Origin: Bacteroidales bacterium
Lineage (GTDB): Bacteria > Bacteroidota > Bacteroidia > Bacteroidales > UBA932
Direction: 5' to 3'
Assembly: GCA_024401895.1 (NCBI GenBank)
Contig: JAKSKE010000007.1
Span: 1 to 48,741 of the forward strand
DNA: 48,741 nt
Shown in pieces: positions 1 to 48,741 of the stretch (position 1 is its first letter; the number at the start of each line of letters is the position of its first letter). The notes beneath the pieces were generated by a model that was not told the origin of the DNA, did not search any database, and saw nothing but the letters and a program-made list of their open reading frames with translations. The translations under genes were made by a program, and so were the position numbers.

Positions 1-91
1 GGCGAAGCGCAGATGATGTGACTGGATAGAAAACACAGGGTTTTGCTGGTGAGCCGAGATTCCGATTTGAATGGCTTTTTGTTAGAATCAA

Positions 92-364
92 ATGATGATG
101 TTCCCAATGCCACCCAACATGCAAATCGGCCGTCTTGCTGTGAGTGAAGAATATAAGGGTCATGGATTCGGCTCTAAAATTCTCGGTCTTGTGAAGCAGT
201 GGTACTCTTCTGACAATAGAGCCGGATGCCGATACATCACTGTCGATTGCAATAAAAAAAACGGCCTAATGGTGGCCGTTTTCAATGTTTATGCAGCTTT
301 CGCTATGGCTTATTTTACAGCCCGTACCGAGAGGAGGCTATTGGCCATTTTCCGGGTGCTGTAA
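92..364 (+). pseudogene. GNAT acetyltransferase remnant
   Basis: The open frame begins with a stretch typical of the acetyl-CoA-binding core of GNAT N-acetyltransferases: IGRLAVSEEYKGHGFGSKIL (the R/Q-x-x-G-x-G/A loop) followed by a segment ending CRYITVDC, the usual beta-strand after the acceptor helix. The homology stops near base 255, where the frame runs into the terminator hairpin of the opposite-strand gene; the last 35 codons resemble nothing and overlap that gene. An in-frame stop lies at 83-85, so the N-terminal half is missing too. Such toxin-type GNATs normally have about 160-180 residues, so this is a fragment truncated at both ends. Recognition is by motif only; no function is expected. 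Confidence 0.6.
252..283 (-). terminator. Rho-independent terminator of the FISUMP lipoprotein gene
   Basis: A perfect 9-bp stem (AAAACGGCC at 258-266, GGCCGTTTT at 274-282) with a 7-base loop lies 27 bases past the stop codon of the gene ending at 310. Read on the minus strand it is followed by a run of eight U. It could also act weakly in the other direction. Confidence 0.85.
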
Positions 365-2193
365 TCATAAGACCAGGGCAGAGTTACCTCATAGCAATTT
401 TCTCCGGTTGTATATTGGTTTGTCATAAGTCCGGCGCGGGAACCTGCATACCTGGGACTGTCATAACTGTACTCGGCATATCCAGCATAAGGGAAGAATA
501 TAGAATTGCCGTTTTTCAGCGATTTGGCGCGGATTCCGGCCACACCTTCAAGCGTCTCCTCATCCCAATCGCAGTTCTGTTTCAACTCCAACCATTCTTC
601 GGTGGATGGCAGCCTCCAGCCGTTGCCTAGGTTGACGGCAGCCGCGTCGTCGGAGGCATCCATTGTGCCAGTCCCCGATGTAATTGAATATTTCTCAGAG
701 CCCTGCCACTTGTAGTCATAGCCCGGAGCATTTTTCTTGGGTACGGTCTCTGCCCAGGCATAGTGATAGCCATTCTCGCACGGCTTCGTTGCTCCGAGGT
801 TGAAAGAAGCCCATTTAACGCTCAGGCCAAGGTCAACCGCATCGGGCTGTGAATAAGTATAATGCTCGAGCGTTTTTCTCACAGAGTTTCCTGCCCAATA
901 AGTATCTCCGTCAATAATGACATACGGGGCAATGGTATAGTAGGTCTCAGGCTTAAGGCCCGTAAGATTCACGTCTGCCTGCCCAAATTCATCCACGGTA
1001 AGGACCGTTTTCTGCCACGAGGGATCGTGCTCTTCATAGAACTCCCCTTCGGCGAAAAGCACTCCGTATTCGATAGCCGAATACCCGGGGCCGTCAACCA
1101 CGAAATGCACAGTGGCGCTTATGCTGGTCTCTTCTACCGACTCATTACTCAAATAAGCATTTACGTTATATCCCTGGAACAGTTCGACATTTATTTCGGT
1201 CACTCCGCCATCGGGGATATTCAGAGCCTTTTCAAGCTTTACATTCTTCGTAAACACAACCTCATCCTCGCCCATAGTTCCGTAAACATTTACAGTAAAC
1301 CATTCCCGTATAGAACCCGAAATGGTTCTGAGCCAAACGGTCAACGGGGCTTTCGCCTCGCATTGTGGATATTGGTACAAATCGAAACGGATCTCGTTTG
1401 AAGGCTTGCTATATACTCCTATCTTGTGCAGATATGAATCGTATTCCATAAGATAGGCGGCAGGCCAGGATTCATCGCATTTGAGTTCTCCCCTCAAAGG
1501 TTGGAAACCTTCCGGCAGTCCGGTAAAGTTAATCTTCAGCACAGAACCGACCCTGGCGAACTTCATATTTACGCTTTCGGGTTGAGTTTCGGAATCGAGG
1601 ATATCGGACACCAGCACGTCGGCATTGGGGTCGAAATACCCCGGAGCAGGAGCCTGGTCAATCGGAATTTCCACGATGGCCGTAGGATGGGCCGGAATCT
1701 GTTCCAAACCTTGAATATCGGGGGCCATCGCGCTCCAGCGCTTGCACCAGTCTCCGAAAATGTCATCATTCCCGGTCCATTCGTAGGAGCGGAAGCTCGA
1801 TGCCGGATATACTGCAATATAATGGTACTTCTCATCGGGGTTCTTTGCCCTTACCTCCAGGTTAATCGAGAAATCGGCAACCTTCGATTGGGTCGCAACA
1901 GGGTCTGAATAATACCACATTTCCGGCCAATCCTCCGGTCCGGTCCAGTCTTTACTGTCCTTTTCAAACTTAGAATAGATGAGTTCGAGGACAGCTACCC
2001 GGTCGCCTTCCGTCCAATAAGGTACAAGGGCTCCGTTCTCGGAAATCAGGGCTGTCTTGGTACCGCCTTGGTTGGCAATGATATGCATATCGATTTTCTT
2101 CTTTCCGAATTCCTGCTTCACACTTTCCTTCTGACAGGAAACAGCCAGTGCCAGAACTGCAAGCACTGCGAGTGTTCTGAATATTTTTTTCAT
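310..2193 (-). CDS. Fimbrillin-like lipoprotein with C-terminal FISUMP domain
   Basis: A 627-residue lipoprotein. The signal peptide ends in a lipobox with Cys20 (AVSC). Residues 30-200 resemble the N-terminal part of Bacteroidota fimbrillin-like proteins (a strand pattern around TKTAL, then a variable beta-rich part). Residues 355-442 look like a fibronectin-III-type repeat (the LKPETYYTIAPYV strand is typical). Residues 452-627 match the 'Fibrobacter succinogenes major paralogous' (FISUMP) domain, with DLGLSVKWASFNLGA, YAWAET and GWRLPSTEEW. The start is set by the TAATG junction with the upstream small gene, where stop and start share one base. It is probably surface exposed; ligand unknown. 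Domain calls come from memory of the families; function is not known. Confidence 0.85.
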   Translation of the reverse strand: MKKIFRTLAVLAVLALAVSCQKESVKQEFGKKKIDMHIIANQGGTKTALISENGALVPYWTEGDRVAVLELIYSKFEKDSKDWTGPEDWPEMWYYSDPVATQSKVADFSINLEVRAKNPDEKYHYIAVYPASSFRSYEWTGNDDIFGDWCKRWSAMAPDIQGLEQIPAHPTAIVEIPIDQAPAPGYFDPNADVLVSDILDSETQPESVNMKFARVGSVLKINFTGLPEGFQPLRGELKCDESWPAAYLMEYDSYLHKIGVYSKPSNEIRFDLYQYPQCEAKAPLTVWLRTISGSIREWFTVNVYGTMGEDEVVFTKNVKLEKALNIPDGGVTEINVELFQGYNVNAYLSNESVEETSISATVHFVVDGPGYSAIEYGVLFAEGEFYEEHDPSWQKTVLTVDEFGQADVNLTGLKPETYYTIAPYVIIDGDTYWAGNSVRKTLEHYTYSQPDAVDLGLSVKWASFNLGATKPCENGYHYAWAETVPKKNAPGYDYKWQGSEKYSITSGTGTMDASDDAAAVNLGNGWRLPSTEEWLELKQNCDWDEETLEGVAGIRAKSLKNGNSIFFPYAGYAEYSYDSPRYAGSRAGLMTNQYTTGENCYEVTLPWSYDYSTRKMANSLLSVRAVK

Positions 2194-2354
2194 TAGAAAG
2201 CCCCTCCAAAATTTATATCATCCTCATTAATGGGCAACCCGGCTGCTCCGTTGTCTCCAAAGTTCACATCATTGGCTCCACTCTGACACAGCAGTTTAAC
2301 GACCTTAAAAGCCACTGTCTCCGCCGTCGGCGTCAAATAAATTTTTCGTTTCAT
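2193..2354 (-). CDS. 53-residue small protein upstream of the lipoprotein
   Basis: A short gene coding for 53 residues, starting MKRKIYLTPTAETVAFKV and ending in DDINFGGAF. Its stop overlaps the start of the downstream lipoprotein by one base (TAATG), a translational-coupling arrangement, and a TAnnTTTG promoter box lies 32 bases upstream of its start. Short proteins with the pattern MKK-x-Y-x-x-P-x-x-E-x-x-x-F followed by an acidic, Gly-rich tail are common next to fimbrillin-like lipoproteins in Bacteroidales, from what I recall of such loci. There is no signal peptide; one Cys (residue 23) sits mid-chain. The function is unknown; it could be a small regulator, a leader-type gene or a precursor peptide. 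Confidence 0.7.
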   Translation of the reverse strand: MKRKIYLTPTAETVAFKVVKLLCQSGANDVNFGDNGAAGLPINEDDINFGGAF

Positions 2355-2385
2355 TTTCTATCTTGATTTTCGTGTTCAGCAGGAA

Positions 2386-2393
2386 CAAAAATA
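2386..2393 (-). promoter_or_regulatory. Promoter -7 box for small gene and lipoprotein
   Basis: On the minus strand the sequence is TATTTTTG, an exact match to the Bacteroidota -7 element TAnnTTTG. It would start a transcript about 25 bases before the small-protein start. No clear -33 TTTG was seen. Confidence 0.5.
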
Positions 2394-2492
2394 TCGAATA
2401 TTCCAGTCTGAATACAGCCTGGAAGCCTTGGATTATCGATATCTATAAATATTCTTTAGATTCAGGGCCATTCACCTCCGCCGGATTATAAC

Positions 2493-2500
2493 TATTTTTG
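2493..2500 (+). promoter_or_regulatory. Promoter -7 box for the LuxR-type regulator
   Basis: TATTTTTG matches TAnnTTTG, 37 bases before the ATG at 2538. The 183 bases between the divergent genes hold this box and the one for the small protein; apart from short AT-rich palindromes (for example TATCGATA) I see nothing else there. Confidence 0.5.
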
Positions 2501-2537
2501 TATATGTCAAAATGTACCATACTATAAATCTTGATTT

Positions 2538-3797
2538 ATGAGACTGTTAGCCCTTTTGTATATATGTTTGACCATCGGCGGAAGCGCACAGATAAAAGAA
2601 TGGTGCCGCAAAGGACAGGAATGCATCGACAACGGCGACGGTATGGGAGCCGCGCAGTATTACAAACAATGCTGCGATTATATAGGAACCGGCCGCAATA
2701 TGATTCCTCTTACATCCTCCCTTTCCAACATTGCCGGAATCTACGAGAAAGCCGGGAATTATACCGAGGCCGAGAAGTACATCCAACGCTCGATAGGTCT
2801 GGGGAAAGTACTTGGCAGAACAGGCTCCCAGGCTTTGAGATATCTGGATGCCAGCCGCATCAATCTAGCTATGGGCAATGCTGAAAAAGCTTTGTCCTAT
2901 GCAGGCGAAGGACTGCAGATAGCCTATCAATCGAACAACGAGAATACAATAGGCCAGCTGCTTATGCAGCTTGGAGACTGCTATTCCCGGGCCGGGGAGC
3001 ACAGAATAAGCGATTCTCTCTATTCCAAGGCTGTCGAATGGCTTTACGTAAGGGGAAAAGGCAGGACGTATGTTCCTCAGGCATATCTCAAGCTCGGAAA
3101 CAATGCCATAGAGAGGGGCGACACCGCAACGGCGCGCATCTATTACGAAAAGATGCTGGACGAGACCAGATGGGGTTACGACCAGTCTCAAATGTACACT
3201 GCCTGCAATATTCTCTGCGAAATTCTTCCCTCGGACGACCCCGCATCGGAAAAATACCGCAAGATGGCGGATTCTTTGGATTTTGTGCCAATGGTCGAGG
3301 CTCTGGGCATAAATCTGATGCTTTGCAATCTGGAATTCCCCCGTCTCGAAAGAGAACGTCAGCTTGCGGCCGAAAAACAGCACAGCCGTATGCTCACATA
3401 CATTGCCGTTCTTTGCGTGCTGCTCATTTGCCTGGCGCTTATCACCGTTTTCATCCTCAGGTGCAACCTGAAGCAGGCGGAGGCCAGAAATGCCAGCCTG
3501 ATTAAAGCCAACCTGCAGAAAGAGGCCCTTTTATCCATAGCCCGCTCGGTAACGTCAAAACTTGAAGAAGTAAACAAGATCTCAGATGACGAAATTCCAA
3601 TACCCGAGGTAAAACTCACCAGACGCGAAACGCAAATAGCCCGTCTGGCCGCTCAGGGTAAACTGAACAAAGAAATCGCAGACGAGCTTGGTATAAGTAT
3701 AGGAACGGTGGCCGTTCACAAGAACAATCTCTTCAGAAAACTGGGAGTTGGGAACACCGTTGAACTGATGCGGTGTATACAGAAGATAGGATTATAG
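2538..3797 (+). CDS. Membrane-bound TPR protein with LuxR-type DNA-binding domain
   Basis: A 419-residue one-component regulator of a type common in Bacteroidota. Residues 1-17 form a signal peptide or membrane segment. Residues 20-270 are helical with TPR-like repeats ([59 protein letters not shown]). A transmembrane helix spans about 286-308, followed by a probable coiled coil (310-345). The C-terminal 60 residues are a LuxR/GerE helix-turn-helix ([20 protein letters not shown], then [20 protein letters not shown]). The TPR part should face the periplasm and the DNA-binding part the cytoplasm. It is divergent from the small protein and lipoprotein, which are possible targets. The ATG is preceded by a -7 box; an alternative upstream TTG is less likely. 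Confidence 0.88.
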
Positions 3798-3806
3798 CGC
3801 TTACCG

Positions 3807-4400
3807 CTAGCCTATTTCTTTGTCAATCATAGCCAGGATACGTGCCTGGTTCTGCTCAATTGTACCGGGATGACCGGCGGCCTCGTGATAGTTGCCAGCC
3901 TTTTTGTAGTAGTCGATAAGGGGCTCGGTCTGGTTATGATATGTCTTGATTCGGTTAGATACGACTTCGTCCGATGCGTCGTCGGCACGGCCTTCCACCG
4001 TTGCACGATGCTTGATTCTTTCGTGAACCACCTCGTCGGGAATCATTATGGAGATTACGGCATCGACCTTCTCTCCCCTCTTCTCCAGAATTTTGTCGAG
4101 GTCCTGTGCCTGCCCCAGCGTTCTGGGAAAACCGTCGAGCAGGAATCCGTCCACATCCTTTATGGTATCGAACGCTTTCTCTATCATTCCTTCAACGACA
4201 GAATCGGGAACAAGCGAACCGGCAGAGATAAGACTCTGTGCGTGGAGTCCGAGTTCTGTTCCGGCGGCAATTTCGGCACGGAGAAGTTCTCCCGTAGAAA
4301 TATGCCTGAGATTGTACTTTTTTGCAATTGCTCCGGCGTGAGTACCCTTGCCAGCACCCGGAGGCCCGAAAAGAATGAAATACCGCATATTATTGTTCAT
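3807..4400 (-). CDS. adk: Adenylate kinase
   Basis: Adenylate kinase converts ATP + AMP to 2 ADP in the cytoplasm. The 197-residue sequence has the P-loop GPPGAGKGTHA (residues 12-22; the last position is His where Gln is usual), the AMP-binding segment ISTGELLRAEI, the DGFPRT motif and the LID-side GRADD. The LID is short and has no Cys residues, so this is the short, zinc-free form. Translation may begin at Met1 or at Met5. The gene overlaps the 3' end of hpt by 11 bases, so the two purine genes are cotranscribed and coupled. It is convergent with the LuxR-type regulator, 9 bases apart, with no terminator visible between them. Confidence 0.96.
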   Translation of the reverse strand: MNNNMRYFILFGPPGAGKGTHAGAIAKKYNLRHISTGELLRAEIAAGTELGLHAQSLISAGSLVPDSVVEGMIEKAFDTIKDVDGFLLDGFPRTLGQAQDLDKILEKRGEKVDAVISIMIPDEVVHERIKHRATVEGRADDASDEVVSNRIKTYHNQTEPLIDYYKKAGNYHEAAGHPGTIEQNQARILAMIDKEIG

Positions 4401-4929
4401 TAATTATGTATATATCCTTGTAATTGCGACCGAATTCCTCATAGTCAAGACCGAAGCCCAGTATGAAAACATTCGGGATGGACTTTCCAATATAGTCTAC
4501 CTTGAATGCCTTCTTGAATATCTGCGACTTGAACAGCATAGTGCATATCTTGATGTCCGCTGCGCCAAGGTCCTTAAGGTATCCCAGCAGGAACTCCATA
4601 CTGTTTCCGCTGTCCACAATATCTTCGCAGATAATTACGTTCTTGCCTTTAACGTCGCCTACAAGGGAAGTTGCGGCGTGTACTTCATTCATCCTCTGCG
4701 TGCCGCTATACGATGTCAGCTTTATGGAAGCCAGTTCGCACTCCACATTGAGCCTCTTCATAAGTTCTGCGGTAAACAGTATTGCGCCGTTGAGCACGCA
4801 AAGCAGCATCACCTGCTTTCCAGCATAATCTCTGTTGATTTTCTCTGCAACGCCATCTATACAAGCGAGGATTTCCTCGTTGGGCATATACAGCTTGAAT
4901 GATTTTCCTCTTAGTTCAATATTGTCCAT
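4390..4929 (-). CDS. hpt: Hypoxanthine phosphoribosyltransferase
   Basis: Salvage enzyme transferring the phosphoribosyl group of PRPP to hypoxanthine (and usually guanine) to give IMP or GMP. The 179-residue protein has the PRPP-binding loop VIICEDIVDSGNSM (about residues 97-110), the LLCVLNGAILF strand with the family's non-proline cis-peptide region, and the C-terminal PNVFILGFGLDY segment. It is the first gene of an hpt-adk pair. The upstream 140 bases, shared with the divergent helix-hairpin-helix gene, contain two inverted repeats (4945-4964 and 5009-5029) that could bind a regulator. I found only degenerate -7 boxes for this gene. Confidence 0.96.
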   Translation of the reverse strand: MDNIELRGKSFKLYMPNEEILACIDGVAEKINRDYAGKQVMLLCVLNGAILFTAELMKRLNVECELASIKLTSYSGTQRMNEVHAATSLVGDVKGKNVIICEDIVDSGNSMEFLLGYLKDLGAADIKICTMLFKSQIFKKAFKVDYIGKSIPNVFILGFGLDYEEFGRNYKDIYIINEQ

Positions 4930-4944
4930 TTATGCGCAAAAGAA

Positions 4945-4964
4945 TCGTACTGTCCAAAGTACGA
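4945..4964. repeat. Inverted repeat upstream of hpt
   Basis: TCGTAC at 4945-4950 and GTACGA at 4959-4964 are perfect inverted arms around 8 bases, ending 16 bases before the hpt start codon. Either an operator or a small hairpin in the hpt leader. Confidence 0.4.
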
Positions 4965-5008
4965 AACATTTCAGTATGTAAATATACTAACTATTTCTGT
5001 TAGATAAA

Positions 5009-5029
5009 CGTTTTATTTGAAATAAAACG
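5009..5029. promoter_or_regulatory. 21-bp perfect palindrome between hpt and the HHH gene
   Basis: CGTTTTATTT is followed by a central G and then its exact reverse complement. It lies 80 bases before hpt and 41 bases before the divergent gene at 5070, overlapping where the -33 region of the plus-strand promoter would be. The symmetry suggests an operator for a dimeric repressor; there is no direct evidence. Confidence 0.45.
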
Positions 5030-5041
5030 GATAAGTTTTTC

Positions 5042-5049
5042 CATATTTG
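5042..5049 (+). promoter_or_regulatory. Probable -7 box for the HHH gene
   Basis: CATATTTG differs from TAnnTTTG at one position and lies 21 bases before the ATG at 5070. A TTTG at 5016-5019, inside the palindrome, is about the right distance to be the -33 element. Confidence 0.35.
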
Positions 5050-5069
5050 CCAAAACCAAACTTAATGCT

Positions 5070-6725
5070 ATGATTCACGGGCTTGTCACAGCGGTGGCCT
5101 GCATTCTTCTGCAGAGCGCCGCATCACTGTTTCTGAGCGGGGCGCTCTGCCCCGAAGATATGGACGAGGAGACGGCGGAGCGGTTCTGTCATCTGGCCGC
5201 CCATCCAATAAGTATAAACCGGGCCTCCAAAAGCCGCCTTGTGGAAACCGGCCTGTTTTCTGCCTTCCAGATTGCCTCCCTGCTGGAGTATCGGGAGCGC
5301 AGCGGGGACATTCTCTCTTTCGCAGAACTCGCACGCCTGGACGGATGGAACGCAGAATTTGCCGATGCGCTGCGGGAATACGTCGACCTGAGTGGCTATG
5401 ACATACCCGGCCGGTCCTCTTCGAGGAAATCTTTTCACGGTCAGGCCACCGGACGCTACGGCAGCAATTCGTATTTGACCAAAGCCTCTATGGAATGGAA
5501 TGACCGGTGGAGCCTATTTGCGAGCTCCAAGAAAGCGAGGCCGTTGAATCTGTCGGCGGCCCGGTATGGCAACGGGCCCTTGAGCAAAGTGGTCATAGGA
5601 AATTACAACGCCCGGTTCGCTCAAGGGCTTGCAGTATGGAGTGGGATGAGGATGAGCGGGTTAGCAACGGTCGAGGCCCTTTCGCGAAGAGAGAGCGGGG
5701 TGAGCGCATCGCAATCCACATCGGCCGCCTGCAACGGTGTGGCCGCAGAGTTCAGCTGGGGGCCGTGGACCTTGTCGGCCGGGACCAATCTTGAACAGGA
5801 GAAGGAAGTCCTGCGGTTGAGCGCCCTGGCCAACCTGAACTACCTTTGGAAGCAGGGGCAGTGCGGAATCTCGGCGGTGGCAGGAGCCGGCACTCAAGTG
5901 GTGTCGGCAAACTGGAAATTCCGGCTGGGCAAAGCCGATTTCTACGGCGAGGCGGCCTTGGAGTTCGGGAGCAGGGCCCCGGCGGTCATCGCTGGAATAC
6001 GAATGGACCCGAAGTGGAAAGTTGCCTGGGGGCTGACCGCAAGGTACTACTCCCCCGCTTTCCGGGCAAAGTGGAGCGGAGCTCCAGGAAGTTTCTCGAA
6101 GAATTCCGACGAAGCGGGCCTGGCGGCGGTGCTGCGCTATCTGTGGCTGAACATTGCCGTCGACGCCGCCTACCGCCCGGAAAAGAGAATCCTGCAGGCC
6201 AAGTCATCGGTAAAATTCTCTTCCACAATACAGGCCGGAATTTTCACTCTGTCCCCAACCCTGAAATATGCCATCCGTTGGAAAGGCGGGCAAATCCCCG
6301 ACAACTCCAAAGCCGCCGCCCTGAGGAATGAACTCAGGGCCGAACTGAAAGCATCCTCCGGGTCCTGGCAAGCCAGCCTGCGCGGCGATTGCACCCTGTG
6401 CCGGAATTTCGCCTGGCTGGCGCTCGCCGAAGCCGGATTCAAGAACGGGATCCTGAACTGCTTCCTGCACGCCGAATATTTCGACATTGCCAGTTGGGAC
6501 GACAGAATCTACGTTTATCAGCGCGAAGTACCCGGAAGTTTCAACGTGCCGGCCCGCTACGGAAAAGGATTCAGCGCATCCATCACCGGAGGCTTCATTC
6601 TGGGTGGAGGAAAACCCCGGTTCACCCATAGGCTGAACATCAGGGCCGGTGCGGTGCTGTACCGCAGGGAAACAGAAAAACCCACCACTTCGGAATGGAG
6701 GGTTCAATATGCATTCAATTGGTAA
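5070..6725 (+). CDS. Secreted helix-hairpin-helix protein with beta-rich C-terminal region
   Basis: A 551-residue exported protein. Residues 1-25 form a signal peptide. Residues 44-108 resemble the ComEA-type helix-hairpin-helix pair (ISINRASKSRLVETGLFSAF, then IASLLEYRERSGDILSFAEL), a DNA- or protein-binding fold. The remaining 440 residues alternate hydrophobic and polar positions with many aromatic-rich strands (for example WSLFASSKK, FKNGILNCFLHAEYF) and end in a strand finishing AFNW, as in outer-membrane beta-barrels. Bacteroidales genomes commonly carry one such HHH-plus-barrel protein, sometimes annotated as a DNA-uptake protein; its role is not established. Its stop directly abuts the murF stop on the other strand. 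Confidence 0.75.
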   Translation: MIHGLVTAVACILLQSAASLFLSGALCPEDMDEETAERFCHLAAHPISINRASKSRLVETGLFSAFQIASLLEYRERSGDILSFAELARLDGWNAEFADALREYVDLSGYDIPGRSSSRKSFHGQATGRYGSNSYLTKASMEWNDRWSLFASSKKARPLNLSAARYGNGPLSKVVIGNYNARFAQGLAVWSGMRMSGLATVEALSRRESGVSASQSTSAACNGVAAEFSWGPWTLSAGTNLEQEKEVLRLSALANLNYLWKQGQCGISAVAGAGTQVVSANWKFRLGKADFYGEAALEFGSRAPAVIAGIRMDPKWKVAWGLTARYYSPAFRAKWSGAPGSFSKNSDEAGLAAVLRYLWLNIAVDAAYRPEKRILQAKSSVKFSSTIQAGIFTLSPTLKYAIRWKGGQIPDNSKAAALRNELRAELKASSGSWQASLRGDCTLCRNFAWLALAEAGFKNGILNCFLHAEYFDIASWDDRIYVYQREVPGSFNVPARYGKGFSASITGGFILGGGKPRFTHRLNIRAGAVLYRRETEKPTTSEWRVQYAFNW

Positions 6726-8036
6726 TCAGAGTTTATCGATAACTTTTTCCATCATAATTCCGCGGGAGCCCTTAACCAGCACCGCAGTGTCCTTTACCGG
6801 ATGCTGTTCCAGGAAAGAAGCGAGTTCGGCGGAAGTGGCAAACCAGCCCTGCAATTCCAGGCCTTCGGCCTTCAGGGCCTTCCCAAACTCTTCGCCCACC
6901 ACTATGGCGGGAATATTCTCGTCGGCCAGCCTGCGGACAACCTTTCTGTGCTCGGACTCCGAATCGGCGCCCAGCTCGCGCATATCTCCCAGCAGGGCCA
7001 GCTTTGCCGGCGCGGTCATTGCCCCGAAGTTGTCGAGAGCCGCACTCATAGAAGAGGGGTTCGCATTATAGGCATCTATGATGAGGGTATTGTACCGGCT
7101 GCGTTGCAGCTGGGAACGGTTGTTCTTGGGAACATATTCCTGCACAGCGGCAACGGCGTCGGAATCGGGCACACCGAAATATCGGCCTATGGCCAGGGCA
7201 GCCATTACGTTGGAGGCATTGTACGAGCCTACCAGATTGGTGCTCACGGTAGTGCCGTTCTTAAGGCGAATGCGCAGGTAGGGCTTTTCGGGAGATGTTT
7301 CCAGCACGCGGGCACCGTCGTAACGCACTCCGTAGGGCCAGATATGGCTCTTGACCCACTCCACCGACATTCCCCTGAGTTCGGGGTCGTCATTGTTAAG
7401 GAAAACCACACTGCCGTTGCGGGAAGAAAGATATTTGTAAAGTTCACCCTTCGCGGCCTTCACCCCTTCGAAACTGCCGAATCCCAGAAGATGCGCCCTG
7501 CCCACGTTTGTAATGAGCCCGTAGTCCGGCTGACTCACTTTCACCAGTTTGGCAATGTCGTCGGGATGGCTCGCCCCCATCTCAATAACGGCTATGTGTG
7601 TCTCGGGGGTTATTTTCAAAAGGCTCAGAGGCACGCCAATGTCGTTGTTCAGATTCCCCTGCGTGGCCGTAACCTTGAATTTGCGGGAAAGCACGGCAGA
7701 AATGAGTTCCTTCGTAGTGGTCTTGCCGTTCGTTCCGGTAAGCCCAATAACTGGCAGATGACGGCCTTCGAGCACGTGATTCCTATGATAAACAGCAAGT
7801 TGTTGCAGAGTGGTGAAAGGGTCATCAACCTTTATGAGACGTTCATCCTCCGGCAGAGCGGCATCGCCGTTCACAACGGCCCATCGGGCTCCGTCCTGCA
7901 GCGCCTTCATCGCATAGGCATTGCCGTCGAAATTCTCACCCTTCAGTGCAAAGAAGATCTCTCCGCCCTCAATGGCGCGGCTGTCTGTGATTACCTTGTA
8001 ACCGCATTCGCAATATTTTTTATACAACTCTATCAT
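6726..8036 (-). CDS. murF: UDP-N-acetylmuramoyl-tripeptide--D-Ala-D-Ala ligase
   Basis: MurF adds D-Ala-D-Ala to UDP-MurNAc-tripeptide in the cytoplasm, the last soluble step of peptidoglycan precursor synthesis. The 436-residue protein has the N-terminal UDP-binding part ([20 protein letters not shown]), the ATP-binding loop [13 protein letters not shown] (98-110), the metal/substrate segment [10 protein letters not shown] and the C-terminal domain with [11 protein letters not shown] start it at 8036, where ATGA overlaps the dut stop by four bases; a longer frame reaching 8201 adds 55 residues read out of frame through dut and is not plausible. It is the last gene of the pot-tgt-dut operon. 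Confidence 0.96.
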
Positions 8037-8467
8037 TTTGTACCTGTACTTCCGAATCCACCTTCTCCGCGTTCCGACTCCTCCAGAACCTCTACCGATT
8101 CCCAATCCATAACCTCGTGCCTGGCAAGCACCAGCTGGGCAATGCGCTCCCCTCTTTCCACCACGAAAGGTTCCTGCGAAAGATTCACCAGAATCACGCA
8201 AACCTCGCCGCGGTAGTCGGCATCGATGGTTCCCGGCGCATTGAGCACCGTAATACCTTTCTTTGCGGCCAGGCCGCTCCTGGGGCGTACCTGAACCTCA
8301 TATCCTACCGGAATTTCAAGAAAAAGGCCGGTGGGTATGACCGCCCTGCCCAAAGGGGCGAGGGTAACCGGAGTCTCCACTGCGGCCCGCACATCCATTC
8401 CGGCCGAAGCTCCCGTTGCATAGGCCGGGAGAGCCATTCCAGATTTGTTGATGACTTTAACTTTCAT
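8033..8467 (-). CDS. dut: dUTP diphosphatase
   Basis: Trimeric dUTPase, hydrolysing dUTP to dUMP and pyrophosphate, keeping uracil out of DNA and feeding dTMP synthesis. All five family motifs are present in 144 residues: [38 protein letters not shown], and the C-terminal arm with GFGSTG. The start overlaps the lptG stop by one base (TAATG) and the end overlaps murF by four (ATGA), so it is translationally coupled on both sides. Confidence 0.97.
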
Positions 8468-9561
8468 TACTTGGGCGCTCTTTTATATAGGTAAAAAGCT
8501 ATGAACGAATATAGCACGTTGGGTATCCACAGAGCTATCCCGGGCGGGAGCATACCGGTGAACACGAACATCTGCGAGAAGCGCATAAACAGGATGTATG
8601 AGAAGGCCAGGGCAATACCCAAAGCCACGTTCCATCCAATTCCTCCCCTTCTCTTGTGAGAGCTCAGGGAAACGCCTATTATGGTAAGGATAAATGCCGA
8701 AAAAGGCAGGCTTATACGGTTGTTCTTCTCTATCTGCGCATATATGACATTGGAGTCTCCGCGCATCTTCTGAGTTTTTATGAGCTGGTTCAGGTTTCGG
8801 GTAGAGAGAGTCTGCACGGTCTTTTCATTGCAGTAGAAATCGGTTACGGTAAGAGGGATTATGGTATCCATCTTTGCCCCCACCTTGACTTCATCCTTAA
8901 GTCCCTCCGAGAAATTCCTGAGGAAATAGTTTTCGAGATGCCATCCGCCCATAGTACTGTCCCACACCGCCCGGTCGGCGCTCAGCTTGCTCACCATCCT
9001 TCCGTCCTGTATCTCTTCGAGGGTGAAGCGGTAGGCCGTCTTGTTCCAGTCGCTGAAACTTTCCACGAACACAAACTCGCCGGGAGCTATCATATAGTGT
9101 ATGTTGCTGCGCTTGAAATCGACGTGGGAGCGCACGTACTTGGCCTCGAACGCCACCCTCACCTCATTGGAGCGCGGGATAACGTAGAGATTGAGCATCA
9201 GGGACATAAATGCAATCACCGCGGCCGAGAACATATACGGCACCATTAACCGGCGGTAGCTTATGCCTCCCGAGAGAATGGCAATTATCTCGGAGTTGGC
9301 GGCCATCCTGGAGGTAAAGAAAATTACCGTAATGAACACGAACAACGGCGAGAACATATTGATGAAGTACGGGATGAAGTTCACGTAGTACTGGAAGATT
9401 ACAGCTTCCAGAGGGGCGTGATACTCTACGAACTTGCTAATCTTTTCAGAAATGTCAAAGACTATGACTATGGTTATTATGACAAGCAGAGACAGCAAGA
9501 AGGACAAAATGAACTTCTTTACAATATACCTGTCTATGAGTGTCGGACGCAAATTCATCAT
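8467..9561 (-). CDS. lptG: LptF/LptG-family lipopolysaccharide export permease
   Basis: Inner-membrane component of the Lpt machine that extracts lipopolysaccharide and passes it to the periplasmic bridge. The 364-residue protein has the family layout of six membrane helices in two groups of three (about residues 15-35, 55-80, 100-125, then three in the C-terminal 100 residues) around a periplasmic beta-jellyroll (about 140-265). The signature near [15 protein letters not shown] fits the coupling-helix region that contacts LptB. LptF and LptG are hard to tell apart by eye; the symbol is the likelier choice. No partner gene lies nearby. Two Met codons open the frame (9561 or 9558); either overlaps the tgt stop. 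Confidence 0.87.
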
Positions 9562-10688
9562 AGTCTCTGAGTCAGTTTGCCGATTACGGAATCCTTCCAG
9601 CTCTTGAAATCGCCGGCCAGAATGTGCTCGCGCGCAGTCTTCACCACGTCCAGATAAAAGGCCAGATTATGCTCGCTTGCAATCATTGCGGCAAACATCT
9701 CCCCCGCAATGAACAGGTGCCTCAGGTACGCCTTGCTGTAGATTCTGTCCACAAACGATGTGCCGTCGGGGTCCAGAGGACTGAAATCGTTCTCCCACTT
9801 GGCATTGCGCATATTCATAATGCCGTTCCAGGTAAAGAGCATTGCGTTGCGCCCGTTGCGGGTGGGCATTACGCAGTCGAACATATCCACTCCCCTCTCT
9901 ATTCCTTCCAGCAGGTTGGCCGGTGTTCCCACGCCCATAAGGTAGCGGGCCTTGTCCTGGGGAATTACCGGATTCAGCAGTTCCAGCACACTGTACATCT
10001 GCTCGGTGGGCTCACCCACGGCAAGCCCGCCTATGGCTATGCCCACATCGGCGAAACCCAGGGCATGTTCTGCGGCCTGCAGACGCAGGTCGGGATAGAC
10101 GCATCCCTGAATTATGGGGAAGAAAGTCTGCTCATACCCATACAGCGGCTCGGTCTCCCGAAAACGGGCCGCATAACGTTCCAGCCAGTTCTGCGTAAGC
10201 TTGAGGGATTTCTGCGCGTAGTTATGGTCGGCATCTCCGGGGCAGCATTCGTCCAGGGCCATCATAATGTCGGCTCCTATGACGCGCTGGGTATCAACGT
10301 TGTTCTCGGGAGTGAAAGTATGCCGGGAACCGTCGATATGAGACTGGAAAGTACAGCCCTCCGGGGTAATCTTCCTTATGGAAGTAAGCGAAAAGACCTG
10401 GAAGCCGCCGCTGTCGGTAAGGATGGGGCGGTCCCAGTTCTCGAAAGAATGCAGTCCTCCGGCCTGCCTGAGAATATCCAGTCCGGGCCGGAGATAAAGA
10501 TGGTACGTGTTCCCGAGAATTATCTCTGCACCTATGTCCTCCTTGAGGTCGCGGTGATACACACCCTTTACACTTCCCACCGTGCCTACAGGCATAAAGA
10601 TGGGCGTTTGCACAGTCCCGTGATCGGTTTCAAGCAAACCGGCGCGGGCTGCGCAGAGAGGGTCCTGAGATAATTTCGTAAACTTCAT
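9558..10688 (-). CDS. tgt: tRNA-guanine transglycosylase
   Basis: Exchanges G34 of GUN-anticodon tRNAs for a queuine precursor base. The 376-residue protein keeps the base-binding DSGGFQVFS (Asp92), the IGGLAVGEP loop and the nucleophile Asp271 in MFDCVMPTRNGRNA. The structural zinc site of most bacterial enzymes (three Cys plus one His) is not intact: the segment DPDGTSFVDRIYSKAYLRHL (307-326) has no Cys, though His340 remains. From memory, other Bacteroidota enzymes look the same here, so this is probably a lineage trait. The start shares one base with the stop of the transporter upstream (TAATG). Confidence 0.95.
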   Translation of the reverse strand: MKFTKLSQDPLCAARAGLLETDHGTVQTPIFMPVGTVGSVKGVYHRDLKEDIGAEIILGNTYHLYLRPGLDILRQAGGLHSFENWDRPILTDSGGFQVFSLTSIRKITPEGCTFQSHIDGSRHTFTPENNVDTQRVIGADIMMALDECCPGDADHNYAQKSLKLTQNWLERYAARFRETEPLYGYEQTFFPIIQGCVYPDLRLQAAEHALGFADVGIAIGGLAVGEPTEQMYSVLELLNPVIPQDKARYLMGVGTPANLLEGIERGVDMFDCVMPTRNGRNAMLFTWNGIMNMRNAKWENDFSPLDPDGTSFVDRIYSKAYLRHLFIAGEMFAAMIASEHNLAFYLDVVKTAREHILAGDFKSWKDSVIGKLTQRL

Positions 10689-11968
10689 TATTGCGCTTTC
10701 TTGGAAGGGTCCTTAAAGAGGATTGCAAATGCAATTCCAACTACCAGGGAATATGCCGCAAATATGTACCAGGCGTTGGACCAGTTGGGAACATCGGCAT
10801 TGTAAACGCAGGCATCCACCACTGCGCCGGCCGCCAGAGTTCCAATAGTGGCCCCCAGGCCGTTGGTCATAAGCATAAACAGGCCCTGCGCGCTGGAAGT
10901 TATGTCTTTTGAGGTATTCTCATTCACATACAGTGAGCCGGAAATATTGAAAAAGTCAAAGGCCACACCGTAAACAATACAACTCAGCACGAAGAGCAGC
11001 ACACCGGGCATATCGGGCTGGCCAAGGCCGAAGAGGCCGAAGCGGAACACCCACGCGAACATTGCGATGAGCATCACCTTCTTAATGCCGAACTTCTTCA
11101 TAAAGAACGGAATAAGCAGTATGCAAAGGGTCTCCGAAGCCTGCGACAGTGCAATGAGCGCATTCGAATTCTTTACCGCAAAGGTATCTGCAAAACGAGG
11201 GTCCTCACCGAATGATCCAAGGAAGGTGTTGGCATAACCGTTGGTTATCTGAAGCGAAGCTCCAAGCATCATAGAGAAGATGAAGAAAATTGCGAACTGG
11301 CGGTCCTTGAACAGAGCGAAAGCCTTAAGGCCCAATGACTCTGCCAGACTCTTGGACTCTTTCTTCTCCACGGGGCAGGCCGGCATAGTGAGCGAGTAAA
11401 GGCACAGCACCAGACTCAGGATTCCCGACGACAAAAGCTGGGTGTACGAATCCTGCAGGGCCTTTCCGTCTATGACGAGCCAGTTTGTGACAAGCATACT
11501 GCAAATGAAGCCCACGGTTCCGAACACTCTTATGGGAGGATAATCCTTCACAGGGTCTTTTCCGTTAAGTTCCAAGGTCTTATAGCATACCGAATTGCCC
11601 AGGGCAATGGTAGGCATAAAGAAAGCCACACTCAGGCTGTACAGGGTAAACAGCGTGGGGAAGGTAACGGCGGCCCCGGCATTCATACAATAGAAACCGG
11701 CGGCAAGCATAAATGCACCGGCCAGTCCATGACACAGCGAGAACACCTTCTGAGCCTGCATATACTTGTCGGCCAGGATACCCATCAAAGCCGGCATAAA
11801 TATAGAAACGATGCCCTGCATGGCATAGAACCACTTTATGTTAGGGCCCATTCCTATGTTTCCGAGATAACGCCCCAGGGAGGTAAGATAGGCTCCCCAT
11901 ACGGCAAACTCAAGGAAATTGAAAAGAATAAGTTTAAAAGTTACTGTGGAATTTTTCATATCTCTCAT
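10688..11968 (-). CDS. Nucleoside:H+ symporter-like MFS transporter
   Basis: A 426-residue inner-membrane protein with about 12 hydrophobic helices. The N-terminus NFLEFAVWGAYLTSLGRYL resembles the first helix of NupG/XapB-type nucleoside:proton symporters, and the charged loop LADKYMQAQKVFSLCHGLAG fits the MFS helix 2-3 region. It therefore probably imports a nucleoside or nucleoside-like compound. The gene begins directly after the potD stop (TAGATG) and ends one base into tgt, so its expression is tied to tRNA modification; queuine or queuosine is a possible cargo but this is inference from position only. Met4 is an alternative start. Confidence 0.82.
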   Translation of the reverse strand: MRDMKNSTVTFKLILFNFLEFAVWGAYLTSLGRYLGNIGMGPNIKWFYAMQGIVSIFMPALMGILADKYMQAQKVFSLCHGLAGAFMLAAGFYCMNAGAAVTFPTLFTLYSLSVAFFMPTIALGNSVCYKTLELNGKDPVKDYPPIRVFGTVGFICSMLVTNWLVIDGKALQDSYTQLLSSGILSLVLCLYSLTMPACPVEKKESKSLAESLGLKAFALFKDRQFAIFFIFSMMLGASLQITNGYANTFLGSFGEDPRFADTFAVKNSNALIALSQASETLCILLIPFFMKKFGIKKVMLIAMFAWVFRFGLFGLGQPDMPGVLLFVLSCIVYGVAFDFFNISGSLYVNENTSKDITSSAQGLFMLMTNGLGATIGTLAAGAVVDACVYNADVPNWSNAWYIFAAYSLVVGIAFAILFKDPSKKAQ

Positions 11969-13264
11969 CTATTTTGTTCTTTTTCCTGCACGGCGTTTCT
12001 TTGAACCGAATTTACGATACAGAGCAAAAGCAAGAAGGGCGGCCAAAGCTATGGATACCACTATCACCGTTGTTGAATTTGCATTGTTTCCCTTAATTCT
12101 GGACCACATTGCCAGCAGTTTGCCGGACTCTTCGCCCCAGTCGTGCATAAGTGCGCAGTTAACAATGGATGAACGGTCGGGGTACAGAACGGGATTCACG
12201 CATACCGCAGAAGCCTCCTCTCCAAAGAAATAGCTGAGGTCGATAGGTTCATAGGATTCGTCGATCTGAGATTCCAGTACCTCCATATTGCCGTTGGCTG
12301 AAACATAGCCTGTAACGTCCATATTGCGGATTGCAATGTCCGGGCGGCACATAAAGTCTATGAAATACGTGGCGGCTTTGCGGTTCTGCGCATACTTGGG
12401 TATCACCCAACCGTCAAGCCAGATATTGCTGCCCTCGGAAGGAATCTGATAGCGCAGGTCAACGCCAATCTCGGCTGCCTCTTCGATTGCCCACACTGCA
12501 TCTCCGCTCCAGTTCATACTTATGTAGCCCCTCTCCTTTGTCATCTGCTCCTTTCCGAAATCGGCTTCCCATCCGGCCACAAGCTCCTTCACCTGCTTCA
12601 TATACTCTTCTACGGCGGCAATGCTTTCATCCGACGAATCCAGCATAAGCTCGTCCATAGTAACTTCTCCGCTGGCCAGGCGCTCCCGGTTCAGATACAT
12701 AAGGATGGGGCTATAGACATCCCTGGGGGCATCCTTTATGAAGATTTTGCCGGCGAATTTGGGGTTGGTGAGAATATTCCAGCTGAATGCCTCGTCGTCG
12801 GTAACGTACTTCGCATTGTAGAGAAGACCTGTAGTACCCCACATATAAGCTACCGAATATTTGTTGGCATCGATATTGGGATTGATCTTCGAGAATACCT
12901 CCGTTATATAAGGAGAACGGTTATTGTCGATGTAATTGATTTCATCGCTCAAGACTGAAAAGTCGAGGGGAAGCAGCATATCGTTGTTGAGCATCCTCTC
13001 AATGATGTAGTCCGAAGGGCACACAACGTCGAAGTCTTCGTGGCCTTTCTCAATCTTGGAGAGCATAGTCTCATTGATATCAAAAGTCTGGTAAATTACT
13101 TTGATATCCTCTCCGGTCTGCTGTCTGTACCATTCTTCAAATTCCGGAATAACCGTTTCGTCGATGTAACACGACCAGTTGTACACCTTGAGAACGTGCT
13201 CTCTGTCGCTATTGCAGGAAATCGCGATCAGAGCCGCAAGAACGAGCAATGCAAATCTTTTCAT
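11969..13264 (-). CDS. potD: Spermidine/putrescine-binding lipoprotein with C-terminal membrane anchor
   Basis: Substrate-binding component of a polyamine ABC importer. The 431-residue protein has a lipobox with Cys17 (AISC), then the PotD/PotF fold: LKVYNWSCYIDETVIPEFE, DVVCPSDYIIERM, the hinge strand MWGTTGLLYN and WSGDAVWAI. Conserved aromatic and acidic polyamine-contact positions appear present. It is unusual in carrying a C-terminal extension: a membrane helix (about residues 397-416, VIVVSIALAALLAFALY) and a highly basic tail (KKRRAGKRTK), which would fix the C-terminus in the inner membrane with the tail in the cytoplasm. It overlaps potC by four bases and abuts the transporter downstream. 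Confidence 0.9.
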   Translation of the reverse strand: MKRFALLVLAALIAISCNSDREHVLKVYNWSCYIDETVIPEFEEWYRQQTGEDIKVIYQTFDINETMLSKIEKGHEDFDVVCPSDYIIERMLNNDMLLPLDFSVLSDEINYIDNNRSPYITEVFSKINPNIDANKYSVAYMWGTTGLLYNAKYVTDDEAFSWNILTNPKFAGKIFIKDAPRDVYSPILMYLNRERLASGEVTMDELMLDSSDESIAAVEEYMKQVKELVAGWEADFGKEQMTKERGYISMNWSGDAVWAIEEAAEIGVDLRYQIPSEGSNIWLDGWVIPKYAQNRKAATYFIDFMCRPDIAIRNMDVTGYVSANGNMEVLESQIDESYEPIDLSYFFGEEASAVCVNPVLYPDRSSIVNCALMHDWGEESGKLLAMWSRIKGNNANSTTVIVVSIALAALLAFALYRKFGSKKRRAGKRTK

Positions 13265-14064
13265 ACTTTTTTCTTCTGGGTTTTAGCCTGCCGTACATTG
13301 ATTATTACGAGCAGAATTAATATTATTAGGAATATAAGTGTCATAAGCGGACGCAGTTCCGGAGTGAGACCTCCCTTGCGCGCATCGGTGTAAATGTACG
13401 TTGACAAGGTATCAAGGCCAATGGTCCCGCGAGTAAAGAACGTCACCACAAAATCGTCGAGCGACATTGTAAAAGACAGCATGAAACCGCTCACCATTCC
13501 GGGACGAAGCATTGGAACCATCACCTTCACAAGCGCCTGGAACGGCGTGGCGCCCAAATCCATTGCAGCTTCGTATATATTGGGGTTCATCTGGGACAGG
13601 CGGGGCATCACGCTCAGCACCACATACGGCGTGCAGAAAGTCACGTGTGCCAGAATGACAGTTACATAGCCCTGGGAAATGTGCAGGAATACGAACAGCA
13701 GGAAAAGCGATACGCCGGTAATAATGTCCGGATTCACCATAGGGATACTGTTGAGCAGATTCATAGTCTGCCGTTTGCGACCCTTCAGGTTGAAAATGCC
13801 AATTGCGGCAACGGTTCCCAGCATTGTGGACAGCATCGCGGCTATGACAGCGATGAGCAGAGTGTTTTCCAGGGCCGAAAGCAGAGTGGCCGAACCCTGC
13901 ATCTTGGCCAGGAATAGGTTCTGGTAAAGTTTGACCGAAAAGCCTGTCCAGTTGCCAAGAACCCGGGACTCCGTGAATGAGAACACCGCTATGAACAGCA
14001 AGGGGGCATAGAGCAGAGCGAGCAGCAGCCAGATATAGGCTTTGGCAATGAATTTCTTCATCAT
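13261..14064 (-). CDS. potC: Spermidine/putrescine ABC transporter permease
   Basis: Second permease subunit of the polyamine importer, 267 residues with about six membrane helices. The cytoplasmic EAA loop that docks on the ATPase is visible as EAAMDLGATPFQALVKVMVP. The first helix (YIWLLLALLYAPLLFIAVFS) and the SFTMSLDDFVVTFFTRG segment match PotC/PotI. It overlaps potB and potD by four bases (ATGA) on each side. Two Met codons open the frame. Confidence 0.94.
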   Translation of the reverse strand: MMKKFIAKAYIWLLLALLYAPLLFIAVFSFTESRVLGNWTGFSVKLYQNLFLAKMQGSATLLSALENTLLIAVIAAMLSTMLGTVAAIGIFNLKGRKRQTMNLLNSIPMVNPDIITGVSLFLLFVFLHISQGYVTVILAHVTFCTPYVVLSVMPRLSQMNPNIYEAAMDLGATPFQALVKVMVPMLRPGMVSGFMLSFTMSLDDFVVTFFTRGTIGLDTLSTYIYTDARKGGLTPELRPLMTLIFLIILILLVIINVRQAKTQKKKV

Positions 14065-14834
14065 ATCACTCCCTCCTGAGCCGCAGAGCTCGATTTGTTG
14101 TCAAACAAAGTGGTAATACCTATAATTACCAGCATAATGAGCGAAAGGGCCGCTCCATAATTCCACATAGAAGAATTGATATTCTCCTGAATGATGGTTC
14201 CGAAGAGCTTTATCTTGCTGTTTGTAAGGAATTCCGAGATTGCGAAAGTGGAAACCGTAGGCATAAATACCATCATTACCCCGCTTATGATTCCCGGAGC
14301 CGAAAGAGGCAGGGTTACCTTCAGGAAGACCTTCAAGGGAGTTGCTCCAAGGTCTTCGGCAGCCTCGGCATAGGACGGGTCAATCTTCTTCAGAATATTG
14401 TAGATGGGATATACCATAAACGGCAGATAATCATACGCCATACCGAACAGGAGCGTTCCCTTGCCAAGAGTCACGCCCAGCATATTGAAAAGTTCGGCCG
14501 TGGCAAGCGTCCTCATAAGGGCGTTTATCCACATTGGAAGTATGAACAGAATGATTGTCACAGCACTGCTGTTGTATTTGCGGTTAGCCAGAATCCAGGC
14601 TGCCGGATACCCCAGCGCAAGGCAGATGAGAGTGTTCTCGATTGCCACTTCCAACGACAGCGCAAAAGTGGAAAGGGCATCGGCGTCGGAAAAGAACCGG
14701 CTTATATTATCGAGAGTGAAACGGCCCGAACTGTCCTGCAGGGCATAAACAGCGATAAGTACAAGGGGCAATGCCACAAAAAGCAGCAAAAAGATAAAAT
14801 AGGGAAGGCTCCAACTGGATCGCTTAATCTTCAT
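14061..14834 (-). CDS. potB: Spermidine/putrescine ABC transporter permease
   Basis: First permease subunit of the polyamine importer, 257 residues with about six membrane helices and the EAA loop [20 protein letters not shown]. Features shared with PotB/PotH include the first helix ([20 protein letters not shown]) and the periplasmic [12 protein letters not shown] segment. Its start lies 11 bases inside the end of potA, and its end overlaps potC by four bases. Confidence 0.94.
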
Positions 14835-16206
14835 TTACCTCAACAATCTTTATGTCCTTTGGTTCAATTCTGATACCTACAAGATCCCGTTTGTCCCAAA
14901 CGTCGTTGGTGTTTACAAATATATGTTTCCTTTTGTCGGTAAGGATAGTCAGATGGTAATGGTTACCTTTGTAAATGATAGAATGCACCTGGCCGGCGGC
15001 AGAACCTTCGTCCTGATGGTCCATAAGGTCGATTTTGTCGAAATCAACTTCGGCCCGGACTTTTGTTCCCGGCTCGATGTCAGTTTTGCAGCACTCGAAC
15101 ACGCCACCGAGCATCTCCAGATGGTTGGAATCTACAACCACAGCCTTAAAACTGTTGCAAGTCCTCTCCTTATGCATAACTTGTATGTTTTCAGGAGTAA
15201 TCTGCATTCCAACGCGGTCTCCCACCTCAAACTTATGATAATCCTGAACCATCAGCTCATAACCTTTGTCTGTATTAATAAACAACTGGTAATAAACGCC
15301 TTTAAAAGTACAGGAAGTTACAGTTCCAAAGAACTGCGCCTTTGACTTATCCTTCTTAATGTTCACGTCCTCGGGGCGCACTACGACCTCGACCGGTGTG
15401 TTCTCTCCGAATCCTTCGTCAACACAGTCGAATTCTTCATCTATGAACTTCACCTTGCGGTCGCAAAGCATAGTTCCGTCCAGGATATTGGAATCCCCAA
15501 TAAAGTCGGCTACAAACGAGTTCACCGGCTCATTGTATATATCGGTGGGGGTGCCTACCTGTTGTATCTTTCCTTCATTGAGAACCACTATGGTATCGCT
15601 GAGGGTAAGAGCTTCTTCCTGATCATGAGTAACGTACACGAAGGTAATCCCAAGTTTTTCGTGCATCTCCTTGAGTTCAATCTGCATATCTTTACGCATC
15701 TTGAGATCAAGTGCAGCGAGCGGCTCGTCGAGCAGCAGCACCTTGGGTTTATTGACCAGCGCCCTTGCTATAGCCACCCTCTGCTGCTGTCCTCCGGAAA
15801 GAGAATCCACGTCCCTTTCTTCATAATCCTCCATATTCACAAGGCGAAGGACCTTGCGGACCTTGGCGTCGATATCTTTCTGAGGAACGTTCTTGAGTTT
15901 GAGGCCGAAGGCTATATTGTCGTACACGTCCAGGTGCGGAAACAACGCATAGCGCTGGAATACGGTATTCAGCGGCCTTTGATAAGGTGGCAGATTTCCG
16001 ATGTCCTTCCCATCCAGGAGAATAGTCCCCTCGTTTGGGGCAAGAAAGCCCGCAATAAGGCGCAGAATCGTTGTCTTTCCACATCCGGAAGGACCTAAAA
16101 GAGTGACGAACTCGCCTTTGCGGACCTTGATATTGATATCACGCAGCACTTTCTTGTCTCCAAAAGACTTGCTCAGATGCTGAATATCGATTATATAATT
16201 TTCCAT
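14824..16206 (-). CDS. potA: Spermidine/putrescine ABC transporter ATP-binding protein
   Basis: ATPase driving the polyamine importer. Walker A is GPSGCGKTT (38-46), the signature [15 protein letters not shown] (136-150), Walker B KVLLLDEP (155-162), and the switch His lies in [10 protein letters not shown]. At 460 residues it is about 90 longer than usual PotA. The extra length comes from a second copy of the C-terminal TOBE module: residues 294-344 ([16 protein letters not shown]...) and 405-456 ([16 protein letters not shown]...) align with each other. It is the first gene of a nine-gene operon ending with murF; a TAnnTTTG box framed by an inverted repeat lies upstream. Confidence 0.96.
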
Positions 16207-16236
16207 TTACACCCGGGGCGAAAAATGCTGTAATTT

Positions 16237-16272
16237 TCGCAGGGCAAATATACAAAAAAAAATCACCTGCGA
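16237..16272 (-). promoter_or_regulatory. Promoter of the potABCD-to-murF operon, framed by an inverted repeat
   Basis: On the minus strand 16252-16245 reads TATATTTG, an exact TAnnTTTG box giving a leader of about 35 bases before potA. The box lies between perfect inverted arms TCGCAGG (16237-16243) and CCTGCGA (16266-16272); a further CCTGCGG follows at 16276-16282. An operator is plausible. Confidence 0.5.
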
Positions 16273-16305
16273 CCCCCCTGCGGAATAAATTTACACCAAC
16301 AGAAA

Positions 16306-19131
16306 CTATAACGCACAATCGACCCAGCAACCGCCTCCGGAATCGGGCACAAAACAGCCTGTCCAAATGCAATTACCCTTGGAATCCGCATTCTTTTCAA
16401 TGGTAAGATTCTTGTTGTTCGAAATATAGTATGACTTCCCGTCCACACTGTTTCTCATATCGCCGCGCGGCGATATTTTAATCTTATGGGACGACATAAA
16501 GTCCAAGCAGTCCTGAAGAGTCAGGTTCTCGTATGTCACAGAGGGCTCGGACGGCCACAGCTCACCTACCGTGTGGGTTGCGCCATTCAGTTTCACAGCT
16601 CCCTGAAGGCTGAAATAGTCATTGATGTCCCCCGCAGAGTTGACACCGGCCAAAGTCCCGCGTCCCCCATTCTCATTCAAAGCCTTTCTCCAACTGTCTT
16701 TCCAGCACAGGCGCACAACGGCATCCCTGATATCATTTCCCATCGGCTGCAGCACCAGTGCGAGTCCCATCCGGCCTTTTATGGACAGTTTGTAATCGTA
16801 ACTTATCTCCTCCCCGCTTATGGCATTCTTAATTATGGCAGTAACAGTCCTGTCACCTGTATCCTCCCCCAGATATTTTTCCTGTTCTGCAAAAGGAAAT
16901 GAAAGGCGGAATTCACTGTTCGCCACAGCGGGATCGGGGGCTCCTATCTCAAACTCCGCATTCATCTTTCCCGAATACTCAAACCTCGCCGTTTCTTTGG
17001 CGGCAACCATATTAATCATAGTCGTGAATGAGTTGCCGCTGTTGAAGTCTACCAGACCGGTAAGTTCATAAGTTCCCAGGCTGCTGTTGTATGTTGCGAA
17101 CGGAGTGCGTATATAGACATCCACGACAATTTCAGGATACCCCTCATAAGTCGTGCGGATACAATCGGCAAAACCGTTTTCGTTGCAGTAATCGAGAATG
17201 TATCTGGTGTCGTAGAGTTTCTTTACGGCCAGCTGCATAGTGTATGGATTATAGTCCAGGAACACCTCCGGGTCAAAATCGCCGTTCGGTTCGTGCCGCA
17301 CCGTAGCGGGTATATACCTGGCCAGTCGCTCGGGGTCAAAATCATTCTTGTCAAGTTCTTCCCTGGTTGTGTTATTCCTTATGTAATACTCCAGGTCACG
17401 TGGCACGCCATCCAGAAAAGCGGCTACGGGAATAGCTTGGTAAATACTGTAGATGTACGGCCGTTCGACCTTGAGGCTCACATCCATATCAGGGTCATCC
17501 ACGGGCCTCGAACTCTTCAGCCGCAGAACCACAGTACCGGTTTTCTTCCCATATATGATAGAAGGATCATTACTGTCTATGTCTATGCAGGAAGCGCCCG
17601 ACCTTACTGTTACGGAATACTCGCCTATGGAATGCAGGACATTCAATTTACGTTTCTGACCAACGTAAAGATAGTCGGGGCTTCCTTCCAGGACGCACTC
17701 CGGCAGCACGGTCAACTTCAGCCTCCTGGTATGATAAGCCCTCCCCGGGGACAGAAAGAAAACCAGTTCATACTCCTTTCCCTCGACCAGTGCACTTTCA
17801 TCGCTTACGCTGAACTTGACCACCCCGTTGCGGGAATCCATACTGACCGATATCCCTTCCTCGGACAGTCTGTCCGGCAGAAAAAGGGAACTTTGGTCGG
17901 CACTGACCACATTGGAAGACCAGTTGAGCCGGGTCAAGGGATCCTCGTTCTCGTCGGTCTGGTAGCCGCATTTGACGGCTTTCGCGAACATATTTGCCGA
18001 CCCTCCGTCGGTATTCATAAAAAGCTTTACCACAGCCGGATGGCCCGGCCTTATTGCAATGCCGGAATTGTCCGGAATCACAGCTCCCGACGAATCCAGA
18101 AGGCGCAGAACCCGGCTGTCGCTCCAATCCTCACCGTGACTTACCTTCCAGTTCGGGTAAAGCAGATTGTCGGGGACAAGCTCCATTCCCAGATTGTAAA
18201 CCCTGTTCCTCTCCAGATTGAAATCCGAGACGTTGTCCCCGCCCAGATACATCCTGTACAACAGGCTTCCTCCCACACCTCCGGCCGAAGGCATAAGCCT
18301 TCCGGTAAATTCAACGTAGGTTGCCACGGCAGGATCGGCGCCGGCCGCCAACAGTTCTTCTTCATTCTTTTTCTGAGGATCAAGGTTGAATGGGAGCAGC
18401 TGTCCCTGCATATTTTCCGGCACATAGAAGACAAAATCGCTGGAACTGCCTGTCATATCAGGATCGTAGTCCGAAATGTCCAGCAGGTCACTTGTTTCCA
18501 ACGCCCGGCTTCCCCCTTCGGCAAACGGGCTCAAAACAGCGTTTGCATTGCGTATATAGAGTTTAACGTTGCGGTATATCGCAGAATCGTTCATAGTCTT
18601 ACCGGTTATGCCCTTATGGGAGATATGCACGTTAATCTTGCACAGCAGCCGCTCCAGGTTGACCTTAATGTCGGAATCGGCAGTGAACGACTGCGACTCC
18701 AGCTTTGCACAGGCCGGTATTCCATTGGAATTTATGGACCCGTACGACGGAATACGGTATTGCAGCGACTCCATATCCTTCTCACACTCGGGTATTTGAA
18801 CGGAAGACGGAGATTCTGCATTTGCAAGAAAGAACAAATCGTATCTGGTATCCTTCAGAAGGGACAGTTTGTCCGAACCGTCGCACAGGAAAGTCTTGTC
18901 CAATTTGCCCGATTCGCTGAAATACGCCGCCACCAGCACCGAAGTCAACTTGCATTCTATTCCCTGAGCGGTAAGTACCGATTTTGTACCCGCAGAGTAT
19001 TCCGGATTATAGGATAAGCCCAACGATATTCTTTCTTTGTCTGAAACAGTGCCCGCTTCTCTGAAGCACGATACGCAGACAAGGGCTGCCAGCATAAAGG
19101 GCAGCATTATTTTGAAGTCTTTCAGTTTCAT
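16306..19131 (-). CDS. DUF4906-type lipoprotein, candidate pilus tip or adhesin
   Basis: A 941-residue lipoprotein (lipobox Cys22, CVSC), last gene of the type V pilus operon and 12 bases after the anchor gene. The N-terminal 330 residues have the build of Mfa-type pilus proteins: a variable N-terminal strand with TKSVL, LERLLCKINVHISH, the family phrase DFVFYVPENMQGQLLP and NLERNRVYNLGM. The following 600 residues are beta-rich and include Ig-like stretches with conserved spacing. The C-terminus is unusual, ending GGGCWVDCAL. DUF4906 proteins in such operons are generally taken to be tip or minor subunits; binding partner unknown. Domain assignment is from memory of the family. Confidence 0.8.
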   Translation of the reverse strand: MKLKDFKIMLPFMLAALVCVSCFREAGTVSDKERISLGLSYNPEYSAGTKSVLTAQGIECKLTSVLVAAYFSESGKLDKTFLCDGSDKLSLLKDTRYDLFFLANAESPSSVQIPECEKDMESLQYRIPSYGSINSNGIPACAKLESQSFTADSDIKVNLERLLCKINVHISHKGITGKTMNDSAIYRNVKLYIRNANAVLSPFAEGGSRALETSDLLDISDYDPDMTGSSSDFVFYVPENMQGQLLPFNLDPQKKNEEELLAAGADPAVATYVEFTGRLMPSAGGVGGSLLYRMYLGGDNVSDFNLERNRVYNLGMELVPDNLLYPNWKVSHGEDWSDSRVLRLLDSSGAVIPDNSGIAIRPGHPAVVKLFMNTDGGSANMFAKAVKCGYQTDENEDPLTRLNWSSNVVSADQSSLFLPDRLSEEGISVSMDSRNGVVKFSVSDESALVEGKEYELVFFLSPGRAYHTRRLKLTVLPECVLEGSPDYLYVGQKRKLNVLHSIGEYSVTVRSGASCIDIDSNDPSIIYGKKTGTVVLRLKSSRPVDDPDMDVSLKVERPYIYSIYQAIPVAAFLDGVPRDLEYYIRNNTTREELDKNDFDPERLARYIPATVRHEPNGDFDPEVFLDYNPYTMQLAVKKLYDTRYILDYCNENGFADCIRTTYEGYPEIVVDVYIRTPFATYNSSLGTYELTGLVDFNSGNSFTTMINMVAAKETARFEYSGKMNAEFEIGAPDPAVANSEFRLSFPFAEQEKYLGEDTGDRTVTAIIKNAISGEEISYDYKLSIKGRMGLALVLQPMGNDIRDAVVRLCWKDSWRKALNENGGRGTLAGVNSAGDINDYFSLQGAVKLNGATHTVGELWPSEPSVTYENLTLQDCLDFMSSHKIKISPRGDMRNSVDGKSYYISNNKNLTIEKNADSKGNCIWTGCFVPDSGGGCWVDCAL

Positions 19132-19143
19132 TTAAGCAGTTTG

Positions 19144-19902
19144 TTAGATAGTCAACGCAAATATTCTCCCCTCATTCCATCCGGCCACCCGCAGGGTGAC
19201 CTTGCACTCGACGAAATCGATGACAAACTCTATGTCGGCAAGATCTTCGGCGGTCCAGTCATAGCCCGAATCGGCGATGTATTCGCCAATGGGAATCTCA
19301 CCCACTCCGTCAATGGCCATTTTTAGGGAATTGTCCAGTTGACGCGGCACCGAAGCCCTGCAGAATTCTCCGAATATGGGATGAAGGGTCACTTCATATT
19401 CTCCCCTCAGAGGGGCCAGAGTTCTCAAATCCAGGCCTCCGGTGCAGCCTTTCATAATTATGTCCTGCGGCATCTGCTCCACTGAAAGACATAGCACGCG
19501 GACATTCACGAATGCGAACTGCCGGTGCATCGACACCGAGCCATAGACTGTGTCGGCAAAAGCCTCCAGCTGTGATATGCCGGCATACAGTTCATCCATT
19601 TCCTCCCCTTTTTCCAGCATAAGGTTTCCATCCCGGGGCAACTTGTGTCTGAGTCCGCTGCACGCCGACATAGTGAAATGCCCTCGGGGAATATCCATCC
19701 CGTAACGTTTGGACCTGCGGTATGAACCAATGCTGCAGGAATTCACCAGAGAGCCTCTCCATACTCCCACCACAGTTTTGGAATCTGTCCCGCCTGCAAG
19801 GGTTATATCCAGCAGGCAGGGACATTCCATACGGTTTTCCTTAACAGAGCAGGATAGCATAGACAAAGCTACTGGCAAAGCGTAGAAAAACCATTTTTTC
19901 AT
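19144..19902 (-). CDS. FimB/Mfa2-family pilus anchor subunit
   Basis: A 252-residue lipoprotein with lipobox Cys18 (MLSC) and, directly after it, the phrase ENRMECPCLLDITL that is typical of the FimB/Mfa2 family (PF08842), whose members anchor type V pili to the outer membrane and limit their length. Two beta-sandwich domains are expected; the second contains ISQLEAF-like and LHPIFGEF strands and the C-terminal strand CKVTLRVAGWNEGRIF. It lies one base after the fimbrillin gene and 12 bases before the DUF4906 gene. Confidence 0.85.
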   Translation of the reverse strand: MKKWFFYALPVALSMLSCSVKENRMECPCLLDITLAGGTDSKTVVGVWRGSLVNSCSIGSYRRSKRYGMDIPRGHFTMSACSGLRHKLPRDGNLMLEKGEEMDELYAGISQLEAFADTVYGSVSMHRQFAFVNVRVLCLSVEQMPQDIIMKGCTGGLDLRTLAPLRGEYEVTLHPIFGEFCRASVPRQLDNSLKMAIDGVGEIPIGEYIADSGYDWTAEDLADIEFVIDFVECKVTLRVAGWNEGRIFALTI

Positions 19903-19903
19903 A

Positions 19904-20866
19904 CTAAAGGATCTCTTGAATGTTGTTCACCTGGGAATCCCAGTCTGCAACCTTGATTGTAAATGCAATCTCGGAACTTACTACAGGTTCATCCTCTGAA
20001 TCCGAACCGGGTCGGGTAATCTTAATATCGGTAACCGAATATACCATATTTGACTCCAGAGTTCCCAGGTCGATGGGATAATAGTACTGTGTATCGCCCA
20101 GAGTGGCCAGAATCACGAGTCTGGTGGGTGTATCTGTGCCGTTGGGGTAGGTATAGAAGATATGAGGCTCTTCATACTTCTTGTCCTTAACCTCCTTATG
20201 TACACTGTCGGCAGTAAGGGCATAACCCTTGCTCCAGCTGTCGGGTGTGTATGTATTCTCTGCAAAGAACTGACATTTCTGCGCCACGTTGGTAAGATAT
20301 ATCGAATCTACGGTAAACGTCTTTGCCGCATATACGGGAGCCGAGAAATCGGTGGTAATCTTGGAAAGGACCACCTTGGCCGCAAGACGAGAAACTTCAA
20401 TTTCAACCGGAGTAGAAGCCGTAATCTCTTTGGAGAGTTCGCCGGACATTACAAAATTGTCGGAGCGGTTGTCGCTGAAGTCCGAAAGCATTCCGTTCAA
20501 AGCGTCGAGGCTGGTCACCAAAGATGAATCCACTTTACTGTTGACCAGCACCTTAAAGAGTTTGTTACCGGCCGAAAGACGAACGACAGGATTCTTTGAA
20601 GTTCCCACGTTAAAGGTTTCCAGTCTGTTGTCATTATCTTCGTCGAATACGTAAATCTGCACGGAATTCACCTGTTCCTCGGCACCATTATTCAAGGCTT
20701 TCGTCAAAGCGGAAGTGAATGAGATACGGACATCGAACAGGCCGTCATCGGCTGTCTGCTGCTGTTCCTGGGCGGGTATAACGTATTTTGAGTCTGTCTT
20801 GTTGCAGGATGCTGCAAGAATAATAACTGACATTGCAATTGAAAGGGTATGAATAAAAGTTTTCAT
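19904..20866 (-). CDS. FimA/Mfa1-like major fimbrillin
   Basis: A 320-residue lipoprotein prepilin (lipobox Cys21, AASC). Type V pilins are exported as lipoproteins, cut after a basic residue near position 40-60 and polymerised by strand exchange; Arg47 and Lys56 are candidate cut sites here. The fold markers are VNSVQIYVFDEDNDNRLETF in the N-terminal domain, LSAGNKLFKVLVNSK, EVSRLAAKVVLSKI and a C-terminal donor-type strand EIAFTIKVADWDSQVNNIQEIL. It has the size of a main shaft subunit and is the only gene of this type in the operon. It follows the TPR-type lipoprotein gene after four bases. Confidence 0.86.
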   Translation of the reverse strand: MKTFIHTLSIAMSVIILAASCNKTDSKYVIPAQEQQQTADDGLFDVRISFTSALTKALNNGAEEQVNSVQIYVFDEDNDNRLETFNVGTSKNPVVRLSAGNKLFKVLVNSKVDSSLVTSLDALNGMLSDFSDNRSDNFVMSGELSKEITASTPVEIEVSRLAAKVVLSKITTDFSAPVYAAKTFTVDSIYLTNVAQKCQFFAENTYTPDSWSKGYALTADSVHKEVKDKKYEEPHIFYTYPNGTDTPTRLVILATLGDTQYYYPIDLGTLESNMVYSVTDIKITRPGSDSEDEPVVSSEIAFTIKVADWDSQVNNIQEIL

Positions 20867-20870
20867 TTTT

Positions 20871-22118
20871 TTAATCGTTTAAATTGTATTTGTTTTTCAA
20901 GTTCCTGATTTCAGGGTCCAGGTTACCCCTGTGTATAAAGCTCCTGTCTGCACTGCAGGCTTTGTTATAGCTGTCCAGCGCTTTCAGGTCATCGCCTGTA
21001 CGGCACAGAAGAAGAGCTGTAAGATATTCCACCTTTGGCTGTCTCTCCAATCCGGAGAGCACTTCCAACGCCTTCAGGTTATAATTGAGGGCGGTGTATG
21101 CCAATGCGGCGTTGAAATCGGCGTACAGTGCCAAAGTTGCGATTGCCATCCTGTACCGCCGGCATTTCAAATGATTGAGAGCGTTCACGTACAGGCTGTC
21201 GCCTTCCCTCTCCGGGACATCTGCGGCCAGGGTGCTCAAAGAACTTACATAGTATGTCAGAGGTCCGCTCTGAGGCAGAGAATGGATTTTCTCTCCAATA
21301 CCGTGGATGTCGGCCGACATATAAAGCTTGAACTTCCTGACTGAGGGGTCCAGAGCAAGAGTCTGCACATACTCGTAAGTCATATCTCCCGAGCTTGCCA
21401 CATACACTGTGTCGAGTCTGAGGTCTGAACGGCAGAAAGGCTCCCGCACCAGTTTGTCGAACATTTCTTCCTTACGGAGAATCTTTCTGTCGTTAATGCT
21501 TTTTCTGATCTTGTCCGTATAATGGTCTGTGGCCACTTTGCGGTAAAGTTCCGAGCCGGTCTCCCTTCTGGACAGGAAAATGGCAAGTTCCCTTTTCCAT
21601 ACGAAAGCCGACGGATCATCTTCTATCGAACTCAAATATCTTTCATATCGTCCGTAACTGCGCAGCTGTTCCTCGCGGAACTTTTCTCCTGTCACGAATA
21701 TCCGCTCCAGGGACAGGGAGTCGTTGTCGAAAATGAGTCTGGGAGTAAAGCGGACCTGCCATCGGGAATCCAGAATGGACCCGGGGGCGGTGATATTGAA
21801 TTTGATATCTACCGTACCTCCCCTCTCGGCGACATTTCTGAATGTCTCTATCTTAATGGCAGGGGCAATCTCGTCCTGAGCCACAAATTCCCCATTTTCG
21901 TCCTTTACGGCATTCATCACCATAATATGACGGTCATTGTCAACTCCAACTTCCATTGAACCTCCCCTCATTGACGGATTTCCCAGTTGTTTTACGGGAA
22001 TGTCATTGGGGAGACTCACTCCCGCGTGACTTCCCTCTGCCTCGATTTTCCGGATTTTGGAAGAGGTGGAGCAGGAAACCAGCAGCACCGTTGCCGCAAT
22101 GCACAGAATCCATTTCAT
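20871..22118 (-). CDS. Pilus-operon lipoprotein with beta domain and TPR-like C-terminus
   Basis: A 415-residue lipoprotein (lipobox Cys16, LVSC), first structural gene of the pilus operon. Residues 80-150 form a beta-rich part (GGTVDIKFNITAPGSILDSR, then VRFTPRLIFD) reminiscent of DUF3868 proteins, which accompany Bacteroides pilus loci. The middle is charged and helical; residues 300-410 look like TPR repeats (MAIATLALYADFNAALAYTA, ALEVLSGLERQPKVEYLTAL). An assembly or periplasmic chaperone role is possible but unproven. It starts three bases after the ssb stop and has no room for a promoter of its own except within ssb. Confidence 0.68.
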   Translation of the reverse strand: MKWILCIAATVLLVSCSTSSKIRKIEAEGSHAGVSLPNDIPVKQLGNPSMRGGSMEVGVDNDRHIMVMNAVKDENGEFVAQDEIAPAIKIETFRNVAERGGTVDIKFNITAPGSILDSRWQVRFTPRLIFDNDSLSLERIFVTGEKFREEQLRSYGRYERYLSSIEDDPSAFVWKRELAIFLSRRETGSELYRKVATDHYTDKIRKSINDRKILRKEEMFDKLVREPFCRSDLRLDTVYVASSGDMTYEYVQTLALDPSVRKFKLYMSADIHGIGEKIHSLPQSGPLTYYVSSLSTLAADVPEREGDSLYVNALNHLKCRRYRMAIATLALYADFNAALAYTALNYNLKALEVLSGLERQPKVEYLTALLLCRTGDDLKALDSYNKACSADRSFIHRGNLDPEIRNLKNKYNLND

Positions 22119-22121
22119 ACG

Positions 22122-22472
22122 TCAGAATTCACATTGCAGTTGTTCTTTCTCGTCCAATAGTACCAGAGAAGATGGAATTACCTCATAGACCGTACGTTCC
22201 TGCTGGTCTTCCCCAATAAATTTCTGACTTCTGAGACGGCCGCACACATACACCTTACTGCCTTTTGTGATTTTGTTCAGGTCTGTTATTCCCTTTCCCT
22301 GCCAGGCATTGACTGTGTGCCAGGTGGTTTCAATGACGGCTCCGCCCTCGCGGTCTTTGTAAGCATAATTGGTCGCTACCGTGATACGGGCCACGAGGCG
22401 GTTGTTCGCCACCGTCTGCAATCTTACGTTCCCCACGTTTCCACGAAGCTCGATTCGATTCAATTGTTCCAT
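22122..22472 (-). CDS. ssb: Single-stranded DNA-binding protein
   Basis: OB-fold protein that coats single-stranded DNA in replication and repair. The 116-residue product starts MEQLNRIELRGNVGNVRLQT, as Bacteroidota SSBs do, and has ETTWHTVNAWQGKGITDLNK and KVYVCGRLRSQKF. It lacks the long acidic tail of E. coli SSB and ends ...LQCEF, so interactions through the classic tip are doubtful. I start it at 22472; the frame extends to 22571 but the added residues do not look like SSB. It lies immediately upstream of the pilus operon on the same strand. Confidence 0.93.
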   Translation of the reverse strand: MEQLNRIELRGNVGNVRLQTVANNRLVARITVATNYAYKDREGGAVIETTWHTVNAWQGKGITDLNKITKGSKVYVCGRLRSQKFIGEDQQERTVYEVIPSSLVLLDEKEQLQCEF

Positions 22473-22673
22473 AAAGTTTTTCGTTTTTAGTTTATTATTC
22501 AGGCTTTCGCGCGATTCAGCCAGTGCAAAGGAAAGCCAATTAGGTGGATTTTCACTTATAAAATCAGTCATCGGACATACTAAATACGTTTTTTAAAGCT
22601 TAATAAGAATCGTCAAATCCATTAAGTTCGCCGCCAGGCGTTTTTATTTATTTCACAATTGAAGTTTCTTTAG

Positions 22674-22681
22674 CATTTTTG
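22674..22681 (+). promoter_or_regulatory. Possible -7 box for the zinc-ribbon gene
   Basis: CATTTTTG, one mismatch from TAnnTTTG, lies 20 bases before the ATG at 22701. The region 22473-22700 between the divergent genes otherwise holds AT-rich sequence and one 4-bp GC hairpin. Confidence 0.3.
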
Positions 22682-22700
22682 CCTCCCAACATTTTGGACT

Positions 22701-23123
22701 ATGGCATATAAGATATCAAATAAGGAACACAACTCCTGTCTGGAGTGCGGCAGAGAGGTGTATGGCAGGCCGGACAAAAAGTTCTGCAGCGACAATTGCA
22801 AGAACCGATTCCACAACCGTCGCCACAGCGAAGAGAAAAAAGTAATAGAGCGCACTGTAAATGCACTCTATAGAAATCACGAGTACCTCAGCCGGCTTAT
22901 TAACAGCGGTGTGAAGGCTATCGATATAGATATTGCTAAAATTTCAGGCTTCCAGCCGGACGTCATAACCGGATATAGGAAAACCCGCTCAAGGCATAGC
23001 GAATGCCGGTGCTTTGACCTGAAGTACTGCCTTACGGAACACAAGATTTTCCGAATCGGAAAAATCGACGGTTCCTACTCTGCAGAAGAATGCGGCTCAG
23101 AAGCCGGAACGTCGGCCTTGTAA
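22701..23123 (+). CDS. Zinc-ribbon protein of unknown function
   Basis: A 140-residue cytoplasmic protein. Residues 13-33 form a zinc ribbon (Cys13-x2-Cys16, Cys29-x3-Cys33; CLECGREVYGRPDKKFCSDN) of the DUF2116 type, followed by a basic stretch CKNRFHNRRHSEEKK that could contact nucleic acid. The remainder is helical, with a segment KAIDIDIAKISGFQPDVITG and a late Cys-rich part CRCFDLKYC. Proteins of this plan are widespread in Bacteroidota and uncharacterised. The last 49 bases overlap the end of the bactofilin gene on the other strand. Confidence 0.78.
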   Translation: MAYKISNKEHNSCLECGREVYGRPDKKFCSDNCKNRFHNRRHSEEKKVIERTVNALYRNHEYLSRLINSGVKAIDIDIAKISGFQPDVITGYRKTRSRHSECRCFDLKYCLTEHKIFRIGKIDGSYSAEECGSEAGTSAL

Positions 23124-23497
23124 GTGCGGCAGCATCCGTTCAAAGCGGCCCCCAGTTCAACGCACATCTTTTTGGCATTGATGTCTCCGTCTATACAGGC
23201 GGTCTTCTTTACATTGAGGGTGTCTTCCACATACAGATTTCCCACAATGGAGCCACAGAAATCAACGGTAGAGCATTGAATGTCTCCTTTGATTACAGCG
23301 GTCTGCCCTACCACAAGATGTCCGGAGCAGGATATTTTGCCTTCGACGTTGCCGTCTATCTGCATACTGCCGTTAGATACAATTTCTCCCTTTATGGAAG
23401 TGGCGGTCGATACCCGGCTTATTTCACCGGAGAAGGAAGGGGTTACAGACTCTTCCATATAAGTCTGCTCCCTGTTGTTAGATAATGACTTTACCAT
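23075..23497 (-). CDS. Bactofilin family cytoskeletal protein
   Basis: Bactofilins form nucleotide-free filaments from right-handed beta-helices and often affect cell shape or envelope growth. The repeating pattern is clear: [20 protein letters not shown], then [20 protein letters not shown] and the later [21 protein letters not shown] start it at 23497 (MVKSLSNN...), which fits the usual MAK-type N-terminus but puts the first 20 bases inside the end of secA; 23458 (MEESV...) would give a shorter 127-residue product. It is cotranscribed with secA. Confidence 0.88.
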
Positions 23498-26400
23498 GGC
23501 AATTTTTGTATTTTTTCCCACTGCCGCAGGGACAAGGGTCGTTTCTTCCAATTTTCTTGTCAACTTTAACGGGAGCATTGGCCTTCTGTTCTCCGTTGGT
23601 TACAAGGTCGGTGTGGCGCGCCTGCATCCGGCTCATATCTGTTCTCTTCTGAACAGCGTGTCTGGGAGCTTCATTGGCATCTGAAAGAGGCACGAAGGAT
23701 CTCAGGAGGAAGGTAAGCACATCTCTGTTGAGAGACTCGAGCATACCCGCAAAGAGATTGTAACTTTCAAGTTTATAAACAACTATAGGATCTTTCTGCT
23801 CGTACGATGCATTCTGGACACTCTGCTTGAGGTCGTCCATTTCCCTGAGATGTTCCTTCCAATGTTCGTCTATCTGATACAGGATAACGTTCTTGGTGAG
23901 AGTCTTGACTATTTCCTTTCCGTCGGAATTATAGGCTTTTTCCAGATTCACCGACAATGTCATTGTCTTACGGCCGTCCGATATGGGAATGGCTATATTC
24001 TGGTACATCTCGCCCTGCTTCTCGTAAACGTTTCTGAGAATGGGCATCACTTTTTCCACCATAATGTCCATTCTGCGGTGATACGTTTCGGTCATCACAT
24101 CACACAGGCGCTTCACCTTATCATTAGCCTTGAATGACTCATACTCCTGAGGCTCGAAACCGGGGTCAATGGAAAGTTTGGACATAACGGTCTCACAGAA
24201 AGCCTCATAGTTGTCTCCCTTGCAGGAATCGACTACCAGCGATGCCGTGTCGAATATCATATTCTGGAGGTCGATCTCGACTTTCTCTCCGCTTATGGCA
24301 TTTCTGCGGCGCGAATAGATAGCCTCTCTCTGATAGTTCATTACGTCGTCATACTCCAGCAGTCTCTTACGTATTCCGAAGTTATTCTCCTCCACCTTCT
24401 GCTGAGCCTTCTCAATAGCGTTCGAAAGCATTCCGCTCTCCATTGCATCATTCTCGGCCATTCCGAGCCTGTCAACCATAGACGCTATGCGCTCCGACCC
24501 GAACAGACGCATCAGCTTGTCTTCGAGCGAAATGTAGAATGTCGATGAACCGGGGTCCCCCTGTCGGCCGGCACGGCCTCGGAGCTGACGGTCAACACGG
24601 CGGGAATCGTGCCTCTCCGTTCCAATGATGGCAAGACCTCCCTTGGCCTTCACTTCGGGAGAAAGTTTGATATCGGTACCACGTCCGGCCATATTGGTGG
24701 CGATGGTTACCGTACTGCTCTGACCGGCCTGGGCAACGATTTCGGCCTCTCTGGCGTGCTCCTTCGCATTCAGCACATTATGCTTTATTCCTCGAAGCTT
24801 CAGCAGCCTGCTCAACAATTCGGAAGTTTCCACGTCGGTGGTACCCACCAGAACCGGACGGCCCTGAGCCGAAAGCTCGGCTATTCTTTCTATGACGGCA
24901 TTGTACTTGGCCTTCTTGGTCTTGTAGATTATGTCGTCCTGGTCGTCGCGGGCAATGGGACGGTTGGTAGGGATAACCATCACGTCCAGTTTGTATATAC
25001 TCCAGAACTCTCCCGCTTCGGTTTCGGCCGTACCGGTCATTCCGGCAAGCTTGTGGTACATTCTGAAGTAATTCTGCAGGGTAATGGTAGCGAAAGTCTG
25101 GGTTGCGGCCTCCACTTTTACGTTTTCCTTGGCCTCAACGGCCTGATGGAGTCCGTCAGACCAGCGGCGTCCCTCCATAATACGGCCGGTGGACTCGTCC
25201 ACTATCTTCACCTTCTCCACGCCGTTTTCATTCACAAGCACATAATCTACATCCTTCTCGAACATTGTGTATGCCTTGAGAAGCTGAATCATAGTGTGAA
25301 CCCGTTCGCTCTTTATGGAGAACTCTTCCAAGACAGCATCTTTACGGTGCTGCTTCTGGGCAAGGTCTATGTCCATCTGCTCTATTTCGGCGGTTGCGGC
25401 GCCAACGTCCGGAAGAATGAAGAAACTGTCGTCTCCAACCTGAGAGGCCAGCATCTCGTGACCCTTGTCGGTCATATCCACCGAATGATGCTGCTCATTT
25501 ATAACGAAATACAGAGGATCGGTGACAGTGGGCATCTCACGCTCATTGTCCTGCATATAATAATTCTCGGTCTTCTGCAGAATGACTTTTATTCCCGGCT
25601 CGCTCAGGTACTTGATGAGCGGCTGATACTTGGGAAGGCCCTTGTGGGCACGCAGCAGGAGCAGACCGCCGTCCTTCTCGTTGCCTTCTGCAATCTTTTT
25701 CTTGGCTTCGTTGAGAATCTGGTTCACAAGCGCGCGCTGGGCCTGATACAGTTTCTCGACATAGGGGCGGTACTCCATAAACTGAGCGTCGTCCTCGTCC
25801 CTGGCCACCGGACCCGATATGATGAGAGGGGTACGGGCATCGTCGATAAGCACCGAGTCAACCTCGTCCACAATGGCGAAATGGTGCTTGCGCTGGACCA
25901 GATCGTCCTGCACAATGACCATATTGTCGCGCAGATAGTCGAAGCCGAACTCATTGTTGGTACCGAAGGTCACGTCGCATTCATAAGCCCTGCGACGGGC
26001 GTCGGAGTTGGGTTGATGCTTGTCTATGCAGTCCACGCTCAAACCGTGGAACATATACAGGGGACCCATCCATTCCGAATCTCGCTTTGAGAGGTAATCG
26101 TTGACCGTAACCATATGCACGCCCTTTCCGGCAAGGGCATTGAGGAATACCGGAAGGGTCGCAACCAGGGTCTTGCCCTCGCCGGTAGCCATTTCCGCAA
26201 TCTTCCCCTGATGCAGGGCGATTCCGCCTATGAGCTGAACGTCGTAGTGCACCATATCCCAGGTTATCTCGTTTCCTCCGGCAATCCAGTGGTTGCGATA
26301 AACTGCCTTGTCCCCTTCTATTGTAACAAAGTCGTGATCTACGCTCAGGTCCCTGTCGAAGGGAGTCGCCGTAACCTCTATGGTTTCGTTTTCCTTAAAG

Positions 26401-26762
26401 CGGCGGGCAGTTGACTTCACTATAGAAAAAGCCTGAGGCAGTATCTCGTCAAGGGCTTTTTCTATTGCTTCATCCTCTTCCTTCACCTGCTTGTCGGACT
26501 CTGTAGCAAGGGTTTCTTTCTCTGACAGAGGAATATCCTGCTCGAGTTTCTCCTTTATTTCCCTGATTCTGTTTTCGAACGGCTCCTCCACTTCGCGCAA
26601 TTTCTGCCTGAGACTTGCAGAGAGCGCCCTGAGTTCGTCGTTGGAAAGTTTGTCAATTGTTTCGTATGCGGCCAGAACCTTATCGAGAGTAGGCTTTATG
26701 GCTTTATAGTCCCTATCGGCCTTAGAGCCGAACAAGGCCTTGATTATTCCAGCAAAATTCAT
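23478..26762 (-). CDS. secA: Protein translocase ATPase SecA
   Basis: Motor of Sec-dependent protein export at the inner membrane. The 1094-residue length is typical of Bacteroidota, longer than the 901 of E. coli because of inserts in the first nucleotide-binding and helical domains. Seen: Walker A MATGEGKT (191-198), [40 protein letters not shown] and [13 protein letters not shown]. The C-terminus ends in the zinc finger [16 protein letters not shown] that binds SecB or ribosomes. It begins 19 bases after the 3' end of tRNA-Gly and is probably transcribed with it. Confidence 0.97.
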
Positions 26763-26781
26763 CCTATATAAAAAAAATTAG

Positions 26782-26852
26782 AGCGGGATACGGGAGTCGG
26801 ACCCGCCTCCTTGGCTTGGGAAGCCAATGCACTACCGATGTGCTAATCCCGC
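26782..26852 (-). tRNA. tRNA-Gly(CCC)
   Basis: A complete 71-base cloverleaf on the minus strand: acceptor GCGGGAT/ATCCCGC, D-stem GCAC/GTGC with GG in the loop, anticodon stem TTGGC/GCCAA with loop TTCCCAA (anticodon CCC), 4-base variable loop, T-stem GCGGG/CCCGT. The discriminator is U and no CCA is encoded. The T-loop is TCCGACT: the position normally U55 (pseudouridine) is C, which is uncommon. Confidence 0.95.
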
Positions 26853-26861
26853 AAGAGCGCA

Positions 26862-26869
26862 CAAATATA
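26862..26869 (-). promoter_or_regulatory. Promoter -7 box for tRNA-Gly and secA
   Basis: TATATTTG on the minus strand is an exact TAnnTTTG box ten bases before the mature tRNA 5' end. It is back to back with the trpB2 promoter; the whole divergent region is 63 bases. Confidence 0.6.
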
Positions 26870-26903
26870 CATATAATTATTGTATTTTACTGCCGATTTA
26901 TAC

Positions 26904-26911
26904 TATTTTTG
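26904..26911 (+). promoter_or_regulatory. Promoter -7 box for trpB2
   Basis: TATTTTTG matches TAnnTTTG and ends five bases before the ATG at 26916, so the transcript would have almost no leader. A TTG at 26880-26882 is placed about right for the -33 element. Confidence 0.6.
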
Positions 26912-26915
26912 CGGT

Positions 26916-28235
26916 ATGAAACAAAAAAGATTTTTTCTCGAGGAATCCCAAATTCCACGGCAATGGTATAACATTCTGGCAGACCTGCCCGAAAAACCCG
27001 CCCCGATGCTCAATCCCAAGACCAGGCAACCGGTTACCGTAGAGGAACTGAGTACAATATTCTGTACAGAATGCTCGAAGCAGGAACTGAATACCACCGA
27101 CCGCTGGATAGACATTCCCCAACCGGTATTGGAAAAATACGCCTACTACCGCAGCACCCCACTTGTCAGGGCATACGGGCTTGAAGAAGCGCTGGGCACA
27201 CCCGCCCACATTTATTTCAAAAACGAGAGTGTAAGTCCCATAGGTTCGCACAAACTCAACTCCGCCCTTCCCCAGGCATACTACTGCAAACAGGAAGGCG
27301 CCACGAACGTAACCACAGAGACGGGAGCCGGCCAGTGGGGCACCGCCCTCGCCTACGCAGCCAAGGTGTTCGGACTCGAAGCCGCAGTATATCAAGTGAA
27401 GCTCACCTATGAGCAGAAGCCCTACCGCCGTTCAATGATGCAGGTGTTCGGGGCCCAGGTAACCCCTTCTCCCTCAATGTCAACCCGCGCCGGAAAAGAC
27501 ATACTCACCGCCAACCCCAACCATCAGGGCTCGCTGGGAACTGCAATTTCCGAGGCCGTGGAGCTTGCGCAGATGACTCCGGGATGCAAGTACGCGCTGG
27601 GATCCACGATGAACCACGTGAGCCTGCACCAGACGATCATCGGACTGGAGGCTGAAAAGCAGATGGAGATGGCCGGGGAATATCCCGACACCGTTATCGC
27701 CTGCTTTGGCGGAGGTTCCAATTTCGGAGGCATCGCCTTCCCTTTCCTGAGGCACAACCTCAGCGGAGAACGGCATACCCGTTTCATTGCCGCAGAGCCC
27801 GAGTCCTGCCCGAAACTTACCAAAGGCAGGTTCGAATATGATTTCGGCGACGAAGCCGGATACACTCCCCTCATTCCAATGTACACCCTCGGGCACGATT
27901 TCACCCCGTCCAACATCCACGCCGGCGGCCTGCGCTATCACGGCGCCGGAGCAATCGTTTCCCAGCTCATAAAGGACGGACTTATGGAAGGTATGGACAT
28001 TGCCCAGACCGAAGCGTTCGACGCATCTGTGCTTTTCGCAAAGGCAGAAGGAATCATTCCTGCACCTGAATCGGGGCACGCCATTGCAGCCGCCGTACGC
28101 GAGGCTCTTGAATGCAAGCGCACGGGCCGGGAGGCAACCATTCTCTTCAACCTGTCGGGAACCGGACTCGTAGATATGCCTTCCTACGATCAATATTTAA
28201 GAGGAAATCTTATTAATTTTAAATACGAACCATAA
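26916..28235 (+). CDS. trpB: Tryptophan synthase beta chain, TrpB2 type
   Basis: PLP enzyme joining indole and serine to tryptophan. The 439-residue sequence belongs to the TrpB2 group, which is longer than TrpB1 and often stands without trpA, as here. The PLP lysine is Lys113 in GSHKLNSA; the phosphate loop is CFGGGSNFGG; other markers are TETGAGQWGTALAYA and the late LSGTGLVDM. No other trp gene is in the window, so salvage of indole is a plausible role. I use the ATG at 26916; a longer frame from 26880 would include the promoter box. Confidence 0.94.
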   Translation: MKQKRFFLEESQIPRQWYNILADLPEKPAPMLNPKTRQPVTVEELSTIFCTECSKQELNTTDRWIDIPQPVLEKYAYYRSTPLVRAYGLEEALGTPAHIYFKNESVSPIGSHKLNSALPQAYYCKQEGATNVTTETGAGQWGTALAYAAKVFGLEAAVYQVKLTYEQKPYRRSMMQVFGAQVTPSPSMSTRAGKDILTANPNHQGSLGTAISEAVELAQMTPGCKYALGSTMNHVSLHQTIIGLEAEKQMEMAGEYPDTVIACFGGGSNFGGIAFPFLRHNLSGERHTRFIAAEPESCPKLTKGRFEYDFGDEAGYTPLIPMYTLGHDFTPSNIHAGGLRYHGAGAIVSQLIKDGLMEGMDIAQTEAFDASVLFAKAEGIIPAPESGHAIAAAVREALECKRTGREATILFNLSGTGLVDMPSYDQYLRGNLINFKYEP

Positions 28236-28296
28236 AATATTTTTGCAGGATATAAAAAATTACATAACTTAGCGGTGAAGTTTTTCATAGTTTAAG

Positions 28297-28362
28297 TTTA
28301 GGTTAAGTAACGGGCCATTCGCAGTGATGCAAGTGGTCCGTGAATTTTTTATATGACCTAAA
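28297..28362 (+). terminator. Nested hairpin with T-run downstream of trpB2
   Basis: An 8-bp stem (ACGGGCCA at 28310-28317, TGGTCCGT at 28334-28341, one G-U pair) is followed by a T-rich run at 28345-28350, as in an intrinsic terminator. Its loop holds a small GCA/TGC hairpin, and outer arms TTTAGGT (28297-28303) and ACCTAAA (28356-28362) enclose the whole. The rest of 28236-28460 is AT-rich with the promoter of the next gene. Confidence 0.55.
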
Positions 28363-28420
28363 GAAAAAAGCTCAAAAAAATATACTTCTGTTTTTATAAC
28401 TGGCTTTGCAACAGTTTATG

Positions 28421-28428
28421 TATGTTTG
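28421..28428 (+). promoter_or_regulatory. Promoter -7 box for the DUF4493/DUF6359 lipoprotein gene
   Basis: TATGTTTG matches TAnnTTTG, 33 bases before the ATG at 28461. The nearest TTTG upstream (28405-28408) is too close to be a standard -33 element. Confidence 0.45.
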
Positions 28429-28460
28429 CAGTCCCCACCGGGGATTTAAACAATACTGCT

Positions 28461-29546
28461 ATGAAAAATTTCAAGACCTTTTTGAGCGCATTATGCGCGG
28501 CTCTATGCCTGTTTTCCTGTGATTTAAACCTGCAAAAAACGCTCTCTGCCCCGCCCTGCGGATATCTGAGCCTGCGTTTCGGAGATCTTCCCGCCGTTTC
28601 TAAGGCATACGGGAATGTACCGGACACCAGCGAATTCCGCATAAGTATCCTGTCGCAGGAAGGACAGCGCGTCATCTTTCAGGGCTTCTACTATGACATT
28701 CCCGCCGAAATGGAACTGGCCCCCGGGAAATACACGGTGAGTGCCCAGTCCTGCGAATTCTGCGAGCCTCTTTTCGACTGCCCCCAGTACGGGTACACGC
28801 AGGACGTTGAAATATTCGACGGCAAGACAAGCTGCGTGATTCTGGACTGCACCCAGACCAACGCCGGGGTCAGGCTTATCTTCGACCCCGCATTCAGGTC
28901 GAGTTATCCTTCCGCCCAAATCTATGTTTCCTCGGCAAAGGGAAGGTTGCTTTACGGCTACAATGAAAGGCGCACAGGCTATTTTCTGCCGGGAGAAATC
29001 AATGTCTCGCTTTTCGAAGGCAATTCAGCCGTCAGCATTGCAAACCGAACCGTCAAAGAGCGCGAAACGCTCGTTCTCAAACTGAATTCGGCAGAATATG
29101 CAACCCTTGCCAGCGGCATAGAATTCCTGCTGGACACAACGGTTTTCTACACGAATGAAGACCTGTACCCGAACGGCTCCGAATACGGCTGGGACACCCC
29201 TCCGGCGGCAGATGCAATAAGCGTGCAGCAGGCCGGCAGTCACATGGGGGAAACAGACGTATGGGTCAGAGGCTATATTGCAGGGGTTTCCAAATCCAGT
29301 TCGAGCTCCGAATTCCAGAGTCCCTTCTCCAGCAACACAAACCTTCTTCTGTCCCCCACCGCAAACAATACCGACAGGGAAAGCTGCATTGCAGTGGAAC
29401 TTGCAAAAGGAAATATCCGGGACGCCCTCAATCTAAAGGATCATCCCGGATATCTGAACCGTAAGATACGGCTTAAAGGAAATATCGAAGAATCTTATTT
29501 CGGCCTCACCGGCCTGAAAAAAATCAAGGATTTCGAATGGGAATAG
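28461..29546 (+). CDS. Lipoprotein with DUF4493-like and DUF6359-like domains
   Basis: A 361-residue lipoprotein (lipobox Cys20, LFSC). The first 210 residues match the DUF4493 plan: CGYLSLRFGDLPAVSKA, then ELAPGKYTVSAQSCE and a strand-rich domain (VRLIFDPAFRSSYPSAQIYV). The last 100 residues resemble DUF6359, an OB-fold-like module: TDVWVRGYIAGV, TNLLLSPTANNT and LNRKIRLKGNIEESYFG. Such proteins are common in Bacteroidales and uncharacterised, probably surface exposed. The frame opens at 28422, but the Met at 28461 begins the signal peptide. It ends three bases from the convergent NigD-like gene. Confidence 0.78.
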   Translation: MKNFKTFLSALCAALCLFSCDLNLQKTLSAPPCGYLSLRFGDLPAVSKAYGNVPDTSEFRISILSQEGQRVIFQGFYYDIPAEMELAPGKYTVSAQSCEFCEPLFDCPQYGYTQDVEIFDGKTSCVILDCTQTNAGVRLIFDPAFRSSYPSAQIYVSSAKGRLLYGYNERRTGYFLPGEINVSLFEGNSAVSIANRTVKERETLVLKLNSAEYATLASGIEFLLDTTVFYTNEDLYPNGSEYGWDTPPAADAISVQQAGSHMGETDVWVRGYIAGVSKSSSSSEFQSPFSSNTNLLLSPTANNTDRESCIAVELAKGNIRDALNLKDHPGYLNRKIRLKGNIEESYFGLTGLKKIKDFEWE

Positions 29547-29549
29547 AGG

Positions 29550-30248
29550 CTACCAGTCGGTTCTGGAACAGTAGTCGAAACTTGTGCTGGCGGTTGTGCC
29601 AGTAGCGGAGCTGTTCCATTTGAGAGTCAGTTTCACGGTCTTTCCGTTTGTGTCGGGAAGGCTCTTGAGCGGGAAATTGATGTATCCCTGGCCTTCCATA
29701 AGGGGCTCGTCTCCGCCGGCATTGTACCTGAGCTGAACCTCATAGGGGTCGTCGGGATTTGCGCCGTAAACCAGATTTATAGTGTGGTTATTGTCGGGGT
29801 CGGAGAAAGGAAATACAAAAGCCACGCAAAGATATCCGTCCTCTATCATTGTGGTAGGAAATACCGTATCTCCAAGATACAGCCCGATTTTGTCGTTTCC
29901 GTAAGCGGCGGCATCGTCGGAGGTGTGAGGCACCGGAGCCTTTGTAGCGATTGTGTCGGCCGCCTGAAGGTCAACGAGCCTTGTCTCGGAATAGCCTTGG
30001 ATGGAAATGGTGGCAGGGCCGTAGTCGGCATAGCGGATGATCAATCTCTTTTCAGATTCCTTGAAAGGATAGGCGACCTTTGTCCTTGGGGTAAGAGCGG
30101 TATTCTCGGCAACTTCCATAAAGTAGCTTCCGTCGGCCGTAGGCCTCATTGTAACCGTACCATAAGCCAGGACATAGGGATTTTCCTGTCTGTTGCAGGC
30201 GCACAGCGTCATTGCAGACGCCAATAAAACAATCAAAAGTTTTTTCAT
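29550..30248 (-). CDS. NigD-like lipoprotein
   Basis: A 232-residue lipoprotein (lipobox Cys18, LCAC) resembling NigD-like proteins of Bacteroides: an N-terminal OB-like part (ENPYVLAYGTVTMRPTADGS, then YFMEVAENTALTP and LIIRYADYG) and a C-terminal beta-sandwich (YLCVAFVFPFSDPDNNHTIN, VQLRYNAGGD). Despite the name no bacteriocin immunity role is shown for this family in general. I start it at 30248 at the signal peptide rather than 30266. It follows the transporter-rhamnosidase gene after 24 bases and is probably the last gene of the long pyr-containing operon. Confidence 0.8.
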   Translation of the reverse strand: MKKLLIVLLASAMTLCACNRQENPYVLAYGTVTMRPTADGSYFMEVAENTALTPRTKVAYPFKESEKRLIIRYADYGPATISIQGYSETRLVDLQAADTIATKAPVPHTSDDAAAYGNDKIGLYLGDTVFPTTMIEDGYLCVAFVFPFSDPDNNHTINLVYGANPDDPYEVQLRYNAGGDEPLMEGQGYINFPLKSLPDTNGKTVKLTLKWNSSATGTTASTSFDYCSRTDW

Positions 30249-30272
30249 GATATATGATATAAACAATAAATA

Positions 30273-33005
30273 TTACTCAGTTATGACTACTCCGGAAGGA
30301 GCGCTGATATCTGTTTTCAAAAATCCTGCCGCAGTTTTGCTCACACTCACGCTAACAACTCCATAAGGTGTTGGGAATGAGCCTTTTGCCCATTCCAGAT
30401 TACCCAAATGAGGTTCTATGCGCAGTTTGCGTCCCCCGTCAGAAATGTCAGTGACACCCAGGATATACTGCGTAAGGAAAGTCGCCGGCCCGGAAGCCCA
30501 GCCGTGGCAGAAGCTGTGACGGTAGCCTTTGTAGCAGTAATTCCCATAGGTCCTGTGGACATCGGTCTTCCCTTCGGCGGGAGCCTCGTCGATGCGTCCG
30601 GCACCCTCCATCCAGTCTATGTCGAAATCTTCCCAGAAGGTAGTGGCTCCAAGGTCCAGCATCCCGCCCCAATATTCCGAAATTATGTCCATTGCAGCCT
30701 GGTACTCTCCGGCCTTGGCGAGAGCCTGAAGCATATAGAAGCCGTAAAAGGTTGAAAATCCGTGGGAACCTCCGCGCAGGATTTCCTGTGCGGCATCCCG
30801 GGCAGGCATAATGCCGGCCAGGCTCATAAGGGCAAGCGCCTGTTTGCGTCCGGGCAGTGAAGGGTCTTTCCGCTCGTCCAGGAAGGATTGGAGACGTTGT
30901 GGCGCGGCCCGGGCAAGAATGGCCCCTGCGTCGGCGCAACGAAGCGCGAGTTCTTCTTCTCCAAGGATTGAACAAAGCTGCTGTCCGGCTTCCATAGCCA
31001 TTATCATCAGGGACTGCAACCCGCAGCCTATGGCGGTAGGGTCGGCGTTGGAAGGCCAGTCGAGGAAACGGCCGCCGTCCAGACACTCGATGCCGTCGGC
31101 GCCGATACATCCCAGGAGCTGGTCTATGAGCGCACACACATACTGCCGCTGGCCTTCAAGGTAAGCGGCATTGCCCTGGTAGCAGTACCAGTCGCGCTGA
31201 ATGAGCAACCACCATATTGAATACGAACTGATTGCGTTCATCCAGGCATTTCCGCGGCCGGCGACAATGGGGGTTTCGTCGCGTACCAGGTCGAGGCTGC
31301 GCTCGACGCAGGGTACCCATCCGTAAGCATTGCATATTGTCATCACCTCGGGATGCATATCCCCTATCCATACCAGACGGTCCCGTTTTATTCCGTCCCA
31401 CACATAGTTCTGCATATTCTGGCTTACCGTATATACAGCCGTCTCCCATATACGGTTAAGCCGGCTGTCGCTGCAGCAGAAACTGCCCTTCAGCGGCACG
31501 TCCAGACATTCGTTGTAGGCCGAGACTTCCCGCAGAAGCAGGATATCGGAGGGGTCCTGCACGTCGATGCGCGCGAAGCGGAAGCCGCTGCCGCCGAATT
31601 CCCGGCAACCCAGCCAGGGCAGTTCGGTCACGAAATCGCGTACTGCGTGGTCGTTCCCTGCCCCGTTGTGGCCGTCAATGTCGCAGCAGGCCTCGCTGTA
31701 GGATTCTCCGAACCGGATTCTCACCTTGACAGGCTTTCCACCGGGATACTGGCCGGTAACGATGCGCAGGCCGCCCTGCAATTCCTTTCCAAAGTCGAGC
31801 AGCAGTGCCGCTCCCGAATTACCCTGCGCCATAAGACAGCAGCAGTCCTTGCTTCCAAGGACTGCCTGACCCTTTCCTTCCGAAAGGAGTAATGTATCGT
31901 CTTTAACCGAACCGCTCAGGGGAATGGTTCTGACAGGGCTTACATACCGTCGCACTACCGCGGCTTCGGCATTCTCCCGCACCGGTTCGGGCTCACGCGA
32001 TTTTATAAGCTCCGGCACGAAGGTGCTGAACACCAGAATTGCCAGACCCAGCACCAGAACCAGCACCGTTTTCTTCGTAACTCCCTTCCATTCCTTGAGG
32101 ATAATTCCCCACACATTGGAGAAAGTGACGTTGAGTGCCATAAGGATACACCAGCTGAAAGTGATGAGGGCCGGATATTCGCTCAGGAATCCCTTGCCCA
32201 GGCTGAGCCCGAAGAACTGGCTGTACCACAGCAGTCCGGCCAGCGCGCAAAACAGTATATTGCTGCGCCACAGAGCAGGTTTGGCATAGTCTCCAAAGGT
32301 CTTGTTCTTCCTGTTCTGGAGCAGACAGTAAACGGCATTTGTAAGGAATCCACCCAGGGTTACCAGCAGGGTGGCCGGCAGGGACTTGAATATTTCGGGG
32401 CTCTGTTCAAAGTGCAGGGGCGCTCCGAAACTCAGGCCAATGTTGAAGCAGGCGCTCATAAAACCGGCCAGCAGGGCCACCGCAATGCCCTTGGGGAAGT
32501 TGAAGTCCTTGACTGCTTTCTTCTTTTCCTCTTCGGGCAGGGTCGCGGCCTTCATAGCTCCGGCTACGCCTATGATGGCTATACCTACAAGGGTTACAAC
32601 CACGCCTATTATCACACTGGAGGTAAGGTCGGCTGCGTGTCCCGTGAACACCGGTCCCAGAATTGCTCCCAGCCCGGCACAGGTTCCAAGGGCAATGCTC
32701 TGCCCGAGGGCCACTCCCAGGTAGCGCATCGAAAGCCCGAAAGTAAGGCCACCCACTCCCCACAGCATTCCAAAGAGTATGGTAAGGAGGGAATCGCTGG
32801 GATTGGCGGCTACCAGCTCCCATAGAGAATGCCCCTGCGGAACTGCGAGCAAGGCTCCCAGCAGAGGGAAAACCAGCCAGGCAAAAATGCCCTGCACAAG
32901 CCAGTATGATTCCCAGCTCCATTTCTTAATTCTATTGATTGGCACATAACTGCTCGATTGGCAGAACGCACCGGCTGCAATGATTATCAGTCCTATTATC
33001 AGCAT
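30273..33005 (-). CDS. RhaT-type rhamnose:H+ symporter fused to a GH78-like alpha-L-rhamnosidase
   Basis: A single 910-residue frame with two enzymatic parts. Residues 1-335 match RhaT along their length, with ten membrane helices; INRIKKWSWESYW and MRYLGVALGQSIALGT are close to the E. coli protein. Residues 375-500 resemble the beta-sandwich of bacterial rhamnosidases (LLLDFGKELQGGLRIVTGQY), 505-845 an (alpha/alpha)6 catalytic domain with WDGIKRDRLVWIGDMHPE (Asp537, Asp542, Asp549) and TTFWED (Glu792, likely general base), and 855-910 the C-terminal beta domain. At the position I align with the general acid, Asp542 replaces Glu. Basic loops (NRIKK, KEEE/KKK region, RKNK, KEWKGVTKK) fall after helices 1, 5, 7 and 9, so by the positive-inside rule the C-terminus is periplasmic. 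The hydrolase has no signal peptide of its own. It lies 18 bases after pyrB. Confidence 0.88.
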   Translation of the reverse strand: MLIIGLIIIAAGAFCQSSSYVPINRIKKWSWESYWLVQGIFAWLVFPLLGALLAVPQGHSLWELVAANPSDSLLTILFGMLWGVGGLTFGLSMRYLGVALGQSIALGTCAGLGAILGPVFTGHAADLTSSVIIGVVVTLVGIAIIGVAGAMKAATLPEEEKKKAVKDFNFPKGIAVALLAGFMSACFNIGLSFGAPLHFEQSPEIFKSLPATLLVTLGGFLTNAVYCLLQNRKNKTFGDYAKPALWRSNILFCALAGLLWYSQFFGLSLGKGFLSEYPALITFSWCILMALNVTFSNVWGIILKEWKGVTKKTVLVLVLGLAILVFSTFVPELIKSREPEPVRENAEAAVVRRYVSPVRTIPLSGSVKDDTLLLSEGKGQAVLGSKDCCCLMAQGNSGAALLLDFGKELQGGLRIVTGQYPGGKPVKVRIRFGESYSEACCDIDGHNGAGNDHAVRDFVTELPWLGCREFGGSGFRFARIDVQDPSDILLLREVSAYNECLDVPLKGSFCCSDSRLNRIWETAVYTVSQNMQNYVWDGIKRDRLVWIGDMHPEVMTICNAYGWVPCVERSLDLVRDETPIVAGRGNAWMNAISSYSIWWLLIQRDWYCYQGNAAYLEGQRQYVCALIDQLLGCIGADGIECLDGGRFLDWPSNADPTAIGCGLQSLMIMAMEAGQQLCSILGEEELALRCADAGAILARAAPQRLQSFLDERKDPSLPGRKQALALMSLAGIMPARDAAQEILRGGSHGFSTFYGFYMLQALAKAGEYQAAMDIISEYWGGMLDLGATTFWEDFDIDWMEGAGRIDEAPAEGKTDVHRTYGNYCYKGYRHSFCHGWASGPATFLTQYILGVTDISDGGRKLRIEPHLGNLEWAKGSFPTPYGVVSVSVSKTAAGFLKTDISAPSGVVITE

Positions 33006-33023
33006 AACGAAAGATGTTGTGGT

Positions 33024-34103
33024 TTATACTATTATTGAATCGCAGTATGCGCAGCGCACCACTCCGTTCTCACCCTTGTGGACAAGCGGAGCCACATTTT
33101 CGTGGTTGGAGATGCACTTGCTGTTACGGCACTGGGCCGTTGCGCAGGAATAGAAACCGGAAGAAGCCGGAGCCGTGCGCGACTCGTCATCCTTCCACTC
33201 CAACAGCCTGCAAATGAGCGCCATCCTCACGAATTTACCGTTTTCCACCTGCCTGAAGTAAGCCGCCCTGGGGTCGGAATCCACCTCGGGGCAAATCTCA
33301 TTCACCCTGGGGAGAGGATGCAGCACTGCCATCTGAGGCTTTGCCAATTTCATTTTTCCTGCATCCAGCACAAAGCTGTCCTTTACCCTTTCGAACTCTT
33401 CTTCATCCAGGAAACGCTCCTTTTGAACGCGGGTCATATAGAGCACGTCGAGTTCTCCTATAACCTCCTCTATGGTAGACACTTCCCTATAGGTTATGCC
33501 CATCCGGTCGCAGACGTCCTGCTTGATATAACCGGGGAGCCTGAGTTCGGGAGGTGCAATGAGGATAACCTTAACGTCACGGTAGCGCGACAGAGCCTTG
33601 ATAAGGGAATGGACGGTGCGGCCGAATTTAAGGTCGCCGCAGAATCCTATGGTTATTCCGTCTATGCGGCCGAGTTCCCGTTTAATGGTCAGGAGGTCGG
33701 TAAGGGTTTGGGTAGGATGTGCGTGAGAGCCGTCTCCGGCATTGATTACAGGCACCTCGGACACCGTAGATGCAACGTAGGGAGCACCTTCGAGCGGATG
33801 CCGCATTGCAATTATGTCGGCGAACTTGCCCACTACCCTTACCGTATCGCCGACGGTCTCACCCTTACTGACAGACGAACTCCTGGCATCCGAGAACCCC
33901 AGGACATTGCCTCCCAGTTCCATCATAGCTGCCGTGAAACTGAGTCTGGTGCGGGTGCTGGGCTCATAGAAGAGAGTGGCCAGTTTGCGGCCGCGCATTC
34001 TGTCGCTGTACTTTTCCCTGTCGGCTATTATATCCTGAGCCAGGCTTATAATGGAATTGGTTTCCTCCAGAGTGAGGTCGGTAGGGTCTATGAGATGTTT
34101 CAT
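33024..34103 (-). CDS. pyrB: Aspartate carbamoyltransferase with fused PyrI-type zinc domain
   Basis: Makes carbamoyl-aspartate from carbamoyl phosphate and aspartate, second step of UMP synthesis. Residues 1-305 are a normal catalytic chain: [46 protein letters not shown] and HPLPRVNEI. Residues 316-359 are extra and match the zinc domain of the regulatory chain PyrI (C325RNSKC330ISNHENV ... C351AYC354), with the Cys-x4-Cys and Cys-x2-Cys spacing of that domain. The nucleotide-binding domain of PyrI is absent and no pyrI gene is in the window. Full PyrB-PyrI fusions are known in other bacteria; a zinc-domain-only fusion is unfamiliar to me. It overlaps pyrE by four bases. Confidence 0.93.
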
Positions 34104-34708
34104 AAACTGTTTCGGAAATTAAGTACGGTTTGTTTCTGTTCTGCGGTAATATATTTTTCCTCCACGGCAACGTCCACGAGTGTGTCCAGGTTGGACAGGG
34201 AGTGATTCTCGACTTTCGCTGCGGCAAGCCTTTCAACGCCCTTCTTAAGGCCGTAGGTGAATATGCTCACGATTCCCAGTACCTGCGCTCCGGCTTCGCG
34301 GAGGGCTTCAACCACGTCTATTACACTGCCTCCTGTAGAAATGAGGTCTTCTATTACGACCACTCTGGTGCCGGGCTCCATTTTCCCTTCTATTTTATTG
34401 TTTCGGCCGTGAGTCTTGGCTTCGCCTCTCACATAGCCCATAGGCAGGTCCAGAATCGCCCCGGCAATTGCAGCGTGGGCTATCCCGGCCGTACTTGTTC
34501 CCATAAGCATCTGAACCGTAGGGTAATATTCCATTACCGTATTGGCAATCGCCTGCTCTACCTTTACCCTTGCCGTCGGAGCCGAAAGTATGAGACGGTT
34601 GTCACAATAGATGGGACTCTTTATGCCGCTGGCCCAGGTGAAAGGGTCGTCGGGTCTGAGGAACACCGCACCAATGTCGAGCAGCTGTTTTGCAATTTCT
34701 CTTTCCAT
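34100..34708 (-). CDS. pyrE: Orotate phosphoribosyltransferase
   Basis: Transfers the phosphoribosyl group of PRPP to orotate to give OMP. The 202-residue protein has the PRPP loop [14 protein letters not shown], the N-terminal [19 protein letters not shown] and the catalytic-loop [15 protein letters not shown] start it at 34708 ([10 protein letters not shown]), five bases after the pyrF stop; the frame is open to 34747, inside pyrF. It overlaps pyrB by four bases. Confidence 0.96.
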
Positions 34709-34713
34709 ATTCA

Positions 34714-35424
34714 CTATATGATTTCGTTTAAGAATTCTTTCACACACCTGCGGTACGATTCCACAGGGTCGGCCGACGCGGTAATGGGACGGCCCACGAC
34801 TATATAATCGGACCCTATCTCACGGGCCATTGCGGGAGTGGTTACGCGGCGCTGGTCGTCGGCCGCACTGTCGGCGAAACGGATACCCGGAGTCACGGCC
34901 ACGAATTCCTTCCCGCAAGCCTCCTTTACAATAGAAGCTTCCAGAGGAGAGCATACGACACCGTCCAGGCCGGCCTCCTTTGCATTTGACGCATAATGTG
35001 CGATAGTCTGTGCAATCCCGGCATTTATGAGAAGTTCCTTCTGCATCCTGTCCTCACTTGTGGAAGTCAGCTGGGTGACAGCCACCAGCACGGGGCGGGA
35101 GCCGTCTGCACGGGTCAGACCCTCCACTGCGGCGCGCATCATATCTATGGTTCCGGCCGCGTGAACGTTTGTCATATCCACATCCAGAGCCGCAAGGACC
35201 TTCATAGTCTTCCTTACGGTGTTGGGAATGTCGTGCAGTTTGAGGTCCAGAAAAATCTTATGGCCCCGGGCCTTTATCTGCCGCACTATGTCGGGACCTG
35301 CCCCATAATACAATTCCATTCCAATCTTAACGAAAGGTTTGCGGGCGCAAAGGGCGAACTTGTCAAGAAATGCGAGCACTTCAGCTCCATTGCTGAAATC
35401 GCAGGCAATAATTACGTCTTTCAT
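34714..35424 (-). CDS. pyrF: Orotidine 5'-phosphate decarboxylase, class I
   Basis: Decarboxylates OMP to UMP, the last step of the pathway. The 236-residue protein belongs to the shorter class found in Bacillus and Escherichia: [13 protein letters not shown], the catalytic [11 protein letters not shown], and [20 protein letters not shown]. Bacteroides, as far as I recall, carries the longer class II enzyme instead, so this is a possible mark of transfer. I start it at 35424, overlapping the pyrD stop by four bases (ATGA); the open frame continuing to 35856 reads through pyrD in the wrong frame. Confidence 0.96.
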
Positions 35425-36326
35425 ATTATTCCTATTATCGAATTCAAGTCGTCTATTCCATATTTGGCCATCGCCGATGGCAATTCTTCCACGATCTGCC
35501 TGCATACGAACGGATTGCGCAGGTTCTCGGCACCCACCTGCACCGCAGAGGCTCCGGCCATCATCATTTCCAGCACATCGTCGGCACAGGCCACTCCGCC
35601 GCAGCCCATAATTGGCAGACTGCACGCGTGACGCACCTGATTGACCATCCTCAGTGCAATGGGAAGAATCGCCCTCCCGCTGAACCCGCCGTACTTCTCG
35701 TGCGTCACGCAGCGGCGTGCTGCAATGTCGATTCTCATTCCAAGGACAGTGTTTATGAGGGTAAGGCCGTCGGCGCCCGCCTCTTCGCAAGCCCGCGCAA
35801 TGGCGGCAATGTCGGTAACGTTGGGGCTCAGCTTTACAAACACCGGCTTTCGGCACACCTGCTTCACGGCAGCGGTAACCTGCGCGGCACTTTCGGGGCT
35901 CGTCCCAAACGCCAGCCCTCCCCCGTGCACGTTGGGGCAGGACACGTTCACTTCTATTATGTCGGTCTGCGGGGCTTGGTCGGCCCTTGCACAGGCAGCC
36001 ACGTATTCATCTACCGAGAATCCGCTCACATTCGCTATCACCACTCCGCCAAAAATCTTCCTCAATGCAGGAAGCTTCTCATTGACAAGCACTTCCACAC
36101 CCGGATTCTGCAAGCCTACAGAATTTATCATTCCGTCCGGGCACTCGGCTATCCTGGGGCATTCGTTTCCGTAGCGAGGCTCCAAGGTAGTTCCCTTGAG
36201 AGAGATTCCACCCAGGACATCGAGGTCGTACACCCCGGCCATTTCAAGCCCGAACCCGAAAGTTCCGCTTGCCGGAATGACAGGATTACGGAACTTAATT
36301 CCGCAAAGACATACTTCGGTTACCAT
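35421..36326 (-). CDS. pyrD: Dihydroorotate dehydrogenase, NAD-linked (class 1B) catalytic subunit
   Basis: FMN enzyme oxidising dihydroorotate to orotate; with PyrK it passes electrons to NAD. The 301-residue protein has the class 1 signature with catalytic Cys in [17 protein letters not shown], the N-terminal [15 protein letters not shown] and the FMN-phosphate segment [21 protein letters not shown] start it at 36326 (MVTEVCLCG), overlapping pyrK by seven bases; the frame opens at 36365. Pairing with pyrK supports class 1B. Confidence 0.96.
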
Positions 36327-37057
36327 ATTACGTCCTCCTTGTCGAACACAGGACCGTCGGCGCACACGCGCCGGGGCCCCTTCTTAGTATGGCAGGTACA
36401 GCCATAGCATATTCCGCAGCCGCAGCCCATCCTCTCCTCGAGGCTTACCTCGCCCGGACCGCAGAGCATAGCGCACACCGCCTTCATCATAACCTTAGGG
36501 CCGCAAGTATAGAAAAAGTCATACTGCGGCCGCAACTCTCCAATCGCATCGGTCACCAGACCTTTCATCCCAAGACTTCCGTCCATTGTCACTACCGTCA
36601 CGTCTGCCCCCAACGCCCTGAAATCGTCGGCCAGCACTACGTCGCAGGCACTGTTGAAGCCCATAACCAGCTTCACCTCCCTCCCCAATGCCAGAAGTTC
36701 CTTCACCAGAGTGTAAACCGGCGAAGCCCCCAGGCCTCCACATACCACCAGAGCCTTCTCCCGACACTTGGAAGCGTCGAATCCGTTTCCCAGCGGCAGC
36801 AGCACCTGAAGTTCCTCCCCGGCCTTGAGGGAACTCATTTGAGCAGTCCCCTTCCCCACCGTCCTGTAAACCACGGTAAGCCCTCTGCCGCTCCATTCCA
36901 TAGCCGCAAGCGGGCGGCGCAGGAACCTGCCTTCCAGCATTATGTCCACGAACTGGCCGCCCCGCTCTATGGACGAGGCGTCACCGCTCAGGGTCATCCT
37001 GTAGATGTCCCTGGCTATGAGCTTGTTGCTCTCTATCTTGAACTTTATATCCTTCAT
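36320..37057 (-). CDS. pyrK: Dihydroorotate dehydrogenase electron-transfer subunit
   Basis: FAD and [2Fe-2S] subunit that links PyrD to NAD. The 245-residue protein has the FAD-binding [11 protein letters not shown] strand, the nucleotide-binding [12 protein letters not shown] and the C-terminal cluster-binding Cys set in [14 protein letters not shown] plus the later VCADGPVF Cys. It overlaps carB by four bases and pyrD by seven. Confidence 0.96.
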
Positions 37058-40000
37058 TGCGGGAGGGTCTGCTCGGCATCGATTGTAGAAATGCCCATCG
37101 TTATTTCCTCCAGTACGTCCAGAAGCACTCTCACGGTCTCCAGCGAAGTGAACAGCGTCACGTTGTTCTCCACCGCGGTGCGGCGTATCCCATAGCCGTC
37201 CAGCCTGGTACTGTGCTGGTTTATGTCAATTGTATTTATTACATAGCTTACGTGTCCCTGGCGCAGCTCGTTCATAATGTCGTCGCTGCCGTCGCTCAGC
37301 TTGCCAAGGAACCTGGTCCTGATTCCGTTCTCCTTCAGATATTCGGCCGTTCCACGGGTAGCTTCAATGTTGAATCCCAGGTTGTAGAAGCGGCGGATGA
37401 GGGGCAGCGCATCGGCCTTGTCGTGGTCGGCGATTGTAGCGAATACCGTTCCGTAGTTCACCACCTTCACGCCCGATGCCTGCAAGGACTTGTACAACGC
37501 ACGCTTGAGCGACACGTCGTAGCCTATGGCTTCGCCGGTAGATTTCATTTCGGGAGACAGATACGTGTCGATTCCCTTGAGCTTTCCAAACGAAAATGCC
37601 GGACTCTTAACGTAATGACGCTTGCGTTCGGGAAAATACACGTCTGTAATCCCCTGCTCGCGCAGCGAATGCCCCAGCATAACCATAGTGGCAATCTTTG
37701 CCATAGGAATGCCCGTCGACTTTGACAGGAACGGAACCGTGCGGGAAGAACGCGGGTTAACCTCTATAACGTACACGTCGTCATTATTGTCCACAATGAA
37801 CTGGATATTGAAAAGGCCCACTATGCCTATCTCGAGACCGAGTTTCACTGTATAGTCTATTATTTTTCCCTTCACGGCATCGCTCAGGGAGAACGAAGGA
37901 TAAACGCTTATTGAGTCGCCCGAATGAATGCCGGTACGCTCTACGTGCTCCATTATTCCCGGAATAAAGACATCCTTTCCGTCGCAGATGGCATCAATCT
38001 CGGTTTCCCTGCCCATAATGTACCTGTCCACCAGCACTGGAGAATTCTCATTGATTTCCACCGCATTGTGCAGATAGTGCCGCAGCGCCTCCTCGTTCCC
38101 CACTATCATCATAGCGCGTCCGCCCAGCACGAATGACGGGCGAACCAGCACCGGATAGCCTATTTCTTCTGCAGCCTTCACCCCGGCCTCAACGTCGGTT
38201 ACCGCACGGGCCTCGGGCTGAGGGATTCCGGTCTTTCTCATAATGGCCTCGAAAAGTTTGCGGTCCTCGGCATTGTCGATTGCCTGAATCTGAGTGCCTA
38301 TTATGGGAACTCCGAATTCGGCTATGGGGCCCGCCAGATTTATGGCAGTCTGGCCACCGAGGGTTACAATTACACCGGAAGGCTTCTCTACACGAATCAC
38401 GTTCATAACGTCCTCCACCGTCAGAGGCTCGAAGTACAGCTTGTCTGAAATGGAATAGTCGGTGGAAACCGTCTCCGGATTATTGTTTATGATGATTGCT
38501 TCGTAGCCGGCTTCGCGTATGGCCCAGATGGCGTGAACCGTAGAATAGTCGAATTCCACGCCCTGGCCTATTCTTATGGGGCCGGCTCCCAGCACCAGAA
38601 TCTTCTTCCGGTCGCTCACCACGGTCTCGTTTCCGGTCTCGTATGTAGAGTAAAAATACGGCACGTCGGTCTTGCGGGCAGCGGCACAGCTGTCTATGAA
38701 CTTGTAAACGGGGTGTATGTCCCGGCTCCACCGCCACTCTGTCATCTGCTTCTCGGTCTTTCCCCAAAGGCTGCCTATATACTTGTCGCTGAATCCCATA
38801 CGCTTGGCTTCATAAAGCACGGCAGGGTCCAGGACATTTGCCTTGAGCTCGGCTTCCATTCTCACTATCGCAGCTATCTTCTCCAGGAAGAGCATATCTA
38901 TCTTTGTGCAGTCATAAATGAGCCGCACGTCCACACCGTTGCGGATAAGCTGGGCTATGGCCAGCAGATGGTCATCCGGGAACTTTACTATATAGTCGAA
39001 GAGTTCGCGGTCGCTGAGTTTCTCGAATTTGCTCTTGAATATGTGGCTGCACCCTATTTCCAGCGAACGGATGGCCTTGAGCAGGCTCTCCTCTATGGTT
39101 CTGCCTATGCTCATTACCTCTCCCGTAGCCTTCATCTGGGTTCCCAGTTCGTTTATGGCTTCGCTGAATTTGTCGAAGGCGAAACGGGGAACCTTGCTCA
39201 CAACGTAATCGATGGCAGGTTCGCAGCAGGCCGGCGCGCCGGCAACCATAATTTCATCGAGGGTAAGCCCCACTGCAATCTTTGCGGTAACCCTGGCGAT
39301 GGGGAATCCGCTGGCCTTCGAAGCCAGGGCCGAAGAGCGGGAAACCCTGGGATTCACCTCAATTATATAATACTGGAAAGACAGGGGATCCAGTGCAAAC
39401 TGCACGTTGCATCCGCCCTCTATTCCCAAAGCCCTGATAAGTTTCAGGGCACTGCTGCGCAGCATTTCGTACTCCTTGTCGGCCAGAGTCTGGGCCGGCG
39501 CAACCACTATTGAATCTCCGGTATGAATACCCACGGGGTCCACATTCTCCATCGAACATATTGTTATGGCAGTGTCGTTGGAGTCGCGCATCACCTCGAA
39601 CTCGATTTCCTTGTAGCCCTTGACGCTCTTTTCTATAAGTACCTGGCCTACAGGAGAAAGAGCGAGAGCGCCGCGCATAAGGTCGGTCAGTTCTTCATCG
39701 TTGTCGGCAAAGCCGCCGCCGGTTCCTCCAAGAGTGAAAGCGGGCCTTGCAACCACCGGATAACCTATTTCACGTGCCGTTGCAAGCGCTTCTTCGGTAC
39801 TGTAGCATATTTGCGAAGGAATCACAGGCTCATCCAGACTTATGCAGAGTTCCTTGAAGAGTTCGCGGTCCTCGGCCTGCTCGATACTCTGGAACGAAGT
39901 TCCCAGAATCTCTACCTGACACTCGGAAAGCACACCCTTCCTGGCCAGCTTTACAGCCAGGTTAAGCCCGGTCTGTCCACCCAGCCCGGGGAGTATGGCG

Positions 40001-40251
40001 TCGGGGCGTTCGTACCTTATGATTTTAGCAACGTACTCCAAATCCAGCGGTTCCATATAAACCTTGTCGGCAATATGGGTATCTGTCATAATGGTCGCCG
40101 GATTGGAATTCACGAGAATTACTTCGTAACCCTCTTCCTTGAGAGCCAGACAGGCCTGAGTGCCGGCATAGTCGAATTCGGCGGCCTGGCCTATGACGAT
40201 GGGGCCCGAGCCTATCACCATTATTTTCTTTATATCTTTCCTTCTGGGCAT
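37054..40251 (-). CDS. carB: Carbamoyl-phosphate synthase large subunit
   Basis: Makes carbamoyl phosphate from bicarbonate, ammonia and two ATP. The 1065-residue protein has both ATP-grasp halves: [31 protein letters not shown] and [20 protein letters not shown] in the first, and [32 protein letters not shown] and [20 protein letters not shown] in the second. The C-terminal 130 residues are the allosteric MGS-like domain ([18 protein letters not shown]). These parts look fully functional. It lies three bases after carA, which has lost its glutaminase residues, so free ammonia is the likely nitrogen source. It overlaps pyrK by four bases. Confidence 0.97.
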
Positions 40252-40254
40252 AAA

Positions 40255-41331
40255 TCAGTCCTCCATCATCTTAACAAATTCATCGAAGAATTCACTCTCC
40301 CGCGGGCCAGGTGCACCTTCGGGACAAAAAGCTACCGAAAACACCCTGTCGGCATCGCAGGAAATTCCCTCTACCGTAGAGTCAACCACATTGAGATGAG
40401 TAATCTGCAGGCCGGCGGCCTTTGCACTGTCGCCGTCCACGCTGTAGTGGCAGCTGTGCATTGCGGTGAAGATTCTGCCTGCACTCAGACTGCGCACCGG
40501 CATATCGCCGTATTGCCCGCAGCCGGACTTCTCTACTTTTGCACCGTAAGAAAGGGCAATGAGCAAATGTCCGAGCCCTGTTCCGGCAAGGGGATACCGG
40601 CCCCGAAGCCCTTTCAGGAGCGATACAATCTCCTCCAGTTCCATAGGATTCCCGGGGCCTCCGCTAACCAGGACTCCGTCGGGATTGAAAGCGGCTATTT
40701 CGTTGAGCGTAGAATTAAACGGCACCACGGTAACGTTGCATCCGCGCTCGTTGAGCGCTTCAATCATTCCGTGCTTCACCCCGCAATCCAGAATCACCAC
40801 GTCGAAACGGTGGTGAGGGGTGCGGGAGAACCATCTCTTGCGGCAGCTCACGCCGGCAACGGGATGCCCTTCGGGCTTATGGCCGGCAATTATTTCCAGG
40901 GCCTGTTCCAGCGGAGTCCCGGCAGGCACGATAGCGCCCATCAGCGAACCGTTCTCGCGTATGATGTGTGAAATCATTCGGGTGTCCACCCCGCTTATAC
41001 AGGGTATGCCGTGCTCCTCCAGTTCCTCGGACAGTGTTTTGGTGTAGCGGAAGTTGGACGGGGTCGAACTGCACTCCCTTACCACCAGACCGGCAAGCCT
41101 GGGAGTACGGGATTCGTAATCCTCGTCGGTAATGCCGTACTGCCCTATGGCAGGGTAGGTCATAACCACTATCTGGCCGGCATAGGCCGGGTCTGAAATT
41201 ATTTCCTGATAGCCCACCACCGAGGTGTTGAAGACTATTTCGCCTACGGCCGGAAACAGTGCGCCGCTCGCTATTCCGTAGAACTCCTGTCCGTTTTCCA
41301 GAACCAGCTTTAATTTGGCAGATGAATTCAT
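40255..41331 (-). CDS. carA: Carbamoyl-phosphate synthase small subunit with inactivated glutaminase
   Basis: The small subunit normally hydrolyses glutamine and passes ammonia to CarB. This 358-residue protein has the right length and N-terminal domain (GEIVFNTSVVGYQEIISDPA, YAGQIVVMTYPAIGQYGI) and keeps SGGPGNP of the glutaminase fold. The active site is lost: the motif normally G-I-C-L-G-H-Q reads G-T-G-L-G-H-L, with Gly252 for the nucleophilic Cys (codon GGG, 40576-40578), and the motif normally F-H-P-E reads F-C-P-E, with Cys336 for the catalytic His (codon TGT, 40324-40326). Glu338 of the triad remains. The usual Q-N-H-G segment reads MHSCHY. The frame is intact, so a structural role is likely kept. 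It overlaps pyrC by four bases. Confidence 0.95.
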   Translation of the reverse strand: MNSSAKLKLVLENGQEFYGIASGALFPAVGEIVFNTSVVGYQEIISDPAYAGQIVVMTYPAIGQYGITDEDYESRTPRLAGLVVRECSSTPSNFRYTKTLSEELEEHGIPCISGVDTRMISHIIRENGSLMGAIVPAGTPLEQALEIIAGHKPEGHPVAGVSCRKRWFSRTPHHRFDVVILDCGVKHGMIEALNERGCNVTVVPFNSTLNEIAAFNPDGVLVSGGPGNPMELEEIVSLLKGLRGRYPLAGTGLGHLLIALSYGAKVEKSGCGQYGDMPVRSLSAGRIFTAMHSCHYSVDGDSAKAAGLQITHLNVVDSTVEGISCDADRVFSVAFCPEGAPGPRESEFFDEFVKMMED

Positions 41332-42446
41332 ATACTGTAAACTGTGTTGTCTCTATAAACTGTCCTGATGCATCTCCCCCATACCTGCATACCGTCGAAT
41401 GGGGTGCTGTGACCCATTGAACGGAACGTGCCGCTGTCAATCACATAGGGTCGGGAAACGTCGAACAGGGCATAGTCGTGCGGGGCCTCGGGTAAATTGA
41501 AGCGCCGGCGGGGAGCAGTGCTCATAAGCTCTATGAGCCGCTCCAAACTAATTTCCCCGGTCCTTACCAGCCCCGTGTAAAGTACCGGGAAAGCGGTTTC
41601 CAGACCTACGATTCCCATTGCGCTGTGCTCCAGACCGCGGGACTTCTCGGCGGCCGAATGAGGCGCGTGGTCGGTTGCTATCATATCTATGGTGCCGTCC
41701 CTGAGTCCTTCCAAAAGAGCCTGACGGTCTTCCTCCTCCCTCAACGGCGGATTCATCTTGAACCTTCCGTCCTCCTGCAGGTCATTTTCGCTCAGCAGCA
41801 GGTAGTGGGGCGCGGTTTCGCAGCTCACGTTCACTCCCGAGGCCTTGGCCTCCCTAATGAGCCGGACGCTTTCCCTGGTGGAAATGTGGCATACGTGATA
41901 GGCACAGCCCGTGCGGGCGGCGAGTTCAAGGTCGCGCTCTATCTGAGCCCATTCGCTGCGGGAGCTTATGCCCCGATGGCCGTGAGCCCGGGCGTACTGC
42001 CCGTCGTGGATGTATCCCCCGTGCAGCAGGCTGTTGTCTTCGCAGTGAGCCGCAATAATACAGCCGTTTTCGGCGGCGGCCTCCATAGCGCGGAGCATCA
42101 TTGCAGGATTCTGGACTCCGCTGCCGTCGTCGGAAAAAGCCACCGCCTTCCCCTTGAGGGCCGCGAAATCTACAGGTTCAATACCCTTCCTGCCTATGGT
42201 AATTGAGGCGTATGGACGTACGTCGATGCAGGCGTCGCGCCTGATAATTTCCAGTTCCCGCTCCAGATTTTCCACCGAATCGGGCACCGGGTCAAGGTTG
42301 GGCATAGGGCATACACAGGTATAACCCCCTGCGGCGGCGGCCATACTGCCGCTGCGTATAGTCTCTTTATACGAAAAACCCGGCTCCCGGAAATGCACGT
42401 GCACATCCACCAAAGCCGGACAGCGTATGATTTGCTCTTCCTTCAC
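41328..42446 (-). CDS. pyrC: Dihydroorotase, class I
   Basis: Cyclises carbamoyl-aspartate to dihydroorotate. The 372-residue TIM-barrel enzyme has the metal site HVHFREPG (residues 16-23), the class I bridging Asp in VAFSDDGSGVQ, IIAAHCED, YHVCHISTRE and the catalytic ATDHAPH. The HxH motif lies only 16 residues from the start, about 40 fewer than in most class I enzymes, so the N-terminal part of the small beta domain is missing. The promoter box is only 21 bases upstream, which rules out a longer product. First gene of the pyr operon. Confidence 0.95.
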   Translation of the reverse strand: MKEEQIIRCPALVDVHVHFREPGFSYKETIRSGSMAAAAGGYTCVCPMPNLDPVPDSVENLERELEIIRRDACIDVRPYASITIGRKGIEPVDFAALKGKAVAFSDDGSGVQNPAMMLRAMEAAAENGCIIAAHCEDNSLLHGGYIHDGQYARAHGHRGISSRSEWAQIERDLELAARTGCAYHVCHISTRESVRLIREAKASGVNVSCETAPHYLLLSENDLQEDGRFKMNPPLREEEDRQALLEGLRDGTIDMIATDHAPHSAAEKSRGLEHSAMGIVGLETAFPVLYTGLVRTGEISLERLIELMSTAPRRRFNLPEAPHDYALFDVSRPYVIDSGTFRSMGHSTPFDGMQVWGRCIRTVYRDNTVYSI

Positions 42447-42464
42447 GCTTAAGATTTACAATCT

Positions 42465-42496
42465 TACAAAGATACTAAGTTTTCACTATCTTTGTA
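42465..42496. promoter_or_regulatory. Divergent promoters of the pyr operon and phosphatase gene, forming a palindrome
   Basis: TACAAAGATA (42465-42474) and TATCTTTGTA (42487-42496) are perfect 10-bp inverted arms around 12 bases. Each arm contains a TATCTTTG box matching TAnnTTTG: 42467-42474 on the minus strand for pyrC (leader about 15 bases) and 42487-42494 on the plus strand for the gene at 42514 (leader about 14 bases). Because both arms are promoter boxes, the symmetry may simply reflect that, or serve one shared operator. Confidence 0.6.
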
Positions 42497-42513
42497 CAAA
42501 ATAAATCCACAAA

Positions 42514-44547
42514 ATGAAAGCTAAAATTATTCTTTTCCTTCTGCTGATTCTTCCGTCTGCCGCTTTTGCGCAGGAAAAGGTGTACTGCATAAACGCCTGT
42601 CCTGGAGAAGACGCAAGCTCTCAAATTAACATAAGCTGGGCCGCCGACACCACCGTTACCGACAGCTACCTGCTGGTATGCGCCGACGGCGGAAAGCCGG
42701 TGGCATACTATCCGGCGCAATATGTCTGCGACGAATTCTTCGACCTGCCGTCGGCCTCGCCGAACGGAGAGAAAATAAGGGAGACCGCAAAATTCCTGAG
42801 GTGCAAGACCGCTCTTTCCGGACTGAAGGCAAACACCCGGTACAGTTACGTCATCTGCAGCGGAACGGCCAGAAAAGTGAACTCCCTTCATTCCGCCAAG
42901 GGACGCCTGTGCGACGAACGGCAATTCAAGACCGCCGGAGCGTCCGAATGGTCGGCCTGCATAATTTCTGATTTCCACACCTACACTCCCCTGCCCAAGC
43001 GGCTGCAGTCGGCAATGGCAATGATCAACACCGTAAAGGAATACGACCCGGCGGTTGACTGGGTTCTGAATGCCGGAGACGTATGCGCCTGGGGCGGAAG
43101 CCACTCCTTCTGGCGTGAGCTCTACAGCCAGGACAACTACAAAACCCAAATCTGGGCAGGAGTGAACGGGAATCACGACAATATGAGCCGCGGCTACGAA
43201 AAACAGAGCCACGCCTTCTTCCGCGAAAACGCGGCATACCCGCAGAACGGCTACGGTGACCAGCAGGGCGTATGCTACTGGTTCCGCTACGGACAGGTTC
43301 TGTTCGTTATGCTCAACAGCGAGGCAATGCACGACTATATGGGCCTGCACGACGCGCAGAACTGGGTCAGAGAGGTTATCACCGACCAGAGAAACTCCTC
43401 AAATCCTCCCACCTACACCGTAGTGTGCGAACATTACGAATGGTTCCATCCCAACGGAGCATTTCTGCAGTACAAGCGCTGGCACGAACTCTTCGACCAG
43501 CTGGGAGTTGACCTGGCTCTGAGCGGCAACAGCCACATATACGTGCGTTCACTGCCGGTTTATGACGGAAAAGTTACCGACGGCAGCTACGGCACAGTAT
43601 ATTTGCAGACTTCGTCCAGCGACAACGAAAGAGGCCGCACCATAAAGGACGAGCCTCCTCAGAACAGCGACAAAGTTGCCTTCCGCTTTACAGAGGGAGG
43701 TCACACCATAAGCGCCCTGGACCTGAAGGTCAACGACAGCGCGATGACCCTCACCCTGCTCGACCGCAACGGCAAAGTCCTGGATTTCGCCAAGGTTCCG
43801 GCCAAACCGAACAAGCGGTACAAGGAAGACGTGCTTGCCACTTTCCTGCGCGACTCCCTGAGTGCCGTAACCACACGCTGCGCCCAAACCCTGCAGGCAG
43901 CCTATATGGCCGAAAAGCACCTGGGAACCCGATATAACGTGCCGGGTTGGGAAGGCTTCCCCGTAGAATACTACGAGTACTACACCGGCATTGACATAAA
44001 CACAAAGGCCCCCAAAAGAGGCACCGTGCTAATGCTCAACCCCAGCGCCGAAAAACTCGCGAAATGGATTGTCACCGCAGTTTACGACGCCACCGGAACC
44101 ATACGCTACGAAGACCTGGAAAAGGTGAGGAAGTTCATTACCTGGCAGTCTGGAGCACAGTTCCCGGTCAAGGGTGTGGTTTACGAAGCAATGTACACCC
44201 CGGGAGACTACTACCCCTACATATTCAAGGACGGAGTTACGGTATATATGGAAGATGAAGCGCGCCACAAGGCACAGGACCAGCATCCCAGCGACGAACT
44301 TCTCGATTTCTACACCGACACAATGTCCAACGAAAATCTCAAGAGCTATACCGGCAGGTACGCCCGCATTTCAAGCACCACCAGGGAAATGTACTACAAG
44401 GCCGGAGGCAAAGACAAAGTTGGAAAGAGCGACGACGGAATGCGCGACACAGCCTGGCTGGCCACCGTTGCCAAAAACTATCAGAGAGCCTGGAAGTCAG
44501 ACCGCAACTTCCTTATTTATGCCTGGGCTCTGAGCAATCTGGAATAG
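42514..44547 (+). CDS. Secreted purple-acid-phosphatase-like metallophosphoesterase
   Basis: A 677-residue exported protein. The signal peptide ends at AFA-QEK (residues 1-20). Residues 25-140 resemble the fibronectin-III-like domain preceding purple acid phosphatases (ALSGLKANTRYSYVICSG). Residues 148-390 are the metallophosphoesterase core: ISDFH (Asp153, His155), NAGDV (Asp189), GNHDN (Asn220, His221), CEHYEW (His307) and SGNSHIY (His341). In the last motif, normally G-H-x-H, the first His is Asn339. The C-terminal 270 residues form a separate domain I do not recognise (WEGFPVEYYEYY, TPGDYYPYIFKDG). Phosphomonoester or diester substrates are likely; exact substrate unknown. The end overlaps the DAHP synthase gene by 35 bases, convergent. 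Confidence 0.85.
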   Translation: MKAKIILFLLLILPSAAFAQEKVYCINACPGEDASSQINISWAADTTVTDSYLLVCADGGKPVAYYPAQYVCDEFFDLPSASPNGEKIRETAKFLRCKTALSGLKANTRYSYVICSGTARKVNSLHSAKGRLCDERQFKTAGASEWSACIISDFHTYTPLPKRLQSAMAMINTVKEYDPAVDWVLNAGDVCAWGGSHSFWRELYSQDNYKTQIWAGVNGNHDNMSRGYEKQSHAFFRENAAYPQNGYGDQQGVCYWFRYGQVLFVMLNSEAMHDYMGLHDAQNWVREVITDQRNSSNPPTYTVVCEHYEWFHPNGAFLQYKRWHELFDQLGVDLALSGNSHIYVRSLPVYDGKVTDGSYGTVYLQTSSSDNERGRTIKDEPPQNSDKVAFRFTEGGHTISALDLKVNDSAMTLTLLDRNGKVLDFAKVPAKPNKRYKEDVLATFLRDSLSAVTTRCAQTLQAAYMAEKHLGTRYNVPGWEGFPVEYYEYYTGIDINTKAPKRGTVLMLNPSAEKLAKWIVTAVYDATGTIRYEDLEKVRKFITWQSGAQFPVKGVVYEAMYTPGDYYPYIFKDGVTVYMEDEARHKAQDQHPSDELLDFYTDTMSNENLKSYTGRYARISSTTREMYYKAGGKDKVGKSDDGMRDTAWLATVAKNYQRAWKSDRNFLIYAWALSNLE

Positions 44548-45571
44548 TTTCCTGCTCGCCCACCGAGCCCTTGTGAATTTCCTCGAAAACGTTCCGCACA
44601 AATTCCGAAGACAGTCCGCATTCCCCACCAATGCGGACTAGTTTTTTCATAACCGATTCCCAGCGACGGGTCTGGATAATGGATATGTTATGCGCTTTCT
44701 TTATCTCCCCTATCCTGCGGCTGAGCTCCATTCGGGAGGCCAGGGCATTCAGGATGGTCTCGTCGAGGCTGTCTATCTGTGTGCGGAATTCCTCGAGGGT
44801 ACGGTTGAACTGCACGTCGCCGGTATCGCTCGTCCTCTCTTCAAGGGTGTCGAGCATAGCCGACAGCTGGGCCGGAGTGAGCTGCTGGACAGAATCGCTC
44901 AGGGCTGCCGAAGGGTTGCAGTGAGTCTCAATCATCAGGCCGTCAAGGCCAAGATCCAGAGCTTTCTGGGAAATTTCCCCCACATATTCGGCACGGCCTC
45001 CCAAATGCGACGGGTCGCAGTAGAACGGCAGGGACGGGAAGCGGCCCCGCATCTGCACAACCGCATCCCAGGACGCGCTGTTGCGGTAAATCTTCTCATA
45101 GAACGACGAAAAACCTCTGTGAATCAGCCCTACGTTCCGAATGCCCGATTGCAGCAGCCGTTCCACTGCCCCCGTCCAGGCTTCGATGTCGGGATTTGCA
45201 GGATTCTTGACAAACACCGTCATTGCGGTACCTTGCAGAGCCTGAGCTATTTCCTGAACCAGGAACGGATTGCCCGTGGTTCTGGCCCCTATCCACACCA
45301 TATCCACCCCGGCCTGCGCACAAGCCTCAACGTGGGCGGCTCCGGCAACCTCGGTACAGACCTTCATTCCATACTGCTCCTTCACTGCGGCGAGCCAGCG
45401 CAGGCCTTCCCTGCCCACACCTTCGAAACATCCCGGAAACGTCCTGGGTTTCCAAAGCCCGGCTCTGAACCAGACTATGCCCATACCGCTCAGAACTGCG
45501 GCCGTTTCCAGCACCTGCGCTTGGGACTCGGCGCTGCACGGACCGGCTATAATCATAGATTTTTGTCTCAT
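44513..45571 (-). CDS. Bifunctional 3-deoxy-7-phosphoheptulonate synthase / chorismate mutase type II
   Basis: Joins the first step of the shikimate pathway to the branch toward phenylalanine and tyrosine. Residues 1-255 are a type I-beta (KDPG-like) DAHP synthase: [50 protein letters not shown] and DPSHLGGR. Residues 260-340 are an AroQ-type chorismate mutase: [32 protein letters not shown] and [14 protein letters not shown]. The order synthase-mutase is the usual one in Bacteroidetes (the reverse of Bacillus). Met6 is an alternative start. The start codon lies eight bases from its -7 box. Confidence 0.95.
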
Positions 45572-45578
45572 AATCCCA

Positions 45579-45586
45579 CAAATTTA
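45579..45586 (-). promoter_or_regulatory. Promoter -7 box for DAHP synthase/chorismate mutase
   Basis: TAAATTTG on the minus strand matches TAnnTTTG and ends eight bases before the start codon at 45571, leaving a leader of about two or three bases. Confidence 0.55.
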
Positions 45587-45588
45587 AT

Positions 45589-45596
45589 TATTTTTG
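45589..45596 (+). promoter_or_regulatory. Promoter -7 box for rnhA-pdxA
   Basis: TATTTTTG matches TAnnTTTG and ends six bases before the ATG at 45602. It lies two bases from the opposite-strand box, so the two promoters overlap and each -33 region lies inside the other gene. Confidence 0.6.
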
Positions 45597-45601
45597 CGCA
45601 A

Positions 45602-46060
45602 ATGGACACCAGACCTGCAATACAGCTTTATACCGACGGAGCGGCCAGCGGAAATCCCGGGCCGGGCGGATGGGGCGCAGTTCTCAAATGCGGGAACGCC
45701 CGCAAGGAACTTTCGGGAGGATTCCGCCTCACCACAAACAACCGTATGGAACTGTTGGCGCTCATTAAAGGACTGGAAGCCATCAAATGGGAAAATGCCT
45801 GCGTAGATGTATGGAGCGACTCCACCTACGTTGTCAACAGCATCTCCAAAGGATGGAAACGCAAGAAAAATTTTGACCTGTGGCAGCGTTTCGACCTGCT
45901 GGCCCCGCGTTTCCAGCTCCGGCTTCACTGGCTCAAGGGACACGCCGGGCACCCCGAGAACGAACGCTGCGACCGCCTTGCAGTGGAGGCTTATTCCCAG
46001 CCCGGCCTGCCGGAAGACATCGGATATTCCCCAGAGCCACAAGAGGAAAGATTATTATAA
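45602..46060 (+). CDS. rnhA: Ribonuclease HI
   Basis: Cuts RNA in RNA-DNA hybrids. The 152-residue protein has the four acidic catalytic residues in [15 protein letters not shown] (Asp), [14 protein letters not shown] (Glu), [13 protein letters not shown] (Asp) and ENERCDRLA (Asp), plus the handle region [14 protein letters not shown] and the GHAGHPEN loop. The open frame extends far upstream (to 44690) but that part runs antisense through the DAHP synthase gene; the ATG at 45602 has a promoter box directly before it. Followed 12 bases later by pdxA. Confidence 0.96.
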
Positions 46061-46072
46061 AAAGTTTCAGTT

Positions 46073-47158
46073 ATGATAAACGGAAAGACTGTCATTGCTA
46101 TCACGCAAGGTGATTCCAACGGAATAGGATACGAAGTAATAATAAAGGCACTGAGCGACCCCAGGATTCTGGAGAACTTCATTCCAATCGTATATGGCTC
46201 CAGCAAGATTTTCGGCTTTTACAAAAAGAGCATCTCCGAAATAGGAGATATGGAGGTTCATATAATAAGTTCTCCCGAACAGGCCCAGCCGAAAAAGATA
46301 AACATTTTGGAATGTCTGAAAGACAACGTGTTCGCCGAACCGGGAGACGCCACCCCCGAATCGGCTAAAGCGGCCGTAATCTCTTTGGAGAGGGCCGTGC
46401 GTGACGTAAAGGACAGGAAGGCCGACGTTCTTGTGACCGGTCCTATAAATAAGAAGCTTATGTCGCTCAACGGCTTCGGCTTCCCCGGCCACACCGAATA
46501 TCTCCAGAAGCAGTTCGATGCCCCGGAAGTGGAAATGATTATGGTGAGCAGCCGCCTCAAGCTGGGAGTGGTCACCGGGCACATCGCACTCAAGGAAGTT
46601 CCCTCGGCCATTTCAGAAGAAAAGATTCTGAAAAAACTCCGCCTTATGAAAGAATCGCTGCGCAGGGACTTCAAGATTGACAACCCCAGAATAGGCGTAC
46701 TGAGCCTCAACCCCCACAGCGGCGACGGCGGACTCCTGGGAGACGAAGAACAGAACATTATAATCCCGGCAATAAAGAAAGCCGCCGAAGAGGGTATCCT
46801 GGCATTCGGTCCTTATTCTCCGGACGGATACTTTGGTCTGTCCAACTACGAAAAGTTCGACGCCACTCTGGCTATGTATCACGACCAGGGACTTGCCCCC
46901 TTCAAGGCTTTGAGTTTCGAGGACGGTGTCAACTATACGGCAGGTCTGCCCATTGTCCGCACTTCCCCCGACCACGGTACGGCATACGAAATGGCTGGCC
47001 GCGACGAAGCTGACCCCCGTTCAATGCGGGCCGCAATCTTCGAAGCCGTTGACATTTTCAGAAACCGACTCAGCTGGGACAGACTGCAGGAAAACAGAAT
47101 GGTCGAGCCTGAAAAACCAGAGAAACCCAGCCACAACGGCCGGCCTCAGATAGCCTGA
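46073..47158 (+). CDS. pdxA: 4-hydroxythreonine-4-phosphate dehydrogenase
   Basis: Oxidises 4-phospho-hydroxythreonine in the DXP-dependent branch of pyridoxal phosphate synthesis. The 361-residue protein has the three metal-binding His in FPGHTEYL, VTGHIALKEV and YHDQGLAPFK, the phosphate-binding VTGPINKKLM and the C-terminal RTSPDHGTAYEMAG. It ends in a short Pro/Lys-rich tail. Convergent with recX, the two overlapping by 13 bases. Confidence 0.96.
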   Translation: MINGKTVIAITQGDSNGIGYEVIIKALSDPRILENFIPIVYGSSKIFGFYKKSISEIGDMEVHIISSPEQAQPKKINILECLKDNVFAEPGDATPESAKAAVISLERAVRDVKDRKADVLVTGPINKKLMSLNGFGFPGHTEYLQKQFDAPEVEMIMVSSRLKLGVVTGHIALKEVPSAISEEKILKKLRLMKESLRRDFKIDNPRIGVLSLNPHSGDGGLLGDEEQNIIIPAIKKAAEEGILAFGPYSPDGYFGLSNYEKFDATLAMYHDQGLAPFKALSFEDGVNYTAGLPIVRTSPDHGTAYEMAGRDEADPRSMRAAIFEAVDIFRNRLSWDRLQENRMVEPEKPEKPSHNGRPQIA

Positions 47159-47619
47159 TTCCCGCTCGTCACCTTTTCCACTGCGGGACGCACTTCGTCG
47201 TAAGTGTAACCTCGGGAAAGGGCGAACCTGATGAGTTTGAGCTTGGCATCGTCAGCGCCCCCGAGGCTGCGCCACTTAACGGCGAGCAGGCGCTCCAGCT
47301 TATCTGCCGATTTATGGCAGTCAACCTCGCTCAACGCTTGTTCAATTATAGATTCATCTATCCGCTTTGCTCTTAACGCGAAGCGGATTTTTATTTCTCC
47401 CCAACCGGTAATCGAAGACTTTTCACGGGCAAAGGCCGACGCATACCGCAGGTCATCGACATAGCCTTCGGCCTTGAGGGAACCGACCAGCTGCAGGGCG
47501 GCTTCGGTGTCTCCGTCGAGCCTGTCCACGGCCTTTTTAAGAATGTCCGAGCTGCAGTACTCCCTGCGAGCGCACAATGCCTCCAGGGCATTCAGGACCT
47601 TTTTCTGGGAGTCATTCAT
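47146..47619 (-). CDS. recX: Regulatory protein RecX
   Basis: Modulator of RecA filaments, here 157 residues of repeated three-helix modules: YCSSDILKKAVDRLDGDTEA, YVDDLRYASAFAREKSSITG, GEIKIRFALRAKRIDESIIE and a last repeat ending in FALSRGYTYDEVRPAVEKV. The DDLRYA and G-x-x-KI-x-x-x-L patterns are typical. I start it at 47619 (MNDSQKK), which overlaps the rlmN end by eight bases; the frame is open to 47712 within rlmN. No recA is in the window. Confidence 0.9.
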   Translation of the reverse strand: MNDSQKKVLNALEALCARREYCSSDILKKAVDRLDGDTEAALQLVGSLKAEGYVDDLRYASAFAREKSSITGWGEIKIRFALRAKRIDESIIEQALSEVDCHKSADKLERLLAVKWRSLGGADDAKLKLIRFALSRGYTYDEVRPAVEKVTSGNQAI

Positions 47620-48625
47620 TGTTACCGCGGCATTTACCCGCCAGCATTCCGCAGGCTGCAAGTATATCCTCCCCTCTCGAGGCCCGTATTGTGCAGGTGA
47701 TTCCGTTCGCATTCAAACGGTCCCGGAAAGCTTCCATAACTGCCGGAGCCGAGGTTTCGTAGGGGAAATCCGGGATTTTGTGGAAGCGGATCAGGTTAAC
47801 CCGGCATTCCAGCCCGCGCAGCAGGCGCGAGAGGGCATCGGCGTGAGCCTTGTCGTCATTCCAGCCGGCGAACATAGTATATTCGAAGCTCACCCGGCGC
47901 TGGCCGGTAAAATCGTAGCGTTTCACCAGGTTCACCACTTCTTCAATGGGCCAGGCCTTCTCTACCGGCATCAGTTCCGCCCTTTCCTTTCCTATGGGAT
48001 TGTGCAGGCTTACGGCCAGATGACACTTCTGCCCGTCGAGGTATCGGCGGAGTTCGGGCAACACGCCTATAGTACTGACAGTCACTCTCTTGGGGCTCCA
48101 TCCGAAACCCCAGTCGGCGGTCAGGACCTCCAGCGCACGGGAGACTTCGCCATAATTGTCCAGAGGCTCGCCCATACCCATAAACACTGCATTGGTGAGT
48201 TCGCGGGATTCGCCGATGCTCAGGAACTGGTTCAGGATTCCGGCGGCCGACAGGTTCCCGTGCCATCCCTGCCTTCCGGTCATACAGAACTTGCAGGACA
48301 TCTTGCATCCCACCTGAGAACTGACGCATAGGGTCTTGCGGTCATCGTCCGGAATCATAACGGCCTCCACTCCGGGGGCGAACAGGTACTTGCGGGTTCC
48401 GTCGGAAGATTCGGCAATGCCGATGGGGGCGCCGGTTCCGAGTTCGTATTTTTCGCCTATGGCCAGCTTCGCGGCCGATGACACATTGCGCATCCCATCC
48501 CACGAAGCAACCCTTTTATTATACAGCCACTGTGCTATCTGAGCCCCCACGAAAGGCTTCTGGCCGCATTCCACGGCCACCTTCTGCAGCTCAGAGAGGG
48601 TCATTCCCAAAAGTTCCTTCTTCAT
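47612..48625 (-). CDS. rlmN: Dual-specificity RNA methyltransferase RlmN
   Basis: Radical SAM enzyme methylating C2 of A2503 in 23S rRNA and A37 of some tRNAs. The 337-residue protein has the cluster motif CKMSCKFC, the preceding catalytic-side Cys in TLCVSSQVG, MGMGEPLDNY, SLHNPIGKERAELMP and the C-terminal Cys in ILAACGMLAG that forms the methyl-carrying intermediate. The start has a promoter box six bases upstream. Cotranscribed with recX. Confidence 0.96.
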   Translation of the reverse strand: MKKELLGMTLSELQKVAVECGQKPFVGAQIAQWLYNKRVASWDGMRNVSSAAKLAIGEKYELGTGAPIGIAESSDGTRKYLFAPGVEAVMIPDDDRKTLCVSSQVGCKMSCKFCMTGRQGWHGNLSAAGILNQFLSIGESRELTNAVFMGMGEPLDNYGEVSRALEVLTADWGFGWSPKRVTVSTIGVLPELRRYLDGQKCHLAVSLHNPIGKERAELMPVEKAWPIEEVVNLVKRYDFTGQRRVSFEYTMFAGWNDDKAHADALSRLLRGLECRVNLIRFHKIPDFPYETSAPAVMEAFRDRLNANGITCTIRASRGEDILAACGMLAGKCRGNNE

Positions 48626-48630
48626 AAGCG

Positions 48631-48638
48631 CAAAATTA
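48631..48638 (-). promoter_or_regulatory. Promoter -7 box for rlmN-recX
   Basis: TAATTTTG on the minus strand matches TAnnTTTG and ends six bases before the rlmN start. The remaining bases to 48741 hold no gene that I can support; a frame from 48669 is open to the window edge but too short to judge. Confidence 0.55.
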
Positions 48639-48741
48639 ATAAATGTATTCCAAGTATGACAAATATTAATGGATTTTAGAGCTGCGCCCTTGCCCGAGGC
48701 GCGCCCGTTGGAGCCTTGCAGGCAGACTCGTCAACTACAAT

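Follow-up and report, generated by a model that had tools for sequence, protein, structure and literature searches.

One conserved gene joins a RhaT-family permease to a GH78-type alpha-L-rhamnosidase in Cryptobacteroides and may place rhamnose release beside rhamnose import

A single minus-strand frame of 910 residues in the window, by which we mean the whole 48,741-nucleotide stretch of Bacteroidales DNA analysed here, encodes a RhaT-family permease (residues 2–328) that runs in frame into a GH78-type alpha-L-rhamnosidase (residues ~350–906). Judged by its sequence, the frame is one conserved gene and not two genes joined by error. Its product is probably one inner-membrane protein that acts both as the cell's L-rhamnose importer and as a periplasmic alpha-L-rhamnosidase. 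Both halves come from known families; the architecture of these known parts is new. The carrier is a gut bacterium, rhamnose is a plant sugar, and relatives join a RhaT-type pump to other sugar-cutting enzymes.

The identity of the two halves was established by profile matches, structure models and alignment (Table 1). The RhaT half matched Pfam PF06379 far above its gathering cut-off (159.4 versus 27 bits) over model positions 5–335 of 344, and hydropathy together with a structural match of the model gave ten transmembrane (TM) helices with the DMT fold. When the RhaT part alone was searched by sequence against solved structures, no match was obtained up to E 1. In the enzyme half, the Bac_rhamnosid6H match scored 57.5 bits against a cut-off of 24.5, and the C-terminal Pfam domain 23.0 against 22.1. 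Residues D567, E572, D579 and E841 of the structure 2okx, which we take to be the catalytic acidic residues of GH78, all have acidic counterparts in the fusion, with D542 representing a conservative change relative to E572. By sequence and prediction, both domains of the fused protein are intact.

Table 1. Coordinates of the fused gene, its parts, its neighbours and related gene sets (positions are those of the window unless a locus is named)
Feature	Coordinates	Strand	Basis or remark
Fused gene RhaT-GH78	30273..33005	-	complete, 910 codons + stop; ortholog L031:5974-8697
RhaT permease domain, residues 2-328, ten predicted TM segments	32022..33002	-	Pfam PF06379, 159.4 bits; hydropathy; DMT fold
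TM segment 10, residues 313-331	32013..32069	-	hydropathy; model helix 311-334
Permease-enzyme linker, residues ~335-349	31959..32003	-	pLDDT <50 at 335-339; first strand at 350
GH78 N-terminal beta-sandwich part, residues ~350-505	31491..31958	-	model strands; aligned with 2okx, 3cih
GH78 six-hairpin catalytic domain, residues 506-847	30465..31490	-	Pfam PF17389; alignment with 2okx, 3cih
D537, aligned with 2okx D567	31395..31397	-	same in 30/30 GH78 rows (28 unfused + 2 fused)
D542, aligned with 2okx E572	31380..31382	-	Asp in 30/30 rows
D549, aligned with 2okx D579	31359..31361	-	same in 30/30 rows
E792, aligned with 2okx E841	30630..30632	-	same in 30/30 rows
GH78 C-terminal domain, residues 850-906	30288..30458	-	Pfam PF17390
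pyrB-like aspartate carbamoyltransferase gene	33024..34103	-	Pfam OTCace_N, OTCace, PyrI_C; 18 bases upstream of fusion
NigD-like protein gene	29550..30266	-	Pfam NigD_C; 6 bases downstream of fusion
Glycyl radical enzyme-activase-cupin-like-RhaT-type permease set	L162:9124-12562; L164:9658-13087; L160:3538-6964		permease fused
Glycyl radical enzyme-activase-cupin-like-RhaT-type permease set	L177:7169-11716; L178:2428-6913		permease separate

The NCBIfam equivalog for RhaT, NF010022, has a whole-protein cut-off of 369 bits, which the fusion did not reach (361.1 bits). The same was true of the fused ortholog described below (361.6) and of three of four unfused close relatives (L054, 363.9; L073, 366.0; G022, 351.0); the fourth, G012, scored 370.9, and the RhaT of the more distant locus L111 scored 464.3. 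The equivalog name was withheld, and the likely specificity for rhamnose was taken from the operon context of relatives.

A second species, Ca. Cryptobacteroides fimicaballi (genome G294, locus L031), carries a RhaT-GH78 fusion about 85% identical to that of the window. The architecture is therefore the same in more than one species. The ratio of nonsynonymous to synonymous substitution (dN/dS) between the two orthologs was 0.047 for RhaT, 0.031 for the stretch 332–366 and 0.098 for GH78, values that are rough since dS ranged from 1.05 to 1.76 and was near saturation. Both halves and the linker thus look to be under purifying selection across a large synonymous divergence. Among the RhaT columns invariant in 29 unfused rows, 162 of 164 are kept in the window and 161 in the ortholog; for GH78 columns invariant in 28 unfused rows, the window keeps 118 of 127 and the ortholog 116. 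In the ortholog, Bac_rhamnosid6H was found, and the Pfam GH78 C-terminal domain had no match at E 0.001. The ends of the two orthologs (30273–30320 in the window and the end of the L031 gene) differ sharply past about residue 895, perhaps because one of the two changes frame at its end.

That a missed stop, a frameshift or a chimeric contig had joined two genes was considered, since the draft assembly that holds the window consists of 64 contigs. The same junction is found in a separate assembly of another species, ~85% identical and with low dN/dS through the linker. An artefact was rejected on this ground, and we give it practically no chance. The statement of the earlier note that a RhaT-like transporter and a GH78-like hydrolase share one 910-codon frame is confirmed, with an in-frame ortholog in a second species, and its description of both halves as complete is borne out by the Pfam domains, the folds, the conserved invariant columns and the retained acidic residues.

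Next, we considered on which side of the membrane the enzyme lies. Lysines and arginines in the loops of the window's RhaT, as delimited by hydropathy, numbered 19 in the odd loops (1, 3, 5, 7, 9) and 2 in the even loops (0, 2, 4, 6, 8). The odd loops exceeded the even ones in all 47 aligned RhaT rows (odd 14–20, even 2–5), and a protein of a second RhaT subfamily fused to GH92 (P0002) had 15 versus 2 in the same direction. The positive-inside rule therefore predicts an N-out/C-out protein with both ends in the periplasm. The E. coli RhaT topology likewise has both ends periplasmic. The stretch after TM10 provides no periplasmic argument of its own, as residues 332–360 hold six K/R and five D/E. 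Similarly, because the termini of several DMT transporters of similar structure are cytoplasmic, the match to the DMT fold leaves the orientation unsettled.

The unfused relatives of the enzyme point the same way. A signal-peptide-like start, called at a threshold of 2.0 by a simple hydrophobicity rule and not by a trained predictor, was present in 25 of 29 unfused GH78 relatives and absent from the fused enzyme (the set comprised 30 rows including the fused ortholog, and L044 and L045 fell narrowly short, at 1.96). Hydropathy and the model put the start of the enzyme ~15–18 residues past helix 10. Because an N-out/C-out protein is predicted and the unfused relatives look exported, the GH78 enzyme is most likely periplasmic and tethered to the importer. 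This agrees with the proposal in the earlier note of a periplasmic hydrolase devoid of its own signal peptide, as predicted by the loop charges of the window and of the 47 rows and by the relatives. In the best reading, the transporter would serve as export device and anchor for GH78.

Two other placements of the enzyme were weighed. If the C-terminus faced inward, GH78 would cleave rhamnosides after their import. This would fit the GH78 relatives at two Lachnospiraceae loci (L076, L081), which have no signal-peptide-like start, and the cytoplasmic termini often seen among DMT relatives, but it runs against the positive-inside bias in the window, in P0002 and in all 47 rows and against the exported look of most unfused relatives. 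In addition, the partners of the second RhaT subfamily, GH92 and GH28, belong to families of exported enzymes in Bacteroidales. We regard a cytoplasmic enzyme as very improbable. Alternatively, the enzyme could be a separate polypeptide, made from an internal start near residues 314–330 as a signal-anchored or free GH78, or released by cleavage of TM10 in the manner of a signal peptide. Signal-peptide-like starts in most unfused GH78 rows, several unfused GH78 alignments that begin at fusion residues 307–318, at or near TM10, and GTG codons at 314, 318, 325 and 330 would accord with this. However, the sole signal-peptidase-like motif in residues 325–370 starts at 346, ~15 residues beyond TM10, the first ATG from residue 301 onward is residue 392, within the beta-sandwich part, and the linker stretch appears to be under purifying selection. 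A separate enzyme is thus improbable, if slightly less so than a cytoplasmic one.

The fusion appears to have taken the place of the usual rhaT. Two other genomes of the genus (G022, G018) have the gene order rhaB-rhaA-rhaT-rhaD, while in both carriers (the window's genome, G000, and G294) rhaA is followed after two bases by rhaD, with no rhaT between them. Among the matches listed, neither carrier had a RhaT match besides the fusion, although a second RhaT could be missing from the data because both assemblies are ~76% complete. Both carriers have RhaA, a rhamnulokinase-like RhaB, a RhaD identified by similarity and a GH106 rhamnosidase; RhaB fell below its equivalog cut-off, as it did in all four genomes tested, and in the window's genome rhaB is on a different contig from rhaA-rhaD. 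In another family, locus L111 holds rhaB, rhaA, rhaT, rhaD, GH78 and GH106 in one gene run, with RhaT and GH78 as separate genes.

In both carriers the fused gene sits behind pyrB, away from the rha genes, and co-regulation with rhamnose use is therefore not evident. The pyrB-like gene, which is also the neighbour in locus L157, closes what looks like a run of pyrimidine genes ahead of the fusion. This run, of pyrimidine and carbamoyl-phosphate genes, occupies 33024–41331 of the minus strand immediately upstream of the fused gene, and L157 keeps the arrangement; pyrB was identified by Pfam and the remaining genes were named from sequence only. The flanking genes are alike on both sides in the window and in Ca. 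C. fimicaballi except for the NigD-like gene, which was not seen at the corresponding place in L157.

Herein, we propose how the protein would work. The RhaT part, with ten helices and both ends periplasmic, would import L-rhamnose. A linker of roughly 15 residues after helix 10 would lead into the GH78 enzyme, and the permease would carry the enzyme across the membrane and hold it there, replacing the signal peptide of the unfused relatives. Rhamnosides reaching the periplasm would be cut by the tethered GH78. The freed rhamnose would then appear beside the importer, enter via the attached RhaT and be degraded inside by RhaA, RhaB and RhaD. Sequence is the basis for the domain identities, the selection and the missing rhaT; we infer the orientation, both activities, their coupling and whatever kinetic or ecological advantage proximity would bring. 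A putative coupling of hydrolysis to uptake that limits loss to competitors is plausible.

A fusion without coupling is the most serious rival. RhaT could be an anchor or export device that transports no rhamnose, or the join could be neutral in a genus prone to fusions. The genus does contain other GH78 fusions (GH78-GH106 at L112; GH78 with an endonuclease/phosphatase-like domain at L114), and the fusion is not located with the rha genes. Yet the RhaT half is the more constrained one, with its low dN/dS and nearly all invariant columns kept, and the carriers retain rhaA, rhaB and rhaD with no other RhaT match among those listed. A separate RhaT-GH92 fusion would also be unexpected for a purely accidental join, though two events are few. 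We consider a tether without coupled transport rather unlikely, and a protein that both cleaves and imports remains the preferred reading.

To see how common the fusion is, surveys were made at several taxonomic levels. Searched with the GH78 part, 54 of 340 genus genomes had a GH78 match and two (G000, G294) had RhaT-GH78 in frame. RhaT matches were found in 79 of 393 order genomes, with only the window's in a frame longer than 405, and in 49 of 395 phylum genomes, with only the window's in a frame longer than 440; neither survey showed a further fused RhaT. Two RhaT surveys of 400 genus genomes each gave 180 and 178 genomes with a match, of which the stronger rows were listed. In a search for relatives (315 stretches, 246 relatives), one (L031) of the 80 kept was fused. 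Transporter-glycosidase fusions had been called rare; the fusion is indeed rare, but it is not unique, given the second species and a parallel RhaT-GH92(-GH28) fusion in the same genus. No report of a RhaT-glycosidase fusion was found in searches of the open-licence PMC literature, although one may be in print.

Several candidates were dropped. A 1237-residue frame in G058 (L003) looked like a fusion, but the DNA (L111) has separate RhaT and GH78 genes. Loci L050, L081 and L083 had long match spans without a RhaT-GH78 fusion. The long GH78 frames of L112 and L114 have partners other than RhaT: L112:6666-11441 combines GH78 and GH106, two alpha-L-rhamnosidase families in one chain, and L114:2460-4958 combines GH78 with an endonuclease/exonuclease/phosphatase-family domain. 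The GH78 frame of G254 (1684) is similarly long to the former and that of G061 (842) has the same length as the latter; in each of these genomes the single RhaT match is found in another frame, 336 or 339 long.

A second RhaT subfamily in Cryptobacteroides (RhaT2), 36–37% identical to the RhaT of the window, is also fused to glycosidases. At least seven copies, 66–100% identical to the query, occur in at least six of 400 genus genomes, and all seven copies listed run in frame into GH92. The RhaT2-GH92 part is complete in L158 (= L113:166-3750), L162 and L164, where GH92 has a PA14 insert; in two of these, L162 and L164, a GH28 domain is added, which makes permease-GH92-GH28 chains of ~1645 residues. 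Contig ends truncate L161 and L163, and L160 breaks off 13 residues into GH92. A single genome contributes both L160 and L161, which match at 237 of the 251 residues they share and so may represent variants of a single gene. In L159 a stop codon lies midway through GH92, 36 bases from the contig end, and is either a contig-edge error or the sign of a broken gene. The L162 fusion is followed by a TonB-dependent-receptor gene and a SusD-like gene, the latter by our own naming.

In a tree built by a quick method, with long branches flagged, the RhaT-GH78 and RhaT2-GH92 fused groups fell on separate, strongly supported branches. Rows more than 90% identical were dropped (L031 among them), L161 was left out as too short, and L149 was scored as unfused solely owing to the early end of its contig. 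As the fused groups lie on separate branches, two origins are the simplest account, and the RhaT2-GH92 fusion is apparently of independent origin. The stand-alone RhaT2 relatives L177 and L178 adjoin a glycyl radical enzyme, its activase and a small cupin-like protein, and the fused L160, L162 and L164 adjoin the same set; the glycyl radical enzyme of L162 reached no NCBIfam equivalog cut-off.

These parallel fusions suggest that the design has arisen more than once. A wider reading, which we offer tentatively and at less than even probability, is that Cryptobacteroides has repeatedly built "cut-and-import" proteins: a RhaT-family permease with its own periplasmic glycosidase (GH78, GH92 or GH92-GH28) that would release the monosaccharide at the importer's mouth, so that cleavage and uptake would be truly coupled. 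If true, such proteins would give glycan use a final step that is covalently linked and private, set between import through the outer membrane by SusC/D-type systems and the cytoplasm. Sugars freed by glycan foragers are believed to be lost to neighbouring cells; a permease that brings along its glycosidase would directly answer this loss, and the idea is easily tested because whole and split versions can be compared. Since their partners are normally exported enzymes, the fusions may also act as natural reporters of RhaT topology.

RhaT L-rhamnose-proton symporters (PF06379, DMT superfamily) are described from E. coli and Bacteroidales (PMC3870299). The fusion resembles them in its Pfam match over nearly the full model, its DMT fold and its relatives in rhaB-rhaA-rhaT-rhaD runs; it differs in that unfused members here have ~330–400 residues, while the fusion adds a ~570-residue hydrolase and lies away from rha genes. 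Over residues ~347–910 the enzyme shares the fold of the GH78 alpha-L-rhamnosidases 2okx (Bacillus sp. GL1) and 3cih (B. thetaiotaomicron), and the acidic positions compared agree, with Asp at 2okx E572 in the window as in all 30 rows of its GH78 subfamily. Unlike them, it follows a permease and has no signal peptide of its own. RhaT2-GH92(PA14) and RhaT2-GH92-GH28 are alike in having a RhaT-family permease, a short linker and a glycosidase in one frame, but the window has another RhaT subfamily, another enzyme and a separate tree branch (compared with L113/L158 and L159–L164). In Nitrospira marina, a SulP-type bicarbonate transporter is fused to a carbonic anhydrase (PMC8115632), which likewise places a transporter and an enzyme for the transported substrate in one chain. 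The parts of that fusion are unrelated to those described here, and its enzyme would act on imported bicarbonate, whereas the enzyme of RhaT-GH78 would act before import.
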